Source: an uncultured Alphaproteobacteria bacterium
Lineage (GTDB): Bacteria; Pseudomonadota; Alphaproteobacteria; RF32; CAG-239
Direction of reading: 5' to 3'
DNA: 64,000 nt
NCBI GenBank assembly: GCA_944392315.1
Contig: CALXWH010000006.1
Span: 1 to 64,000, forward strand
Shown piece after piece: positions 1 to 64,000 of this stretch. Below the pieces are notes generated by a model that made no database searches, was not told the origin of the DNA, and worked only from the letters and a program-made list of their open reading frames with translations. Position 1 is the stretch's first letter. Each line of letters begins with the position of its first letter. The position numbers and the translations under genes are program-made.

Positions 1-64
1 GGGCTTGCCTTAAATACTCGTCCTTTGTATTATATACAGGCATTATAACACTGACTTTAGGCAA
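1..64 (-). CDS. Glycosyltransferase family 2, N-terminus only (cut by window edge)
   Basis: Only the first 21 codons are in the window. Read on the minus strand they give a peptide starting LPKVSVIMPVYNTKDEYLRQ, the typical first beta-strand of a GT-A fold family-2 glycosyltransferase (VSVIMPVYN). The start is taken as TTG at 62-64 because an AAGGAGA ribosome binding site lies 6 nt upstream and the frame is closed by a stop at 80-82, so no ATG is available. Such enzymes transfer sugars from nucleotide sugars in surface polysaccharide synthesis; substrate and chain length cannot be judged. A second family-2 enzyme is at 49467-50324. Confidence 0.72.
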   Translation of the reverse strand, partial: MPKVSVIMPVYNTKDEYLRQA

Positions 65-278
65 GATGTCTCTCCTTACCTATTAGGATCTTTAAGATAG
101 AATCTATAAATATATATTTAAATTTAATTATAATTAGCCTTAAATATGATAAATTTTTAGCTATATTATTTTTATACAAAGTACCCACCAAAACGTGTTG
201 CAACCTTGCTGTTTTATGCAGATTATCCTTATAACGGCTTATTTTATTTATAATATTTTGAATATAACTGCTTTGCAT
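57..278 (-). CDS. Doubtful small ORF upstream of the glycosyltransferase
   Basis: This is a 73-codon open frame rich in Ile, Lys, Asn and Tyr. It is not a shadow of another gene, and its stop overlaps the start region of the glycosyltransferase, as in coupled genes. I recognise no domain. The only ribosome-binding-like sequence ahead of its ATG is a weak GGGTAG. The composition is what AT-rich noncoding DNA would give by chance, so this may be a chance ORF or the eroded end of a former gene. Confidence 0.22.
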   Translation of the reverse strand: MQSSYIQNIINKISRYKDNLHKTARLQHVLVGTLYKNNIAKNLSYLRLIIIKFKYIFIDSILKILIGKERHLA

Positions 279-635
279 ATTCTACCCGAGCCACTTAATA
301 GTTTTGTTTATAAACCTTGTTCTAGTTTTTACATTAAGTAGTGGTATCATAGCAATAATTTTTATATTTTCAAGATAAATGTTTTTTATTTACATTCTTT
401 AGTAAACATGATATTTTTTCGTTTTTTTAGGGATTTAAAAAGTTCTGTTTATGGCAATAGACCTCTTGTGAGGCACTTTGAGAAGACACAGCTGCCTTTT
501 GTGTTTTAACGCAATAAAATCGTGCAATATCAATTTCTTGACTTGTAAACTTCAGCTCAAAGACAAATTATAATCGCTAGGATACCATAACGCTGTATAT
601 CTAAACAGAAAATAATCGCAGCTTTTTATCTGCAC
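279..635. other. Gene-free interval
   Basis: About 360 bases between the DUF1349 gene and the small ORF. No reading frame with a plausible start and ribosome binding site was found on either strand. Two short hairpins can be drawn: a CCTC/GAGG stem near 465-477 and an ACACA/TGTGT stem near 485-505. Neither has a U-run typical of a terminator. Nothing else is recognised here. Confidence 0.4.
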
Positions 636-1253
636 TTAAAGATTATCTTTATTATCCGGTTGTTGTCCATCATGCGCTTTCCATTGGCACGGTTGTATTT
701 CCATATTTGTAAATGTTGCCGTAAATGATGATTCTTCCGGACTGCAGGCATAAATTCCAAATGAAATCTTATCGGTTGCCTTATGCAAATGGCAAATTCT
801 CATTTGTTTGAAGTTTTTTCCATCCGACGAGTTCTCAATGCAAAAATCATTATTTCTTCGGCTTAAGCGATACCACATGGATTTAATTCCGACTGCAATC
901 TCGGTTGTGGCCCAATCTGAGTATCCGCCATTGGTTACTACACTGCCTAAATGCTGCATTTGCTCATTTTCATATTCTATGGAGGCTTTTAGCCAATTTT
1001 CACTATCTAAGTAAACAACTACTCCGCACTGGTCAAAGCGATGTTTGCTCGCAAATTCGGTCTTCACCACAAAAGAAAAAAATTTCTCGTCCGTTTCTTG
1101 TTGCAAAACTGGCGCATTATCATTTTGAAAATTGTAATATGTTCTTTGCCATAAATCCGTATGCGGAAGTGTGGTTATTTCTATTTTCTGGTCAGAAATA
1201 GTGTATTGTTGCGGTTCTCTTATCCAAAACAGTTTATCGGATACAAATTGCAT
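636..1253 (-). CDS. DUF1349 domain protein (concanavalin-like beta sandwich)
   Basis: The 205-residue protein matches the DUF1349 family (YesU-like lectin/glucanase fold) over nearly its whole length. Recognisable parts are a central CGVVVYLDSENWLKASIEYE strand pair, the loop SVVTNGGYSDWATTE and MWYRLSRRNNDF. There is no signal peptide, so it is probably cytoplasmic. The family is found with carbohydrate-active enzymes but its biochemical role is not settled. The start has an AAAGAGG ribosome binding site 5 nt upstream. The gene is divergent from the metallophosphoesterase fusion, with about 220 bases between them. The family call is solid; a sugar-binding role is only inference. Confidence 0.85.
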   Translation of the reverse strand: MQFVSDKLFWIREPQQYTISDQKIEITTLPHTDLWQRTYYNFQNDNAPVLQQETDEKFFSFVVKTEFASKHRFDQCGVVVYLDSENWLKASIEYENEQMQHLGSVVTNGGYSDWATTEIAVGIKSMWYRLSRRNNDFCIENSSDGKNFKQMRICHLHKATDKISFGIYACSPEESSFTATFTNMEIQPCQWKAHDGQQPDNKDNL

Positions 1254-1410
1254 TTTAGCCTCTTTTCTTTAATAATTTATATGAAGATTACCACATATTC
1301 TTTAATTTTATCCTAATTCCAGAGCCGTCTCTCTTTATTCCAAAATTTCCATTTAGCTATAAAATTATCTTGCTGTATCAAAAATATTTGCTAATTTTTT
1401 AAATAAATCC

Positions 1411-1441
1411 TTGACTTAGAGTACACTCTAAAGGTTACGAT
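1411..1441 (+). promoter_or_regulatory. MerR-family type promoter with 19-bp spacer and dyad operator
   Basis: The -35 TTGACT (1411-1416) and -10 TACGAT (1436-1441) are separated by 19 bp, the overlong spacing typical of MerR-regulated promoters. A perfect 7-bp inverted repeat, TTAGAGT/ACTCTAA (1416-1422 and 1425-1431), sits between them. The same architecture occurs at 19309-19339 on the minus strand. It resembles NmlR/AdhR-type operators. It would drive the phosphoesterase fusion and the PEBP gene. No MerR-type regulator gene is in the window. Confidence 0.75.
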
Positions 1442-1474
1442 AAGCTGAAAATTGATTTTTAAGGAGTTGAAAAT

Positions 1475-3928
1475 ATGTTCGGATGCGCCGTTACCACTTC
1501 TTTCTTAGGAAGTCTTGCCGCTTTATTGCTCTTTTGCAGATATTGCGCGTTTGCTTCTGTCGGTATGGGGTGGAAAATAACTTTCTTTATCTTATTTATG
1601 TTGATTGCTTGCTTGCCGATGTTGGCGGAATATAACTTTGAAGAATATTTAGGCAAATATTATGTTGCCTATCGCTATGTGCTTTATTTCCTATTTATCA
1701 CCATGGTGATATTGTTTAGTTTGACGGTTGTTCGCGATATTATTTGGGGTGTTTTGAGAATCTTTTCTGCCGAATTTAAGCCCCTTGCCTCACCTCATTT
1801 AAATGTCATTAACGTTATTACGATTTTTTTGGCTTTTGTTATCGGCGGTTTTTCTCTTTATGACGGCATGAAAGTTCCCGCTACAAAATATATCAATGTT
1901 AGCGATCCTAAAATTTTACAAGATAAAAAAATTGTTTTGTTACCGGATTTACATCTGCACCGCGCCTTGATGCCGGCTAAACTTCAGGGAATTGTGGCGC
2001 AAACCAATGCGCAAAATCCGGATGTTATTTTGCTTATCGGAGATATGATTGATGATGATATTTCTCGGGTTTCGGAACAATTGAAAATTTTAGAAGGTCT
2101 AAAAGCTAAATACGGCGTTTATTTTGTTTCCGGAAACCATGAATTTTATCACGATTTTAACAAAACCTCTCAGGCACTTCAAAACTTAGGTTTTAAACTT
2201 TTAGAAAATGACGGCGTGAAGATTGCAGAAGATTTGTATTTGGGAGGTATCCCCGATATTCACTCTCAATCTTTAAGTCATAAAAAGCCGGATTTGGATA
2301 AAACTTTTGCAAAGGCTTTGCCTCAGCAATATAAAATTTTAATGTCTCACACACCGGCTAATTTTGAAAAAACGCCTTTTGATTTGGAAGTTTCCGGTCA
2401 TACACACGGTGGACAAATCTTTCCGTTTGTCTTTTTTATTTATGCGCATGCTCCTTATGTTGCCGGCTGGTATGACTTAAACGAGACGGCTAAACTTTAT
2501 GTTTCGCGAGGAGCCGGACAATGGGGACCGCAAATGCGCTTTTTGGCACCGGCCGAAATTGCGGTTTTGACGTTGAAAGCAGGAAATTCTGCGGCTGAAA
2601 ACAAAACTTCAGCTACTTCTGACCACCAAAAACCTAAGGCTAAGGTCTATTTTACCTCTGAATTGACACCGGAAGCTTTGGTCAACATCTACAAAAAAGT
2701 TAACCAAGATATCTCGGGTAAAGTCGCGATTAAATGGCACTCCGGCGAACCGCACGGACCGAATATTCTCCCTATCCCTATGGTGAAAATCTTGCAAGAA
2801 TCTATACCGAACAGTAATTTGGTGGAAACAAATACACTTTATGAAGGGGGACGCCATACGACCGAAAAACACCGTGAAACCTTGAAGATTAACGGTTGGG
2901 ATTTTTGTAAAGTGGATATCATGGATGAATTCGGAACGGTGATGTTGCCGGTTAAAGGCGGAAAGCACTTTAAGGAAATGTCTATGGGAAAAAGTATTTT
3001 AGATTATGATTCCATGGTGGTGCTTACTCATTTTAAGGGACATCCGATGGGTGGTTTCGGCGGTTCTATTAAAAATATCGCCATCGGCAATGCGGACGGC
3101 AAAATCGGTAAGGCTATGGTGCATGGGGCTAATAAATTTAGTCTTTGGAACGCAACACAATCTCTGCTTATGGAGAATATGGTTGAATCGGCAAAGGCTA
3201 CTCTGGATCATTTTGGTCCGAAAATTACCTATATCAATGTGTTAAGAAATATGTCCGTTGATTGCGACTGTATGGGGACGGCCGCCGCTAAAGTTAAAAT
3301 CCGTGATTTGGGGATTTTGGCCTCTACCGATATCGTGGCCTTGGATCAGGCTTCTATTGATTTATTAATGAAACAGCCTGAAACCGAACTGCATGACATC
3401 AAAGAGCGTATTTTAAGCCGTGAAGGATTACATCAACTGGATTATGCCGAACAAATGGGCTTGGGAACTCGCGACTATGTGTTGATTAACCTTGATTCTT
3501 CCCCTTCCGGTTATGAGCAAGCTCTTCAAAAAATTAAAAATGACGATGCTTCCGCCGTTTTAGTTAAGGATAATCTTATGGTGGCACAAGGGCACGGAAA
3601 AGGCATTAGACCATTGATGGATCTTCATGATAAGTGGCCGGAACTTTTAGAAGATGCTTCCTTAATTGATAAAGTTATCGGAAGAGCGGCGGCTTTTATT
3701 GCCATTGATGGAAAAGCGCGGACGGTTTATGGCGAATTGATGAGCCAAGAAGCCTTTGATTTGCTCCAAAAGAATCATATTCCTGCGACCTATGGGAAAT
3801 TGGTGCCGCAAATCTTAAATCGCCACAAAAATGGACTCTGCCCGATGGAAGAAACCGTTGCGCATACGGATAATCCGAAAAAAGCTGTTGAACTTTTAAA
3901 ACAAAAGATGGAAACTTTGGGACTATAA
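1475..3928 (+). CDS. Three-domain fusion: membrane metallophosphoesterase + DUF362 + DUF1893
   Basis: The 817-residue protein joins three families. Residues 1-130 hold about four membrane segments. Residues 150-367 are a YkuE/YaeI-like calcineurin-type phosphoesterase with DLH at 158-160, GD at 189-190, GNHE at 220-223, SHTP at 291-294 and GHTHGGQ at 308-314. After a short linker, about 389-670 is DUF362 with its DCDC cysteine motif. About 685-817 matches DUF1893 (TM1506-like, deaminase fold) with KVIGRAAAF and LCPME. The metal site appears intact; the substrate is unknown. The start has AAGGAG 9 nt upstream. The gene is transcribed from the MerR-type promoter and followed after 41 nt by the PEBP gene. 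A paralogue of the N-terminal part alone is at 40576-41802. I do not know this domain combination from described proteins. Confidence 0.87.
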   Translation: MFGCAVTTSFLGSLAALLLFCRYCAFASVGMGWKITFFILFMLIACLPMLAEYNFEEYLGKYYVAYRYVLYFLFITMVILFSLTVVRDIIWGVLRIFSAEFKPLASPHLNVINVITIFLAFVIGGFSLYDGMKVPATKYINVSDPKILQDKKIVLLPDLHLHRALMPAKLQGIVAQTNAQNPDVILLIGDMIDDDISRVSEQLKILEGLKAKYGVYFVSGNHEFYHDFNKTSQALQNLGFKLLENDGVKIAEDLYLGGIPDIHSQSLSHKKPDLDKTFAKALPQQYKILMSHTPANFEKTPFDLEVSGHTHGGQIFPFVFFIYAHAPYVAGWYDLNETAKLYVSRGAGQWGPQMRFLAPAEIAVLTLKAGNSAAENKTSATSDHQKPKAKVYFTSELTPEALVNIYKKVNQDISGKVAIKWHSGEPHGPNILPIPMVKILQESIPNSNLVETNTLYEGGRHTTEKHRETLKINGWDFCKVDIMDEFGTVMLPVKGGKHFKEMSMGKSILDYDSMVVLTHFKGHPMGGFGGSIKNIAIGNADGKIGKAMVHGANKFSLWNATQSLLMENMVESAKATLDHFGPKITYINVLRNMSVDCDCMGTAAAKVKIRDLGILASTDIVALDQASIDLLMKQPETELHDIKERILSREGLHQLDYAEQMGLGTRDYVLINLDSSPSGYEQALQKIKNDDASAVLVKDNLMVAQGHGKGIRPLMDLHDKWPELLEDASLIDKVIGRAAAFIAIDGKARTVYGELMSQEAFDLLQKNHIPATYGKLVPQILNRHKNGLCPMEETVAHTDNPKKAVELLKQKMETLGL

Positions 3929-3969
3929 TTGCATCTTAAAACATACTATATCTATTGAGGAGATGAGTT

Positions 3970-4530
3970 ATGAAAAAACGCATGGTCTTAATTATTGTCC
4001 TTCTGTTGGCGGTTTTACTTATTGTTTGGGGAGTTTTGATGATGAAGTCACAAGATGATGCTTTTCAGGTTACAAGTACGGACATTCAGCCGAATGCAAT
4101 GCTTAGTCCAGCTCAAGTTTATAATGCGCACGGATGCAGCGGACAAAATATTTCTCCTGAATTATCTTGGAGTAATGCTCCAACCGGCACAAAAAGTTTT
4201 GCGATTATCTGTCATGATCCGGATGCGCCGCGTGAGCATGGATGGTATCATTGGCTGGTTGTCAATATTCCCTCTCACGTGTCTGAAATTAAAACCGGCG
4301 GCAATATCCCTGGCGCCCTCTCTACGGTGACAGATTTTAAGGAAAATGCTTATGGCGGGGCTTGCCCTCCGGTTGGGCATGGGGTTCATCGTTATAATTT
4401 TACGGTGTATGCCTTGAATACGGAAAAACTTGATGTTTCGGCGCAAACGGCACCAACCGAAGTGGAAAAAATGGTTAAACAGCACGCTTTGGCTCAAGCA
4501 ACCTTAACCGGTTTGTATGAGCGCAAATAA
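3970..4530 (+). CDS. YbhB/YbcL (PEBP) family protein, membrane-anchored
   Basis: The 186-residue protein begins with a hydrophobic segment (about residues 5-24) that would anchor or export it. A phosphatidylethanolamine-binding/Raf-kinase-inhibitor-like domain follows, with the family signatures NISPELSW, DPDAP, HGWYHWLVVNIP and GPH-like GHGVHRYNF. Bacterial members have no agreed function; ligand binding is inferred from the eukaryotic relatives. A GAGGAG ribosome binding site precedes the ATG. It is the second gene of the operon started by the MerR-type promoter and is followed by a strong terminator. Confidence 0.88.
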   Translation: MKKRMVLIIVLLLAVLLIVWGVLMMKSQDDAFQVTSTDIQPNAMLSPAQVYNAHGCSGQNISPELSWSNAPTGTKSFAIICHDPDAPREHGWYHWLVVNIPSHVSEIKTGGNIPGALSTVTDFKENAYGGACPPVGHGVHRYNFTVYALNTEKLDVSAQTAPTEVEKMVKQHALAQATLTGLYERK

Positions 4531-4556
4531 CTTGTTTCTTTACCTTAAAAAATCCT

Positions 4557-4584
4557 AAGAGCCTCGTTGTTGGCTCTTTTTTTT
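4557..4584 (+). terminator. Rho-independent terminator after PEBP gene
   Basis: A 7-bp stem (AAGAGCC/GGCTCTT) with an 8-nt loop is followed by a run of T. It ends the metallophosphoesterase-PEBP operon. Confidence 0.85.
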
Positions 4585-4629
4585 ATACCTTTATGGTAAC
4601 TTTTGAGTTCTTTTCCAATTTTTTCGCTA

Positions 4630-4658
4630 TTTACACTTTGTGAAATTTGTGGTATTCT
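4630..4658 (+). promoter_or_regulatory. Sigma-70-like promoter of the KH-domain gene
   Basis: TTTACA (4630-4635) and TATTCT (4653-4658) are separated by 17 bp. They lie 31 nt upstream of the KH-domain gene's start. Confidence 0.5.
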
Positions 4659-4689
4659 TAGTCAATAGCAGATTTGGAGGAGATATTTT

Positions 4690-6858
4690 ATGGAAGACGA
4701 TACTAATCAAACAGAAAACGCAGATTTTGACAATTATGCCGTTGATAAAAATAAGATTTTTGCAATTGTTCCGCATTCTCTTGATGAGGAACAATATAAA
4801 TTAATTGCTCAGGACCGTCAGAAAGATTTGTACTTTTACGCGGATAAAAACAGACTTAAACAATTTTCTTACTCTCATCAAACCATCAATTTAGGTGAAA
4901 ATGTCCTTTCTACGGTTGAAGATAAAGGGTTTTATTTTTCTTCAACAATATCTCAATTGGAGTCATGTGCCTTTCTCAATCATATTGACTTGAAAATTTC
5001 ATCGGCGGCTCCGGATACTTATTATATCATGAATGGTTTTTATAATAAAAATGCACCCAAAACAGATATTGATATTGATAACCCTGAAGAATTGGCGCGC
5101 ATAAAGCATTTGTGCAGCTTGTCTTGGCCGGCTATCAACGGACGAGAAACTGATTTGGCTGAACAATTAAGAGGTAGAGGATTTGTGGTGGAGCATGTGG
5201 GGCGCAGCGGTTTTGCTAACAGAAATTCTTTTAAGATAAAAACGAAAGAGGGCGTTCTGGACGACGATGCTTTAGCGGTTATTAATCAAGCTATTTCTGA
5301 GGTTAGAGCGGAAAAAGAAAAACGAAAAGAAGATAATTTTGTACGTCAATTTGCTGAAAATTCACCTGATCCCAATAAAACATATGCGGTTGTATCTATT
5401 GGCGGTACAGAAGATAATGTTAATGTTCCGCAAGGATATTCTAAAATTGCCGATGTAAGAACTGCTTGTACACAAGATCACCGTCGGGGATTTACGCATA
5501 CTTATGATGTTTTGTTTGTTCATGATGAAACTATGCTAAAAGATAAAAGACGCCAAATTACTTTATATGTTCCCAAAGATATGATTGGGCTTATTATCGG
5601 TAAAGGCGGAAGCAAAATTAAGGAATTTGGCAAAAAATATAATAAATTTTTTAAGGTTGAACAAGATCCTGCTGAAAAGAAACGTGATCAGCTCCGTGAG
5701 TTAGACGACAAAATTTCGCATATCATCTATAATGATGAAACGAAAAATCCGATGGAGCAAATCAATGAGATTGTGGGGGCTTCTGGATGGCTTTCATCTC
5801 AAGAACGCGAAAATATTATAAATACAGCTACCGAAAAAGTTAAATCTCATCAGGAATATCGCCAAAAACAAGAAGCTGAACGGCGTCAAAATAACCTTTT
5901 CAGCTTAAAAATGCGGCTTTATGATTATTTCGGCAAGAATTTGGTTGATCAAAATAATCAACAAATAGATGAAGGTATTGCCAACTATTTACAACAAAAT
6001 AAAGAGGCTATAGCGGTTACTCCGACTGTTGAGGAGCTTAATAAAATCCGTGATGAATTTCGTGATGCTCGTGATAATGATATTAAACGAAGGGAGGCTC
6101 AAAAACAAGAAGAAATACGGCAGATGAATGATGCTGTACGGCGTTTTCTTGACAACGCCGAGCAAGACGGCAAAAAGGTGGAAGCTCCGGCTGTTGAGCA
6201 ATATATTAAAGAAAATTTTGCCGATAGCGCTTATATACAAACTGTGCTTGAAGCTGGGCAAAAAGAAATTCAACATCGGGAGGAACAACGAATTATTAAA
6301 GAAAAAGCGGCTAAGAATTTTGATAAAGTCGTTAATGAAGAATTTGAGAGATTTTTCCATGATCCGCTTCGCTCAGGCTCGCACGGGGCTTATTTCTTCT
6401 CCTCTGTTGGTAAAAACAGACGTATAAACGGTTATTACAGTATTGCGTATGCTACCGGTAAACGCTTGAATTTGATACATGGCTCTTTTGATGAAGTTTC
6501 TGACTATTCACATCCTGAACATAAGGATTTTATGGAGCTGTTTAGCAAGGTTCGTACGTTTGAGGAAAATCGTCAAGCTACTCATGAACATGACGACGAT
6601 AATGAGTATGTTGACGTTAATGATTATATTGTTAACCCGTCTTCATCTTACTATTCTGCCTATAATGAGGCAGAGCCGGAGGATAACCCGGTTGAATTAA
6701 CACCTGAAGAAAAAGAAGCGCGTAAGCAGCAACTTAAATCTGCTAAAGCCGCAGCTAAAAAGGATATGACGGCAAAAGGACAAAAATCTAAGCAAGCTAC
6801 AACGCTAAAAGGTGGTCTGGCCGGATTGGCGGCTTTGCTTTCTTCTGAACGCGAATAA
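4690..6858 (+). CDS. Large uncharacterised protein with a single KH domain
   Basis: The 722-residue protein is acidic at its N-terminus, rich in charged coiled-coil-like stretches (about 320-560) and Lys/Ala-rich at the C-terminus. The one recognisable unit is a KH RNA-binding motif at about 288-325, VPKDMIGLIIGKGGSKIKEF, with the GKGG loop at 304-307 intact. No catalytic domain was recognised. The N-terminal 200 residues and the segment after 560 look globular but match nothing I know. A GGAGGAG ribosome binding site is 8 nt upstream. It is a single-gene unit with its own promoter and terminator. A role in RNA binding is inferred from the KH motif only. Confidence 0.75.
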   Translation: MEDDTNQTENADFDNYAVDKNKIFAIVPHSLDEEQYKLIAQDRQKDLYFYADKNRLKQFSYSHQTINLGENVLSTVEDKGFYFSSTISQLESCAFLNHIDLKISSAAPDTYYIMNGFYNKNAPKTDIDIDNPEELARIKHLCSLSWPAINGRETDLAEQLRGRGFVVEHVGRSGFANRNSFKIKTKEGVLDDDALAVINQAISEVRAEKEKRKEDNFVRQFAENSPDPNKTYAVVSIGGTEDNVNVPQGYSKIADVRTACTQDHRRGFTHTYDVLFVHDETMLKDKRRQITLYVPKDMIGLIIGKGGSKIKEFGKKYNKFFKVEQDPAEKKRDQLRELDDKISHIIYNDETKNPMEQINEIVGASGWLSSQERENIINTATEKVKSHQEYRQKQEAERRQNNLFSLKMRLYDYFGKNLVDQNNQQIDEGIANYLQQNKEAIAVTPTVEELNKIRDEFRDARDNDIKRREAQKQEEIRQMNDAVRRFLDNAEQDGKKVEAPAVEQYIKENFADSAYIQTVLEAGQKEIQHREEQRIIKEKAAKNFDKVVNEEFERFFHDPLRSGSHGAYFFSSVGKNRRINGYYSIAYATGKRLNLIHGSFDEVSDYSHPEHKDFMELFSKVRTFEENRQATHEHDDDNEYVDVNDYIVNPSSSYYSAYNEAEPEDNPVELTPEEKEARKQQLKSAKAAAKKDMTAKGQKSKQATTLKGGLAGLAALLSSERE

Positions 6859-6881
6859 TTTTAATTGTTGTTTGTCACGCC

Positions 6882-6917
6882 AAAGGGCTTTGGGAAATAT
6901 CCCGAAGCCTTTTTTTA
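6882..6917 (+). terminator. Rho-independent terminator after KH-domain gene
   Basis: A 10-bp stem, GGCTTTGGGA/TCCCGAAGCC (one G-T pair), with an AATA loop is followed by T7. Confidence 0.88.
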
Positions 6918-6969
6918 TACTCACATCATCCTTGTCTGCTCTGTATTTTTTTCTGACTAACTCTTAATT

Positions 6970-6999
6970 TTGCTTGTATTTCGTGTTGTGGTGTATAAT
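6970..6999 (+). promoter_or_regulatory. Promoter of gpsA
   Basis: TTGCTT (6970-6975) and a perfect TATAAT (6994-6999) have an 18-bp spacer, 46 nt upstream of the chosen start. Confidence 0.6.
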
Positions 7000-7045
7000 A
7001 TCGTTTTCATATGGATTTAATTATGTTGCTATAAAGGAACTTTTT

Positions 7046-8041
7046 ATGAAAAAAATAGCTGTCGTTGGTACCGGTATTTGGGGAACTGCTTTGGCTTTAA
7101 CTGCGGCCAGAGCTGGTAATCAGGTTCTTTGCTGGGCAAGAGAGCCTGAAGTTGTGGAAGCCATCAATCAATCTCATGTCAATAAGGTGTTTTTGCCGGA
7201 TATTCCTCTGCCGGATGCTATTCGGGCAACAAACAATATTGCTGACGTTTTTGATTTTGCTGATGTTGTTTTGCTTACGGCTTCCGCACAATGGACGCGG
7301 ACTACCCTTAAATTGATGAAGCCGTTTGTTAAACCTTCCACAATTATCGTTCTTTGCGCTAAAGGAATTGAAGTTGATACGGGCAAAATGCTTTCAGAAA
7401 TTGTTGATGAGGAAATTCCCGGTGCTACGATTGCTATTCTCTCCGGTCCGGGGTTTGCTATTGATGTGGCGCAACGCAAATTGGCTTCCGTTACGATTGC
7501 TTGCGCTAAAGACGGTGTTGCTTTACAACTTGCTAATATGCTTGGCACCCCCTATTTCCGCCCTTATACCACAACGGATATGATTTCTCCGCAAGTTGGC
7601 GGCAGCGTCAAGAATGTGATTGCTATTGCTTCCGGTGTTGTGGAAGGTGCGGCTTTGGGTGATGGCGCCAGAGCTGCCTTGATTACACGCGGTTTCCATG
7701 AAATGGCGCGCTTTGCCGATGCTTTAGGCGGTTCTCTTACGACGATGATGGGGATGAGCGGCTTGGGGGATTTGGTTTTAACGGCCAGCTGTTCTCAATC
7801 ACGTAACTTTAGTTTTGGCTATGAAATCGGTGTTCAGGGGCATGCTAAAAAGTTAATTGAAGAAAATAGACGTACCGTGGAAGGAATTTATACAGCTAAG
7901 GCGGTTATGCAACGCGCAAGAGAGCTTAATATTGAAATGCCTATCTGCGAAATGGTTAATCGGGTGCTCTTTAACGATATGGCTCTTAAAGATGCTATGG
8001 CCGAGCTGATGTCTAGACCTTATCGTGAGGAAGGTTTTTAA
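7046..8041 (+). CDS. gpsA: Glycerol-3-phosphate dehydrogenase [NAD(P)+]
   Basis: The enzyme reduces dihydroxyacetone phosphate to sn-glycerol 3-phosphate, the backbone of phospholipids, in the cytoplasm. The 331-residue protein has the Rossmann motif GTGIWG at residues 8-13, the LSGPGFA segment, the catalytic-lysine region GGSVKNVIAI and the substrate-binding SRN. The open frame extends further upstream, but ATG 7046 is preceded by AAAGGAA at the right distance and gives the family's usual N-terminus (MKKIAVVGTG). It stands alone, with its own promoter and terminator. Confidence 0.97.
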   Translation: MKKIAVVGTGIWGTALALTAARAGNQVLCWAREPEVVEAINQSHVNKVFLPDIPLPDAIRATNNIADVFDFADVVLLTASAQWTRTTLKLMKPFVKPSTIIVLCAKGIEVDTGKMLSEIVDEEIPGATIAILSGPGFAIDVAQRKLASVTIACAKDGVALQLANMLGTPYFRPYTTTDMISPQVGGSVKNVIAIASGVVEGAALGDGARAALITRGFHEMARFADALGGSLTTMMGMSGLGDLVLTASCSQSRNFSFGYEIGVQGHAKKLIEENRRTVEGIYTAKAVMQRARELNIEMPICEMVNRVLFNDMALKDAMAELMSRPYREEGF

Positions 8042-8057
8042 GTTTTTAGTCTTTTTT

Positions 8058-8090
8058 AGAGCTCCGTTTGATTTTGGCGGAGCTCTTTTT
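8058..8090 (+). terminator. Terminator after gpsA
   Basis: A 9-bp perfect stem, AGAGCTCCG/CGGAGCTCT, is followed by T5. Confidence 0.88.
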
Positions 8091-8099
8091 GTTGCTCTT

Positions 8100-8864
8100 T
8101 TATAGCTCTATGGTCATGCCATCATAGGCTAATTCCACATTTTGAGGTAGAGATGTTTGCATTGCATTATAATCTATACGGCAGGATAAATGCGTTAAAA
8201 TAACTCTTAAAGGACAAATTTTCTCTATCACCTTTTTTACATTTTCTAAATCGCTATGTCCGTTCTTTTCCGGATATAGGCCATTGTTACATTCTATTAT
8301 CAGCAACTTTATGCCCTTTAACATATTAAGTCCCTGCTGGGGTATTGTTTCCCAATCGGTTACATAAGCAAAATCTTGATAACGAAAAGCCGAACAATGA
8401 AACTGATGATGCGGAACCTGAAAAGTTTGAAATTCAATCCCCTGACTGGTAAATGTTCCTAAATCCGGCAGTCTGCACCATTTTAATCCTGCACTTTCAT
8501 GTTCTCTTCCATTAAACATAAAACCATAAGTTTGGCGTAATTCTTTTTCTGTTTCTGCGCTAGACCATATTTCTATGGCATGTCCTTTGCTGGAACTGGC
8601 TCGCGATAATTCCGGAACGCTTGCTATATGGTCATAATGTCCATGCGTTAGAAACACCGAATCTATGTCGGTTATATTGTTCTCATTTATCTCAAGACGA
8701 AGCTCAGGCCCTGTATCTATCACAAATTTTTTGTTGTCTATTTCTAAATATAAAGAAGCACGGTTACGGATATTCTTGGGATTTTTCGTGTCTAATAAAT
8801 TCCATTGATTAAAAATCATCGGGCAACCATAAGCCGATCCGGAACCTAAAATTACTATTTTCAT
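8100..8864 (-). CDS. MBL-fold metallo-hydrolase (PhnP-like)
   Basis: This 254-residue metallo-beta-lactamase-fold protein has the metal-binding motif HGHYDH at residues 74-79. The features LGSGSAYG, RASLYLEI and IDTGPELR are typical of the PhnP/ElaC-like branch, whose known members are phosphodiesterases. Further histidines and an acidic residue (VPHHQFH, YVTDWE, ILTHLSCR) complete the usual dinuclear metal set. In many alphaproteobacteria a similar gene lies next to a TatD nuclease gene; none is present here. The specific substrate is unknown. Confidence 0.88.
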   Translation of the reverse strand: MKIVILGSGSAYGCPMIFNQWNLLDTKNPKNIRNRASLYLEIDNKKFVIDTGPELRLEINENNITDIDSVFLTHGHYDHIASVPELSRASSSKGHAIEIWSSAETEKELRQTYGFMFNGREHESAGLKWCRLPDLGTFTSQGIEFQTFQVPHHQFHCSAFRYQDFAYVTDWETIPQQGLNMLKGIKLLIIECNNGLYPEKNGHSDLENVKKVIEKICPLRVILTHLSCRIDYNAMQTSLPQNVELAYDGMTIEL

Positions 8865-8951
8865 TATACTTCCCTTCTTTTTTAATGCACAGTCTGCTTA
8901 ATAACACCTGCTCTTTTATCAAAAAATGCGCCTTACGGCGCATTCTCTTGC

Positions 8952-9359
8952 TTAGAAATCAAGCGGATTGCCCCCCATATCTATTCTTAATTGGTGGGTG
9001 TCGTAAATTATGGTTTCTTTGCAGATTTGGTTGTTTTCATTAAATTCAAACACATCGCATGCCTCAAAAGTGGTATTTCTTCCGTCTTTTACAGCCCAGT
9101 GATAGGTAAAATGTTTAATCATAACCGGTTTTCCTTCCGTGCTGATTAAAGTGTTATGCGGTTTTTGCCATGATTTTTTGACATCTGACAGTACACACAT
9201 TTTTTCAAAGAACACTCTTGGTTCTAACCACCCCAATAATGGGGAATAAACTTTTACTTCCGGTGTAAATAAATTACATAGTCCTTCTAAATCATATTCC
9301 GCAAGAGCTTTCATCTATTTTTGAATAATTTCTTCATAAATCGCTTCTTTACTCATCAT
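8952..9359 (-). pseudogene. NTF2/SnoaL-like protein interrupted by an in-frame TAG
   Basis: The frame opens at ATG ATG (9354-9359), with an AGGGAGA ribosome binding site just upstream, and reads MMSKEAIYEEIIQK. It then meets TAG at 9315-9317 in the same frame and continues MKALAEYDLEGLCNLF through to 8952. Together the parts give a normal SnoaL/NTF2-like N-terminal helix (helix, Y-x-x-A, D-x-x-x-L-x-x-LF) with Tyr replaced by stop. An ATG directly follows the stop, so reinitiation could still make a 120-residue protein lacking 15 residues. The family binds or converts small polar substrates; the function here is unknown. A recent nonsense mutation is the simplest reading. Confidence 0.75.
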
Positions 9360-9412
9360 TTTCTCCCTTTGTATATTGTTTCCCTTGTATTGGTGATTAT
9401 ATTAAGCAATAT

Positions 9413-11812
9413 TTGAAAATAAAATGGATTTTTTGGGCTATGCTCAAGTTTTTGAAATTTGTTCTTTTGTTTTGGCTGTGCTTTATCCCATATCATTTGG
9501 GTTGGGCTGATACAACCTATTCGCAAACTGAGCAGGAAATTAAATTTAGCGAGGCAAACAAAACTCTTGACGCCATCTTAAAAAGGCTCAAAGAGCAAAA
9601 CATCTCCCATGATGACAGTTATGGTGTTTTACAAGTCTTAAACCAGCTTCAATCACAAATATTATCTCAGCAAAAGAGCGACAATGTTATGTCTCAATCG
9701 CTAAAGCAAAAAATAACGGCTCTTGATGAACTTTCTCTCGGAAGCGGTAAAGATTTACCGGAAGTTTCTAAAGAAAGGAAAAATCTCAACGCCGAGCTCT
9801 CTCTTTATAAAGAAAAATTAGCTCAAAGCGCTTTTATTCTTACCAAAATTGATGAGGCTAATGCTTTGATTTTTGCTTCGCGCAATCAAGAACTGCTCTC
9901 TAATCTGCTCACTAAACAAAGCGCTCTTTTTGAATCGCAACAATTTGTCGCCTCTCTTCATGAATTCCAGCACTTCTTCTCAGAAGTTTTATCTTCTCCT
10001 CGTGTTTGGTATGCAAAATTAACGGCTCGTCAAAAAGAACAAATTGCTTATCAAGGATTTAAACTACTAATGCTCATGGGCGTTTTGCTTCTCGTGCTGA
10101 TTTTTTTGCAAAAAATAATCTTAAGGAGCTATGTTTCTTTCTATACTCATCTTATACGCCCTAACTATCTGCAAAAAATAAAAAATGTCCTCTATATTTT
10201 TATAATACGTACTCTGTTGCCTGTCATCTTTTTATATGTTTTAAAAATTGCCATTGAACAACTGCTTTTCCAGAGCTCCTCTCTTTTTGAGGTTTTGGTT
10301 GCCAATGCCTTACTATATCTTTGCCATTTTATCCTCATCAAAGTTTTAATCTATGCTGTGATTGCGCCGGATTTTCCGGAATGGTCATTATTTGAAAATC
10401 TTGATGATAAATTTGCCAAACGCATTTATCAAACGCTCATGATTGCTTTAGTGCCTATTATGCTTATTGCCTTTTTGCAACGCGTCATTACCCTTTTTCC
10501 GATGCAAAACGATATGGTGTATTCTTTTCAGCTCCTAAATAATGCCGTTAAAGCGTTTGTTATTATGTGGGTTGTACTCCGAATCCTTTACCGCGCACAA
10601 GAACTTTCTGATGAAGATGCAAATAATGACGATTTTCAACAACTTTCTTTTTCCTCGCAGGCGGCGTTGGCGATTGCCTTGTTTATGGGGCTTAGTTTCG
10701 GGTGTTCGTTATTTGGATATCTTCAATTATCTTCGTATTTAATAAATCATTTTATCCTTTCGGTGGCTGTAATTACTCTTATCTATGTCATTAAAAGATT
10801 GCTGCTTTTTTTGTACCATTGGTTTGTACATAGACGATTTTGGATTTCTGCCTTTCGCATCCGCCCGAGGACATTACTTAAGAGTGAGATTTGGTTTAAT
10901 ATTCTACTGACGCCGATTATTTATTGTTTGGCGTTACTCTTTCTTTTAGCCTCTTGGGGCATTTCGGTGGATATTCTTTTGGCACGCACAAAAGGCTTTT
11001 TAACCGGTTTTCATATCGGCGGTGTTTATGTGTCTATCTCTTCTATTTGCTTGGGAGGATTGGCTTTTGGCATCGGGATGCTGCTTGTAAAATTACTCAA
11101 AAACAGTTTGATATCCGGCAATCTTAATAAACTTGATTTAGATGAGGGGATGAAAAGCTCTTTGATTTCGGGAATCGGATTTTTCGGCTTTATCTTTGCG
11201 GTTATTTTGGGAATCGCCGTAGCCGGAGGGAGTTTTCGCAGCTTGGCCATTATTGCCGGAGCTATTTCTTTTGGAGCCGGATTTGGCTTGCAAAATATGG
11301 TCAGCAATCTCGCTTCCGGATTGACTATTTTGTTTGAACGTCCCATAAAAGTCGGGGATACGGTCGTTATTAACGGTTTTGAGGGAATCGTTTCTAAAAT
11401 CAGTATGAGAGCTACAACGCTTGAAACTTCTGATAAATCTAATGTTATTATTCCCAATGCTCTTATCATCTCCGGATGTGTGGTTAATAAGACTTATGAA
11501 AACAGAATGACGCGCGTGGATATTCGGGTTGGAGTGGACTATAACTGTGATATACAAAAACTTAAGCAGATTTTATTACGAATCGCTCAAGATGATGCGG
11601 AAGTTTTGGCTTTTCCGGCCCCTACTCTGGCTTTTCTGGACTTTGGCGACGGGCAACTTAATTTTGTTCTCAGCTGTTTTACTTCTAATATTACTTTAAG
11701 TGCGGGAATGGCGTTTCGGCTTCGCGAAAAAATTATTGATACGTTCAGAAAAGAGGGAATTTCTCTCCCATATCCGCAGCGTATTGTTCATCTTGAAAAA
11801 AATATTTCTTAA
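9413..11812 (+). CDS. Large MscS-family mechanosensitive channel
   Basis: The protein is about 799 residues, much longer than minimal MscS (about 286). It has an N-terminal signal/hydrophobic segment, a periplasmic helical region to about residue 205, some ten membrane segments, and a C-terminal MscS core with GAGFGLQNMVSNLASGL, FERPIKVGD and the cytoplasmic beta domain. It would gate on membrane tension during hypo-osmotic shock. The frame begins with TTG 9413; ATG 9440 (MLKFLKFVLL) is equally possible. Neither has a good ribosome binding site, so the start is uncertain. Confidence 0.9.
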   Translation: MKIKWIFWAMLKFLKFVLLFWLCFIPYHLGWADTTYSQTEQEIKFSEANKTLDAILKRLKEQNISHDDSYGVLQVLNQLQSQILSQQKSDNVMSQSLKQKITALDELSLGSGKDLPEVSKERKNLNAELSLYKEKLAQSAFILTKIDEANALIFASRNQELLSNLLTKQSALFESQQFVASLHEFQHFFSEVLSSPRVWYAKLTARQKEQIAYQGFKLLMLMGVLLLVLIFLQKIILRSYVSFYTHLIRPNYLQKIKNVLYIFIIRTLLPVIFLYVLKIAIEQLLFQSSSLFEVLVANALLYLCHFILIKVLIYAVIAPDFPEWSLFENLDDKFAKRIYQTLMIALVPIMLIAFLQRVITLFPMQNDMVYSFQLLNNAVKAFVIMWVVLRILYRAQELSDEDANNDDFQQLSFSSQAALAIALFMGLSFGCSLFGYLQLSSYLINHFILSVAVITLIYVIKRLLLFLYHWFVHRRFWISAFRIRPRTLLKSEIWFNILLTPIIYCLALLFLLASWGISVDILLARTKGFLTGFHIGGVYVSISSICLGGLAFGIGMLLVKLLKNSLISGNLNKLDLDEGMKSSLISGIGFFGFIFAVILGIAVAGGSFRSLAIIAGAISFGAGFGLQNMVSNLASGLTILFERPIKVGDTVVINGFEGIVSKISMRATTLETSDKSNVIIPNALIISGCVVNKTYENRMTRVDIRVGVDYNCDIQKLKQILLRIAQDDAEVLAFPAPTLAFLDFGDGQLNFVLSCFTSNITLSAGMAFRLREKIIDTFRKEGISLPYPQRIVHLEKNIS

Positions 11813-11909
11813 TTTTGATAAATTTTATTTAAAACTAACTTGTTGATTTTACTAATCTTTATTTCTTAATTTTCCTTCTTCTCAAAAAAAAATCAAAAAA
11901 TTATTTTGC

Positions 11910-11934
11910 CTTAAGCGTTTCTTAAGTTTACAAT
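11910..11934 (+). promoter_or_regulatory. QseB/PmrA-type box and -10 of the ygiW-qseBC operon
   Basis: CTTAAG (11910-11915), five bases, then CTTAAG (11921-11926) is an exact direct repeat of the half-site known for PmrA and QseB response regulators. A TACAAT -10-like hexamer follows at 11929-11934. The site lies 70 nt upstream of the ygiW-like gene. It implies autoregulation by the response regulator encoded two genes down; that is inference from the family. Confidence 0.72.
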
Positions 11935-11996
11935 GCACAATTAGAGTTGTTCTGATAAACAAACTTTATTTACAACTTTTATTTAGGAGAAAAATT

Positions 11997-12359
11997 ATGA
12001 ATAAAATTTTAGCTGTTTCTGCTCTTGTTTTAACTTTCGCTGTTGCTTCTAATGCTCAAGCTCAAATGAATATGGGTGGTGGTTTCCAAGGACCGACTAT
12101 CGCTTCTACTACTGTTGCTGATGCTCTTAAGATGAATGATGACACTCCGGTTGTTTTGGTTGGTAACATTCAAAAGAATTTGGGTAATGAAAAATATCAA
12201 TTTGCTGATAAAACAGGTACAATCGTTGTTGAAATTGATGATGAAGACTGGAGAGGCCAAGTTGTTAAACCGGAAAACACCGTTGAAATCAGAGGTGAAA
12301 TTGACAAAGAATTGCTCGGCACACCTGAAGTTGACGTTGACTCCATTATCTTGAAATAA
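11997..12359 (+). CDS. YgiW/YdeI-family (BOF, OB-fold) periplasmic stress protein
   Basis: The 120-residue protein has a cleavable signal peptide (cleavage near NAQA-Q, residue 23). The BOF OB-fold domain shows [20 protein letters not shown] and [17 protein letters not shown]. Such proteins are exported, and in enterobacteria contribute to stress tolerance (YgiW/VisP). It is first in an operon with a two-component pair, the same order as E. coli ygiW-qseB-qseC. AGGAGA precedes the start. The family is clear; the ligand is unknown. Confidence 0.9.
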
Positions 12360-12379
12360 TCCTCTTGAAAGGATTGGCG

Positions 12380-13036
12380 ATGAGAGTGCTTTTAATTGAA
12401 GATGACAGTCTTATCGGGGACGGAATTAAAGTCGGGCTTTCTAAGCTCGGCTTTACCGTAGATTGGTTTGATGATGGGGCTGATGGCAAAGAGGCTTTAT
12501 TGCAAACGCCTTATGACGCCGTTATCTTAGACCTGGGACTGCCTACCATTGAAGGTTTGGATATCTTGAAAGCATGGCGTAACGCCGGAATTGATACGCC
12601 GGTTCTCATTTTGACTGCCAGAGGTGATGTGGATGAGCGCATTAAAGGCTTAAATTCCGGTGCCGATGATTATCTCGGCAAGCCTTTTGCGCTTAGAGAA
12701 GTACAAGCACGGCTTAATGCCCTTATTCGGCGGCGTAACGGCGTTACAAAACCGCTTATCCATTTCAAAAATATTACTTTTGCCCCAGATACCAAGACCG
12801 TTACACTTAATGGGGAAAAAGTTACTTTAGCCCCACGTGAGGTGGCTTTGTTAGAACTCCTGTTGCTCAATAAGAATAAAGTTTTATCTAAGGAGACGAT
12901 TGAAAATAAACTTTATTCTTGGGATGATGATGTGGCGAGCAACGCTGTTGAAGTTCATGTCCACCATTTGCGTAAAAAACTTGGCAAAGATATTGTCAAA
13001 ACCATCAACAAAATCGGATATACTTTGGAGGATTGA
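12380..13036 (+). CDS. OmpR-family response regulator (QseB/PmrA-like)
   Basis: This is a 218-residue, two-domain protein. The receiver domain (about 1-115) has the acidic pocket EDD at 7-9, phospho-acceptor D51 in LDLGLP, and the conserved Thr (LTARG) and Lys (GKPFAL). The C-terminal winged helix (about 125-215) has [12 protein letters not shown] and [14 protein letters not shown]. The frame extends upstream, but ATG 12380 has AAGGATT at the proper distance and gives the canonical MRVLLIEDD. It is 20 nt after the ygiW-like gene and 3 nt before the kinase gene. Confidence 0.93.
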
Positions 13037-13039
13037 TAT

Positions 13040-14455
13040 ATGCTTAAGGTTGTCCCATATCTTGCTGATTTTTGCAAAAAAATTGATATCAAAAAGCTGA
13101 AATTCAGTTTGTGTTTTCGGCTCATGTTCTTTTTTGTGGTGATATCTGCCATTGTGTGGGGAATTGCCGGCTATATTTCTTATAAGGAAACTAGAGAAAG
13201 TATTGATGAGTTTTTTGATACCTATCAACTTGCACTCAGCCGTCAGTTAGCGGCGGCAGACTGGAGCGCTGTTTCGCAAAATACGCAAGATGTGACGGAT
13301 AAACTGATTAAAAATGTTGAAAATGCCGATGACGATGATGATGCTATCGGGTTTGCTATTTTTACGCGTGACGGCAAAATGATTTTTCATGACGATGAAA
13401 ATGGCAAATATTTTCCGCTCAATACCACCGCTTTCGGTACATTTGTTAATGAACGTTTGGAGCGTGAAGGAGATAAATGGCGGTTGCTTCGTTTATATTC
13501 GGCAGACGGACGTTATATTATTACCGTCGGGCAAGAACTGGAGTATCGTGAAGACTTAGCTATGGATATTGTTGAGGAGTTTTTGACTCCGTGGCTCTTT
13601 GGCTTTATCTTTTTGTTACTTTCTATTGCCGGACTGACTTATTTTGAATTTAGACCGCTTAAAAAGTTGGCGGCCTCTATCAATAATCGTTCGGCAGATG
13701 ATTTGGCTCCGGTTAATATGGATAACGCGCCGATTGAAGTGAAACCGCTTATTGGCGCTATGAACCATATGTTTCAGAAAATTACAAATCTGCTTAAACG
13801 TGAACGCAGCTTTATTTCTGATTCTGCTCATGAACTCCGCACACCTTTGACCGCGCTTAAAATACAACTTGAAATTGCGCAAATGGCCGATGACGATGCA
13901 GCCATGCGTCAGCAGGCTTTGGATAAACTGCAAAAGGGTATTGAGCGTGCCGAACGTTTGGTTGAGCAACTCTTGGCGCTTTCTCGTTTGGAAGCGGACA
14001 ACGGGCACTATGATAATGTTGAGATATTGAACTGGAATGAAATCTGCTCGCACTTGATTGATGAATATAGATTGATGGTCAAAAATAAGACCATTATCCT
14101 TGAAGCTGATGATAAAGCTCAGCCGCCCTTTAGCACCGGAAACCATATTTTGACGGCTTTGCTTATTCGCAATCTTTTGGATAATGCCGTTAAATATAGT
14201 CCTGAAAACGCACGTATCACTCTTAAAATTGCTGATGGGAAATTTACGGTCACCAATTCCGATACCGTAGTTAATGAAAATATTTTACAAAGACTGACTG
14301 AGCGTTTCTTCCGTCCGGCCGGGCAAAAAGAAACCGGCAGCGGATTGGGGTTGGCTATTACGGAAAGGATTGCCGAACTCTACCATTGTCAATTAGTGTT
14401 TGCCAACACGGATGAAGGCTTTGCCGTTACCATTCAGGCAAAAGAGGAAATTTAA
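13040..14455 (+). CDS. Sensor histidine kinase (QseC/PmrB-like)
   Basis: The 471-residue membrane kinase has a TM segment at about 26-46, a periplasmic sensor of about 130 residues unusually rich in Asp (DADDDDD region), and a second TM at about 184-203. The dimerisation domain carries H264 in SAHELRTPL. The HATPase domain has NLLDNAVKY (N box) and GSGLGLAI (G box). It pairs with the preceding response regulator; the GGAGG ribosome binding site lies inside that gene's end. Its stop codon overlaps the convergent porin's stop by 4 nt. The signal sensed is unknown. Confidence 0.93.
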   Translation: MLKVVPYLADFCKKIDIKKLKFSLCFRLMFFFVVISAIVWGIAGYISYKETRESIDEFFDTYQLALSRQLAAADWSAVSQNTQDVTDKLIKNVENADDDDDAIGFAIFTRDGKMIFHDDENGKYFPLNTTAFGTFVNERLEREGDKWRLLRLYSADGRYIITVGQELEYREDLAMDIVEEFLTPWLFGFIFLLLSIAGLTYFEFRPLKKLAASINNRSADDLAPVNMDNAPIEVKPLIGAMNHMFQKITNLLKRERSFISDSAHELRTPLTALKIQLEIAQMADDDAAMRQQALDKLQKGIERAERLVEQLLALSRLEADNGHYDNVEILNWNEICSHLIDEYRLMVKNKTIILEADDKAQPPFSTGNHILTALLIRNLLDNAVKYSPENARITLKIADGKFTVTNSDTVVNENILQRLTERFFRPAGQKETGSGLGLAITERIAELYHCQLVFANTDEGFAVTIQAKEEI

Positions 14456-15582
14456 TATTTAAGGGCTATGCCGGTAATGATGGCGTAGCCTTTATTATTG
14501 TTATTGCTTGCTCGTGCATAACCTTTTGAATTGCGATAGGCATTTACCCAATACAATTCTACATATTTATTTAGCTGATACTTATTGGACTGTACCCATA
14601 TATCATCCCGATGACGCGTATTTTCTGCTTCCGTATGCAAATACGCTAAATTGCTCTCAAACTTTCCAAAATCGTAGCCGATACTGAAATCCCACGCATG
14701 ACCTTCTCTATAATTATCAAAATATGCCGGCAGATGCTCGTTTTGAGCTGTTGTTGATATCGGATTTTTATGACTGTCTATCCACGATTTTTTATAGCCA
14801 CCGGATATCTTTAAGCCTTTATAAATCCAACGCATGCCGCCGGACCATACGTTATCGGTGCGATTATACAGCCCATAGCCTGTTGACGTGTATAATTCTC
14901 CATACGGCAAATTCCAATGATTTTGCATAGAGGCGGTATATCCGTCTTGTGTTGTTTCATAATTGGTATAACGGCTCGTCATACCGCGTCTGGAGGCGTT
15001 ATCCGGCGTATAACTGAAACCTAATATGGTATTGCCCATTTCCGGCGTAAAGTAACTTAACTTGAAAGCACGTCCATCATCTAAAATGGTTGTTGATTTG
15101 GGTGTGGCAAATTTTGTTTTTTTCTGGCCGTTGGACCAGTTTGCGCTGCTTAAAAAGTATGAAATATTACTATCTTGTATGCCAACCCAGGTGATGTCTT
15201 GTGCACCAACGTGCATAATTCTTGCGGCATTATAAGTATAACCTACCGTCAACTGCCCTTTTTTTTCATCAAAAACGTGTGCGTAGGGGTAAAACCGCCA
15301 ATCCCCTTGCTCATAGTCCTTATCATGTTGACGCATGACGATGGTATAATCTGCATTTAACCCTATTTTTGTTTGTTGTGAGAACGGATAGTATCCGCTT
15401 ATTTTGCCATCTGCCCGAAAAACGAGGCGATTGGCCATATTATCCAAATTATTATCTTCTTTTGTTTCCATTACACCGTAGTATATGCCGGCAATGCCTG
15501 ACTGTGACAGAGTCCAATCTTTTGCTTCTGAAACTTCTGCCGCAATCGTCATCAGCCCTAGCGGTATTAATATTCTTTTCAT
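14452..15582 (-). CDS. Outer-membrane porin
   Basis: The 376-residue protein has a short signal peptide ending near SEA-KDW. The rest is alternating amphipathic strands rich in Tyr, Trp, Asn and Gly, ending in the aromatic residue expected of a barrel (GIALKY). That pattern indicates a general-diffusion-type porin of the outer membrane. The frame is open further upstream, but ATG 15582 has GAGAGGA in place and a proper signal sequence directly after it. The exact porin family and selectivity cannot be told from sequence reading alone. Confidence 0.8.
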   Translation of the reverse strand: MKRILIPLGLMTIAAEVSEAKDWTLSQSGIAGIYYGVMETKEDNNLDNMANRLVFRADGKISGYYPFSQQTKIGLNADYTIVMRQHDKDYEQGDWRFYPYAHVFDEKKGQLTVGYTYNAARIMHVGAQDITWVGIQDSNISYFLSSANWSNGQKKTKFATPKSTTILDDGRAFKLSYFTPEMGNTILGFSYTPDNASRRGMTSRYTNYETTQDGYTASMQNHWNLPYGELYTSTGYGLYNRTDNVWSGGMRWIYKGLKISGGYKKSWIDSHKNPISTTAQNEHLPAYFDNYREGHAWDFSIGYDFGKFESNLAYLHTEAENTRHRDDIWVQSNKYQLNKYVELYWVNAYRNSKGYARASNNNNKGYAIITGIALKY

Positions 15583-15674
15583 TAGTCCTCTCTTGTGTTT
15601 AGTATATTGTACAGAATACTTTATTTTTTGCAATCTGTTTTTATGGCTTGACTTTTTTATCTTTTCCTGTATCT

Positions 15675-15802
15675 TATAATTGTTCTTGGTGCTTGCAGGG
15701 CTTATAAGCACGGAACTTTGGTAAACTGAGCCGGTTTAATGAGATTTGATTTGAGTACTCTTTATGAGTTTCATTGGCGGCTCCTGATAAGGAGTTTTTT
15801 TT
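15675..15802 (+). promoter_or_regulatory. Promoter and structured leader 1 of the NAD operon (candidate riboswitch)
   Basis: A perfect TATAAT (15675-15680) places the transcript start near 15687. Hairpin P1, GTGCTT/AAGCAC (15689-15694 with 15706-15711), carries an 11-nt loop GCAGGGCTTAT. Loop bases GGCTTA (15699-15704) can pair with TGAGCC (15727-15732; one G-U) as a pseudoknot. The overlapping GAGCCG (15728-15733) can instead pair with CGGCTC (15778-15783). That pairing excludes the hairpin CTCC/GGAG (15781-15784 with 15791-15794), which hides the ribosome binding site and is followed by T8 and the ATG. This is the layout of a riboswitch expression platform. The ligand is unknown. Confidence 0.55.
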
Positions 15803-16345
15803 ATGACTGAATATAAATACAAACATGGTTTGAGCATTATGCGGGCGCAACCTTTTCATATCGGTCATCAAAAATTGATTGATAAGATGCTTAAGGAATG
15901 CGAACATGTTACTATTGTTCTCGGTTCTATCCAAGAACAGGGAACAGCCAGAAATCCTCTTAACTATACCACACGCAAAAAGATGATTCAAAATATCTAT
16001 CGGGCAAAACCTGAATATGACAGGTTGAAAATCGTTGGTATTTTTGATATTAACAATCCGGCAGAATGGGGCGAATATGTCCTTGATTTTATTCAAGAGA
16101 GCTTCCCTAACCTCCCGAAACCCGATGTTTATTATGCGGGGTCTTCTTATGATGCGCATTGGTTTAGAGAGTGTTTTCAAAATATTGAATTGGTTGATCG
16201 TACGGATCCTAGTTTTCCGTTTGTTACCGGTACGATGATACGCGATATGATTAAATTTGGCGATGGACGATGGAAAAACTTTGTCGCTCCCGAAAATCAC
16301 CATATCATTGAAGAATACTTTAACAAGAAAAAAGGTATTATTTAA
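15803..16345 (+). CDS. Nicotinamide/nicotinate mononucleotide adenylyltransferase
   Basis: The 180-residue enzyme belongs to the nucleotidyltransferase alpha/beta phosphodiesterase superfamily. The ATP motif RAQPFHIGH is at residues 14-22 and the second motif, TGTMIRDMIKFGDGRW, is near the C-terminus. It resembles the NadM-type NMN adenylyltransferase domain and would make NAD+ or its deamido form from mononucleotide and ATP. Nicotinamidase and NAD synthetase genes follow, supporting a pyridine-nucleotide role. The AAGGAG ribosome binding site lies in a potential hairpin of the leader. Preference for NMN or NaMN is not decidable here. Confidence 0.88.
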   Translation: MTEYKYKHGLSIMRAQPFHIGHQKLIDKMLKECEHVTIVLGSIQEQGTARNPLNYTTRKKMIQNIYRAKPEYDRLKIVGIFDINNPAEWGEYVLDFIQESFPNLPKPDVYYAGSSYDAHWFRECFQNIELVDRTDPSFPFVTGTMIRDMIKFGDGRWKNFVAPENHHIIEEYFNKKKGII

Positions 16346-16359
16346 TTTTTTTAGCCTAT

Positions 16360-16431
16360 CATCTGCGTCTTCTGAAGGGCTTATAGAAGACAGATGGTTT
16401 AACCCAAATAAGCCTGAAGGGATTTTTTCTT
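16360..16431 (+). promoter_or_regulatory. Structured leader 2 of the NAD operon (same loop motif as leader 1)
   Basis: A hairpin of GTCTTCT/AGAAGAC (16367-16373 with 16385-16391), extended by CATCT/AGATG (16360-16364 with 16392-16396), carries the 11-nt loop GAAGGGCTTAT. Ten of its 11 bases match the loop of leader 1, while the stem differs completely. Loop GGCTTAT (16378-16384) is fully complementary to ATAAGCC (16408-16414). The resulting pseudoknot would end 1 nt before the GAAGGG ribosome binding site of the next gene, so it could control translation. Confidence 0.6.
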
Positions 16432-17055
16432 ATGAATAACCGTATTTTAATGCGAATTGATTTTCAAAACGATTTCGTTCATTCACACGGTGCGCTTACG
16501 GTCAATGCACCGGAATTGATTGAGAAACATCAGAAATTTGCCGATAATCTGTTCTTGGATAGTTTTGATAAAATTATTGATACTTATGATACGCATTTTG
16601 CCGAAACTTATCCGCATACCATTGAGGCACAAAGCTTTCCTCTGCATTGTGTTTTCGGGTCTTGGGGATGGCAGCAGGCGGCTCCGTTTAAGCCTGAGCT
16701 TAATGTGGTTAAGATGTATAAATCAACAACGAATATTTGGAACGAGGTTCGCTCTTATCAAGATTTGGCGCAAGATTGGAGGGATAAAAACGTTTATCTT
16801 TGCGGGGTTTTAAGCGATATTTGTGTGCAACAAGCCATGAACGGATTGCTTAAAAAAGGGGCTAATGTTACTGTCATTGAAGATTTATGTTTGGGTAAAG
16901 ACAAACAAATTAAAGATATTCTGCAAGATGATGTTTATGTTCCTTTTATTAAACAAGGAAAGTTGAAAACGATTACCACCGCGCAGTTCTTTCGTTCTTC
17001 CCTTTTAGAAAAGAAAATGCAGCATCGGTTTATCCGTAGCACTTTTGAAAAATAA
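16432..17055 (+). CDS. pncA: Nicotinamidase (isochorismatase-like cysteine hydrolase)
   Basis: The 207-residue hydrolase converts nicotinamide to nicotinate and ammonia. The cysteine-hydrolase triad is visible as D10 (IDFQNDF), a lysine at 94 or 97 (VVKMYK) and C131 (CGVLSDIC). The metal-binding residues of nicotinamidases are suggested by D53 and H55 (DTH) and H72 in PLHCVFGSWG. It lies between the adenylyltransferase and NAD synthetase genes, which supports nicotinamidase over other isochorismatase-like hydrolases. Its C-terminal 30 residues are an unusual basic extension. Confidence 0.82.
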   Translation: MNNRILMRIDFQNDFVHSHGALTVNAPELIEKHQKFADNLFLDSFDKIIDTYDTHFAETYPHTIEAQSFPLHCVFGSWGWQQAAPFKPELNVVKMYKSTTNIWNEVRSYQDLAQDWRDKNVYLCGVLSDICVQQAMNGLLKKGANVTVIEDLCLGKDKQIKDILQDDVYVPFIKQGKLKTITTAQFFRSSLLEKKMQHRFIRSTFEK

Positions 17056-17075
17056 AAAAGAGCCTGTTTATTCAC

Positions 17076-17110
17076 CTTTTAGGAGCCATGCTCCGCGTCA
17101 CTTTTAGGAG
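17076..17110 (+). promoter_or_regulatory. Leader 3 of the NAD operon with duplicated Shine-Dalgarno
   Basis: CTTTTAGGAG occurs twice (17076-17085 and 17101-17110). Between the copies is GCTCC (17090-17094). It can form a tight hairpin with the first GGAGC (17082-17086) or, through CTCC, pair with the second GGAG, which is the ribosome binding site of nadE. The two pairings are exclusive, so a translational switch is possible. It lacks the loop motif of leaders 1 and 2. Confidence 0.4.
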
Positions 17111-17115
17111 ATTTA

Positions 17116-17898
17116 ATGATGGAAAAGATTTGGAAAAAACTTCAGCAAGGTTTGATTGATTATTGTCAAAAATATAGATTTCAACAAGTTATTTTAGGCC
17201 TTTCGGGCGGACTTGATTCAGCTATTACGGCCGTTTTGGCGGCAGATGCTTTGGGCGGGCAAAATGTAACGGCGCTTATGATGAAGACGCGCTATACTTC
17301 TGATTTAAGCCTTAATATTGCAAAACGTATAGCCGAACTCAATCATCTTCATTTTCAAGAACTTGATATTGAACCGCTGGTGCAAGAGCATACTAATTTT
17401 CTTAAAAATGCGTTTCATGAAAATGTTAATGGACTTACTTTAGAAAACTTGCAAGCACGAATTCGCGGGCAAATTCTCATGGCTTATTCTAACCAACAAG
17501 GTGGCTTGGTTTTGGCTTGCGGCAATAAATCTGAAGCTTTAACCGGATATTGCACGCTTTATGGTGATACTTGCGGCGGTTTAATGCCTATCGGGAATTT
17601 GTATAAAAGTACGATTTTTGAACTGGCGAAATGGCGTAACAAGCAAAATATTGTCCTTCCCGAAGAGGTTATTTCGCGCGCGCCGTCTGCCGAATTGGCT
17701 GAAGGGCAAAAAGATGAAAATACACTTCCGCCTTATGGGGTTTTGGATGCTATACTCAAATTGATGGTAGATGAAAACAAATCTGCGGAAGAAATTTGTC
17801 ATCAAGGTTTTGATTTGTCTTTGGTTCAACGCGTGCAAAAGTTGGTTTGCAATTCTTCGTTCAAGCGCAAGCAAATGGCTGAAATCTTACCTTTGTAA
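17116..17898 (+). CDS. nadE: NAD(+) synthetase, ammonia-dependent type
   Basis: The enzyme amidates nicotinate adenine dinucleotide to NAD+ with ATP. The 260-residue protein has the PP-loop SGGLDS at residues 30-35, the family segments NLQARIRGQ and GNKSEALTGYCTLYGD, and the PSAEL motif. There is no N-terminal nitrilase domain, so it would use ammonia rather than glutamine. The released ammonia of the neighbouring nicotinamidase is chemically compatible. Start ATG 17116 (or 17119) follows TTAGGAG. It is last in the operon and faces the CMD operon across a shared terminator. Confidence 0.95.
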   Translation: MMEKIWKKLQQGLIDYCQKYRFQQVILGLSGGLDSAITAVLAADALGGQNVTALMMKTRYTSDLSLNIAKRIAELNHLHFQELDIEPLVQEHTNFLKNAFHENVNGLTLENLQARIRGQILMAYSNQQGGLVLACGNKSEALTGYCTLYGDTCGGLMPIGNLYKSTIFELAKWRNKQNIVLPEEVISRAPSAELAEGQKDENTLPPYGVLDAILKLMVDENKSAEEICHQGFDLSLVQRVQKLVCNSSFKRKQMAEILPL

Positions 17899-17919
17899 CA
17901 TTACCCTAACGATTATAAA

Positions 17920-17949
17920 AAACACCTCCGTTTGGGGAGGTGTTTCTTT
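17920..17949. terminator. Bidirectional terminator between nadE and CMD gene
   Basis: A 10-bp stem, AAACACCTCC/GGAGGTGTTT (17920-17929 with 17936-17945), has A-rich and T-rich flanks. It can end both convergent operons. Confidence 0.88.
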
Positions 17950-18798
17950 TTACTTTAATTCCGCTTTTAATATTCGGAGGGCTTTTAGGCCATTGGGAAA
18001 ACCGACATAAGGCATACATTGGATTATGGCTGCCGTTATTTCTGCCGGCGTGTTGCCTGCCTTTAGGCTTCCTTTGATGTGGCTTGACAATGTGTCCCAA
18101 TTACCTGCGGTTACGAGGATACTTATGGTTAAAAGCTCTCTGGTTTTCATATCTAAAACGCCACGAGTGCAGATATCGCCAAAATACACTTCCGTCAACA
18201 GGCGTGCGGCCTCTTTGCCCATATCTTCGGGTAATCCGGACAACGCATCTTTGATTTCTGTTCCATATAAAGGTTGCTGTATGGCCAGACCTTTTTCGTG
18301 ACGATTTTCTTCGGTCACTTTATTTTGGTTCTCTAAAGGCAACTTTATATTATTTTCTATGAAGACTTCATTGATGGTATTCAGCGCATTTAGGGTTTTC
18401 GGAAAGCCTATAAACGGTGCGCATTGATAAACTGCCTCACGCAGCTCCAACGGGGTTACGCCGGCATTTAATGCAGCTTGGGCGTGAGCCTTTAACTGGG
18501 GCAAGGTCTGTTGCGTACTTAACGACACAACGGTTAGCATTTCTCTGGTTTTTATCGGTAAATCGCCTATGGTAAAGACTTCTCCAAAAATGTATTTTTG
18601 TAGAATTTGCATCATCTCCGGATCGGTTCCTATATCGGTTAAGGCCTCGCCTTTAAATAAAATACGATAATTTCTTTTACATATTTCTGTTCTGGTCATA
18701 TCTTTTTCTCCATTAGTTTGCGCAAATGTTGTCGTGGAAATGGAAAACAATATCATGATACTTAATAGCGCTCTTAAAAATATTTTACTTTGATGCAT
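17950..18798 (-). CDS. Exported protein with two carboxymuconolactone decarboxylase domains
   Basis: This 282-residue protein has a signal peptide (cleavage near TFAQ, residues 23-27) and two CMD/AhpD-fold repeats at about 45-130 and 175-265. Each has MKTRELLTI-like and QCxPFxGFPxxLNAL-like segments. The CxxC of true AhpD peroxidases is absent, so it is closer to gamma-carboxymuconolactone decarboxylase-like proteins of unsettled function. Its start overlaps the upstream membrane-protein gene by 14 nt, so the two are co-transcribed from the MerR-type promoter at 19309-19339. A role in electrophile or aldehyde stress is inference from that promoter. Confidence 0.87.
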   Translation of the reverse strand: MHQSKIFLRALLSIMILFSISTTTFAQTNGEKDMTRTEICKRNYRILFKGEALTDIGTDPEMMQILQKYIFGEVFTIGDLPIKTREMLTVVSLSTQQTLPQLKAHAQAALNAGVTPLELREAVYQCAPFIGFPKTLNALNTINEVFIENNIKLPLENQNKVTEENRHEKGLAIQQPLYGTEIKDALSGLPEDMGKEAARLLTEVYFGDICTRGVLDMKTRELLTISILVTAGNWDTLSSHIKGSLKAGNTPAEITAAIIQCMPYVGFPNGLKALRILKAELK

Positions 18799-19276
18799 TC
18801 TTTCCTCCGACTTTGTGTTTGATAATCTCTACAATCGTTTTTTCATCTTCTTTGGAAAGTATTCCATACAACGGTACGGCAAATGAGGTAAATTCGCCAT
18901 TATGCTTTTGCAAAAAGTTATAGTGATACTCTATATTTTCACGTGGGTGCAAAATCAGAACTTTATATTTTTGAAGGCAGCAATGAACTTCTTTTTCTTC
19001 AATTCCTGCAATATCTTTCCACTTTAGTTTATTGCTCATATCCAGTTTGATACCTTCATCATCCACAACGACGGCCTGATGTTTGAGGACATATTTCCAT
19101 ATCCAGCCGAGCCAAGATAATATGCATAAACCTATTAAAATTTGTGTTTGTATCCAATAGAGCAGGTATACACACTTAATGCTCCAATAACCTAACGTTA
19201 TGGTCAGAGCTAAATTTAAAATCAACCAAGCATTTATCTTGTTGAATTTGTAGTAAAAAATTTGTTTTTCTATCAT
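18785..19276 (-). CDS. Membrane protein with PH-like cytoplasmic domain
   Basis: This is a 163-residue protein with two hydrophobic segments (about 15-35 and 40-62) and a soluble domain. The domain pattern, DDEGIKLDMSNKLKWKDI then a strand-rich region, resembles the PH-like domain of YcxB/STM3941-type small membrane proteins. No enzymatic motif is visible. It is the first gene after the MerR-type promoter and overlaps the CMD gene, so it probably works in the same response. The ribosome binding site is GGGAGA, 7 nt upstream. Confidence 0.7.
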   Translation of the reverse strand: MIEKQIFYYKFNKINAWLILNLALTITLGYWSIKCVYLLYWIQTQILIGLCILSWLGWIWKYVLKHQAVVVDDEGIKLDMSNKLKWKDIAGIEEKEVHCCLQKYKVLILHPRENIEYHYNFLQKHNGEFTSFAVPLYGILSKEDEKTIVEIIKHKVGGKNASK

Positions 19277-19308
19277 CGTTTCTCTCCCTTTTTATCGATT
19301 CTTGTTTT

Positions 19309-19339
19309 AGTGTAACTCTTAGAGTTTGCTCTAAGTCAA
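19309..19339 (-). promoter_or_regulatory. Second MerR-family type promoter (19-bp spacer)
   Basis: Read on the minus strand, TTGACT (19334-19339) and TACACT (19309-19314) are 19 bp apart. A TTAGAG-N4-CTCTAA dyad (19319-19334) lies at and after the -35. The -35, the dyad arms and the spacing match the site at 1411-1441. It lies 33 nt upstream of the membrane-protein/CMD operon. Confidence 0.75.
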
Positions 19340-19414
19340 GTAATTTCTTTTGATTTCTTGGCTTGATTATTTTTGTTTCTCTGTTATTTTGATTTTACGG
19401 CAACGAAAGGCTTG

Positions 19415-19987
19415 ATGATGCTCTATTCTTCTACATATATTTCACCGCTGGGAAGGCTTTTTTTAGAAAGCGACGGGCAGGTTTTGACTGGTCTTAAAAA
19501 CGGCTTTGCTCAACAACAAATTAAGCATACGAACGTTTCGGCTTCTGACGATCAAAACCTCTTTTGCATCCAAAAAACCAAAGAGTGGCTAGATATTTAT
19601 TTTTCAGGAAAAAATCCTTCCTTTGTTCCACCGCTTGCTTTATCCGGTACGGATTTTCAAAAGGAGGTTTGGAAGTTACTCTTGCAAATTCCTTATGGTA
19701 AACTCGTTACTTATGGTGAACTTGCAAGCCAAATTGCGCAAGAACGCGGCTTAAAATCTATGTCTGCTCAAGCGGTCGGCGGCGCTGTGGGGGCAAACCC
19801 TATTGCCATTATTGTTCCCTGTCATCGGGTTATCGGAAAAAACAATAATCTCGTTGGGTATGCCGGTGGTTTAAGTTTTAAATCTAAGCTATTGCAATTA
19901 GAGAAAATTCCTGTTTCCTCGCTTATTATGCCGCAAAAGAGCCGTTTTTTAGACATGACTTGTGATGCCTTTGATAACACGTTATAA
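19415..19987 (+). CDS. ogt: Methylated-DNA-protein cysteine methyltransferase
   Basis: The enzyme repairs O6-alkylguanine by transferring the alkyl group to its own cysteine. It shows the active-site motif PCHRVIG, the helix-turn-helix segment VTYGELASQI, and GAVGANP. The 190-residue length suits a stand-alone Ogt, with about 20 extra residues at the C-terminus. The open frame reaches further upstream, but ATG 19415 has AAAGG upstream and gives the usual MLYSSTYISPLG start. It is divergent from the CMD operon. Confidence 0.94.
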   Translation: MMLYSSTYISPLGRLFLESDGQVLTGLKNGFAQQQIKHTNVSASDDQNLFCIQKTKEWLDIYFSGKNPSFVPPLALSGTDFQKEVWKLLLQIPYGKLVTYGELASQIAQERGLKSMSAQAVGGAVGANPIAIIVPCHRVIGKNNNLVGYAGGLSFKSKLLQLEKIPVSSLIMPQKSRFLDMTCDAFDNTL

Positions 19988-20013
19988 ATTTTTGTTATAC
20001 GCTAAAAGAGCTA

Positions 20014-20042
20014 TTGACATCTGCAAATCCTTATTATATGCT
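20014..20042 (+). promoter_or_regulatory. Promoter upstream of the CorC/HlyC-family gene
   Basis: A consensus TTGACA (20014-20019) is 17 bp from TATGCT (20037-20042), about 45 nt upstream of the start codon. Confidence 0.6.
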
Positions 20043-20086
20043 ATAGGGTATGTTTAATGTATTTGAGGTAGTTCAAAAATAATCAC

Positions 20087-21418
20087 ATGAGTCCCGTTTA
20101 TGGCTATGTCTTTAATTTATTTTTAGTTTTAGTTTTAGTTTTTTGTAATGCTTTTTTCGTTGTTTCTGAATTTGCTATTGTTAAAATTCGTCGCACAAAG
20201 CTTGAAGAGTTGTCTCACGCCGGTAATAAATCGGCTAAAATAGCGCTCAAAATCAATGAGCATATGAATACTTATTTAAGTGCTATTCAGCTTGGGATTA
20301 CGTTGGCTTCATTGGGCTTAGGTTGGCTTGGTGAACCGGCCGTTTCCCGCTTATTAGAAGATTTATTCTCGGGATTTTTTGCCGATAATAAAATTTTGTT
20401 GCACTCGTTGAGCTTTGGTATCGCCTTTACGTTTATTACCCTTTTACACGTTGTGTTTGGTGAATTGGTGCCAAAGTCTATGGCCATTCAGGATACAGAA
20501 CGCTATGCCATGATTATTGCACGGCCTCTTTATACGTTTAATAAAATTTTTGCACCGTTTATTTGGGTGTTTGACCATGTTACGATGTGGATTTTGAAAT
20601 TGATGGGTGTTAAGCAAACAGATGAAAATGAAGATGCTCACTCTGAAGAAGAAATCAAATTGATTATTGATGCTTCTCAGAAAGGCGGCGTGATTGACGA
20701 TACGGAAAGTGAGATTATTCAAAATGCTATTTGCTTTTCGGAAATTTCCGCACATGAAATTATGATTCCTCGTCAAGAGATGAAATGCATTTATCAAAAC
20801 AGCAGCTATAACGAGATTATGGAATTTGTTAAACAACACAAGCATACTCGTTTTCCGCTCTGTAACGGTGATAAAGACCAAATTATCGGGATGATTCATA
20901 TTCGTGATTTGTTAGAGTGCAAAAACTCTCCGCACAAAGATATTTTAAGCAAGATTGTTCGCAATATTTTGTTTGTACCGGAAAATAAATCAATCTCTGA
21001 AATTTTGCATGAGATGATGAAAAAGAGAATCCATTTGGCCGTTGTGGTTGATGAATATGGCGGAACAGCCGGTCTTCTGTCTATGGAAGATATTTTGGAA
21101 GAGCTGGTGGGTGATATTCAGGACGAACATGATGAAATTACCGATACACCGGTTAAAAAAATTAATGAAAAAGTTTGCGAATTTGACGGATTGTATTTGG
21201 TAGAAGATGCGTATGAGTGCTTAGGTTTGCCATATTGCGAACATGAAGAAAGCACCATGGGCGGATATGTGTTTAACCTCTTGGGGCGTGAACCTGTTGT
21301 CGGTGACAAAGCTGAAGATGATTATTGCATCTATGAAGTTCTGGAAGTTGACAATATGCGTATTGCTCGGGTTAAGACCACCGTCAAAGAGCAATGCCAA
21401 ATGATTAGCGCCGAGTAG
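20087..21418 (+). CDS. Hemolysin-family membrane protein (DUF21-CBS-CorC/HlyC)
   Basis: This 443-residue protein has the CNNM/DUF21 transmembrane domain (about 1-190, opening NLFLVLVLVFCNAFFVVSEFA). A pair of CBS domains follows (about 210-330, with MIPRQEM and VVDEYGGTAGLLSMEDILEE), then a C-terminal CorC/HlyC domain ending near residue 440. Family members are implicated in Mg2+/Co2+ efflux and membrane maintenance. No strong ribosome binding site precedes ATG 20087, yet no other start gives the expected N-terminus. Confidence 0.92.
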   Translation: MSPVYGYVFNLFLVLVLVFCNAFFVVSEFAIVKIRRTKLEELSHAGNKSAKIALKINEHMNTYLSAIQLGITLASLGLGWLGEPAVSRLLEDLFSGFFADNKILLHSLSFGIAFTFITLLHVVFGELVPKSMAIQDTERYAMIIARPLYTFNKIFAPFIWVFDHVTMWILKLMGVKQTDENEDAHSEEEIKLIIDASQKGGVIDDTESEIIQNAICFSEISAHEIMIPRQEMKCIYQNSSYNEIMEFVKQHKHTRFPLCNGDKDQIIGMIHIRDLLECKNSPHKDILSKIVRNILFVPENKSISEILHEMMKKRIHLAVVVDEYGGTAGLLSMEDILEELVGDIQDEHDEITDTPVKKINEKVCEFDGLYLVEDAYECLGLPYCEHEESTMGGYVFNLLGREPVVGDKAEDDYCIYEVLEVDNMRIARVKTTVKEQCQMISAE

Positions 21419-21451
21419 TATTTTTACAATAATAAGTTATTTGGAGGGGCA

Positions 21452-21733
21452 ATGGTTTCTTATAAGCAATTAACTTTTTTGGTTTTAGCTTTGACCGTTG
21501 TCTCTTTTTTTGATGCGAAAGCGGTTGACAAAGTTAAAACCCGTCAAAAATATGGTGCGGAACTTTCTGCTACCGGTGAGATTTATGCCAAAATTGTCGC
21601 TCCGGTTGCGGCGACATCTTCCAATGATTTACGGTTCGGGACGATTGTGACAAATAATGCCGGAGATGTTACCGTTGATGAAGAAGGAAACCGAACAACC
21701 ACCGGTCCGGGGTTGGCAACAAGGAACTCTTGA
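21452..21733 (+). pseudogene. Truncated DUF4402 pilin-like gene, fused out of frame to usher remnant
   Basis: The first 23 residues form a signal peptide (to DAKA). The next part reads as the first strands of a DUF4402 protein (LSATGEIYAKIVAPV, NDLRFGTIV, DEEGNRTTTG). The normal family length is roughly 150-180 residues, but the frame breaks off after 93. Usher-like coding sequence then continues in the next frame without a gap. A good GGAGGGG ribosome binding site shows it was a real gene. A deletion joining two genes is the simplest explanation. Confidence 0.7.
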
Positions 21734-23096
21734 AAGCGATGAAACGTCTTTTAATAATGTTACGGCCAGACTTTCTAAGCAGTTAATGAATAGCTTGAAT
21801 TTGACTTTAGAAGATAGTTATTACGACTATAACAGCTCTCGCGGTGCTTATAATACCGTACGCTTCGGCGCTTATAAATGGTGGGGAGATTTTTCTTCTG
21901 AAACTTGGTTGACGTATGAAACCTCTCCTCAATCCCGCTTTACGGAATTTTCCACACGTCTTGATTGGCGGACCGGACGAAATACCTATCTTTCCGGAAA
22001 ATATACTCGCAACTTAATTGAAGATATGGATTATCTCTCTTTTTCGGGGGGACAAATCTTTCCTTTCGGCGGATTAACGGCAACCCTTGAATTTGATCGC
22101 GACTTTAATATTAGTTCTTACCTGACTTATAATATCAGCTTTGCTAAGGCGCCGAATTCTATGGATGTAATTACTTCGGCTAACTCAAAACTCAGTAATA
22201 CCGGTACGATGTATGTTCAGGCAACCGATGAGTCCGGTCAACCTTTGGAGGGCATTGGCCTTAACGCTAATGGTTTGGAAAAAGAAATTTATACGGATGA
22301 AAATGGTGTAGCGGTTTTGACCGATTTGCAAACTTATGAAAAAACGGTGCTTAATGTTGATACGGAAACATTGTTGGATATTGCGCTGCAACCGGTTTAT
22401 AATGAGAAAAAATTAGTCTTAAGACCGGGGACTATCCGAACTGTTTCTATTCCGTTTACGCACCGGGGAGCGGTTGAAGGTAAAATTGAAAACATTGACG
22501 ATACGCGTATGTTTGGATATCAAATCATTGCGCTTGATGCGGACAATAAAGAAATCACTTCTACTTTTGCTGATATTGAGGGGTTCTTTATCTTGGATGC
22601 GGTTCCTTATGGGACATATAAAATCGTTATCTCTAAAGACGGAAATCAACTGGCTGAATTGCAAGATGTTAAAGTTGATGATGTTTCTATTTATCTTCCT
22701 GACGAAATTAAACTTGATCGGAAAGCTCTTGATTTCTTTGCTGAAAAAGATAGTGCGGATGAACTTCAATTTGTGGAAGAACAACATAATCTCGGCTATA
22801 ATAATGTTGACTACAGAAACAGAGATTTACCTATAGATATTCCGCAAGCGGTTTCTGAACCTCAACCGCATATGCCTAAAATTCAAATTGAAGAAATTGA
22901 AAAAGATATTTTTGTGCAGACTGAAGCTCCGGTCTTTCAATCTGTTGCTTCCGTGCAATCTTTTGATAGGTACACAACCGTGCAAGATATTGAAAAAGGT
23001 ATTTTCTCTGTAGCTACTCAGAATAATTCTGTTTCTCATATTCTGCATGATTTGGAATATAATGTCGCACTTCAAGATGTTTTAGAAAAAGAATAA
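21715..23096 (+). pseudogene. C-terminal part of a fimbrial usher-like outer-membrane protein
   Basis: The open frame starts at 21657, but its first 20 residues are antisense-like in character. Recognisable protein begins near 21715 (WQQGTLESDETSFNNVTARL). Several amphipathic barrel strands follow, with LTLEDSYYDY and TWLTYETSPQ. The usher C-terminal domains come next (TDESGQPLEGIGLNANG, LVLRPGTIRTVSIPFTHRGA), then a 110-residue acidic tail I do not recognise. The N-terminal two thirds of an usher and any signal peptide are missing. It cannot be made as a functional exporter unless the reading frame is corrected. Confidence 0.62.
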
Positions 23097-23122
23097 CTCT
23101 TTCTTTTAACTTTTTTATTCAT

Positions 23123-23154
23123 AAAAAAGCAGCCTTTTAACAGACTGCTTTTTT
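23123..23154. terminator. Bidirectional terminator after the usher remnant
   Basis: AAAAGCAG/CTGCTTTT forms the stem, with A- and T-runs on both sides. It separates the usher remnant from the convergent hypothetical gene. Confidence 0.82.
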
Positions 23155-23178
23155 GTTTTATCTATTTTGATAAGTTAT

Positions 23179-23871
23179 TTATTCCGGTAACAGCGGGGTT
23201 AGATATTCCATATACGGATCATCTTCACCGGATGTCAAGGTTAAACTTCCATCTTTATTTTTAGTTTTTGTATCAATCTGATTATACGCATAACCGTCAA
23301 AGTTATTCAAATCAGCTTTTTGAGTACCGTCTAAGTATATATTTTTAATCGTTACCTTGCCTGGGTTAGAATCAAAATCTATACGTACTCTGTAGACCTT
23401 ATCTGATGGAATAACAATGCTATATTTATGAGTTCCCGCTTCTCCAGCATGTTCCACAACGTGGCTTGCATCGTACCATACTTCTCTTTTTACCGTATAA
23501 AATACTTGATAATTTAGCGGTTTTTCTGAAGTTGCTTCAAAAGTTAACACAGAATTCTTTGGCTCTACTTCTATGATTTCTTTAGTTACTTTAGGTAACT
23601 CTTTTTCTTCAACAGCCTTTTGAGGCTCTTCTACCTTTGCGGGCTCTACAGCTTGTGGCTTTTCCTCAACCTTTTCTTCTGTTTTGGGTTCTACCACTTT
23701 TACCGCTTCTTCAGGTAATTTTTCTTCTACTTTTATCGGAGCCGACGTTGGTTTTGTCGGTTCGGTTTTCTCTCCGCTAAATACGGATATGAGCAAAATA
23801 ACTGCAACGGCAACAATGATGCCAGCTACAATTTTTTGCTTTTTGGTAATCTTTATTTCTTTATCTTCCAT
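23179..23871 (-). CDS. Single-pass membrane protein with Lys/Glu/Pro-rich linker and beta domain
   Basis: The 230-residue protein has a positively charged cytoplasmic N-terminus, one TM helix (about 14-31), and a long repetitive linker of Glu, Lys, Pro and Val (35-110). The C-terminal domain, NYQVFYTVKREVWYDASH then VYRVRIDFDSNPGKVTIKNI, resembles the beta-sandwich modules found on some polysaccharide-related proteins. Orientation is probably N-in with the beta domain in the periplasm. The linker has the composition of a wall-spanning spacer. GGGAGAG precedes the start. Function is unknown. Confidence 0.72.
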   Translation of the reverse strand: MEDKEIKITKKQKIVAGIIVAVAVILLISVFSGEKTEPTKPTSAPIKVEEKLPEEAVKVVEPKTEEKVEEKPQAVEPAKVEEPQKAVEEKELPKVTKEIIEVEPKNSVLTFEATSEKPLNYQVFYTVKREVWYDASHVVEHAGEAGTHKYSIVIPSDKVYRVRIDFDSNPGKVTIKNIYLDGTQKADLNNFDGYAYNQIDTKTKNKDGSLTLTSGEDDPYMEYLTPLLPE

Positions 23872-23944
23872 AAAATCTCTCCCTTTGCTATTAACTTATA
23901 AAAGTTTATGCAATAATTTTTTTATTTTCAACTCTTTTATGTAC

Positions 23945-23979
23945 CCCCCTCTCTTTTTATATCCATGAGAGAGAGGGGG
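23945..23979. repeat. Strong inverted repeat downstream of pyrG
   Basis: A 10-bp perfect stem, CCCCCTCTCT/AGAGAGGGGG, with a 15-nt loop lies just after pyrG's stop. There is no proper U-run, so it is either an atypical terminator or an mRNA-stabilising hairpin. Confidence 0.6.
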
Positions 23980-23991
23980 ACTATGCTTAAT

Positions 23992-25635
23992 CTAGACCAA
24001 ACGGCTTTGTTTAATCGCCGCTTTAACAAACTCTACAAACAGAGGATGCGGCGCAAATGGTCTTGATTTTAATTCTGGATGGAACTGAACGCCTATAAAC
24101 CACGGATGATCCGGACGTTCTACAATTTCCGGCAACTTTCCGTCCGGTGATGTTCCGGAAATTATCATACCACCCTTCTCTAACTCATCTTTGTATTTTA
24201 TATTAACTTCATACCGGTGGCGGTGACGTTCAGAAATGTGTTCACACCCATAAACTTCGGCTGCTTTTGAACCTTTCTTTAAGACCGCTTCATAAGCACC
24301 TAGACGCATGGTTCCACCTAAATCTCCGTCTTTATGACGGATTTGTTTGGCGCCGTCTTTATCCCATTCTGTCATTAAGCCGACAACAGCTTCGCAATTT
24401 TCATCCAGCTCTGTCGTATTTGCATTTTTGACGCCCAAAACATTACGCATGGTTTCAATAACGGCCATCTGCATACCGAAACAAATACCTAAAAATGGTA
24501 TTTTGTGCTCACGAGCATATTTTACTGCGGCTATTTTTCCGGCTGTTCCACGTAGTCCAAATCCCCCAGGTACCAATATGCCGCTCACATCGGATAAAAT
24601 AGAATCGACATCACCTTTTTCTAAATCTTCGGCGTCAATCCACTTGATGCGAACTTTGTATTTATTCGCAATACCACCGTGAGTCAAAGCCTCTCCTAAT
24701 GACTTGTATGCCTCTAATAATTTAACATATTTACCAACAACGGCTATTTTTACTTCTCCTTCCGGAGCTTTTATTGTTTCTACAATTTTTTCCCAGCGGC
24801 TCAAATCGGCTTTCGGGCAATGCAAATTAAAGTGATCGCATACAGCCTTATCCATACCCTCTTTGGAATAAGCCAGCGGTACTTGATAAATATTACTTAC
24901 ATCCAAAGCTTGAATAACGTTACTCTCTTTAATATTGCAGAATAAGGCGATTTTTTTACGTTCATTTTCAGGAATCGGCATTTGTGAACGACAGAGCAAC
25001 ATATCCGGCTGTATTCCATATTCTTGCAACTTTTTCACAGAATGTTGTGTCGGTTTGGTCTTTAACTCTCCGGCGGTCGGAATATAGGGCAATAAGGTCA
25101 GATGCAAAAACATTGTCCGCTCGCGTCCTAAATCATAGGCTAGTTGACGAATCGCTTCCAGATATGGTTGACCTTCAATATCACCTACGGTTCCACCGAT
25201 TTCGCATAAAACAAAATCTTCATCTTCCAAATCGCTCACGATGAAATTTTTGATTTCATTTGTGACGTGCGGAATAACTTGTATGGTTGAGCCTAAATAG
25301 TCGCCGTGGCGTTCTTTATCTATAACGCGTTGATAAATTTTACCGGTTGTGGTGCTGTCGCTCCTTTTGGCTGAAACGCCGGAAAATCTTTCATAATGTC
25401 CTAAATCCAAATCTGCTTCCGTGCCATCATCGGTTACAAAAACTTCACCATGTTGAAATGGGCTCATTGTTCCTGGATCCACATTTAAATACGGATCTAA
25501 TTTTCTTAATCTTACCTTAAACCCGCGACATTGCAAAATGGAGGCTAAAGAGGCTGAAGCTAAACCTTTTCCAAGTGATGAAACAACACCACCCGTGATA
25601 AAAATAAATTTTGTTTTTGGATTTAAATTAGACAT
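23992..25635 (-). CDS. pyrG: CTP synthase
   Basis: The enzyme aminates UTP to CTP with glutamine and ATP. The 547-residue protein has the N-terminal synthetase domain ([39 protein letters not shown]). The C-terminal class I glutamine amidotransferase domain has the nucleophile in FLGICFGMQ and a catalytic histidine/glutamate pair near FHPELKSRP. Length is standard. The start has AAAGGAAG upstream. In this strain it lies downstream of secG on the same strand, with a terminator between. Confidence 0.98.
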
Positions 25636-25665
25636 TTTTCTTCCTTTATTTCAGTTTTTTGCAGT

Positions 25666-25694
25666 GAAAAAGGCACCTCCTTGAAAAGGTGCCT
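25666..25694 (-). terminator. Terminator after secG
   Basis: An AGGCACCT/AGGTGCCT stem (25671-25678 with 25687-25694) is followed, on the minus strand, by T5. It partly insulates pyrG from tpiA-secG. Confidence 0.83.
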
Positions 25695-25720
25695 CTATTT
25701 TGTTTTTTGTAACCATCCTT

Positions 25721-26128
25721 CTATTCCGCCGTCGGTACTGTTGGCGCTGCTGCTGTATCTGCCGCAGGCGTTGTCGGCATTGGGGTTGTCGGAGCCGGTG
25801 TTTCTGCCGTATTAGCGGCTGCGTCCGGAACAGTCGGAACTGTCGGCTCTGTTTGAACCAAAGGAGCTACATCCGTAATTGATTCCGGCTTTCTTGTCTC
25901 TCCTTTGTAATACAGAGATAATAAAATTGATGTTATAAAGAATATTGTAGCCAATATTGCTGTTGTGCGTGTCATTAAGTTGCCTTTACCACGAGCTGAC
26001 AAAAAGCTGTCTGCACCGTTGCCACCGCCTAAACCGCTCAACGCATTGCCGGAATTTCTTTGCATTAATATCAAAATAACCAGCAACAGGGCTACCATTA
26101 AATGAATTACTAACAATACTGATCCCAT
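25721..26128 (-). CDS. secG: Protein-export membrane protein SecG
   Basis: This accessory subunit of the SecYEG translocon has two TM helices (about 3-20 and 57-77), with the conserved loop GNALSGLGGGNGADSFLSARGKGN between them. After the second helix comes an Ala/Pro/Thr-rich tail of about 50 residues, a frequent feature of alphaproteobacterial SecG. The gene lies 17 nt downstream of tpiA, the usual neighbour in this class. Confidence 0.95.
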   Translation of the reverse strand: MGSVLLVIHLMVALLLVILILMQRNSGNALSGLGGGNGADSFLSARGKGNLMTRTTAILATIFFITSILLSLYYKGETRKPESITDVAPLVQTEPTVPTVPDAAANTAETPAPTTPMPTTPAADTAAAPTVPTAE

Positions 26129-26145
26129 TTTTGTTTCCTTGTTGT

Positions 26146-26907
26146 TTATTGTTTACTTGCTTCGCCGATTGCCATGAAATCTGCTACTTTTAAGCTTGCA
26201 CCGCCGATTAAACCGCCATCTACGTCTGGTAATGCCAAAAGCTCTTTAGCATTTGACGGTTTCATGCTGCCGCCATACAAAATACGCATTTTATTTGCAT
26301 TGGCTCGGCCCAGCTTTTTAGCTACAACTTTACGAATTGCGGCATGAACTTCTTCAACTTCCGCGGTTGTCGGGGTTCTTCCCGTACCGATGGCCCATAC
26401 CGGTTCATACGCGATGACCGTATTTTGTCCGTTTGAAATTTCCGGAACGGAGCCTTCTATTTGTGCGCTGCAAACAGCAATTGTTTTGCCGGCATCTTTT
26501 TCTGCTTCCGTTTCACCAATGCAGATGATAACTTTTAAGCCGGCATTGATGGCTGCTTCTGCTTTTTTCTTAATCAATTCATTTGATTCATAGTGATTGG
26601 TGCGGCGTTCTGAGTGTCCAACAATAACATATTGGCACCCTAAATCTTTTAACATAACCGGACTGATGTCCCCTGTATGTGCACCCTTTTCAGCATAATG
26701 GCAATCTTGTGCCCCAAGCATAACTTTTGAACCTTTAATTGCTTTTTTTGCCGAACTTAACAATGTAAACGGCGGACATATCAAAAATTCACAATCTTTT
26801 CTACCCGCTTTTTTTACTTCTTGCGCTACGCCTTTGGCAAGTGCAACGCCATCTTCTAAAAGACCATTCATTTTCCAGTTGCCGGCAATTAAAGTTTTCC
26901 TTACCAT
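26146..26907 (-). CDS. tpiA: Triosephosphate isomerase
   Basis: The enzyme interconverts dihydroxyacetone phosphate and glyceraldehyde 3-phosphate in glycolysis. The 253-residue TIM barrel has GNWKMNG near the N-terminus (catalytic Lys), IVGHSERR (catalytic His), AYEPVWAIGTG (catalytic Glu) and ILYGGSMKPSN. AAGGAT precedes the start. It is divergent from the ppiD-like gene. Confidence 0.97.
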   Translation of the reverse strand: MVRKTLIAGNWKMNGLLEDGVALAKGVAQEVKKAGRKDCEFLICPPFTLLSSAKKAIKGSKVMLGAQDCHYAEKGAHTGDISPVMLKDLGCQYVIVGHSERRTNHYESNELIKKKAEAAINAGLKVIICIGETEAEKDAGKTIAVCSAQIEGSVPEISNGQNTVIAYEPVWAIGTGRTPTTAEVEEVHAAIRKVVAKKLGRANANKMRILYGGSMKPSNAKELLALPDVDGGLIGGASLKVADFMAIGEASKQ

Positions 26908-27060
26908 CTTAATTATCCTTATATTAAAATATCAAATTGAATTTAACTTTTCTTCTTTTAGCACACCTTTTTTTATTTTCCACATAAAAAAAAAGTTGTT
27001 TACAGAAAAATCATCGGGTTCGTCATATATAAAAAAGTATGAACATGTTTATATTTCAGA

Positions 27061-27088
27061 TTGCATAAATTTTTTTGACCTTTATAAT
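27061..27088 (+). promoter_or_regulatory. Promoter of the ppiD-like/fmt operon
   Basis: TTGCAT (27061-27066) and a perfect TATAAT (27083-27088) are 16 bp apart, about 35 nt upstream of the preferred start. Confidence 0.55.
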
Positions 27089-27122
27089 AAGCCGCAATCA
27101 CACTATTTTTGGGATGGAAAAA

Positions 27123-29006
27123 ATGATAAGTAAATTAGCTAAAGCTCACGAAAGTTGGATTTTTAAACTTATTTCTGCGGCGGTTGCCGTCAGCTTTGTT
27201 TCTCTGTTCGGCGTGACAGGTTATATTAATAGTGCCAGCCAAAACCAAACCGTTGTGGATGTGGACGGAATTAAAACAACTCAGAGTGAATTTTCTTATC
27301 GCTTGCAAAAAGAATTAAATGCCTTAAAGAATCTGACAAGCGATGATTTTGAATTAACCGATGATATGCGTAATGCCATTACCGAGGGCGTTCTTAAACA
27401 AATTATTGATGAAAGCGTTTTAGACCAAACGATGCTTTCTTATAATATTTATTTCCCGAAAGCCTTTATCCAACAGGTTATTTTTTCTCAACCTGAATTT
27501 GCTAACCCGCTTAACGGTCAGTTTAATCCGGATATCTTTAAGCGTTATCTGTCTACAGCCGGTTTGAGCGAAGCTGAATATGTTAACATGATTAAAAGAT
27601 TGATGGCACAAAAAATGCTCGTTACAGATTTGGTTCAGCCTTTTGCGGTTCCGGCTGTTTTGAGTAATGCTATTCATAAAATGGATAACCAACGCAAATC
27701 TTTTAAATATGTTTTGGTTTCTCCTCAAGATGTGAAGATTGAACGTCAAATTACGGATGATGAAGTTGCTCAATATTTTGAAGATTTTTCGGAAAACTTT
27801 ATGTTGCCTGAAACAAGAAATGCACGAATTGTTTTCATTCCTAATGATGTTGTTTTGAAAAAATATGCTGCAACGGATGAGATGGTTGCCGATTATTATA
27901 AACAAAATGAAAAGGACTTTGACCAACCGGAAAAGAGAGAAGTTTTGCAAATGGTCTTTATGGATAAGGCTACGGCAGAAAAAGCTCTTGCCGAAGTTAA
28001 TGCCGGTAAAGCGTTTGAAACAGTTGCTAAAGAGCTTGATGCTGAAAATGCCGATGAGCCGACTTTAGGACTTGTAGCACAAGATGAATTGGCGGAAGAT
28101 TTGGCTTATGATACTTTTGAAATGCCCATTAACCAACCGAAACTTTTGCAAGTTGCCGACACATGGCAGGTTGTCAGCGTCAAACAAATTGTTCCTGCGA
28201 AAAAAATGACTTTTGAAGAAGTTAAGCCGCAAATTATTGAAATTTTGAACAATGACAATCTTTATGATGCTTTACGCGATGCCAGAGCAGACATTGATGA
28301 TGCCGTTAACGGCGGAAAATCTTTGGCAGAAGTTGGGCAAATGTTTGGTATTGCTCCCGTTGAAGTGAAAAATATTCCGGAAACATCCCCTGTTACAACT
28401 TTGCCTGAAGCTTTAAAATCCTTGGCTAGTACCTTGGACTTAAATGAATTGGTATTCTCCTATGGCGTCAATGAAATCAGTTCTGCCGAAGAGTTTGATG
28501 AAGGAATTGTTGTGGCTCAAATTACGGCTATTAACGATGCGCATCTGCCGGAAATTGCTGATGTCAAAGATAAAATTATTGAAATGTGGACCGTTCAAGA
28601 AAAAGATGCTTTGGCTAAAGAGCTCGCTGACGGGATTATGGCAGATGCCGAAAACGGTAGTCAGTTGGGCGACACGGCTAAAGCCAGAAATTTGGAAATG
28701 TTCCGTTCTGAACCGATTAGCCGTAACGAAACTTTTGCAAATTTAACACCGGCGGAAATTAGTGACTTATTCTTGGCACAACAAGGTGAAGTTAAGATTT
28801 ATGAGCATGACGGCAACAGTTTTGTTATTGCCACACCTTTTGAAACCGTTAACTATAGCGATGAATTAAATTCTACTTCCCTTGACGAGGTTAAAAAGCG
28901 TGCTTCTACGCTTATGCTTTCAGATATGATGAGAAGTGCTTTGGATTCCTATGCTGAAGGTATGAAAATCAAAGTTGACTATAAACGTGCGGGATTTTCT
29001 GAATAA
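27123..29006 (+). CDS. PpiD-like membrane-anchored peptidyl-prolyl isomerase/chaperone
   Basis: The protein of about 627 residues has an N-terminal TM anchor (ISAAVAVSFVSLFGVTGYI), a SurA/PpiD N-terminal chaperone region with the DESVLDQTMLSYNIYFP helix pattern, and a parvulin-like segment around 265-370. A long C-terminal periplasmic region follows. It would help outer-membrane and exported proteins fold. The open frame begins upstream at 27075; ATG 27123 is preferred because GGGATGGA lies 4-5 nt upstream and the reading then starts MISKLAKAHESW. Its stop overlaps the fmt start by one base. Confidence 0.88.
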   Translation: MISKLAKAHESWIFKLISAAVAVSFVSLFGVTGYINSASQNQTVVDVDGIKTTQSEFSYRLQKELNALKNLTSDDFELTDDMRNAITEGVLKQIIDESVLDQTMLSYNIYFPKAFIQQVIFSQPEFANPLNGQFNPDIFKRYLSTAGLSEAEYVNMIKRLMAQKMLVTDLVQPFAVPAVLSNAIHKMDNQRKSFKYVLVSPQDVKIERQITDDEVAQYFEDFSENFMLPETRNARIVFIPNDVVLKKYAATDEMVADYYKQNEKDFDQPEKREVLQMVFMDKATAEKALAEVNAGKAFETVAKELDAENADEPTLGLVAQDELAEDLAYDTFEMPINQPKLLQVADTWQVVSVKQIVPAKKMTFEEVKPQIIEILNNDNLYDALRDARADIDDAVNGGKSLAEVGQMFGIAPVEVKNIPETSPVTTLPEALKSLASTLDLNELVFSYGVNEISSAEEFDEGIVVAQITAINDAHLPEIADVKDKIIEMWTVQEKDALAKELADGIMADAENGSQLGDTAKARNLEMFRSEPISRNETFANLTPAEISDLFLAQQGEVKIYEHDGNSFVIATPFETVNYSDELNSTSLDEVKKRASTLMLSDMMRSALDSYAEGMKIKVDYKRAGFSE

Positions 29007-29923
29007 TGAAAATTGTTTTTATGGGCACACCGGATTTTGCCGTTCCGGTACTGGAAGCTCTTGCTAAGGAGCATGATGTTGTTGCTGTTTATACACGTGC
29101 TCCAAAGGAAAGCGGTCGTGGAAAAAAAATAAACAAGACGCCGGTTCATCTGTTGGCTGAAAAGTTGGGCTTTGAAGTGAGAACGCCTCGGACTTTGAGA
29201 AACGATGACGAGCTTGATGTGCTTAAATCTTTTCATGCTGATATAGCTATTGTGGCGGCGTATGGTTTATTATTGCCTCAGACGGTTTTGGATGCTTTTC
29301 CTAAAGGATGTATTAACGTACATGCTTCTTTGCTTCCAAGATGGCGGGGAGCGGCTCCTATCCAACGCGCTATTGAGGCAGGTGATGCGCAGAGTGGTAT
29401 CTCTATCATGAAAATGGCGTTAGCTCTTGATGCCGGTGATGTTTTGAGACAAGCTATTGTACCTATTTCTGACACGATGACCGGGGGCGATTTGCATGAC
29501 GAGCTTTCTGTTGTGGGGGCGGATTTGCTTATTCAGGTGCTTCGGGATTTAGATACCATTGTTCCGATGAAACAAGATGAAGCTCTGGTAACTTATGCCG
29601 AAAAGCTAGATAAATCTGAGTGTTTGCTTAACTTTAATCAAGATGCGGAAGTTCTTTGTCGCAAAATTCGCGCCTTTTTCCCCTACCCTGCAACATATTT
29701 TATGTATCATGGCGAGCGTTTTAAGGTTTATCTGGCAAGTGTTGTGACAGGTGTCGGTGAAGCAGGAGAAATTCTTGAAGGGTGCCATAATTTGGTTGTA
29801 GCCGTTGCTTCCGGCAAAGCTTTGCAAATAGAAAAAATTCAGCGGGAAGGTAAACAGCCGATGGCTATTTCCGAGTTGCTTAAAGGGTTTGTTTTTGCCG
29901 AAGGCGAGAAGCTCAATTCTTAA
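29006..29923 (+). CDS. fmt: Methionyl-tRNA formyltransferase
   Basis: The enzyme formylates initiator Met-tRNA using 10-formyltetrahydrofolate. The 305-residue protein shows MKIVFMGTPDFAVPVLEAL, the catalytic HASLLPRWRGAAPIQRAI with its His, and the GISIMKM and C-terminal OB-like domains. It is translationally coupled to the preceding gene (TAATG overlap). The deformylase gene that often accompanies it is not adjacent. Confidence 0.97.
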   Translation: MKIVFMGTPDFAVPVLEALAKEHDVVAVYTRAPKESGRGKKINKTPVHLLAEKLGFEVRTPRTLRNDDELDVLKSFHADIAIVAAYGLLLPQTVLDAFPKGCINVHASLLPRWRGAAPIQRAIEAGDAQSGISIMKMALALDAGDVLRQAIVPISDTMTGGDLHDELSVVGADLLIQVLRDLDTIVPMKQDEALVTYAEKLDKSECLLNFNQDAEVLCRKIRAFFPYPATYFMYHGERFKVYLASVVTGVGEAGEILEGCHNLVVAVASGKALQIEKIQREGKQPMAISELLKGFVFAEGEKLNS

Positions 29924-29951
29924 ATAAATCTTGTTTATATTGTTTTTTTGC

Positions 29952-29979
29952 TTGATTATATAAAAATGTTGTATATACT
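29952..29979 (+). promoter_or_regulatory. Promoter of tRNA-Leu
   Basis: TTGATT (29952-29957) and TATACT (29974-29979) are 16 bp apart, about 25 nt upstream of the mature tRNA. Confidence 0.6.
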
Positions 29980-30004
29980 CGTGGCAAATTTGTGGTTGTA
30001 ATCC

Positions 30005-30088
30005 GCGGGCGTGGTGAAATTGGTAGACACGCTAGACTTAGGATCTAGTGGCTTTGCTGTGAGAGTTCGAGTCTCTCCGCCCGCACCA
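30005..30088 (+). tRNA. tRNA-Leu (anticodon TAG)
   Basis: The 7-bp acceptor stem GCGGGCG/CGCCCGC closes the cloverleaf. The anticodon stem CTAGA/TCTAG carries loop CTTAGGA, giving anticodon TAG. A class II variable arm and TTCGAGT T-loop are present, and CCA is encoded at 30086-30088. Confidence 0.96.
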
Positions 30089-30127
30089 TTTCTTTATTGA
30101 AGTGGTCTTTTTGGAAGAGATTAAAAA

Positions 30128-31456
30128 ATGAAAATTAAAGAATTAAAAGCAGACGGTTTGTGCCGTGAATATAATGTTACAATCAGTGCTGCTGATTTTA
30201 ATGCTAAAGTTGAAAAAAAATTACACTCAATTGCTAAAAATGTTAGTATGGCTGGTTTTCGTGCCGGTAAAGTTCCTTTTGCCATGGTACAGAAAAAGTA
30301 TCAACCGACCGCTATGAGCGAAGCTTTGGACGATATGGTTCGTGACGGTGTAAACGAACTCTTAAAAGAAAAAGAATTACGTCCGGTTTTCACTCCTGAT
30401 GTTGAATTGAGCAAGTTTGAAGAAGGTAAAGATATTGAATTCAAAGTTTCTATGGAAGTTATGCCTAAAATTGAATTGAAAGATTTCTCTTCCATTAAAC
30501 TTGAAAAAGTTGTTGCAGATGTTCCTGCCGAAGAAGTTGAAAAGGCTTTGAATTATATGGCAGAAAGCCGTCGCGATACAATCAAAGTTGAAGAAGACCG
30601 CGCAACCGTTAAAGGTGATGTTGCCGTTATTGATTTTGTCGGCTCTATTGACGGTGTTGAATTTCCGGGCGGAAAAGGCGAAGCTTATCCGTTGGAAATC
30701 GGTTCTAATTCCTTTATTCCGGGATACGAAGATCAACTTATCGGAAAGAAAGTTGGCGAAGTTGTTAATGTTAAAGCTACTTTTCCTGAAAATTATCATG
30801 CTAAAGATTTGGCTGGTAAAGAAGCTCTTTTCGTTACAACCATTAAAGAAATCAGAGAAATTAAAAAAGCTGAAATTAACGATGAATTCGCTAAATCTTT
30901 GGGCGAAGAGAATTTGGATAAGTTAAAAGAAACTGTTAAGTCTAAAATCGCTCAAGACTACGAGGCGGCTTCTAAAATGAAATTGAAACGCGCTTTGTTG
31001 GATGCTTTGGATAAGGCTTATAAGTTTGATGTTCCGGCTAAATTGGTTGATATGGAATATGATTCCATTGTTAAACAATATGAAAATGCTAAAAAGAATA
31101 ATCAGCTTGATGAAGAAGAAAAAGCTAAGAAAGAAGAAGATTTACTCAAAGAATATAAAGACATTGCTGTTCGCAGAGTAAAACTCGGTTTGTTGCTCGC
31201 TGAAGTCGGAAATGAAGCTAAAGTTGAAGTTACTCAAGAAGATATCAACAAAGCTATTATGAGTGAAGCTCAACGTTACCCAATGCAAGCTAAAGCTATC
31301 TTTGATTTCTATTTGAAGAATAAAGAAGCTATTGAACGCTTACGTACTTCTGTTTATGAAGAAAAAGTTATTGATTATGTTCTTTCTAATGTTGAAACAA
31401 AAGAAAAGAAAGTTTCTGTTGAAGAACTCTATAATTTTGACGAAAAAGCTGCTTAA
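30128..31456 (+). CDS. tig: Trigger factor
   Basis: This ribosome-bound chaperone and prolyl isomerase meets nascent chains. The 442-residue protein has the N-terminal ribosome-binding domain (signature GFRAGKVPFAMVQKKY), the central FKBP domain (about 155-240, DFVGSIDGVEFPGG) and the helical C-terminal chaperone domain. Length and domain order are standard. Codon use is strongly biased to A/T-ending codons, as in highly expressed genes here. It follows the tRNA-Leu gene. Confidence 0.98.
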   Translation: MKIKELKADGLCREYNVTISAADFNAKVEKKLHSIAKNVSMAGFRAGKVPFAMVQKKYQPTAMSEALDDMVRDGVNELLKEKELRPVFTPDVELSKFEEGKDIEFKVSMEVMPKIELKDFSSIKLEKVVADVPAEEVEKALNYMAESRRDTIKVEEDRATVKGDVAVIDFVGSIDGVEFPGGKGEAYPLEIGSNSFIPGYEDQLIGKKVGEVVNVKATFPENYHAKDLAGKEALFVTTIKEIREIKKAEINDEFAKSLGEENLDKLKETVKSKIAQDYEAASKMKLKRALLDALDKAYKFDVPAKLVDMEYDSIVKQYENAKKNNQLDEEEKAKKEEDLLKEYKDIAVRRVKLGLLLAEVGNEAKVEVTQEDINKAIMSEAQRYPMQAKAIFDFYLKNKEAIERLRTSVYEEKVIDYVLSNVETKEKKVSVEELYNFDEKAA

Positions 31457-31483
31457 TTACTATTCTTTCACTCTAGGAAGAAT

Positions 31484-31517
31484 TAAGCCCTTGCGCAAGT
31501 GAGGGCTTATTTTTTTA
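31484..31517 (+). terminator. Terminator after tig
   Basis: An 8-bp TAAGCCCT/AGGGCTTA stem is followed by a T7 run. Confidence 0.88.
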
Positions 31518-31690
31518 TTTGTAAGCGTCAAGTACCTTTGTAATACGCTGTCAAAGCTTATCTTTTAGTGCATTGATTAGCGACTATTACCAAACCTTTT
31601 ACCCTTGAGGATTCTCAAATTTTCTTAGAAGCTAAGGTGCAGGAAAAACTTGTTTATAATAGTGCTGACTTATTTTATCCTCTTTATTTA

Positions 31691-31716
31691 GACGGTTCGT
31701 TGTGACCGTCTTTTTT
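31691..31716 (+). terminator. Orphan Rho-independent terminator
   Basis: GACGGT/ACCGTC with an 8-nt loop and T6. No gene precedes it within 230 bases after tig's own terminator. A TATAAT at 31655-31660 could start a transcript of about 50 nt ending here, so a small RNA is possible but unproven. Confidence 0.75.
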
Positions 31717-31717
31717 A

Positions 31718-31745
31718 TTGACAAAATATTTATTACGAATATGAT
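31718..31745 (+). promoter_or_regulatory. Promoter of the 47-residue small membrane protein
   Basis: Consensus TTGACA (31718-31723) is 16 bp from TATGAT (31740-31745), about 42 nt upstream of the small ORF. It is one of the best sigma-70-like promoters in the window. Confidence 0.65.
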
Positions 31746-31787
31746 GTTCGCCGATTAAACATTATTCTAGGACTAAATTTTACTATT

Positions 31788-31931
31788 ATGAACAAGACTG
31801 AATTGAAGCATGTTGGGAAAATTATCCTGGCATTTTCGCTGTTTTTTATTATCGCTATTTTAGCCATTGCTTGCGTCCATTTTATTGGAAGTACGCAACC
31901 GATACATCACTTTGGGTGTCATGTTTGGTAA
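31788..31931 (+). CDS. Small single-pass membrane protein, 47 residues
   Basis: The frame runs ATG to TAA and encodes 47 residues: a basic N-terminus (MNKTELKHVGK), a clear hydrophobic helix (residues 12-30, IILAFSLFFIIAILAIACV), and a short tail with several His and Cys (HFIGSTQPIHHFGCHVW). A strong promoter lies upstream and a 12-bp terminator directly after, which supports a real transcription unit. The ribosome binding site is weak (AGGA, 13 nt away). Function is unknown; the His/Cys tail could bind a metal, but that is a guess. Confidence 0.6.
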   Translation: MNKTELKHVGKIILAFSLFFIIAILAIACVHFIGSTQPIHHFGCHVW

Positions 31932-31950
31932 AATACGATATGTATTGCAA

Positions 31951-31987
31951 AAGACTGTTTGAAAAAACTCAAACGGTCTTTTATTTT
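31951..31987 (+). terminator. Terminator after the small membrane protein
   Basis: The 12-bp stem AAGACTGTTTGA/TCAAACGGTCTT (one G-T pair) is followed by a T-rich tail. Confidence 0.85.
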
Positions 31988-32055
31988 TGTAAGATGACAC
32001 AGTTGATATGATTAGAACTTATATGCAAACTAATGGTCATGCTTTCATCTCTGCC

Positions 32056-32093
32056 AGAGCTTACTTTTCATCACGAGAATAAGCTCTTTTTTT
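32056..32093 (+). terminator. Second orphan terminator, before the metal permease gene
   Basis: AGAGCTTA/TAAGCTCT with a T7 run. The only frame ending here is a 24-codon one (32009-32083) with no ribosome binding site, so the terminated transcript may be noncoding. Confidence 0.78.
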
Positions 32094-32182
32094 ATTTATC
32101 TCTGTGTTCTATTTTTTAGTTGCAAAAATATCTTAGTTTTGATAGATATGTCTTTAGTTTGTTTTATTTCCAAGAGGTTGCT

Positions 32183-33046
32183 ATGTTTAAGGTCGGTATG
32201 GATGTATTGATGGATTCATTGTACGAAACATTAGCCTTGTTTCCGTATCTGTTTCTGACTTATTTGGCGCTGGAATTTCTTGAACATAAGATGTCTCGTA
32301 AAACTCTGACTTACATCCGTAAATCCGGCAAATATGGTCCTATTATCGGCGGTATTCTCGGCCTTATTCCACAATGTGGTTTTTCTGTTGCCGCAGCTAA
32401 CCTCTATACAACCGGAATTATTACACTCGGTGCGCTTTTAGCGATTTTTCTTTCTACCTCGGATGAAATGCTGCCGATTTTAGTTTCCGGTGGTGTCGGT
32501 GTTCAAATCATCACTAAAATTCTTTGCTTAAAAGTCTTTTTTGCGATTATCAGCGGTGTGTTGATTGATATGTTTCTACCACAAAAATTTATTCGGCATA
32601 AACGCGAACCGGAAATTGAAGCTTTTTGCAAACGTGAAAATTGTTTATGTGAAGATAAAGACAATATTTGGCATTCGGCGTTCAAACATACCGAAAAAAT
32701 CAGCTTATTTATCTTTTTCTTTTCGCTTATCATCAATGCGCTGTTTGTATTAGGCGGGCGGGAAACTATTCATAGTATGTTGGTCGGTTTCCCGATTTTC
32801 AGCAAATTTATTGCTGCAGCTGTGGGCTTGATTCCTAGTTGTTATCCGTCTGTTTTGCTATCACAGCTTTATTTGGATAATGCTATTTCACTTGGGACGA
32901 TGATTGCTGGAACTCTCAGCAATGCCGGATTAGGATATTTTGTGCTTTATCGTGTTAACCCCGATAAACGTGAGAATTTGCGTATCCTCGCGCTGTTATA
33001 TGTTTTGGGTGTCGGGTTTGGTATTATTGCCGAACTTTTTGCTTAA
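32183..33046 (+). CDS. Putative multi-TM heavy-metal/manganese permease (ArsP_2/DUF2899-like)
   Basis: The protein is about 287 residues with eight or more membrane segments. Two similar halves each have a PQCGFSVAAANLY or PSCYPSVLLSQLY motif and a following small-residue helix (GALLAIFLSTSDEMLP, GTMIAGTLSNAGLGY), the pattern of the putative heavy-metal exporter family. A central hydrophilic loop has several cysteines (FCKRENCLCED). The open frame begins earlier, but ATG 32183 has AAGAGG upstream and a natural start. Its stop abuts nfo's stop. Transport substrate is not known. Confidence 0.78.
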   Translation: MFKVGMDVLMDSLYETLALFPYLFLTYLALEFLEHKMSRKTLTYIRKSGKYGPIIGGILGLIPQCGFSVAAANLYTTGIITLGALLAIFLSTSDEMLPILVSGGVGVQIITKILCLKVFFAIISGVLIDMFLPQKFIRHKREPEIEAFCKRENCLCEDKDNIWHSAFKHTEKISLFIFFFSLIINALFVLGGRETIHSMLVGFPIFSKFIAAAVGLIPSCYPSVLLSQLYLDNAISLGTMIAGTLSNAGLGYFVLYRVNPDKRENLRILALLYVLGVGFGIIAELFA

Positions 33047-33886
33047 TTACTCTTTATAATTGCGACGCAATAAATCTATTTCTTTGGCGTACCCATCCAG
33101 CTCATTTGGTGTCTCCAAGTTAAGAGGTATTCCTCTTAAGGCCGGATGATTGATAAAGCGAATGAGCGCCTCTGTTCCTAAACTTCCTTTACCTAAGCAT
33201 TCATGACGATCTTTATGTGAATTGAATTCTGTCATACTGTCGTTTAAGTGAATTGCCTGCAAGCGGTCTAATCCGATCACCTTATCAAATTCTTCCAAGA
33301 CGTCATCCAAGCGGTTTACAATATCATATCCTGCCGAATAAACATGGCAAGTATCCAAGCATACGCCCAGCTTCTTCTTATCGTTGATTTTGGTTTTGCT
33401 TATAATCTCGGCCAGTTCTTCAAAACGTGAGCCAACTTCGCTCCCTTTGCCTGACATTGTTTCCAAAAGGACTGTTGTATTTTTAGCTTCCGGCATAACA
33501 GCGTCCAATATTTCTACAATTTGAGGAATCGCAACATCCACGCCCTGCCCTACATGTGAGCCGGGGTGAAAATTATATAAATTACCCGGGATATTTTCCA
33601 TTCTTTGTAAATCATCTGCAAAAACATTTTGCGCAAATTCCCTTATTGAAGCATCTTTTGAGCATGGGTTTAGAGTATAGGGTGCATGAGCCAATATCTT
33701 GCCGAATTTGTTTTCGGATGCTATCTTTTTATATTCCGCAATATCTTCTTGCTTTATATCCTTTGCGGCGCCTCCACGCGGATTACGCAAAAAGAATTGA
33801 AACGTGTTTGCGTGTATTTTTACAGCCGTTTTTCCCATTGCTGCAAAGCCGCCGGCCGATGATAAATGACATCCGAGATATAGCAT
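33047..33886 (-). CDS. nfo: Endonuclease IV
   Basis: This is a zinc-dependent AP endonuclease of base excision repair. The 279-residue TIM barrel shows [67 protein letters not shown] and the final NLETP, which carry the usual metal ligands. The gene is convergent with the metal permease, with the two stops directly adjacent and no terminator between. Confidence 0.97.
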
Positions 33887-34019
33887 TGTTCCCTCTTTCG
33901 TTGGTTAATTTCTTCTATTGCTAGCCCCTTTTATAAAAATCGTCAATTTTTTTTGTGAACATATCAAAAAAAGCTTGTAATCTTATTTTTTTTTGTGTAG
34001 ATATATTGTCGTTGAACAT

Positions 34020-34096
34020 CGGAACGTAGTTCAGCCTGGTAGAACGCTGCGTTCGGGTCGCAGAGGTCAGTGGTTCGAATCCACCCGTTCCGACCA
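34020..34096 (+). tRNA. tRNA-Pro (anticodon CGG)
   Basis: Acceptor stem CGGAACG/CGTTCCG, anticodon stem CTGCG/CGCAG with loop TTCGGGT (anticodon CGG), T-arm with TTCGAAT and encoded CCA at 34094-34096. Confidence 0.96.
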
Positions 34097-34103
34097 TCTT
34101 TAT

Positions 34104-34127
34104 ACCGCTCTTCGGAGCGGTTTTTTT
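34104..34127 (+). terminator. Terminator after tRNA-Pro
   Basis: ACCGCTC/GAGCGGT with the stable TTCG tetraloop and a T7 run. Confidence 0.9.
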
Positions 34128-34197
34128 ATACTTTTTTTGTGCAGCCATAGTGAAAAAGCAAAACTATTGATTATATAGCTCTTAAGGAGTTTTGCTG

Positions 34198-34614
34198 ATG
34201 GTCAAAGTTTTTGTTTCCGGCTGTTTTGATGTTTTACACAGCGGGCATGTGCGCTTTTTTGAAGAGGCAGCGCAATATGGAGATTTATACGTTTCTATCG
34301 GCTCGGATAAAACGGTTTTTGAGTTAAAACATCGGCCTACCCTATATAATGAACGCGAACGTCTTTATATCATCTCTGCGCTCAAATATGTCCATTGCGC
34401 TTTCATTGCTCAAGGACATGGAAAACTTGATTTTTTAGAGGAGCTACAAACTATCCGTCCTGACATTTTTTTTGTAAATTCTGATGGTGACAGTATTGAA
34501 AAAAGACAAGCTGTTGAAGCTCTCGGTATTCGCTATATCGTGGGGCACCGTCTTCCTAAAGAGTTACTCCCTGTGCGCTCAACTACGGCTATTCGTCAAG
34601 TTCTTCAGAAATGA
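34198..34614 (+). CDS. Small cytidylyltransferase/adenylyltransferase-like protein
   Basis: The protein has 138 residues of the nucleotidyltransferase superfamily, with GCFDVLHSGHVRF at the N-terminus (HxGH motif) and a C-terminal RSTTAIRQVL (motif related to ISSTxIR). The family includes glycerol-3-phosphate and ethanolamine-phosphate cytidylyltransferases and the RfaE/HldE adenylyltransferase domain, which activate small phosphorylated alcohols or sugars. TTG 34192 is the first start codon, but ATG 34198 is correctly spaced (8 nt) from AAGGAG. The substrate is not decided. Confidence 0.8.
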   Translation: MVKVFVSGCFDVLHSGHVRFFEEAAQYGDLYVSIGSDKTVFELKHRPTLYNERERLYIISALKYVHCAFIAQGHGKLDFLEELQTIRPDIFFVNSDGDSIEKRQAVEALGIRYIVGHRLPKELLPVRSTTAIRQVLQK

Positions 34615-34626
34615 TTTTTTATATGA

Positions 34627-34660
34627 AAAACCCCGCTTGATTACAGCGGGGTTTTATTTT
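34627..34660. terminator. Bidirectional terminator between nucleotidyltransferase and rplS
   Basis: An 11-bp AAAACCCCGCT/AGCGGGGTTTT stem with flanking A and T runs serves both convergent transcripts. Confidence 0.92.
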
Positions 34661-34675
34661 CCTATGAGCTATGCC

Positions 34676-35059
34676 CTAGTCTGCATTCTTTTTGTTTTGT
34701 GCGGACAAATCGTCTGCAATACGTGCAGAACGACCACGCAATGCGCGCAAGAAGTATAATTTTGCTCTTCTTACTTTACCAACACGGGTAACTTCAATTT
34801 TGGCTACATTCGGAGAGTACAACGGGAATACACGTTCTACACCTTCACCAAATGAAATCTTACGAACCGTAAATGATGAATTTAAGCCATCATTCTTACG
34901 GGCAATGCATACACCTTCGTAAATTTGGATACGTTCACGATCGCCTTCTTTTACTTTGGTGTGAACTTTAAGGGTGTCACCAGCTTTGAAATCAGGAATA
35001 TTCTTTCCTTCAGTCAATTTGGCTACTTGCTCTTGTTCAATATTCTCTATAATATTCAT
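34676..35059 (-). CDS. rplS: 50S ribosomal protein L19
   Basis: This 127-residue large-subunit protein lies at the 30S-50S interface. It has [32 protein letters not shown]-like [27 protein letters not shown] and [13 protein letters not shown] 35059 is used: AAAAGG precedes it and it gives the family's normal N-terminal length; the longer frame adds 13 unlikely residues. It is the last gene of the ffh-rpsP-rimM-trmD-rplS cluster. Confidence 0.97.
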
Positions 35060-35098
35060 CAGTTTTACCTTTTTATAAAATTTTTTAACTTTATACAC

Positions 35099-35791
35099 CT
35101 AACTATTTTTAGAATCAAGATATTTCTTAAACAGGTCAGGCCGTTTAGCTTTTGTTGCGAGTTCTGCTTGTTCTCTTCGCCATTCTTCTATTTTTTGATG
35201 ATGGCCAGATAGCAATATTTCCGGAACTTTCCGCCCCTTCCATTCTATCGGACGGGTGTATTGCGGATATTCCAATAAACAGCTTTCAAAGCTCTCATCT
35301 TCTATAGATGCTTCATTTCCTAACACGCCGGGCAATAATCTGATTATTGAATCTAACATTATTTGCGCCGCTTGTTCGCCTCCGGTTAAAATGTAGTCGC
35401 CTATGCTTATCTCTTCCACATGATATTCTTCTATGATACGCTCGTCTATACCTTCAAAACGTCCGCATATTATCGTTATGTTCTCTTCTTTTGAAAGTTC
35501 ATGACTTAACTCTTGCGTCAGCGGTCTGCCTTTGGGGCTCATATATATCATGCGGCCGCCTTGGTAATTGGCATCTATCGCTTTTCCCAATATATCCGCA
35601 CGCATTATCATGCCGGCACCTCCGCCGCAAGGCGTATCATCTACCGATTTGTGTTTGTCTTCAGCATAATCGCGAATGTTTATCGCGTCTATTTGCCACT
35701 TCTTTTCTTCTAACGCTTTTCCGGTTAAAGAATATCCCAAAAATCCGGGAAATACCTCTGGAAACACCGTCAGAATTTTTACACTTAGCAT
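35099..35791 (-). CDS. trmD: tRNA (guanine-N1-)-methyltransferase
   Basis: The enzyme methylates G37 next to the anticodon with S-adenosylmethionine, preventing frameshifts. The 230-residue SPOUT protein shows LTVFPE-like ILTVFPEVFP, DDTPCGGGAGMIMR, ICGRFEGIDERIIE and the knot segment EISIGDYILTGGEQAA. Its start overlaps the end of rimM by 7 nt. Confidence 0.98.
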   Translation of the reverse strand: MLSVKILTVFPEVFPGFLGYSLTGKALEEKKWQIDAINIRDYAEDKHKSVDDTPCGGGAGMIMRADILGKAIDANYQGGRMIYMSPKGRPLTQELSHELSKEENITIICGRFEGIDERIIEEYHVEEISIGDYILTGGEQAAQIMLDSIIRLLPGVLGNEASIEDESFESCLLEYPQYTRPIEWKGRKVPEILLSGHHQKIEEWRREQAELATKAKRPDLFKKYLDSKNS

Positions 35792-36321
35792 TCCTTAGAA
35801 TCCTCTTCGTCTTCTATGAACACCATACCGGTGGATGCAACAATAATATAGCCTTCTTCAAGATTTATTTCCGGTACATAACCTTTATTAAAAGGCAACA
35901 TCTCCGAACGTCCGCTCTTTAACTTAATTTCTAAGATGTCACCGGCACCGAAATTATAAAATCCCGTTACCTTGGCAACCTCTTTCTTTTCAGCATCAAG
36001 TACTTTTAAACCGAGCAAATCAGTTTCATAGTACTCTTCTTCCGTCTTAATTTCCGGAAGAACACCTCTGGGTGCATAAAGCTCTGTTCCTATTAGAGTT
36101 TCTGCAACCGTACGATCCTCTACTCCGGAGATTTTTACGCGAAGCAAATCTTTTGAATGGCCGGTAACCTTTAGGTTAAAATGCTTTGTTGAGGTTTTGT
36201 CTTCCAGCATGCCATAGTTTGCGATGTCTTTGTCTACAACTGTGTAGCTTTTGACTTTGACTTCGCCTTTTATACCATGAACGCCGACAATCTTGCCTAA
36301 ACAAACGCGCTTTTCACTCAT
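35785..36321 (-). CDS. rimM: 16S rRNA processing protein RimM
   Basis: This 178-residue assembly factor for the 30S head has an N-terminal beta-barrel (LGKIVGVHGIKGEVKVKSY) and a C-terminal PRC-barrel (ETDLLGLKVLDAE, GAGDILEIK, LPFNKGYVPEI). It binds S19 during 16S maturation. The gene overlaps trmD and lies 50 nt after rpsP. Confidence 0.96.
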   Translation of the reverse strand: MSEKRVCLGKIVGVHGIKGEVKVKSYTVVDKDIANYGMLEDKTSTKHFNLKVTGHSKDLLRVKISGVEDRTVAETLIGTELYAPRGVLPEIKTEEEYYETDLLGLKVLDAEKKEVAKVTGFYNFGAGDILEIKLKSGRSEMLPFNKGYVPEINLEEGYIIVASTGMVFIEDEEDSKEC

Positions 36322-36371
36322 CGGATTACCTATCGCAACATATTCTTATTTTTTTACAAAAGAAACTCAGA

Positions 36372-36764
36372 TTAAGCTTCTGCAGATGCTTCTTCAGCAG
36401 CTGCTGCGGCTGCTTCTGCAGCGGCTTTGGCTTTTTCTTCTTTTTCTTTAATTCTCTCTAAAGCTTTTGCTTTCGGAGCAGATTTCTTTGGCTGATTGTG
36501 AATTTTCGGTGCTTCACAAATTCCTAAATTTGCAAACAATTTTTGCAATCTTTCTGTCGGTTGTGCACCTTTGGCAAGCCAAGATTTTACTTTTTCAATA
36601 TCAAGAACTAATCTGTCTTGATGATCTTGCGGCAATAATGGATTGTAAGAACCCAATTTTTCAATAAATCTACCGTCACGAGGAGCTCTTTGATCGGCTG
36701 CTACAACGCGATAGTATGGGTGCTTCTTTGATCCACCGCGAGAAAGTCTAATACGAACTGTCAT
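36372..36764 (-). CDS. rpsP: 30S ribosomal protein S16
   Basis: The core, VRIRLSRGGSKKHPYYRVVAAD and FIEKLGSYNPL, is canonical S16. The 130-residue length includes a Lys/Glu/Ala-rich C-terminal extension of about 45 residues, as in several alphaproteobacteria. It follows ffh by about 40 nt. Confidence 0.97.
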   Translation of the reverse strand: MTVRIRLSRGGSKKHPYYRVVAADQRAPRDGRFIEKLGSYNPLLPQDHQDRLVLDIEKVKSWLAKGAQPTERLQKLFANLGICEAPKIHNQPKKSAPKAKALERIKEKEEKAKAAAEAAAAAAEEASAEA

Positions 36765-36805
36765 TTTTTTCCTTTCCAGTTATTTATTTGTTTCGTTTCT
36801 TCCGC

Positions 36806-38188
36806 TTAGAACGGAAATTTGTTGTTAAACCCGCCAAAGGAATTTCCCCCGAACGGATTGTTTTTCATAAAACGGGTTGCAAGAGAGTTCATTCCCCCTA
36901 ACTTACCCATTCTTTTCATCATGGTTGACATTTGCTCATAGGATTTAAGCAACTTGTTAACTTCATGAACTTCTACACCGGCTCCGGCTGCTATTCTTTT
37001 TTTGCGGGAGGCTTTGATAATATCCGGATTGCGGCGCTCGCCTTTGGTCATAGACAAGATAATCGCCTCTTGTCTTTTCATCATTGCATCTGCATTTGCC
37101 GCTTCTATTTGTTCTTTATATTTACTTAATCCGGGAAGCATTCCCATTATATTGGATACGGAGCCCAATTTTTTCATCTGGCGAATTTGATTGAGCATAT
37201 CCTCTAAATCAAATTTGCCTTTCATCATCTTTTTGGCCATAGCCTCTGTTTCTTCTTTATCCAGATTTTCTACGGCTTTTTCTACAAGGCTGACAACATC
37301 TCCTTTGTCTAATATTCTTCCGGCTAGTCTATCAGCATGAAACTCTTCTAAATCTTCTAATTTTTCACCGGTTCCCAAGAACTTTAACGGTGCTCCGGAA
37401 ACCATTTTCATGGATAATGCGGCACCGGCACGAGATGAACCGTCTATTCTGGTTAAAACTAACCCGGTAATGCCGACTTTTTCATTAAATTCTTTAGCAA
37501 CATTGCAGGCTTCTTGCCCGATAAGAGAATCGGCAACCAACAAAGTTTCGGTCGGGTTAGCCAACTTTTTAACCGCGGCCACTTCGTCCATTAATTTTTC
37601 ATCTATTTGTAAACGGCCGGCTGTATCCAAAATCAAAACATCATAAACACCTTTCTGGCCGGCTGCTATTGCGCGTTTGGTTATTTCTAACGGCTTTTCT
37701 CCGGCAACTATCGGCAAAACATCAACATTGATTTGTTTTCCTAACTGTGCCAGTTGTTCTTGGGCTGCGGGACGGTAAACATCTAAAGATGCCATTAACA
37801 CACGTTTATTCTTTTTTAATTTTAAGGCTATCTTTGCAGATGTGGTCGTTTTACCGGAACCTTGCAGACCTACCATCAAAATAACCGCCGGCGGAACGGC
37901 TTTGAAATTTAATTCCGTATTATCACCACCCAACAGCTCTATCAACTCATCATAAACAATTTTTACAAGTTGCTGATCCGGGCGGATGGATTTAATCACT
38001 TTTTCGCCAAGAGCTTTTTCTTTTACTCTGGCCATAAATTCCTTAACAACACTCAAGGAAACATCTGCTTCCAACAAAGCTAAGCGAATCTCTCTTAAAC
38101 CCTCTTCAATATCCTTTTCTTTAAGGACACCGCGAGAGCCTAAACGACTGAATATGTCACTCAACTTTGTTGTTAATGCGTCAAACAT
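36806..38188 (-). CDS. ffh: Signal recognition particle protein Ffh
   Basis: This SRP GTPase binds signal sequences co-translationally and delivers ribosomes to FtsY. The protein of about 460 residues has the N domain, the G domain (GLQGSGKTTTSAKIA, DVYRPAAQEQL, LDTAGRLQ, LTRIDG) and the M domain, ending in a Met/Gly/Phe-rich tail. The shorter start at 38188 (MFDALTTKL) is preferred: AAAGGAA lies upstream and the N-terminus then matches the family. It is first in the ribosome-maturation cluster. The 4.5S RNA gene was not found nearby. Confidence 0.97.
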   Translation of the reverse strand: MFDALTTKLSDIFSRLGSRGVLKEKDIEEGLREIRLALLEADVSLSVVKEFMARVKEKALGEKVIKSIRPDQQLVKIVYDELIELLGGDNTELNFKAVPPAVILMVGLQGSGKTTTSAKIALKLKKNKRVLMASLDVYRPAAQEQLAQLGKQINVDVLPIVAGEKPLEITKRAIAAGQKGVYDVLILDTAGRLQIDEKLMDEVAAVKKLANPTETLLVADSLIGQEACNVAKEFNEKVGITGLVLTRIDGSSRAGAALSMKMVSGAPLKFLGTGEKLEDLEEFHADRLAGRILDKGDVVSLVEKAVENLDKEETEAMAKKMMKGKFDLEDMLNQIRQMKKLGSVSNIMGMLPGLSKYKEQIEAANADAMMKRQEAIILSMTKGERRNPDIIKASRKKRIAAGAGVEVHEVNKLLKSYEQMSTMMKRMGKLGGMNSLATRFMKNNPFGGNSFGGFNNKFPF

Positions 38189-38219
38189 TTGTTTCCTTTT
38201 ATTTTTCCTCACTATTAGT

Positions 38220-38328
38220 AAAAAAAATTGCGCCAGTGTGCGAACCCTCGCTGACTGACGGCACTCCGTAGAGTGTTATTTTTTACTTAAATCTGCCTAG
38301 ATACTAGGGATTTTTTCCTAAGAGTCAA
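38220..38328 (-). promoter_or_regulatory. ffh promoter with attenuator-like leader
   Basis: On the minus strand, TTGACT (38323-38328) and TAGTAT (38301-38306) are 16 bp apart, placing the start near 38294. The leader forms a small CACTC/GAGTG hairpin (38263-38276). A larger hairpin follows, GCCGTCAGT against ACTGGCGC (38254-38262 with 38230-38237), enclosing GCGA/TCGC and ending in eight T. This is a terminator-like element about 30 nt before ffh, so transcription attenuation of the cluster, or a short leader RNA, is suggested. Confidence 0.6.
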
Positions 38329-38455
38329 GTCTTTTTTTAGGCTATTTTACTTTTAAATCGCTACTCCTTTTGCGAAAATTTATACTTGCATATTCCTTTT
38401 TATTTGTTATTATGCGCTTAACTTTAGTATATTATCCGTTTTTTTGAGAAAAATT

Positions 38456-40045
38456 ATGCCAGAAAATATTGTGAATAAAAGAAAAACTTTTGCGATTATT
38501 TCGCACCCGGATGCCGGTAAAACAACTTTAACCGAAAAACTCCTTTTGTTTGGCGGAGCTATTCAACAAGCCGGAGCGGTGAAAGCCCGCGGTGAAAACA
38601 GACGTGCACACTCCGATTGGATGAAAGTGGAACAAGAACGCGGTATTTCCGTTGCTTCTTCCGTGATGACGTTTGAATATAAGGATATTACGTTTAATCT
38701 TTTGGATACTCCGGGACACGAAGACTTTTCCGAAGATACTTATCGTGTGTTAACAGCGGTTGATTCGGCTGTTATGGTGATTGATTCGGCTAAAGGTATT
38801 GAAGCGCAGACAAAAAAATTGTTTGAAGTTTGCCGTTTGAGAAATATCCCTATTATCACCTTTATTAACAAAATGGATAGAGAAGGACTTGATCCGTTTG
38901 TGCTCCTTGACGACATTGAAAAGACTTTGGCTCTTGATGTTTGTCCGGCTAGTTGGCCTATCGGCAGCGGTAAAGACTTCCTCGGGTGTTATGACTTGCT
39001 TAATGATCAACTGATTTTAATGAATAAAACCGGTAATAAGGGGCAAATCAACTCGGTTATTGAAACTTGCAAAGGACTGGATGACCCAAAATTGGATGAA
39101 TTGCTTCCGGCTTATGCTGTGGCTAAATTGCGTGAAGATGTTTTGATGGTCAAAGAGCTATGCCCGAAATTTGACCGTGAACTCTATCTTGCCGGCGCTT
39201 TAACCCCTGTTTTCTTTGGAAGCGCCATTAACAACTTTGGTGTTAAAGAGGTTTTGGAAGGATTGCACACACTTGCGCCGACACCTAGACCGCAACCTGC
39301 TGTTGAACGGATGGTTAATGCCGATGAGAAAAAAGTAACCGGTTTCATCTTCAAAATTCAAGCTAATATGGACCCGAAACATCGTGACCGAATTGCCTTT
39401 ATGCGTATCTGTTCCGGTCACTTCAAACGCGGTATGACACTCTCGCAAATTCGCACTGGTAAGCCTATTAAAATACCAACTCCGGTTATGTTCCTTGCGC
39501 AAGAACGTGAATTGGCCGAAGATGCCTATGCCGGTGATATTATCGGTATCCCTAACCATGGACAACTGCGTATCGGTGATACACTGACCGAAGGCGAAAA
39601 ATTACACTTTACGGGCATCCCTAGTTTTGCTCCGGAATTACTTAAATCCGTGCGTGCACTTGACCCACTTAAATCCAAACATTTGGGTAATGCTCTGCAA
39701 CAAATTGCCGAAGAAGGCGGGGCAAGCGTCTTCAAACCGGTTATCGGTTCGGAATGGATTGTCGGGGTGGTCGGTGTTTTGCAATTTGAAGTTATGGCCG
39801 ACCGTATTCGCACCGAATTTAATATTCCGGTTGTTTTTGAACCGACACAATACTATACGGCTCGCTGGATTTCTTCTTCTGATAAAAATGTACTAGCTAA
39901 ATTTATTGATGCTAACCAAGCTAATATTGCGCAAGACCACGACGGTGAGACCGTTTTCTTAGCGCGTAACGCTTGGCACCTTAACAAGGCCAAAGAAGAT
40001 TTTCCGCAAGTTGAACTAAAAACAACGCGTGAACAAGTTTTTTAA
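38456..40045 (+). CDS. prfC: Peptide chain release factor 3
   Basis: This translational GTPase recycles RF1/RF2 after termination. The protein of about 529 residues has ISHPDAGKTTLTEKLL (P-loop), RGISVASSVM (switch I), DTPGHEDFSEDTYR (switch II) and INKMDREGLDP (NKxD). The RF3-specific C-terminal domains follow. ATG 38456 (MPENIVNKRKTF) is chosen over an in-frame TTG 12 nt upstream. The ribosome binding site is weak (GAGA). The gene is divergent from ffh. Confidence 0.97.
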   Translation: MPENIVNKRKTFAIISHPDAGKTTLTEKLLLFGGAIQQAGAVKARGENRRAHSDWMKVEQERGISVASSVMTFEYKDITFNLLDTPGHEDFSEDTYRVLTAVDSAVMVIDSAKGIEAQTKKLFEVCRLRNIPIITFINKMDREGLDPFVLLDDIEKTLALDVCPASWPIGSGKDFLGCYDLLNDQLILMNKTGNKGQINSVIETCKGLDDPKLDELLPAYAVAKLREDVLMVKELCPKFDRELYLAGALTPVFFGSAINNFGVKEVLEGLHTLAPTPRPQPAVERMVNADEKKVTGFIFKIQANMDPKHRDRIAFMRICSGHFKRGMTLSQIRTGKPIKIPTPVMFLAQERELAEDAYAGDIIGIPNHGQLRIGDTLTEGEKLHFTGIPSFAPELLKSVRALDPLKSKHLGNALQQIAEEGGASVFKPVIGSEWIVGVVGVLQFEVMADRIRTEFNIPVVFEPTQYYTARWISSSDKNVLAKFIDANQANIAQDHDGETVFLARNAWHLNKAKEDFPQVELKTTREQVF

Positions 40046-40080
40046 TTTGTTCTTATTAGCAAAATTTTCTACATAAAAAG

Positions 40081-40122
40081 ATAAGACCACACTTGCATCT
40101 GCCAGCTGTGGTCTTATTTTTT
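40081..40122. terminator. Terminator between prfC and the 146-residue gene
   Basis: An 11-bp ATAAGACCACA/TGTGGTCTTAT stem is followed by T-rich sequence. Its symmetry suits both convergent transcripts. Confidence 0.9.
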
Positions 40123-40142
40123 GGAACTTTTTTGCTTGCTTC

Positions 40143-40583
40143 TTATTTGTAAAATTGAGGGTGGAAGTTTTGCGCGAATACCTTTTTATCCATTCCGTTG
40201 ATGCTGGTTATCTGCGGATTTTCCATAATCTCTTCTAGCTCTGTGGTACAAAATGTACTGCGTTCATCTGCTCCTTCTACAAAAGCATTGATGTTTCCCT
40301 TGGCTTCTTTGATATATCTTGATGAGGCTATTCTCCAAATTTTGGTTATTTCCTCGCCAACTTCATCCACACGGCCATCAAGCCCTAATCCGATTAGAGC
40401 TTGACCGCACGGCGTGTCATCCAACATTTTTGCCTTTTCATGGGTTTGAATAAACGCTTTTGCAGCCTCTTTGTTTTTAGAATTAGGCATATAGCTTACA
40501 CTATAGACTACGGCATAATCAGGCTCTGTTGCTACACTTTCATGTTTTGCAATTTCATATGCCTTTTCCAGACAATTATTCAT
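40143..40583 (-). CDS. Hypothetical protein, 146 residues
   Basis: No family recognised. It is a soluble, acidic protein without signal peptide or membrane helix, predicted mostly helical, with motifs DDTPCGQALIGLGLDGRV and AFVEGADERSTF that look structured. It overlaps the end of the upstream phosphoesterase gene by 8 nt and ends the rpoH-prmC-DUF4167-phosphoesterase run of genes. It may act with the phosphoesterase; that is inferred from coupling only. Confidence 0.7.
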   Translation of the reverse strand: MNNCLEKAYEIAKHESVATEPDYAVVYSVSYMPNSKNKEAAKAFIQTHEKAKMLDDTPCGQALIGLGLDGRVDEVGEEITKIWRIASSRYIKEAKGNINAFVEGADERSTFCTTELEEIMENPQITSINGMDKKVFAQNFHPQFYK

Positions 40584-41802
40584 CTTTTTTATCTTCTTTT
40601 GCTTCTAATGTTTTATTGTCTTGTGCTTCTGCTGATAGTACCGCTGGTGTCGCTGTTGCATCAGCTTTCTCTTCTTTACTCGGTGTAAAATTAAACACGG
40701 TAATTTCTGATGGTGCAAAAATTCTTATCGGAGGCCCCCAATATCTTGTTCCTCTGGATACATACATTTCTACGCCGTTTTTATTATAAAATCCGGCAAG
40801 AACTCCACCGTTGGCGCGTTCTGCAAAATAATGAAACGGATATATTTGCCCACCATGCGTATGTCCCGATAACTGTAAATCAACATTATCTTTATTAACA
40901 CCCGCGGCTATCTGCGGGGTATGAGACAGTAATATTACATAATCGTCTTTTTCTGCTTTATATAACGCATTGCTGATATTTACTTTCATCTTTGCCCATT
41001 CGGCCGCACGGATATCCGGAATACCAGCTATATAAATTCCTGTGTTTCCGAGCTTGGCTCCGTAATTATTCAGAAATTCAAACCCTAATTGGGCAAAACC
41101 TACCGCCCATTGCATGGCTCCGGAATAAAATTCGTGATTTCCTAAAACAACATACACATGATCCCTCGGTGATAACTGTTTTAGTTCCATCATCTGAGTC
41201 AATAATTTTCCCGGGGCATTATCAATAATATCTCCGACTAACACAACGGCATCCGGTTTTAAGGAATTAACTTCATCAACTAATTTCTTAACGGTTTTTG
41301 GAGAAGTATCTGCATCTATATGTAAATCTGACAACATAACGACTTTTGTTGCTTCTTTAATTTTAGGAGAGCTTATGTCATATGTTTTTATGGTTGGCAT
41401 CTTTTCAGCTTCATATAGGCCATACAAGCAAAACAGTAGGCAGAATACAATCGTTCCGACATTCACTTTATTTAATAATGCCGTATTTTTTAAATCTGAA
41501 ACCGGAACGCGTCTGATAAAATCAATCAGTGCCCAAATCATGTCGCGTATTACCGTTATCGCAAACAAGAAAAAGACAAATCCAAACCAGAAATAAAGTA
41601 TTTTAGTTATATATACAAAACTATCTTCTAGGCTGGTGCGATGAACAGCAAAGCCGATGAGCGGCGCGAACCACCCAAAGGCTACAAATAAAAAGCACCC
41701 CAGTTTTGTATACCAGTGATATTCCCCATACCCGACATAAGTTTTATACGTGATGGCGATTGCAGCAAGAGCTACAACTAAAAAAGCTACTTCTACAGGC
41801 AT
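40576..41802 (-). CDS. Membrane metallophosphoesterase (YkuE/YaeI-like)
   Basis: The protein of about 408 residues has around four N-terminal TM helices and a calcineurin-like phosphoesterase domain: VVMLSDLHID (D-x-H), LVGDIID, VLGNHEFY, LLSHTPQ and LSGHTHGGQIYPF. Metal ligands are complete. The C-terminal 40 residues are a low-complexity Ala/Glu/Lys tail. It is a paralogue of the first 370 residues of the fusion at 1475-3928 but lacks DUF362 and DUF1893. Start 41802 is preferred because GGGAGAAG precedes that ATG; the frame begins 7 codons earlier. Confidence 0.9.
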   Translation of the reverse strand: MPVEVAFLVVALAAIAITYKTYVGYGEYHWYTKLGCFLFVAFGWFAPLIGFAVHRTSLEDSFVYITKILYFWFGFVFFLFAITVIRDMIWALIDFIRRVPVSDLKNTALLNKVNVGTIVFCLLFCLYGLYEAEKMPTIKTYDISSPKIKEATKVVMLSDLHIDADTSPKTVKKLVDEVNSLKPDAVVLVGDIIDNAPGKLLTQMMELKQLSPRDHVYVVLGNHEFYSGAMQWAVGFAQLGFEFLNNYGAKLGNTGIYIAGIPDIRAAEWAKMKVNISNALYKAEKDDYVILLSHTPQIAAGVNKDNVDLQLSGHTHGGQIYPFHYFAERANGGVLAGFYNKNGVEMYVSRGTRYWGPPIRIFAPSEITVFNFTPSKEEKADATATPAVLSAEAQDNKTLEAKEDKKDE

Positions 41803-41833
41803 AAATCTTCTCCCTCTTTTCATTGCCTAACAA

Positions 41834-42394
41834 TTATGCTTCTGCAACTTTCTCTTCTTCTTTTTTTGCCTTGCGCGGTGTGCTTATTCTTCTTCTCACT
41901 GTCCGCTTTGGCTTGCTTTCATTTTCCGGTTGTGGTTCTTCGGCTATTTCTACAACCTTAAAGTTTTTGACATTTGTTTTTTCAACAGCCGGCAAAGTTT
42001 CTACATAGCCGTTTGCTTCCGGCACTGGTTCTATTGGTGTAGAATCTTCTGTTTTTTCCTCAATTTCTTCTGAAGATGTATCTTCAGCACTATCTTCTGC
42101 ATCGCTTTCGTTATTCTCTTCCACGCGATTTTGCTGCTCTTGTCTAAACTGACGACGTTCATTAATCTCAGTGACAATTTTGCGATAGTGTTCAGCATAC
42201 TGACGATATATTTCCATATCTACATAATTTCCACTGCCCTGAGCTTCTTTGGCCAAATCATTATACTTTCTGATTAAATCTAAAGCAGTACCGCTTATCT
42301 TGCCGGCGATGCTTACGCTATCAAATTTATAGTTCAGCGTGTAACCATTATTGTTACCGCCGTTGTTACGAAATCTATTATTTTGCTTTTTCAT
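41834..42394 (-). CDS. DUF4167 domain protein
   Basis: This 186-residue protein starts with an Asn/Arg/Gly-rich basic stretch and contains the DUF4167 core at about 25-80 (ISGTALDLIRKYNDLAKEAQ, YRQYAEHYRKIVTEIN). A disordered acidic region with a basic end (RRRISTPRKAKK) follows. The family is characteristic of Alphaproteobacteria and usually lies beside prmC, as here. The role is unknown; nucleic-acid binding is suggested by the basic ends. Confidence 0.9.
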   Translation of the reverse strand: MKKQNNRFRNNGGNNNGYTLNYKFDSVSIAGKISGTALDLIRKYNDLAKEAQGSGNYVDMEIYRQYAEHYRKIVTEINERRQFRQEQQNRVEENNESDAEDSAEDTSSEEIEEKTEDSTPIEPVPEANGYVETLPAVEKTNVKNFKVVEIAEEPQPENESKPKRTVRRRISTPRKAKKEEEKVAEA

Positions 42395-42532
42395 ATATTC
42401 CTACATTCATCATAGAGCGCTCGGCTCTTTTCAAATTAATCATAAAAAAAGGAAACTTCTTGATATGCCTAAACAAAAACCGCATATCACTTATAGACCT
42501 TGATATTATAGGCTAAAATTTTTTTTTGCAAC

Positions 42533-43363
42533 CTATTTTTTTAATATCACACATCTGTTTATTCCGCCTAAATCTTGGACGATTTTTTGTAATACTAATC
42601 CTTCATTTTCAAATATTTCTCCGATTTTTTCTGCTTGTCCTATTCCCGCCTCTATCAGAATATATCCCTCCTTTTTTAGCATAGAAGGCGCAAGCTTTGC
42701 TATTTCTTTATAACACTGATAACCATCCTTGCCTCCGTCTAAAGCAATCTTGGGATCATAGGTTTTGACTTCTTCCTCTAAATTTGCAATTTCATCACTT
42801 TCTATATACGGCGGATTGGTCACAATCATATCTGTGCTATTATCTAAATCTTTCAGTTGCGTCCAGGAGCAATTCTTAAATGTACATCTTGTGGCAACCC
42901 CTAATCTTTCTGCGTTCTCTATCGCTACGTCTAATGCTTTTTTTGAAATATCAACCCCTATTCCGCGGAGCTTTGGATATTCTTTTAGTATTGACAGCAA
43001 GATACAGCCGCTGCCGGTTCCTAAATCTAACACAGTGCCCTCACTCTTATTTTTGAGCAGATTGATTGCCTCTTCCACTAAAATCTCTGTATCCGGACGC
43101 GGCGTCAATACATCTTGATTAACCTTAAATACAGATTTATAAAATTCTCTCTCCCCGATTATCTTATCCAGCGGCTCATGATTTATTCTTCTTTTGAGCA
43201 TTTCGTAAGCTTTTGCACTCTCTGCTTTGTTCACCTCCGGATATGAGGGCGCCGCGTGTTTTAGAATAATATCTGTTTCTAATCGCGGAGAAGGAATTCC
43301 CGCTTTAATAAGCGTTGATATTATTTCTTCGCGCAAATTCCCTATTTTCGCATTTTCAGTCAT
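42533..43363 (-). CDS. prmC: Release factor glutamine methyltransferase
   Basis: The enzyme methylates the GGQ glutamine of RF1/RF2. The 276-residue protein has the helical N-terminal domain, LDLGTGSGCILLSIL (AdoMet site) and the diagnostic NPPYIE. Start 43363 is preferred: it is 2 nt after rpoH's stop region, with AAAAGG inside rpoH, and gives a normal N-terminus; the longer frame overlaps rpoH by 44 nt. Confidence 0.96.
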   Translation of the reverse strand: MTENAKIGNLREEIISTLIKAGIPSPRLETDIILKHAAPSYPEVNKAESAKAYEMLKRRINHEPLDKIIGEREFYKSVFKVNQDVLTPRPDTEILVEEAINLLKNKSEGTVLDLGTGSGCILLSILKEYPKLRGIGVDISKKALDVAIENAERLGVATRCTFKNCSWTQLKDLDNSTDMIVTNPPYIESDEIANLEEEVKTYDPKIALDGGKDGYQCYKEIAKLAPSMLKKEGYILIEAGIGQAEKIGEIFENEGLVLQKIVQDLGGINRCVILKK

Positions 43364-43364
43364 C

Positions 43365-44261
43365 TTATGCTGCCATGGCCTTTTTGACTTCTGCCGATAA
43401 TTTCTCAAAGGCTTTCTTTTCTATCTGACGAACGCGTTCGCGACTGATATTAAAATGCGTTCCTATATCATCCAGCGTCACAGGATTTTCTGTTAACATT
43501 CTGTTTTTTATAATATATTGCTCACGCTCATCTAATTTCTTGAGGCATTGAGCCAAGATTTTGGCTTTATATGCTTGTTCTTGGCGCGCCGCTAATTTGC
43601 CCTCAATATTTTCACGGCCGTCTATGACCATATCTATTTTTTCGCGACCGTCTTCATCGTCCCCGACATTAACATTTAACGAGCTATCACCACCGATACG
43701 ACGATTCATCTCGGTTACATCTTTTTCATCAACAACCAGCTCTTTGGCTATTTCTTTAACAACTTTGGGCTCCAACTCTTTATTTTCATATATACCCAAA
43801 CGCGCCTTAATACGGCTTAAATTGTAAAACAATTTTTTTTGCGCGGCTACCGTGCCAATTTTTACCAATGACCATGAACGCAAAATGTAATCGTTTATAG
43901 CGGCTTTTATCCACCAAATGGCATATGTTGCCAAGCGAACTTTTTTATCCGTATCAAATTTTTTCACTGCCTGCATTAAGCCAATATTTGCCTCAGAAAT
44001 AACATCTGACATCGGTAAACCATAACGACGATAAGTTAAGGCTATTTTGGCGGCCAAGCGTAAATGCGACGTTATCAGCTTTTGGGCTGCCATTAAATCA
44101 CCTTTGGTTTGAAACTCTTCAATCAGCTTTTTTTCTTCGTCTTCGGTTAGTACCGGAAAGCGTTTAATCTGCTCCAAATAGGTATATAGCCCATTTTCCT
44201 CAACCACCATAGGCAGTTGCGGTTTAGGATTAACAACGACTAAATTTTTATGTTCACTCAT
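43365..44261 (-). CDS. rpoH: RNA polymerase heat-shock sigma factor RpoH (sigma-32)
   Basis: The 298-residue sigma-70 group 3 factor shows region 1.2/2.1 (YLEQIKRFPVLTEDEE), region 2.2-2.4 (SEANIGLMQAVKKFD, RLATYAIWWIKAAINDYILRSW, with the RpoH-type spacing) and region 4.2 (LDDIGTHFNISRERVRQIEKKA). It directs heat-shock transcription. In this window it heads a minus-strand run with prmC and DUF4167. Confidence 0.96.
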   Translation of the reverse strand: MSEHKNLVVVNPKPQLPMVVEENGLYTYLEQIKRFPVLTEDEEKKLIEEFQTKGDLMAAQKLITSHLRLAAKIALTYRRYGLPMSDVISEANIGLMQAVKKFDTDKKVRLATYAIWWIKAAINDYILRSWSLVKIGTVAAQKKLFYNLSRIKARLGIYENKELEPKVVKEIAKELVVDEKDVTEMNRRIGGDSSLNVNVGDDEDGREKIDMVIDGRENIEGKLAARQEQAYKAKILAQCLKKLDEREQYIIKNRMLTENPVTLDDIGTHFNISRERVRQIEKKAFEKLSAEVKKAMAA

Positions 44262-44331
44262 ACCTTTTCCTTACAGACTTTCTTACACACAGTTTTGTTT
44301 ATTTAGGGTGTGCCTCAAGCTTTCGCAAGTT

Positions 44332-44838
44332 TTATTTATATAAAAATGATGTTTCTTTTCCGGAAGGCTTTAATTCTAAATTGATAACATCCACACGATA
44401 ACTTTCCCCTTCCGGATAAACTAACAAATATAATTTTCCGGCTTCATCATTTAGGCTTTGATTTTTACACAACAGCATATTCTCTTCTGCCACGCTTTTA
44501 TTGATGATGCGGTCGGCTATAATATCCGATACGGGTTTTGTGCTTTCCGTTTTATAGTTGGCAATGTTTTCTTTGGCAAATTTATCCAGATTATGCGTAA
44601 CAAAATAACGATGTCTGCGTTGTTTTACGTTTTTGTTCTGATCGTTTTTATAAAATTCTGAAACAAACTCTTTGGTGGCGGTCAACAATTTTTCATCATT
44701 GCATGTCGGCATCGGCACTATTTGCTTTTCAACTTGATGAACAATAACTGCTTGCGGGGCCGTTGTTTCTTCTGCAGCCACGGTTGCTTGCAAAGGCATG
44801 AGCAATAGCGCTGCTAGTCCAAAGAGTTTGTTTCTCAT
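44332..44838 (-). CDS. Exported hypothetical protein, 168 residues
   Basis: A signal peptide (MRNKLFGLAALLLMPLQATVAA) is followed by a soluble domain with two cysteines (PTCNDEKL, LLCKNQ), a helix-rich middle and a strand-rich C-terminus (KLYLLVYPEGESYRVDVINLEL). No family recognised. It begins 9 nt after the asnS stop, so it is probably co-transcribed with asnS. Likely periplasmic. Confidence 0.75.
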   Translation of the reverse strand: MRNKLFGLAALLLMPLQATVAAEETTAPQAVIVHQVEKQIVPMPTCNDEKLLTATKEFVSEFYKNDQNKNVKQRRHRYFVTHNLDKFAKENIANYKTESTKPVSDIIADRIINKSVAEENMLLCKNQSLNDEAGKLYLLVYPEGESYRVDVINLELKPSGKETSFLYK

Positions 44839-44847
44839 GTGTTTCTC

Positions 44848-46236
44848 CTAAAAGTTTAGTGATTTCGGTGTTCTCGGGAACGGAATAACATCACGAATAT
44901 TGGCGATACCCGTCAATAACATCATCATTCGCTCAAAACCCAATCCGAAACCTGCGTGTGGAACGGAACCGTATTTACGCGAATCGAGGTACCATCCGTA
45001 ATCTTCTTCGTGCATCCCCAATTCTTCAATACGCTTTTTCAACAAATCATATCTTTCTTCTCTTTGGGAACCACCGATTAGTTCACCTATTCTCGGAACA
45101 AGAACATCCATAGCTGCGACGGTTTTGTTATCTTCATTCATACGCATATAAAAGGCTTTAATTTCTTTTGGATAATCGCGTACAATCACCGGACGCTTAA
45201 AGTGTTCTTCGGCTAAAAAGCGCTCATGCTCTGTTTGCATGTCTATACCATATTCCGGTTCATATTCAAATTTTTTACCGGACTTTTTCATTATCTCTAT
45301 AGCCTCTGTATAGGTAATGCGTGCAAAACTGTTATTTTTAATGGTGTTCAGGGTATCCATTAACGTCGGATCTACAAATTTTGCAAAAAGCTCTATATCA
45401 TCATGACAATTTTCCATCACATCCGTTACACAATAACGAACCATATCTTCGGCTAAATCCATATCATCATAAATATCGGCAAATGCCATTTCCGGCTCTA
45501 TCATCCAAAACTCTGCCGCATGACGCGCCGTATTGGAGTTTTCGGCTCTGAAGGTCGGGCCAAAGGTATAAATATCGCCTAATGCACAAGCATACATTTC
45601 TCCGTTTAATTGTCCGGAAACCGTCAAATGTGCCGGCTTGCCGAAAAAGTCTTGGCTATAATCAATATCGCCATTTGGCAACCGCGGCGGATTTTTGATA
45701 TCTAATGTTGTTACCTGAAACATCTCGCCGGCACCTTCGCAGTCTGAACCGGTGATAATCGGCGTATGGACATACTTAAATCCACGTTCTTGGAAAAATT
45801 TGTGAATAGCATAAGACAGTGCCGAGCGAACTCTGAAGGCCGCACCATATTTATTGGTTCTTGGACGGAGGTGCGCGATTGTGCGCAAATATTCATCAGA
45901 GTGTTTCTTTTTTTGAAGCGGAAAATCTTCCGGAGCTAAGCTATATATTTCAATTTTTTCGGCAACAACTTCATATTTTTGGTTGCCACCTTGCGACTCT
46001 ACTAATGCGCCTGTGACGGCTACTGATGAGCCGGTTGAAAGATTTTTTACTTCATTATAATTGGGGAGATTATTATGAGCGATTATTTGCAAATTCTTTA
46101 AACATGAACCATCGTTTATTTCTATAAATGAAAAATCTTTGGCATCTCTTCTGGTTCTAACCCAACCTTTGGCCAAAACTTCCGGTTGCGTCGTTTCTGA
46201 TTTCAATAAATCTACAATTTTTGTTCTTCTTAACAT
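44848..46236 (-). CDS. asnS: Asparagine-tRNA ligase
   Basis: This class IIb synthetase of about 462 residues has an N-terminal OB-fold ([20 protein letters not shown]) and the class II core with motif 2 ([25 protein letters not shown]) and motif 3 ([17 protein letters not shown]). The NSNTARH stretch and Asn-specific elements favour AsnRS over AspRS. The in-frame start at 46296 lacks a ribosome binding site; ATG 46236 follows GGGGAA and gives the usual N-terminus. Confidence 0.97.
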
Positions 46237-46342
46237 TTTCAATAATTCCCCATTTGTTAAATGTTGTTTTTTAAAGCAAACAGGAGCATAGAACATTTTG
46301 TTTTAAATGTAAACAGATTTATCTTTTTGTGTTTTATATATT

Positions 46343-47515
46343 TTATTTTTCTTTTTTACCTTTCTTGGCGGCAATGCGGCTTAACCATTCCGTCACGGTT
46401 AATTCTTGACTTTGCGGGGATAAACTTTCGTATGCTTTTTGTGCGTATGTCCGATAATAGATTTTATCTTGTGTTTGTTCTGCTTTTTGTTCGGCTTTGC
46501 AGACGGCGATTATGCTTTTATACAAGGCATTTTTGCTCTGAGATTTTATCTCTAAATTCCTAAAACAAATTTCCGCTTTTGTTATTTCGGCGATGCGCTT
46601 TAATACGAAAGGTTTGGCTATTTCATCTGCCGTATTGAGGCAATAACATTGTTGCGCGTAGCTTTGACGGCGTACGACTAACTCTGTGCTGCTACCATTG
46701 GGTAGACGTGCTTGGTTGATATGGGGGTGTTTATATATATATTCAAACCACTCTGCCAATCTTTCTGAGGTGTACTTCTTGTATTCCTTTCCTCTATTTT
46801 CTACTTTATGAAATATTTTAGCGCAATCTCTTAACGTCAACTCTCCGAATTGTTTTTCAGGCAAATTCTCAGGTTCTTCTTTTTCCGGACAATACTTACA
46901 ATTTGCCCATTTTGCAAAGGCTTGGATAATTTCTTGACGATATTTTGAAGTGTTTAAGCAGTACATGGTCTTGTTATTGATGCCTAATCTTTCTACAATA
47001 ATCGGAAGCTTAACCCCTGATATCACACATATATTATCTTTCGGGTGTTCATATAGCTTTCTGAACAATCCGTTTAATCGGTCTTGCTTTTTAAAACCTG
47101 ACAGTTTTTTGCCGTCCTCTGATTTGACATCATCCAATAAATGTTTGGTATCACTTACAATCAACTCTCCGGCTTTTTTCGCTTCCGGACGCCCTAAACG
47201 GCATGTAATTTTCATTTGTTTGGCAAATGCTTTTAATATTTCTTCTTGTGGAGCCTCTGATGTATTTAGATAATATGCAGAGGCTCTGCCCTCTTGTCTA
47301 TGATGTACAACAATCGGAACGACTTTTCCATCCGACAAAGTACATTTGTTCTTTTCTTTATTTTGATATAATTTCGCAAACAAAAAACGCAGATGACCAC
47401 GTTTTTCACTCTGCGTTAGTTTTTCTCCGTTTTCATTTCTGATGTTATCAAAAAATTTAACGGCTTCGGATGCGTTTAATTCGCCTTCTTGTTTTAACTC
47501 TATGTCTTCTGTCAT
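46343..47515 (-). CDS. Hypothetical protein with three tandem ~90-residue repeats
   Basis: The 390-residue protein contains three diverged copies of one domain, each opening with GEL (residues 11, 116 and 224) and closing with a YCLNT-like motif (81-85, 185-189, 291-295). The first two then end with an AFAK helix. Within each copy a helix pair, an LY-x-P or LY-x-N segment and a strand ending in IVV recur. A Lys-rich helical tail (about 325-390) follows. There is no signal peptide or membrane helix. I do not recognise the domain; it could bind protein or nucleic acid. The ribosome binding site is AAAAGG. It is not obviously coupled to neighbours. Confidence 0.75.
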   Translation of the reverse strand: MTEDIELKQEGELNASEAVKFFDNIRNENGEKLTQSEKRGHLRFLFAKLYQNKEKNKCTLSDGKVVPIVVHHRQEGRASAYYLNTSEAPQEEILKAFAKQMKITCRLGRPEAKKAGELIVSDTKHLLDDVKSEDGKKLSGFKKQDRLNGLFRKLYEHPKDNICVISGVKLPIIVERLGINNKTMYCLNTSKYRQEIIQAFAKWANCKYCPEKEEPENLPEKQFGELTLRDCAKIFHKVENRGKEYKKYTSERLAEWFEYIYKHPHINQARLPNGSSTELVVRRQSYAQQCYCLNTADEIAKPFVLKRIAEITKAEICFRNLEIKSQSKNALYKSIIAVCKAEQKAEQTQDKIYYRTYAQKAYESLSPQSQELTVTEWLSRIAAKKGKKEK

Positions 47516-47586
47516 TTTCGGTTACCTTTTTGCAATTTATGCCAATATAGCATATTTTATCTTATTAGGCAACACGATTTTATGGC

Positions 47587-47922
47587 TTAAAACATAAAGC
47601 GCATCAATTGTATCCAGTAGGCATAAACGGCAATGGCTATGATTTTATACAACACGGCCAAGCTCACCAATGTACCGCTTAGCACAACGACTTCTATAAT
47701 TATGGCTGCAATAACCGCCACACCCAACATTTCCAGCCAATAATACTTTTGCTTTATCAATAACAATGAGGCGATGACAGCGGTTAAAGCGATGTACATA
47801 TTTTGCATTGCAGCAAATGTCCGCGCAACCGGAGCTGTTACTGGGCTGAAATTTATAACAAAAGACGCCATCATCACGATGGTTGCAATGATAAAAATAA
47901 TAAAACTACTTCTTCTTGACAT
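47587..47922 (-). CDS. Small four-helix membrane protein
   Basis: The protein is 111 residues, almost entirely hydrophobic, with about four TM helices separated by very short loops (KQKYYW, SGTL). No family recognised. Its start overlaps the end of the methyltransferase gene by 17 nt, so the two are translated from one message. Confidence 0.72.
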   Translation of the reverse strand: MSRRSSFIIFIIATIVMMASFVINFSPVTAPVARTFAAMQNMYIALTAVIASLLLIKQKYYWLEMLGVAVIAAIIIEVVVLSGTLVSLAVLYKIIAIAVYAYWIQLMRFMF

Positions 47923-48655
47923 TTTTTTCTCCTTTTGTGGTTTTCTTGATACCTTTTGCCGATGATTTAGCTTTTACTTTCGTTTGATCTGAGGTTTTCG
48001 TCTTTTTAACCTCTGCTTTTTTAGATTTTACCGAAGTTTGTTTTGGGGTGGTCTTTTGCTTTGATGTGCGTTTCTCGGCTTTGGGCTTTTTATATACAAA
48101 AATCTTTTCTGGAACGCCATATATTGATGACTCTATTTGTTTTGTCTCCTCAAGGTGACCAAGCGGAAACATTTCAGAGATGACCACACAGCTCTCTTTG
48201 ATGTTGTCTGCCAAAATTTTGCCTAAAGGCTCTCCTGTTACTTTCAAAACATAGCACATGATTAAATCCATATCTTTATAGTCTTGCTTCATGTAATCGC
48301 CTTTAATGAAGGTGATATTCTTTAGGCCGGCTGCTTTTATCTTTCCCATTGTCAGAGGTACTATATCCCATTCATAACCGATAAATTCGTGTTCCGGAAA
48401 TTCTTTTGCCAAAGGCAATAAAAGCGCACCGCTGCCACAACCTAAATCGGTGACTTTCATCTTGTGTTTGGCCTTTTTCAAAACGGCTCTTGCCTCTTCT
48501 ATCATATCTTCTTTGATTTTTCCGTATGATGATACAAAAGGTCCATACTTGCCACAACCGCATTTGATGTATGAATATGTTTGATACAGCAAATATACAA
48601 TGGCCGCAAAACCTATTAACAACGCAAATATTACAATTATTCCGTTACAACACAT
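47906..48655 (-). CDS. Membrane-anchored class I methyltransferase with histone-like tail
   Basis: The protein has 249 residues. An N-terminal TM helix (6-24) and a short cysteine cluster (KCGCG) come first. A Rossmann methyltransferase domain (about 40-190) has VTDLGCGSGALLLPLA (AdoMet motif I) and FIGYEWD. The pattern resembles FAM173/ATPSCKMT-type protein-lysine methyltransferases, a tentative match. From about 192 to the end it is a Lys/Ser/Thr/Ala tail like histone H1. The methylation target is unknown. It is coupled by a 17-nt overlap to the small membrane protein gene. Confidence 0.78.
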   Translation of the reverse strand: MCCNGIIVIFALLIGFAAIVYLLYQTYSYIKCGCGKYGPFVSSYGKIKEDMIEEARAVLKKAKHKMKVTDLGCGSGALLLPLAKEFPEHEFIGYEWDIVPLTMGKIKAAGLKNITFIKGDYMKQDYKDMDLIMCYVLKVTGEPLGKILADNIKESCVVISEMFPLGHLEETKQIESSIYGVPEKIFVYKKPKAEKRTSKQKTTPKQTSVKSKKAEVKKTKTSDQTKVKAKSSAKGIKKTTKGEKNVKKK

Positions 48656-48760
48656 TACTTGTTCTCCACGATATAAAAAAGTTGCATCTTTTTGTTGGTG
48701 TTATATATAGTAAAAATTGTTTAAGAAAACATTTAAGTTTTATTCTTTATGGAGCGGTGT

Positions 48761-49480
48761 ATGCGGCAAAAATATAATCGTATTCTCTTTCTGACCGGCG
48801 CCGGTATCTCGGCAGAATCGGGGTTGGCTACTTTTAGAAGTGAAGATGGTTTGTGGAACCATCATCGGGTGGAAGATGTTGCAACTATTGAAGCCTATTA
48901 TCGCAATCCCGATTATGTCCATGATTTTTATAACAATATGAAGCCTGAACTGTGGAATGCCAAACCTAACGCCGGGCATCTGGCCATTACGCGTTTGCAA
49001 CAAGAATATCCGGCGGAAGTGAATATCGTAACACAAAATATTGATACGCTTCATGAAAAGGCTAAGAGCAAAAATGTTTTTCATATTCATGGGCAGATTA
49101 ACCAAGCTGTTTGTATGAATTGCGGCCATATTTTAGAAACTTGGGGCGACGTTACCTCGGAAACTTGTTGCGATAACTGTCATGTGATGGGGATGATGAA
49201 ACCGAATATCGTCTTTTTTGGAGAAAATCTCCTTTATATGGACAAGGTTGAGACTTTGCTTAAAACCTCTGATTTGTTTGTTTCGGTCGGGACGTCCGGT
49301 GTGGTTTATCCGGCGGCCGGTTTTGTGCAAACGGCTAAATACTACGGAGCAGATACGATTGAATTTAATTTAGAGCCGACTTCAAATAATTTCTTTTTTG
49401 ATAAACATGTGATGGGAAAAGCCGGCGATACGTTGCCTAAATTCGTTGATGAACTTTTAGCAGCCCTCAAGGACAATTAA
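48761..49480 (+). CDS. Sirtuin NAD-dependent protein deacylase (copy 1)
   Basis: The enzyme removes acyl groups from lysine using NAD+. The 239-residue protein shows GAGIS (13-17), GLATFR, TQNID (91-95), catalytic H110, four zinc cysteines (C118, C121, C136 or C137, C140) and GTSG. Tyr57 of the class III Y-x-x-R pair is present, but the Arg position holds Met (YNNM). The ATG at 48761 is chosen over 48749: GGAG lies 6-9 nt upstream. Its end overlaps the convergent glycosyltransferase by 14 nt. A paralogue is at 51995. Confidence 0.93.
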   Translation: MRQKYNRILFLTGAGISAESGLATFRSEDGLWNHHRVEDVATIEAYYRNPDYVHDFYNNMKPELWNAKPNAGHLAITRLQQEYPAEVNIVTQNIDTLHEKAKSKNVFHIHGQINQAVCMNCGHILETWGDVTSETCCDNCHVMGMMKPNIVFFGENLLYMDKVETLLKTSDLFVSVGTSGVVYPAAGFVQTAKYYGADTIEFNLEPTSNNFFFDKHVMGKAGDTLPKFVDELLAALKDN

Positions 49481-50324
49481 TTTTTAGCAGATTTTTATAA
49501 AACGGAACTGTGAAAATCTTTTTATCACCCAGCATTTGCAATTTTTCACAGGCATTGGCTTGATAGAATTTTTGTGGATTTTGCGGAGATATTCTTTCCC
49601 CTATTTTTTCTCTTATTATAACATTTCCGTCTTCATAGCTTGCTTGATAATATTTTTTACTGGCACCGTTTCGCTCCAATACATCATCTTTGAGAGCGGC
49701 AAATTTTGCTCCCGAAAACAACATTGCCAGCCAAAAATCCCAATCTTCGCTGGTTTTTAATTTTTCATCATAATGTATTTTATGCTGCTTTGCAAAAGCA
49801 CTTCTATACATCACGTTAGCATTTCCGAAATTATTATATTGGATTAGGCCCATGGCTATATTGTCATGATTTTCCGGTATGCGCGGCAGACCTTTAATTT
49901 GTCCGGCTACCACTGAAATATCTTTATGTTTCTCCAGAAAATCTACTTGCTTTGCCATTCTTTCAGGCTCGCTTTTATCATCATCATCCATAATCATAAT
50001 ATACTCACCGCGCGCCAAATTTGCCGCTTTGTTACGTGAGTAAGCTATACCGTGATTTATGTCATTTTTATAATAGCGAATGCGTCTGTCTTGATAATTT
50101 TTAACTACCTGCTCCGTCTTATCCGTTGAGCCGTCGTTGATAATTATCATTTCAAAATTTTTATACGTTTGCCCCAAAATACTCTCTATTGCTTGCGGCA
50201 ACATTGTTTCACGTTGGTACGTCAACATGACAACGGATACCTTCGGCTTTGCTTGCCAAAGGTATCCGCCATATATTCCGATTGCCAGCACAATACCGGC
50301 TATAAGAACTCTTTTGATATTCAT
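49467..50324 (-). CDS. Membrane-anchored family-2 glycosyltransferase
   Basis: This 285-residue protein has an N-terminal TM helix (about 5-22), then a GT-A domain: VSVVMLTYQRETMLPQAIES, IIINDGSTD, RNKAANLARGEYIMIMDDDD (DxD-type metal site) and a SEDWDFWLAML acceptor-side motif. It would transfer a sugar at the inner membrane; donor and acceptor are unknown. It starts directly after the stop of the glycine-zipper lipoprotein gene, suggesting coupling. Confidence 0.88.
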   Translation of the reverse strand: MNIKRVLIAGIVLAIGIYGGYLWQAKPKVSVVMLTYQRETMLPQAIESILGQTYKNFEMIIINDGSTDKTEQVVKNYQDRRIRYYKNDINHGIAYSRNKAANLARGEYIMIMDDDDKSEPERMAKQVDFLEKHKDISVVAGQIKGLPRIPENHDNIAMGLIQYNNFGNANVMYRSAFAKQHKIHYDEKLKTSEDWDFWLAMLFSGAKFAALKDDVLERNGASKKYYQASYEDGNVIIREKIGERISPQNPQKFYQANACEKLQMLGDKKIFTVPFYKNLLKINCP

Positions 50325-50777
50325 TTATTGTGCGATAACACGATTGGTGCTTCCAAACAAAACGAGACAACGTTGTCCGACACCTAAGGCTTGTCCTGTG
50401 CCTTGTGTAATGCTTATTACTTGTCCATTGTCTAATTTAACAATATATTCCAAACCGGTTTGTGTTGACAAACCTTTTTCAGCCGCATTACCGACAACAC
50501 CACCCAATAACGCACCACCAACGGCACCTAATGTATGGGCTGTACTGCCACCACCGATTGTTGACCCCGCAACGCCTCCGGCAATTCCACCGATTAAAGT
50601 ACCGGCTCCACTATCACTGTCTACCGTTACATAACGTACGCTTAATACCGTGCATTGTGCTACAGTGGATACTTTACCAGCTTGATTGGTGTAATAGTGG
50701 TCTGAATTGATATTATCTGCGCAACCTGCCAACAATAAAGCTGTGCATGCTATTCCTAACATTGTTTTGTACATCAT
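50325..50777 (-). CDS. Glycine-zipper outer-membrane lipoprotein (SlyB-like)
   Basis: This 150-residue lipoprotein has signal peptide and lipobox LLAGC (Cys19). A double glycine zipper (GTLIGGIAGGVAGSTIGGG and GAVGGALLGGVVGNAAE) follows, then a beta-rich C-terminal domain (YIVKLDNGQVISITQG). SlyB-type proteins sit in the outer membrane and stabilise it under stress. No ribosome binding site oddities. It precedes the glycosyltransferase with no gap. Confidence 0.88.
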   Translation of the reverse strand: MMYKTMLGIACTALLLAGCADNINSDHYYTNQAGKVSTVAQCTVLSVRYVTVDSDSGAGTLIGGIAGGVAGSTIGGGSTAHTLGAVGGALLGGVVGNAAEKGLSTQTGLEYIVKLDNGQVISITQGTGQALGVGQRCLVLFGSTNRVIAQ

Positions 50778-50866
50778 AAATCTCCTCTAAAACTTTATTT
50801 TCTAATAATGTAGTTGATTATTTTCTGTTGTCAATCTTTTTTCAAAGTTACTTTTTTCTCTATCAA

Positions 50867-51799
50867 TTAGGCTTGTTTGCGGCGCAATTCTTCTAAAATA
50901 CGTTTTTCATGTTCCGGTTGATCTTGTTTGGCTTCAATGACATCTTTTCGTATCTTTTGGGTACGCTTAAACAACTCAAACATTTTATCCCCCTCATCCC
51001 AGCGAATATTTCTTTCTAGAGCCACCAAATCTTCTATAAACCTTTGTATCAACTCTAAAACCGTTTGTTTGTTGGTCAAAAATATGTCGCGCCACATGGT
51101 TGGGTCTGAGCCGGCAATACGCGTGAAATCACGAAAACCTCCGGCGGAATATTTGATTATCTCTTTATGCTCGTAACCTTCTAAATCCGCTACCGTTCCA
51201 ACGATAGAATATGCAATAAGCTGCGGCAAATGGGATACGGCTGCCATTACTTTATCGTGGTGTGCAGGCGCCATGGTATCCACTTTCATATCACAGCTTT
51301 CCCACATTTTGGTTAATTTTTCTATCGCTTCCGGTGTGGAATTTTCATCTGGGGTTAAGATGCACCAGCGGCCTTTAAATAATGATGTAAAACCATTCTC
51401 GGGGCCTGATTTTTCAGTTCCTGCAACCGGATGGCCACCCACAACTATAGTGCCTGTTGCTTTATTGAGGTATTTTTCAATTTCCTGCAGACTATATTGT
51501 TTCACCGAGCCGACATCGCTCACAATCGCGCCTTTTTTGATATATTTGGCAATTTCTTTTGCCAGTTCGCCAAACGAACATACCGGCGTTGCTAAAATAA
51601 TCAAATCAGCGTCTTTTGCACCTTCTTCAATGCTTGTTGTATAAACATCCGCTAGGTTTAAACTTTTTGCTTTTTCTAAATTTTCTTTATTTTTATCATA
51701 CACAACCAATGTCTTCACCAGTTGTTTTTCTTTTAAATTTCGTGCCAGTGACGAGCCGATTAACCCAATACCTAAAATGAACGCTTTACTAAATAGCAT
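50867..51799 (-). CDS. Prephenate/arogenate dehydrogenase (TyrC type)
   Basis: The enzyme oxidatively decarboxylates prephenate or arogenate in tyrosine synthesis. The 310-residue protein has the Rossmann motif LGIGLIGSSLA, DVGSVKQ, GGHPVAGTEKSGPENGF and HDKVMAAVSHLPQ, the family's substrate-binding histidines. No chorismate mutase or ACT domain is fused. The other tyrosine genes (histidinol-phosphate aminotransferase) are not adjacent here. Confidence 0.94.
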   Translation of the reverse strand: MLFSKAFILGIGLIGSSLARNLKEKQLVKTLVVYDKNKENLEKAKSLNLADVYTTSIEEGAKDADLIILATPVCSFGELAKEIAKYIKKGAIVSDVGSVKQYSLQEIEKYLNKATGTIVVGGHPVAGTEKSGPENGFTSLFKGRWCILTPDENSTPEAIEKLTKMWESCDMKVDTMAPAHHDKVMAAVSHLPQLIAYSIVGTVADLEGYEHKEIIKYSAGGFRDFTRIAGSDPTMWRDIFLTNKQTVLELIQRFIEDLVALERNIRWDEGDKMFELFKRTQKIRKDVIEAKQDQPEHEKRILEELRRKQA

Positions 51800-51889
51800 T
51801 ATTTTTCCCCTTTGTTTAACTTGCGTGTTAATTTAGCAACACCTCCCTGTTATGTCAATGTTTTCACTTTCTCTATCCTCTTTTCTTTC

Positions 51890-51994
51890 TTGACAGTATT
51901 TATTTACGACGTATGATACTTTTGTTTTCTTAAATTTATGTTTTATTATTCAGAGGATTAGGAAAGGACCGAACCTCTTTTAAAAAATTTTTTT
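51890..51994 (+). promoter_or_regulatory. Promoter and unusual leader of sirtuin copy 2
   Basis: TTGACA (51890-51895) and TATGAT (51912-51917), 16 bp apart, form a strong promoter. The leader's only Shine-Dalgarno-like stretch, AGGAAAGG (51960-51967), is 27 nt from the ATG and sits inside the loop of an AGAGG/CCTCT hairpin (51952-51956 with 51974-51978). A U/A-rich run then leads to the start. Confidence 0.55.
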
Positions 51995-52690
51995 ATGCAA
52001 AATATTTATCATAAAATTGTTTTTTTAACCGGCGCCGGTATTTCCGAAGAATCCGGTTTGGCGACTTTTCGTGATGCCGATGGATTATGGAATAAATATG
52101 ATGCCGAGACGGTGGCTTCTCTCTGTGGTTTTAAAGAGAACCCTCCCTTGGTGCACCAATTTTATAATGAACTACGGCAACAAATGTTTGTGGCTCAACC
52201 TAATCCCGCGCATTTGGCTATCACTTATTTGCAACAGAAAATTTCTGCAGATGTTCATGTTATTACCCAAAATATTGATACTCTGCACGAAAAAGCGTCT
52301 ACTCAAAATGTTTGGCATATTCATGGTCAGATTAACCAGCTCAAGTGCTTGTCTTGCGGGAAAATTTCTGAAACTTGGGGATATTCAACGCCCAATTCAT
52401 CTTGTCCTTATTGCAAAGGAAAGCTCAGACCGAACATTGTCTTTTTTGGTGAAGAGATTTTCTTTTCTTCACAAATTGAAAATTTGCTTAAAAATGTAGA
52501 TTTATTCGTTGCTGTGGGTACGTCCGGCACCATCCCTCCGGCTTCTTCTTTTGTTTGTGAAGCTAAGCAACATCATGCTTTGACTGTCGCCTTAAATTTG
52601 GAACGTCCTGCTAACTTTGATAATTTTGACATTTTTATACAAGGTCGCGTTTCAGAAACTCTACCCTTGTTTGTTCAAGATTTTTTTTAG
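51995..52690 (+). CDS. Sirtuin NAD-dependent protein deacylase (copy 2)
   Basis: The 231-residue enzyme shares the layout of copy 1: GAGIS (13-17), TQNID (91-95), H110, zinc cysteines C118, C121, C137 and C140, and GTSG. The class III Tyr is at 57, but the fourth position is Leu (YNEL), with Arg one residue later. The two copies are similar along their whole length, so a past duplication is likely, now separated by three genes. No in-frame alternative start exists between the stop at 51959 and ATG 51995. Confidence 0.93.
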   Translation: MQNIYHKIVFLTGAGISEESGLATFRDADGLWNKYDAETVASLCGFKENPPLVHQFYNELRQQMFVAQPNPAHLAITYLQQKISADVHVITQNIDTLHEKASTQNVWHIHGQINQLKCLSCGKISETWGYSTPNSSCPYCKGKLRPNIVFFGEEIFFSSQIENLLKNVDLFVAVGTSGTIPPASSFVCEAKQHHALTVALNLERPANFDNFDIFIQGRVSETLPLFVQDFF

Positions 52691-52703
52691 TTATCATATC
52701 AAA

Positions 52704-52738
52704 AAAACAGGTTCTCTTGTGAGAACCTGTTTTTTATT
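52704..52738. terminator. Bidirectional terminator between sirtuin 2 and tsf
   Basis: A 13-bp AAAACAGGTTCTC/GAGAACCTGTTTT stem with a TTGT tetraloop has A-rich and T-rich flanks. Confidence 0.93.
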
Positions 52739-52754
52739 TCCTTCAAGGATAAAC

Positions 52755-53687
52755 TTATGCGGATTTACCTAATTGTGCAGCAACTTCTGCAGCGAAGTCT
52801 TCTTCTTTCTTTTGTAAGCCTTCACCAAGTTTGAAGCATACAAAACCGCCAAGTTTGATATCTGCATTATATCCTTTTGCATATTCTGCAATGACATCTT
52901 TAACTTTCTTTTCTGGATCCATGATGTAAGCTTGTTCTTCAAGAACTACTTCTTCATAATATTTACGGATACGGCCTTCTACCATCTTTTCAACAATATT
53001 TGCCGGTTTGCCAGATGCTAAGGCTTGTTCGCTGAAAATATTCTTTTCATGCTCAACAGCTTCTGCCGGTACTTCTGCAATGGTCATTGCTATCGGATTT
53101 GTTGCGGCAATGTGCATAGCAATGTGTTTACCCAATTCTTGCATCTTTGCTTTATCAGCATTACCTTCTAAGCTAACCAATACACCAATTTTACCAACAT
53201 TCGGACGTACGGCATTGTGAATATATGAACATACAACACCATTATTGACACTTAAATATGCCGCACGACGCAAATTCATATTTTCACCAATCTTTGCAAT
53301 CATATCTGTTAAAATACAGCCCATTTCTTTGCCGCATACCGGACATGTGTATGATTTTAATGCTTCAATGTCACCTTTTACAGCTAATGCAGCTTTGGCT
53401 GAATTTTCTACATAATCTTGGAAAATATCATTCTTTGCAACGAAGTCTGTTTCTGAATTTACTTCAACAACTGCTCCGGCATTTCCTTCTACATATACTG
53501 CAACTAAGCCTTCTGCTGCGATACGACTTGCTTTTTTGGCTGCAGATGCTAAACCTTTTTTACGAAGCCAGTCTATTGCTTCTTCCATATTACCTTCTGT
53601 TGCTACCAGCGCCTTTTTGCAATCCAACATGCCGGCACCAGAGGTCTCTCTTAAACTTTTTACCATAGCTGCGGTAATTTCTGCCAT
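52755..53687 (-). CDS. tsf: Elongation factor Ts
   Basis: This is the nucleotide-exchange factor for EF-Tu. The 310-residue protein has the N-terminal UBA-like domain (LRETSGAGMLDCKKAL, AIDWLRKKGL) and the core TDFVAKN (80-86) and IGENMNLRRA. Three cysteines (C115, C118, C124; CPVCGKEMGC) occupy a loop where most EF-Ts have a short polar stretch. It follows rpsB with an 83-nt spacer holding a GC-rich hairpin. Confidence 0.97.
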   Translation of the reverse strand: MAEITAAMVKSLRETSGAGMLDCKKALVATEGNMEEAIDWLRKKGLASAAKKASRIAAEGLVAVYVEGNAGAVVEVNSETDFVAKNDIFQDYVENSAKAALAVKGDIEALKSYTCPVCGKEMGCILTDMIAKIGENMNLRRAAYLSVNNGVVCSYIHNAVRPNVGKIGVLVSLEGNADKAKMQELGKHIAMHIAATNPIAMTIAEVPAEAVEHEKNIFSEQALASGKPANIVEKMVEGRIRKYYEEVVLEEQAYIMDPEKKVKDVIAEYAKGYNADIKLGGFVCFKLGEGLQKKEEDFAAEVAAQLGKSA

Positions 53688-53727
53688 TCTTTTTCCCCTT
53701 GTCTTGATTGTCTTTAATACATCAACT

Positions 53728-53752
53728 CGGCGGCAGCTTTACGCCACCGCCG
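53728..53752. repeat. GC-rich hairpin between rpsB and tsf
   Basis: CGGCGG/CCGCCG (53728-53733 with 53747-53752), the most GC-rich hairpin of the region. In the direction of transcription (minus) no U-run follows it, so it is more likely an mRNA-stability or partial-pausing element than a terminator. On the plus strand T5 follows. Confidence 0.6.
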
Positions 53753-53770
53753 TTTTTACTTAATCCTAAA

Positions 53771-54538
53771 TTAAGCGTTTTCTACATTTTCAAATGTGTT
53801 ATCAGATGATGCAACGACATCGTCAACTTTAACGCCTTGTGCTGCAACTTCTGCTTGCATACCATCCAAAATGGCTGATGACATCAATTCACAGTACAAT
53901 TGAATTGCACGAATTGCATCATCATTTCCCGGTACAGGATAATCTACATCATTCGGATTTGCATTTGTATCGGTAATGCCAATTACAGGAATACCCAATT
54001 TTTTAGCTTCTTTAATGGCTAATGCTTCTTTTGGAGTGTCAATTACGAACAATAAATCCGGTTGACCACCCATGTTTTTAATACCATCTAAAGAAAGAGC
54101 AAGTTTCTCTTGTTCTTTTTTGATGTTTTGCATTTCTTTTTTGGTGTATCCTTCGTATGCGTTCTTTTCTTCCATTTCGTTTAATTTAACGAGACGGTTG
54201 ATTGACTTGTTAACTGTCTTCCAGTTGGTCAACATACCACCTAACCAACGATAGTTAACATAGTACTGTCCACATCTTTCAGCACTTTCTTTAACAATAT
54301 CTTGTGCTTGACGTTTGGTTGCGACGAACAATACTTTTCCGCCTTTTGCTGCAACGTCACGTGCTACTGCCAATGCTGTATACAACATTGGATATGTCTT
54401 TTGAAGGTCTATAATGTGAACATTATCTTTTTTACCATAAATGTATGGTGCCATTTGCGGATTCCAACGACGTGCGTGGTGTCCGAAGTGTACGCCGGCT
54501 TCTACAAGCTGACGTAATGTAAATGTAGGAAGTGTCAT
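53771..54538 (-). CDS. rpsB: 30S ribosomal protein S2
   Basis: The 255-residue protein shows [47 protein letters not shown] and [13 protein letters not shown], all canonical S2. It is the first gene of rpsB-tsf. S2 is known in other bacteria to regulate this operon through the leader, which here is long and structured. Confidence 0.98.
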
Positions 54539-54727
54539 ATTTTATTTTTCCTTATTTTCCGGTTAAACCTCCGCAGAATATCGGCCCAGAATATTCCGGA
54601 CACCGGAGCGTGTAGCTTAGCTTAATTGCTTAAGTCTTGCCGACGCTTTCTCTGCGTGTGAATTACATAAAAAACAGCACCATTGCTGCTTTTCGCGTGT
54701 CTTATATCTTATTTTTATTTATTTTGC
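54539..54727 (-). promoter_or_regulatory. rpsB-tsf promoter and structured leader
   Basis: On the minus strand, TTGCAA is 17 bp upstream of TATAAG (54701-54706), giving a leader of about 155 nt. Close to its start CAGCA/TGCTG (54675-54688), followed by T6, looks like an attenuator. Nearer the gene, CTCCG/CGGAG (54604-54608 with 54569-54573) encloses the self-complementary CCGGAATATTCTGG. ACACGC occurs three times in the leader. Feedback by S2 is plausible from knowledge of other rpsB leaders. Confidence 0.6.
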
Positions 54728-54772
54728 AACCTTTTTTTAACCTTTTATTCAATTTTTTCTTTGTTTTAACAT

Positions 54773-54809
54773 AAAAAAACCGCATTCTCTCTGTTGAGAA
54801 AATACGGTT
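54773..54809 (-). terminator. Terminator after the 225-residue hypothetical gene
   Basis: AACCG-ATT-TCTC paired with GAGA-AAT-CGGTT (54778-54809), followed on the minus strand by T7. Confidence 0.78.
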
Positions 54810-54840
54810 CTTGGTCTTTGACTCACAATATTACTCTCTT

Positions 54841-55518
54841 TTACTCTCTTTCGTAGTTTGAGATAAAATCGTAAATCTTTTGGTGAGGTTCACCATGCAG
54901 CGTTGCCAACATCAAAATTTGCCGTAATTCTCGTTTGCGAGGATGCTCTAAATCACCATCTGCTAAAGCCAGACCTATCAGCGAATCGGCAACTTGTACC
55001 GATACGGTAGAAAACTTTTCGCCCAACAAATCCGTTAGAGTTTTCGCACTTACCGAAAATAAAGCATCTATGGCTTCCGGGTCTTGTGACATCCGCAAAA
55101 TGTTTAACGCCTCTTTTACATAATCTTCTCGCAAACCATAATAAGCTGACAAACTCAGCAAAATTGTTATGATACGTGGAAGCTCATTTTGCTCCAGTAC
55201 TTTTTCCAAAGCAGGAAGTTTTTCTCCTTTAGATATCCAAAAGACTTTTGAACCATTCTTAGATTTGTCGTCTTCCATCTTTTGAGAAAACACTAGAACA
55301 ACGCGTTCTTCATCAGTCTGCTCCATTGATGTAATTTCTTGCTCATCCGCACGGTAGTACGTGATGTAATCACCGCATTTTAACTTACTTATATCTGCTG
55401 AAATCGGAAGAACTACCATATCTTCCTTCTGCAAAATATAACTCTTTACTTTGATTGACTGAAAACCTCCAGCGATGTCAATTCTTGTGACACAAGCTGT
55501 AATTGGACCTTTTGACAT
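54841..55518 (-). CDS. Hypothetical CarD-like N-terminal/helical protein
   Basis: The protein is about 225 residues. The N-terminal 85 residues are strand-rich (ITACVTRIDIAG, VVLPISADISKLKCGDYITYY), and the C-terminal half (120-225) is all helix, with EALNILRMSQDPEAIDAL and LADGDLEHPRKREL. The layout is reminiscent of CarD/CdnL-type transcription factors, but the key residues cannot be matched with confidence. MSKGPITACVTR at 55518 is preferred to the earlier in-frame ATG; neither has a clear ribosome binding site. Confidence 0.62.
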   Translation of the reverse strand: MSKGPITACVTRIDIAGGFQSIKVKSYILQKEDMVVLPISADISKLKCGDYITYYRADEQEITSMEQTDEERVVLVFSQKMEDDKSKNGSKVFWISKGEKLPALEKVLEQNELPRIITILLSLSAYYGLREDYVKEALNILRMSQDPEAIDALFSVSAKTLTDLLGEKFSTVSVQVADSLIGLALADGDLEHPRKRELRQILMLATLHGEPHQKIYDFISNYERE

Positions 55519-55725
55519 AATAAAAAAATTAAAGTTATACAAATAATACAAAATTCTTTTGTTCTATACACCATCTTTTAACTTAAAGCAAGTTCTTTGT
55601 TCATTTCTTTTATTCTTTTATAAATTTCTGTTTAAGAATTCCAGTTTTTGCTTGTATTCGCACTTTTCTTTTTATATATTTTTGCCAGTTTATGTATATG
55701 TTTTTGTCTTAATCTGAGGAAAAAT

Positions 55726-57714
55726 ATGAGTGATTTGTTTGAAAATTCCGCAACGGCTGTTAAGGAAGAATATTCAGCTCGTGATATTGAAGTTCTGGAA
55801 GGGCTTGATCCGGTCAGACATCGTCCGGGTATGTATATCGGCGGTACTGATGAACAGGCTTTGCACCATTTGGTCGCGGAAATTTTAGACAACTCAATGG
55901 ATGAGGCTGTGGCCGGATATGCTTCTAGAATAGACATTACGCTCAATGCCGATTATTCCGTAACCATTACCGATAACGGGCGTGGTATTCCTGTAGATGA
56001 CCACCCGAAGTTTCCGGGAAAATCTGCTCTTGAAGTTATTTTGACTACTTTGCACTCCGGTGGTAAATTTGGCGGTAATGCTTATAAAGTTTCCGGCGGT
56101 TTACACGGTGTTGGTTCATCTGTGGTCAATGCGCTTTCTTCTAAACTTGTGGTTGAAGTTGCTCGTGATAAAAAACTTTATCGTCAAGAATATTCTCGCG
56201 GCAAACCAATCACCCCGCTGATTTTGGTCGGGAATGCGCCTAATCGCCGTGGTACAAGCATCACCTTTTTGCCTGATGAAGAAATTTTTGGAACAGATAA
56301 TAAATTTGTACCGGCGAAGGTTTATCGTATGGCGCGTTCTAAAGCCTTTCTCTTTAAGGGAATTAAAATCTTTTGGAAGTGTGCACCGGAGCTTTTGACC
56401 GAATCTGACGGAATTCCTCAAGAAACGGAATTTAACTTTCCAAATGGATTACTTGATTTCTTAAACTATCAAATCGGGACAAGACCAACGATAAATCGCG
56501 CTCCTTTCTTTGGCGAAGCGGATCTTGCCGGTGATGAAGGTAAAGTTGAGTGGGCGATTACTTGGCCTGAAGATGAAAAAGGCTTTTGCTCTTCTTATTG
56601 TAATACAGTTATTACGCCGCAAGGCGGTACGCATGAACAAGGCTTTCGTACAGCTTTACTCAAAGGGCTTAAAGAATATGCCGATATGGCCAATATTAAA
56701 AAAGCGGCAGGTATTACGGCTGAAGACTTTTTAAGCGATGCCGCGATTATGCTTTCGGTCTTTATTCGTGATCCGCAATTTCAGGGGCAAACGAAAGATA
56801 AATTAACCTCCACAAAAGCTGCTTATTTGGTTGAAAAAGCCGTTAAGGATTCTTTTGATCACTGGCTTTCTTCTGATAAAGAAAATGCCAGTGCGTTGAT
56901 TGAATATGTTGTGGATAGAGCGGAATTACGCAAAAAAAGAAAAGAAGAAAAAGTGCAAAATCGTAAATCCCCGACAAAGAAATTGCGTCTTCCGGGGAAA
57001 CTTGCCGATTGTTCTAAATCTGCAGCTGAAGATACTGAAATTTTTATCGTTGAGGGAGATTCTGCGGGTGGCTCTGCTAAACAAGGGCGTGACCGTATGA
57101 CGCAGGCCATTCTGCCGCTACGTGGTAAAATCCTTAATGTTGCCAGCGCAAGCCTTGATAAAATTACGCAAAACCAAGAAATTAAAGATATGATTGAGGC
57201 GCTGGGTTGCGGCACAAAAGATAATTATAAAGAGGAAAATCTGCGTTATGAAAAAATTATCATCATGACCGATGCTGATGTTGACGGTGCGCATATTACC
57301 TCGCTTTTGATGACTTTCTTTTATCAATATATGCCGAAGTTAATTGAAAACGGGCATTTGTTTATTGCAACGCCACCTCTTTATAAAATTGTTTTTGGCG
57401 GCAAAAACTACTATGCTCTGGATGATGAGGAAAAAGATAAAATCTTAAGCAAAGCTAAAGCTAATCAAAAACCGGATATCAGCCGATTTAAAGGTTTGGG
57501 CGAAATGAGCGCTTTGCAACTTCGCGAGACAACTATGGATAAAAATAATCGTGTTTTGTTGCGTGTTGTTGTGCCGACAGCCAACACGGAAGAGGCTCGC
57601 GATGAAGCATTTGAAACCAGACGTCAGGTTGAGCGTTTGATGGGGAAAGATCCGGAACAACGTTTCAAATTTATTATTGAACGAGCTAAGTTTGCCGAGG
57701 ATTTGGATATTTAA
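55726..57714 (+). CDS. parE: DNA topoisomerase IV subunit B
   Basis: This ATPase subunit of the decatenating topoisomerase is about 662 residues. It has the GHKL domain (EILDNSMDEA, ITDNGRGIPV, LHSGGKFGGNAYKVSGGLHGVG), the transducer domain and the TOPRIM domain (IVEGDSAGGSAKQGRDR, IMTDADVDGAHI). It ends soon after the TOPRIM/C-terminal segment, which together with the sequence suits ParE rather than GyrB. ATG 55726 is used (GAGGAAAAAT upstream); the open frame starts 26 codons earlier. Confidence 0.95.
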   Translation: MSDLFENSATAVKEEYSARDIEVLEGLDPVRHRPGMYIGGTDEQALHHLVAEILDNSMDEAVAGYASRIDITLNADYSVTITDNGRGIPVDDHPKFPGKSALEVILTTLHSGGKFGGNAYKVSGGLHGVGSSVVNALSSKLVVEVARDKKLYRQEYSRGKPITPLILVGNAPNRRGTSITFLPDEEIFGTDNKFVPAKVYRMARSKAFLFKGIKIFWKCAPELLTESDGIPQETEFNFPNGLLDFLNYQIGTRPTINRAPFFGEADLAGDEGKVEWAITWPEDEKGFCSSYCNTVITPQGGTHEQGFRTALLKGLKEYADMANIKKAAGITAEDFLSDAAIMLSVFIRDPQFQGQTKDKLTSTKAAYLVEKAVKDSFDHWLSSDKENASALIEYVVDRAELRKKRKEEKVQNRKSPTKKLRLPGKLADCSKSAAEDTEIFIVEGDSAGGSAKQGRDRMTQAILPLRGKILNVASASLDKITQNQEIKDMIEALGCGTKDNYKEENLRYEKIIIMTDADVDGAHITSLLMTFFYQYMPKLIENGHLFIATPPLYKIVFGGKNYYALDDEEKDKILSKAKANQKPDISRFKGLGEMSALQLRETTMDKNNRVLLRVVVPTANTEEARDEAFETRRQVERLMGKDPEQRFKFIIERAKFAEDLDI

Positions 57715-57805
57715 GATCGCTTTGAAATAATGAAGTCAGTTTACCGACAGATAGATAAGAAAGCGGTTATCCTCAAAAGCATAGTGGGGTACTATAGATA
57801 AGAAA

Positions 57806-57829
57806 GGCAGTTTTTACTGTCTTTTTTAT
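57806..57829 (+). terminator. Terminator after parE
   Basis: GGCAGT/ACTGTC with a TTTT loop and T6, about 90 nt after the parE stop. Confidence 0.72.
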
Positions 57830-57894
57830 TTGCTCATAGTCTTTCATCTTTTGAGAAAGAAGTATTTCTATCCGTTTCCTATTCCTTTTGATAT

Positions 57895-59412
57895 CTAGTC
57901 ATAAGCACGGTAATATCGCTTTTTATAATCAAAATCACATTTTAATCGGCTATATTCCGGTTTTAAAATATACAAGACATCGGAGTTATCAAAGGGCTTG
58001 TAATATTTATTTATAAAATTCATATCCGGTGTATGGACATTTTTATCTATGCCGCGTTCGGCTGAATATTTATCTTTATACGGTGCAACATAGATAATTT
58101 TCGGCTTATATGTCTTAATGACTTCATTTATATCCATTAGCGGATGTATACCTATCTTTGCCCCGATAACGTCTAACTGTCCGAGTAAATTCCAATAATA
58201 GTGCGGGTCGCGATTATATAAGTTATACAAATTGCCATCTCCGTTAATGACGTAATCGCATGGCGTTGTAACACGGACGATTTTTTTATTCAACGGGTCA
58301 TAAAAGCGTCCGACTTTCTCTCCCAGATTTCCCTCATATACCGCTGGTTTATACATACAAAATGCAAGGGTGGCTATGAGCACATAGATTAAGGCAAAAT
58401 GTTTCTTGAACACTTTTTCCTCTAAAAACATTGCACTTAGTATCGCCGCTAAATATATCAGCAAATAAAAATAATAAGCAAAAGCCGAAAAATACAGTAA
58501 GCGTTGCGCCAGCTCCGTTAGAAATAATATGGTTAGTATATTAAAGTAAATATTTCTTTGACGAATAAAGCAAATTATCGCCAAGAAACTTCCGACCAAT
58601 AACAATTTCAACTCCGGCCAAATCATCCCTTGCCTACGTTCTTCGGCAAATAAATCCGGTATATAGAGATTAAAGATAAAGTTTGAACGGAACCAAATTG
58701 CCAAAATATCATTGTGCCATAAATATACGGCATAACCGAGGCTCAAAGCTACCGGCAAAAGCATAGCATAAATGATGGCTTCCCATCTGATGACTTTCTT
58801 ATATAGTAAATAAAAGGTCACTAATGCTAATACCGCCAGGGCAAAAATGATTTTTTGCAAAAACATAAACGATGCCCAGAATAACAGCATCGCTATGCTT
58901 AACTGACTTATTTTTTGTTCCTTAATATGGCAAAAGTAAAAGTAAAGTCCGGCAAAGAAAGCCGTCATCATAAAATTATCCGGACGAAAGTTTACAACCG
59001 ATACCACAACATATGGGGTCAATGCTATAGCTGCCGCAATTATTCCTCCAAGTTTATCGGTTAAAAAGCGTGAGGTTATCAGATATAAAAAGTAATAATT
59101 CAAAAACGAACTTAATATTGCTGCACTCACAACCGTGGCCGTGATGATATTATCATCCACGCCTTGTGCGTGCAACCCGACAAAGGGTGCAAACAAATAC
59201 CATAACAAGGGGTTATGATGTTGGAAAAAATCTTTGTATGGGATAAAATTTGCATACACTAACCACGAAGAGTGAATATGCTCCAGCGTATCTCCTCCTA
59301 AAGTATTTGTTTTCCAGGCAATATACAAACAAAAAAGTAACCTATAAGTCAGGTGTCCCAGTAAAAAAAATGCCGGAAACTTTTGATATATTTTCTGTAA
59401 TATTTGCGGCAT
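57895..59412 (-). CDS. GT-C fold membrane glycosyltransferase-like protein
   Basis: The protein is about 505 residues with ten or more TM helices. The first periplasmic loop carries acidic residues after TM1 (GGDTLEHIHSS), as in ArnT/PMT-like GT-C enzymes that use polyprenyl-phosphate sugars. The C-terminal 130 residues are soluble and Tyr-rich. It would glycosylate a lipid or surface polymer on the periplasmic side; the acceptor is unknown. ATG 59412 follows AAGGAG and is preferred over the frame start at 59454, which overlaps the PiT gene. It ends the DUF47-PiT operon. Confidence 0.78.
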   Translation of the reverse strand: MPQILQKIYQKFPAFFLLGHLTYRLLFCLYIAWKTNTLGGDTLEHIHSSWLVYANFIPYKDFFQHHNPLLWYLFAPFVGLHAQGVDDNIITATVVSAAILSSFLNYYFLYLITSRFLTDKLGGIIAAAIALTPYVVVSVVNFRPDNFMMTAFFAGLYFYFCHIKEQKISQLSIAMLLFWASFMFLQKIIFALAVLALVTFYLLYKKVIRWEAIIYAMLLPVALSLGYAVYLWHNDILAIWFRSNFIFNLYIPDLFAEERRQGMIWPELKLLLVGSFLAIICFIRQRNIYFNILTILFLTELAQRLLYFSAFAYYFYLLIYLAAILSAMFLEEKVFKKHFALIYVLIATLAFCMYKPAVYEGNLGEKVGRFYDPLNKKIVRVTTPCDYVINGDGNLYNLYNRDPHYYWNLLGQLDVIGAKIGIHPLMDINEVIKTYKPKIIYVAPYKDKYSAERGIDKNVHTPDMNFINKYYKPFDNSDVLYILKPEYSRLKCDFDYKKRYYRAYD

Positions 59413-59422
59413 TTTTTGCTCC

Positions 59423-60475
59423 TTATGGGATAAATATGGTTTGCTTAAATACATTTTCCATGAAAAACAGAGAAATAAAACTTAGGGCAAACGCTATTAT
59501 CGGGGTGGCTATCCAGCCTGATACCACGCGCAATATCAGACTCCATTTAATTCCCTTGCCGCCCTTTACCAAGCCTATCCCCACTATCGCTCCAATCACG
59601 GCTTGTGTACTGGAAACAGGCACGGCCGGTATCGGCGGTAGATTCATGGAAATGAGAAAATGTTCCAAACTTTCTGATGAAAACAATATCAACACCAGAG
59701 ATTGTGATAAAATAACAATCCATGCCACAGTCGGCGAAAATGACAACACATTTTTACCCACCGTACGAATAGCTCTTTGCGAATATGTAAATATCCCGAC
59801 ACATGCGGCAATACCCCCCAGCAAAAACAGAACTTGTATACTGCTTAAGGTATAAAATGTTCCTAACTTTATTGGTTCCAAGACATTTGAATCTATAAAT
59901 ACGCCCACAACGTTTGCCATATTATTTGCCCCAAGCGCAAAACCGCCTAGTGCTGTGGTTAAGACCATGCCTACGCGCACAGCCATATCTTGCCATAAAA
60001 TGTGCACTTTGCTGTGGTGCAGGAGTTTTTTCACACAAATATATAAACCAACGGCTATAAAACCTGAAATTATCGGACAGAATATCCATGTCGCACAAAT
60101 GTTGGTTAAGGTTTCCGTATCGGTCGGTTTGTGATTATAGACGTTCCAACCGATAATGCCCCCCACAATAGCCTGTGAGATGGATACACTTATGCCGGAT
60201 TTTAACATCATCAGCACAGCCAGTGCCGATGATAATGACACGGTAAATGCGGCTGGCAGAGTATTAATTTCACCTAGGGTATTTAATGTTTCTGCCGTAT
60301 TTTGACCGCTAAACACAGCGCCTAATACTAAAAATATGCTGGCAATCACAGCCGCAGTTGTGAAGCGTAGCATCTTTGTACCAACGGCCGTACCAAAAAT
60401 ATTAGACGCATCGTTGGCGCCCAATGACCACCCCAGAAATAATCCACTTGATAAAAAGAACAAATATTCCAGCAT
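59423..60475 (-). CDS. PiT-family inorganic phosphate transporter
   Basis: The 350-residue membrane protein shows the two PiT signature regions, GANDASNIFGTAVG and FALGANNMANVVGVF (GANDxxN/GANNxxN), and VSSTQAVIGAIVGIGL. It has about nine to ten helices. It would import phosphate or metal phosphate with protons or sodium. The DUF47 gene ends 3 nt upstream, the usual PhoU-like partner of this transporter type. Confidence 0.94.
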   Translation of the reverse strand: MLEYLFFLSSGLFLGWSLGANDASNIFGTAVGTKMLRFTTAAVIASIFLVLGAVFSGQNTAETLNTLGEINTLPAAFTVSLSSALAVLMMLKSGISVSISQAIVGGIIGWNVYNHKPTDTETLTNICATWIFCPIISGFIAVGLYICVKKLLHHSKVHILWQDMAVRVGMVLTTALGGFALGANNMANVVGVFIDSNVLEPIKLGTFYTLSSIQVLFLLGGIAACVGIFTYSQRAIRTVGKNVLSFSPTVAWIVILSQSLVLILFSSESLEHFLISMNLPPIPAVPVSSTQAVIGAIVGIGLVKGGKGIKWSLILRVVSGWIATPIIAFALSFISLFFMENVFKQTIFIP

Positions 60476-60478
60476 CGC

Positions 60479-61138
60479 TTAAATTTCCCGTTTGATAGCA
60501 AAGATAAGCAAGGCATCAATGCAGTCTTCAGCTAAATCCGCAATATCAGCTACTTCTTCAATGAAATTATTTATTTGCATTTTATGTGCTAAATCCAAGT
60601 CTGAATCAAAAACTTCATTACGCAATTTGGCTGCGGTTTTATCGCTTTGATGTTCCAACAAATAAACTTTTTTGGAATAATCGCGCAGTGTAACCAAATC
60701 TCTGAAAAAAGCTCTGGAAGCTATTGCCATATTTTCAGCACAATCTGCAACTTGACCTACCAGCTCTTGCAGTTGGGCATGATATTCTTCAGGAATATTC
60801 GGACGTTCTATATAAAATTTATGAGCAACTTCATCAAACAGATTGATGACCCTATCCAAATTTTCTACCAATTCCAAAATGTTTCCGCGTAAATCCGGTA
60901 TTAAATTTTGTTCATAGAGTTTGCTTTCTATTTCGCGGCGCAAAATATCCGAATCGTGCTCTATTATCTTTATTTTTTTACTGGTGTGACGATATTTTTC
61001 ACTACGCTGTTCTTGCAAATATATGCTCACAGCTTCTTTGAAAACCATAGTCATTTCAATTATTTTATCATGGAGGCTGTCTATATTATGTTCCAAATCT
61101 CTGGTTCGCGCAAATAAAGATATCTTCACATTAAACAT
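60479..61138 (-). CDS. DUF47 (PhoU-like) phosphate transport regulator
   Basis: This all-helical protein of 219 residues, with paired DSDILRREIESKLYE and HQSDKTAAKLRNEVF motifs, matches the DUF47/TIGR00153 family. Family members resemble PhoU and associate with PiT transporters, which is exactly the neighbour here. It is the first gene of the operon DUF47-PiT-GT-C and is divergent from the DsbA-like genes. Confidence 0.93.
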   Translation of the reverse strand: MFNVKISLFARTRDLEHNIDSLHDKIIEMTMVFKEAVSIYLQEQRSEKYRHTSKKIKIIEHDSDILRREIESKLYEQNLIPDLRGNILELVENLDRVINLFDEVAHKFYIERPNIPEEYHAQLQELVGQVADCAENMAIASRAFFRDLVTLRDYSKKVYLLEHQSDKTAAKLRNEVFDSDLDLAHKMQINNFIEEVADIADLAEDCIDALLIFAIKREI

Positions 61139-61312
61139 TTATCTCTTATTCCCTTCCTTTTGTCTTTTTAGAATCGTCTTTTTTTCCTTGTTATTGTTTA
61201 TTTGATTTTAAACTTACGCACTTTGTCAACATATTTTTATTTTTGACTTGCATTTATTTTTTTATTCTCTTACTTTTTAAGGGTTATATAACGTTTTTTA
61301 AGGATGGGAAAT

Positions 61313-62062
61313 ATGCAAAAAGATCATATTATTACCGTTTTGGTATCTGTTATTGCGAGCGTTGTTGTCTCTGTTGCACTTTGCGCTACTGTTTCGGGTT
61401 CTAAAACGTCAACTTCTGTTTCTACAGGTTCTCAAAATATCAACCAAGCTATTGAAGATTATTTAATGAATAATCCGAGCAAGGTTCGTGAAGCTTTGGA
61501 ATTGGCTGCTCAACAGGAGCAAATTGAAGCTCAGAAACGTATTGCCGAACTTTATAAGGCTAACTGGAAAGATTTAAGTTCTTATGAAGGTTCTCCTTTT
61601 GTTGGACCAAAGGATGCAAAAGTTACTATTGTTGAATTCTTTGATTTCAACTGCGGCTACTGCAAACATTTAGCGCCTGAACTTTTGAAAGTTATCAAAG
61701 CTAATAAAGATGTTAAAGTTGTTTTCAAACCGGTAACTTTCTTGGGTTCTATGCCTGCGGCTAAAGCTGCTATGGCTGCTAATAAGCAAGGCAAATTCTT
61801 GGAAGTTTATGAAGCTTTGTTAACTCATAATGGTCAAGTTACTTCGGCTGTTATTGATGAAATCATCAAAAAAGCCGGTCTTGATGTTGAAAAAACAAAG
61901 AAGTTGATGGAAAGTGATGAAATTGCAAAAGAAATTTCTGATATTTCTGCACTTTCTCAAAAAGTTCAAATTCGCGGTGTGCCGACTTTGATTATGAATG
62001 GTGAAGCATTGCAAGCTATTGATGCCGCTACTATTCAGGCCGCTATTGATAATGCAAAATAA
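61313..62062 (+). CDS. DsbA-family thiol oxidoreductase, CGYC active site
   Basis: The protein is about 249 residues, with an N-terminal TM/signal segment (about 9-27), a helical region of about 60 residues, and a thioredoxin-fold DsbA/Com1-like domain. The active site is CGYC in FFDFNCGYCKHLAPE, and the cis-proline loop is RGVPTL. It would introduce or isomerise disulfides in the periplasm. ATG 61313 is preferred over ATG 61304, as AAGGATGGG then has proper spacing. A related gene follows after a terminator. Confidence 0.92.
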   Translation: MQKDHIITVLVSVIASVVVSVALCATVSGSKTSTSVSTGSQNINQAIEDYLMNNPSKVREALELAAQQEQIEAQKRIAELYKANWKDLSSYEGSPFVGPKDAKVTIVEFFDFNCGYCKHLAPELLKVIKANKDVKVVFKPVTFLGSMPAAKAAMAANKQGKFLEVYEALLTHNGQVTSAVIDEIIKKAGLDVEKTKKLMESDEIAKEISDISALSQKVQIRGVPTLIMNGEALQAIDAATIQAAIDNAK

Positions 62063-62082
62063 TTTTATTACTTTGCACTCCG

Positions 62083-62111
62083 GCCCGTTCTCTCTAAGGA
62101 CGGGCTTTTTT
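62083..62111 (+). terminator. Terminator between the two DsbA-like genes
   Basis: GCCCGT/ACGGGC with an 11-nt loop and T6. It indicates that the two genes are transcribed separately. Confidence 0.88.
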
Positions 62112-62207
62112 ATTGTGAAAATTTGATGATTATATGTAAAAACTATTGCATCAATCACTAATCTCGCTAAACTTAAACGTGTTTTTTGATATGTTTGTGA
62201 GGGTGTT

Positions 62208-63008
62208 ATGAAAATCTTTTTTAAATATTTAATGGTCTTGATTGTTGCTGCGCTTGGAGCCACTGCTGTTCTTTATGCCGATGCGCATTGTCCGCAAAGG
62301 AAGGCTCAACAAAAGCAAATGATAGACCAAGCTATTGAAAATTACGTTCAACAAAATAAAGAAAATATTGCCAAACTTGTCTTGGATAGTGAGGCTTTTA
62401 AGACGGCTCAACAACAAAAAATAGAGACGCTTGATGCACAAAATGGAGAACAACAAGAAAGTGCTGCTGTTGAAGAAAACAATCCCAACAAAATCTATTT
62501 GGATCATTGGGATGAAATGAAAAATAGCAGTATTGCTCCTTTTGCAGGACCTAAAGATGCTAAAGTGACGGTTGTTGAGTTTTTTGATTTTGCTTGCGGA
62601 CACTGCAAAGCATTGGCTCCGGTTATGGCTCAACTAATCAAAAAAAATCCCGATGTTAAATTTGTCTTTAACCCACTCTTTTTCATGAGTGAACATTCTC
62701 CATATGCCGCAAAAGCATCTTTGGCAGCGTTTCAAAAAGGAAAATTTGTGGAAGTTTTTGAAGGTATTATGACACTTCCTGAAATGAACGAAGAGACAAT
62801 TAACCAAATTCTTGCTGATGAAGAACTTAGTGTTGATGAAATTAAACAAATGATGGAACAAAAAGAAATCCGTCGCGGTATTCAAGATATTGATGCTTTA
62901 TCACAAGTTTTGGGAATTAACGGCGTTCCTATGGTGCTTATTAACGGAGAACCTTTTTATGGACGCAGTTTTGATGAGCTACAAAACAAAATTAATAGCT
63001 ATAAATAA
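62208..63008 (+). CDS. DsbA-family thiol oxidoreductase, CGHC active site
   Basis: This 266-residue paralogue of the preceding gene has an N-terminal hydrophobic segment (about 6-24) and a helical region (IDQAIENYVQQNKENIAKL). The DsbA-like domain has CGHC in FFDFACGHCKALAP and the cis-proline NGVPMV. The middle residues GH, as in PDI and E. coli DsbA-like sites (CPHC), predict a different redox potential from the CGYC copy. It has its own promoter region and terminator. Confidence 0.92.
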   Translation: MKIFFKYLMVLIVAALGATAVLYADAHCPQRKAQQKQMIDQAIENYVQQNKENIAKLVLDSEAFKTAQQQKIETLDAQNGEQQESAAVEENNPNKIYLDHWDEMKNSSIAPFAGPKDAKVTVVEFFDFACGHCKALAPVMAQLIKKNPDVKFVFNPLFFMSEHSPYAAKASLAAFQKGKFVEVFEGIMTLPEMNEETINQILADEELSVDEIKQMMEQKEIRRGIQDIDALSQVLGINGVPMVLINGEPFYGRSFDELQNKINSYK

Positions 63009-63026
63009 ACGTACTTAAAACAAAAT

Positions 63027-63060
63027 ATCCCCTGAAGCTCGCAAGCTCAGGGGATTTTTT
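63027..63060 (+). terminator. Terminator after the second DsbA-like gene
   Basis: A 9-bp ATCCCCTGA/TCAGGGGAT stem, extended by an inner GCT/AGC pairing, is followed by T6. It may also act for the convergent hypothetical gene. Confidence 0.9.
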
Positions 63061-63069
63061 GTTTTCACA

Positions 63070-63966
63070 TCAAGGTTTGAATACTTGTCCGGATTCACCA
63101 TATATTTCGCCATCTTCAAATAAAATACCCAAAATTGCGCCATCATACAGTTTATCCAACGTGTTTGTTTTGGGATTGAAACGGCGTACTGTTCCATATA
63201 CTCCGCTAAAACCTTCTTTGTCATATACCTCGCAAATCAGCGTTGTTGATTTTCTGCCCAAAGAGAACCCACGATATAGTTCAATGTACTCAAAGTTTTT
63301 GCCAAGGAGTATAACAGTTTCCATACCTTCATGAAAAATGACTGATGATACAGATAATGCATAGCATGATGGATTATGTTTCTCGTCGCTATAAATTCCC
63401 CAGACTTGATATCTGTCATCGTCTTTTATAATCAGATATTCATTTGGGACACCTGCACGTATTATTTCTTCGTTATAAATCACTTCTATCTCGTCCTTTT
63501 CCGGCACTAAGATATTTTCACAAGTGTATCTGTCGGCTGAGATTTCTGTATATCCATCGTCCTGTAGGATATTTAAAATAATCTTTTCATCCGCTTTATT
63601 TTTAGGCGATAAAAAGACATTTTCTCCTACTCTTTGTCCGAGCTCTTGGATATCTTCGCTATACTTATTTATAAGCATCCATACATCTTCTCCATCATCG
63701 CTTTTGGAGCTATAAATAAAAGCATTCTTGCTTCCGGCATAAATTTTCCGATTATACTCGCTCGCAAATACCATATATTCTGATTTTTTTGTCTGAATCA
63801 GAATTTCATATGTTGCAGGGCGATATTTATGCTCTATGCGGTAAACATAGACTTTGCACCGGCGAGGCCCCATCTGCACTGAAAAGTAATCATCTGCGCA
63901 CAATACCAGCGATAGTCCTTGTAAAATGAACAATATTCCACAAACCATCATTACCCATACAAACAT
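63070..63966 (-). CDS. Hypothetical membrane-anchored protein; may extend past window
   Basis: The protein has at least 298 residues. A hydrophobic N-terminal helix (about 3-24) is followed by a soluble, Tyr/Asp/Glu-rich domain of mixed strands without recognised family. The frame stays open from the ATG at 63966 to the window end (IIFLLPDKDLQ before the Met), and that stretch is hydrophobic. The true start, and possibly another TM helix, may therefore lie outside. No ribosome binding site is visible before ATG 63966. Confidence 0.68.
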   Translation of the reverse strand: MFVWVMMVCGILFILQGLSLVLCADDYFSVQMGPRRCKVYVYRIEHKYRPATYEILIQTKKSEYMVFASEYNRKIYAGSKNAFIYSSKSDDGEDVWMLINKYSEDIQELGQRVGENVFLSPKNKADEKIILNILQDDGYTEISADRYTCENILVPEKDEIEVIYNEEIIRAGVPNEYLIIKDDDRYQVWGIYSDEKHNPSCYALSVSSVIFHEGMETVILLGKNFEYIELYRGFSLGRKSTTLICEVYDKEGFSGVYGTVRRFNPKTNTLDKLYDGAILGILFEDGEIYGESGQVFKP

Positions 63967-64000
63967 TTGTAAATCTTTATCCGGTAATAGAAATATTATA

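Follow-up and report, generated by a model that had tools for sequence, protein, structure and literature searches.

A kissing-loop RNA motif in the leaders of two NAD salvage genes of uncultured Alphaproteobacteria, a candidate for a new riboswitch class

The first two genes of an NAD salvage operon in an uncultured alphaproteobacterium are each preceded by a leader with a conserved RNA structure, in which a hairpin loop has kissing complementarity to a segment further downstream and, by calculation, alternative folds are linked to the Shine-Dalgarno sequence (SD). We consider it likely, with a probability of about three in four, that one cis-acting translational switch is present here in two copies: a riboswitch candidate of a new class that responds to an NAD-pathway metabolite, most likely NAD+ or NMN. 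There are no ligand binding or expression data, and both the ligand and the switching are inferred.

An NAD operon with two structured leaders

The window, meaning the whole stretch of 64,000 nucleotides that was analysed, is part of a genome of 27 contigs and 1.56 Mb (completeness 96.7%), whose named relatives are uncultured Alphaproteobacteria, many of them of animal gut and rumen origin. The operon runs from an NMN/NaMN adenylyltransferase-like gene (NMNAT) through a nicotinamidase-like gene to NAD synthase, the roles that a sequence-only reading of this DNA had assigned to them. The PDB relatives of the first product are NMN adenylyltransferases and those of the second are nicotinamidases/isochorismatases, with NCBIfam scores below the curated cut-offs for both proteins; these assignments are made at the level of the fold, with conserved motifs, and the substrate details are inferred. 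Models for NadD and NadA found no match in the source genome in searches that do match in control genomes, and no NAPRTase N-terminal domain was found there either (an assembly gap is possible), while nicotinamidase and NAD synthase are present. In the absence of NadD and NadA matches the operon is thus central to NAD supply, and with NAPRTase also unmatched the organism appears to depend on salvage for its NAD. Relatives carry nicotinate phosphoribosyltransferase (PncB) in the equivalent operon (locus L080). The features of the operon and its leaders are as follows.

15648-15675, + strand: sigma-70-like promoter, TTGACT-16-TATCTT (consensus scan, 9/12 matches, weak alone)
15682-15716, + strand: leader 1 hairpin P1 (double changes in relatives)
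15695-15705, + strand: leader 1 conserved loop GCAGGGCTTAT, (nearly) invariant in 49 distinct leader-1 sequences
15723-15737, + strand: leader 1 hairpin P2, AAAC 15723-15726 with GTTT 15734-15737 (alignment of relatives)
15728-15783, + strand: leader 1 anti-sequestor, GAGCC 15728-15732 with GGCTC 15779-15783 (predicted by folding)
15779-15796, + strand: leader 1 SD-sequestering hairpin GGCTCCT/AGGAGTT, followed by a T run (terminator-like match; folding)
15803-16345, + strand: NMNAT-like gene, 180 aa (gene search, PDB relatives)
16360-16396, + strand: leader 2 hairpin P1 (double changes at 9 of 12 pairs; pairing in 99% of cells)
16374-16384, + strand: leader 2 conserved loop GAAGGGCTTAT (alignment of relatives)
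16401-16422, + strand: leader 2 P2, CCC 16403-16405 with GGG 16419-16421 of the SD (pairing kept in relatives)
16432-17055, + strand: nicotinamidase-like gene, 207 aa, isochorismatase fold, DxH..H metal motif and Cys (gene search, PDB relatives)
17116-17898, + strand: NAD synthase (nadE), third gene of the operon, without a motif copy upstream

The window has a few other features. The gap between nicotinamidase and NAD synthase (17056-17115) contains, before the start codon, a small hairpin, GGAGC-CAT-GCTCC, with two occurrences of the string TTTTAGGAG around it; this differs from the motif studied here. A divergent porin-like gene (Porin_4, 14452-15582, - strand) adjoins the operon, and two Rfam matches exceed their gathering scores, the rpsB RNA motif (54544-54660, - strand) and the ffh RNA motif (38223-38266, - strand).

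In leader 1, the 5-bp outer stem of P1 (GTTCT 15682-15686 with GGAAC 15712-15716) is set apart from the inner stem (GTGCTT 15689-15694 with AAGCAC 15706-15711) by a bulge, TG 15687-15688. Transcription may start near 15682, the first base of this hairpin, an inference that rests on weak consensus evidence. The kissing strand of the loop is GGCTTA 15699-15704 and its partner, TGAGCC 15727-15732, lies within the loop of P2, so that the contact is loop-loop; the P2 stem AAAC/GUUU is paired in 88.6% of cells in the alignment of relatives. The SD is AAGGAG 15789-15794. P1 of leader 2 has the outer stem CATCTG/CAGATG, the bulge CG 16366-16367 and the inner stem TCTTCT/AGAAGA, with GGCTTAT 16378-16384 as kissing strand. 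Its P2, which involves the SD AAGGGA 16417-16422, encloses the kissing partner ATAAGCC 16408-16414.

Both loops and both complementary segments had been placed at these positions by the sequence-only reading. Its stems are present as well, but it missed the outer stem of leader 1 and, in both hairpins, the 2-nt bulge with G as its second base. The pseudoknot that it proposed holds as a pairing of loop and partner with compensatory changes, but leader 1 is a kissing loop and not a simple H-type fold. In leader 2, where it placed the pseudoknot next to the SD, the strand around the partner is in fact paired with the SD.

Conservation, covariation and distribution of the motif

The consensus consists of P1, with an outer stem of 5-6 bp, a 2-nt 5' bulge NG, an inner stem of about 6 bp and the 11-nt loop GMAGGGCUUAU, followed by the 3' strands of the inner and outer stems, a short linker and a segment complementary to GGCUU(AU). 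The motif is about 55 nt long, and its two copies lie about 680 bp apart. At orthologous loci, the loop is found before NMNAT in nearly every close relative and before nicotinamidase in most, with stem letters that vary freely. The loop string alone is not rare, with 4 matches in the source genome versus 5 for the reversed control, and the matches at C7:29893 and C9:11662, which lack the hairpin and the partner, are not motif copies. The motif as a structure is rare, as only leaders 1 and 2 match a covariance model in the source genome (E = 3e-11 and 5e-11). Chance occurrence is rejected on this ground, and because substitutions in the stems compensate each other whereas loop and partner are kept. 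This is the selection on structure that had been proposed from the two copies alone; relatives lacking the loop or its complement would have refuted the pseudoknot switch proposed with it, and the relatives keep both.

All 11 pairs of P1 in leader 1 show double changes in relatives. Parsimony on a tree of 49 NMNAT proteins counts 40 double pair-to-pair changes at these pairs, with 15 of 99 changes leading to a non-pair. By this evidence, which takes relatedness into account and rests on sequence comparison, the P1 hairpin is selected as RNA structure. When leaders 1 and 2 are aligned jointly (alignment A3), both-sided changes are found at 12 of 12 P1 pairs, and 96.8% of cells are paired. With the most divergent members added (alignment A4), the P1 covariation score is 0.583; shuffles give 0.260 +/- 0.018, and a slid 3' strand gives no more than 0.20. 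The kissing helix varies less in leader 1, where five of its six pairs were invariant in the first sequence set. Judged from aligned sequences, the contact between loop and partner is nonetheless one that covaries in divergent members: GGCUU/GAGCC is replaced by GGCUA/UAGCC and GGCCU/AGGCC (L086) in genome G183, GGCCUAU/AUAGGCC (L048) and GGCCUA/UAGGCC (L028) also occur, and before an F420-ligase-like gene GACAGU/ACUGUC stands against GGCAGU/ACUGCC. The AGGG core of the loop is nearly constant while the pairing part changes, indicating that a candidate ligand site can be separated from the pairing part. The unpaired bases of loop and bulge are strongly conserved across proteins down to 63% identity.

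A covariance model, R1, finds 94 copies in 54 of the 152 genomes of the family of the source genome. These are exactly the 54 genomes with an NMNAT gene at least 68% identical to that of the window, with none in the other 98. Family genomes with only an NMNAT paralogue at 55-62% identity have no motif copy by the model, and these paralogues were rejected as motif carriers after those of their leaders that were inspected showed no motif. An order-level search yielded no further copies, and a phylum sample of 398 genomes added none; the leader-1 pattern was not found in viral contigs. Among 385 genomes sampled from the class, G183, which belongs to another alphaproteobacterial family, was the only convincing addition, with two copies before the same two genes. 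A further match in this sample (G412, E = 0.0017, GC-rich) is attributed to chance, being without motif features and gone with model R2.

NMNAT and nicotinamidase are the genes under the motif; their operons also contain NAD synthase and in some cases nicotinate phosphoribosyltransferase. In one genome (G095, L077:1191-2015, - strand), the operon partner after the motif-bearing NMNAT is a different one, a fusion of an inorganic pyrophosphatase-like domain with an AAA/zeta-toxin-like kinase domain. The leader of a paralogue, NMNAT2 (47-53% identity), is a variant: its loop, RAGGGCWAU, is 9 nt long, its second hairpin lies around UUGGCC, and its kiss is at best a 3-bp GGC/GCC core. The NMNAT2 operon of some relatives (L067:1645-4534, - strand; L068:1842-4756, - strand) also contains an F420_ligase-family gene (product of about 396 aa), which has a third leader subtype, and further on a PnuC-family transporter. 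The F420_ligase-family protein has no PDB relative by sequence, and its role in NAD metabolism is unknown.

A range this narrow, one family and one genome of another, would also suit a lineage-specific leader bound by protein, as would two copies in one operon: a translational repressor, perhaps an NAD enzyme, could bind the kissing hairpins and block the ribosome site without direct binding of a small molecule. Such RNA-protein autoregulation is unlikely in our judgement, although it has to be kept in mind. A shared metabolite fits better with the motif's occurrence before the F420-ligase-like gene and the divergent NMNAT2 in a separate PnuC operon, and the clustering of conserved unpaired bases in the bulge and the closed loop is, by inference, aptamer-like.

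Predicted control of the Shine-Dalgarno sequence

Sequence comparison shows that the loop of the bulged hairpin pairs with the downstream segment into a loop-loop (kissing) structure. If the motif is a metabolite-sensing switch, the ligand would stabilise this kiss from a site formed by the conserved bases that pairing does not need, the bulge NG and the loop GMAG. That the ligand is a metabolite, that it is NAD+ or, as second choice, NMN, which way the response runs and that these bulge and loop bases form a pocket are all inferences. The SD-containing stem of leader 2 encloses the kissed segment, so that the kiss would hide the SD directly. The 3-bp pairing with the SD is kept in 39 of 41 leader-2-type sequences, F420-ligase leaders included: CCC faces GGG in 19 of 20, and CCU faces AGG. 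In leader 1 the kiss would occupy GAGCC and take it from GGCTC, leaving GGCTCC free to sequester the SD AAGGAG.

When GAGCC of leader 1 is held unpaired in folding, as in the kissed state, GCUCC pairs with GGAG of the SD and the sequestering hairpin forms in 47 of 48 leaders. Without constraint, the anti-sequestor GAGCC-GGCUC is the minimum-energy fold in 35 of the 48 orthologous leaders, and its mean advantage over the kissed-state fold is 2.2 kcal/mol, with the kissing energy not included; it is not clearly favoured in the NMNAT2 variant and in leader 1 of G183. Different as they are, both platforms are predicted to give the same sign, OFF when the kiss forms, and ample ligand would turn translation OFF at both copies, a cistron-by-cistron feedback on NAD salvage. 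Of the defining features of a riboswitch, conserved structured leaders with covarying stems and functionally related genes are present; folds that exclude one another and so open or close the SD or a terminator are present by prediction only, and specific binding of a ligand by the RNA itself is an inference.

The 13 of 48 leaders in which the anti-sequestor is not the favoured fold leave some room for a constitutive structure, an RNA thermometer or a small-RNA target that does no more than adjust translation or the stability of the mRNA. We hold this to be very unlikely, as neither the conserved unpaired bases of loop and bulge nor the mutually exclusive folds would be expected of a plain stem. 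It is also conceivable that the same RNA and ligand logic acts in leader 1 mainly by transcription attenuation, with GGCTCCT/AGGAGTT and the T run as an intrinsic terminator and GAGCC-GGCTC as antiterminator; a terminator scan scores the SD hairpin, and the run of 7-8 T after it is kept in nearly all relatives' leaders. This version appears improbable, given that the SD lies within the stem and the start codon directly after the T run, so that control of translation suffices, and that leader 2, which has no T-run hairpin, would have to be translational in any case. A translational switch in both leaders remains the preferred reading.

Relation to known riboswitches

The leaders had not been recognised as a known NAD+ riboswitch from their sequence, and they match no riboswitch in Rfam (4227 models; E up to 10 in the window and up to 5 in 8 related loci); known Rfam families are rejected as the identity of the motif. 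Whether the NAD+-I and NAD+-II models are among the 4227 was not separately confirmed. A literature search found no third NAD-related class, with subscription papers and preprints outside its scope, and a prior description is not excluded. The motif looks like a new structural class of riboswitch candidate, previously undescribed, with binding inferred. That it is a third NAD-pathway class, structurally unrelated to the others, is probable but held with some reserve: a ligand-stabilised kissing loop that stands on its own in front of single cistrons within one operon, together with a diverged subtype on the NMNAT2/F420-ligase-like/PnuC operon, whose ligand may be the same nucleotide or one related to it.

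Few coenzymes are as old or as abundant as NAD+, but reports of riboswitches for it are limited to two classes, both rare (PMC10043782). If the proposal is true, a third architecture in animal-gut Alphaproteobacteria would mean that RNA sensing of NAD arose repeatedly; it would also provide a compact kissing-loop aptamer for structural work, and connect the salvage of vitamin B3 by uncultured gut bacteria with a control circuit that can be tested. As the motif is so short, binding can be tested directly with synthetic RNA, without a cultured host.

The motif departs from both validated NAD+ classes in host, gene, architecture and arrangement (PMC7749635, PMC10043782). NAD+-I consists of two similar units, the second of which overlaps a ribosome binding site (PMC10043782), and is limited to Acidobacteria (PMC7749635). 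The present motif resembles it in its NAD genes and two similar units, but whereas the two aptamers of NAD+-I jointly recognise NAD+, each copy here stands before its own cistron with its own platform. Provided that its model is among those searched, membership in NAD+-I (the nadA motif) is rejected for want of an Rfam model match; on the same condition membership in NAD+-II (the pnuC motif) is rejected too, there being no Rfam match and a different host and gene. NAD+-II is a small pseudoknotted leader for which an OFF mechanism that conceals the ribosome binding site has been proposed; all 43 distinct sequences reported lie upstream of pnuC in Streptococcus, and covariation supports P1a only (PMC7749635). 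The present motif is like it in being a small pseudoknotted leader of NAD-related genes with a proposed OFF mechanism of the same kind, and unlike it in belonging to Alphaproteobacteria and to NMNAT and pncA genes, with a loop that contacts a second hairpin. The pntA motif is a weak candidate, suggested to sense some form of NAD, with the SD within a stem, and is known from 11 sequences in Streptomyces only, upstream of a transhydrogenase gene (PMC11109978); it shares the suggested NAD sensing and the SD in a stem, but differs in gene and host. In guanidine-II, the kissing of two hairpin loops is linked to the ligand (PMC9094411). Hairpin loops kiss in the present motif too, with the link to a ligand inferred. 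The loops, genes and organisms of guanidine-II are different, and the loops and platforms of the present motif are asymmetric.
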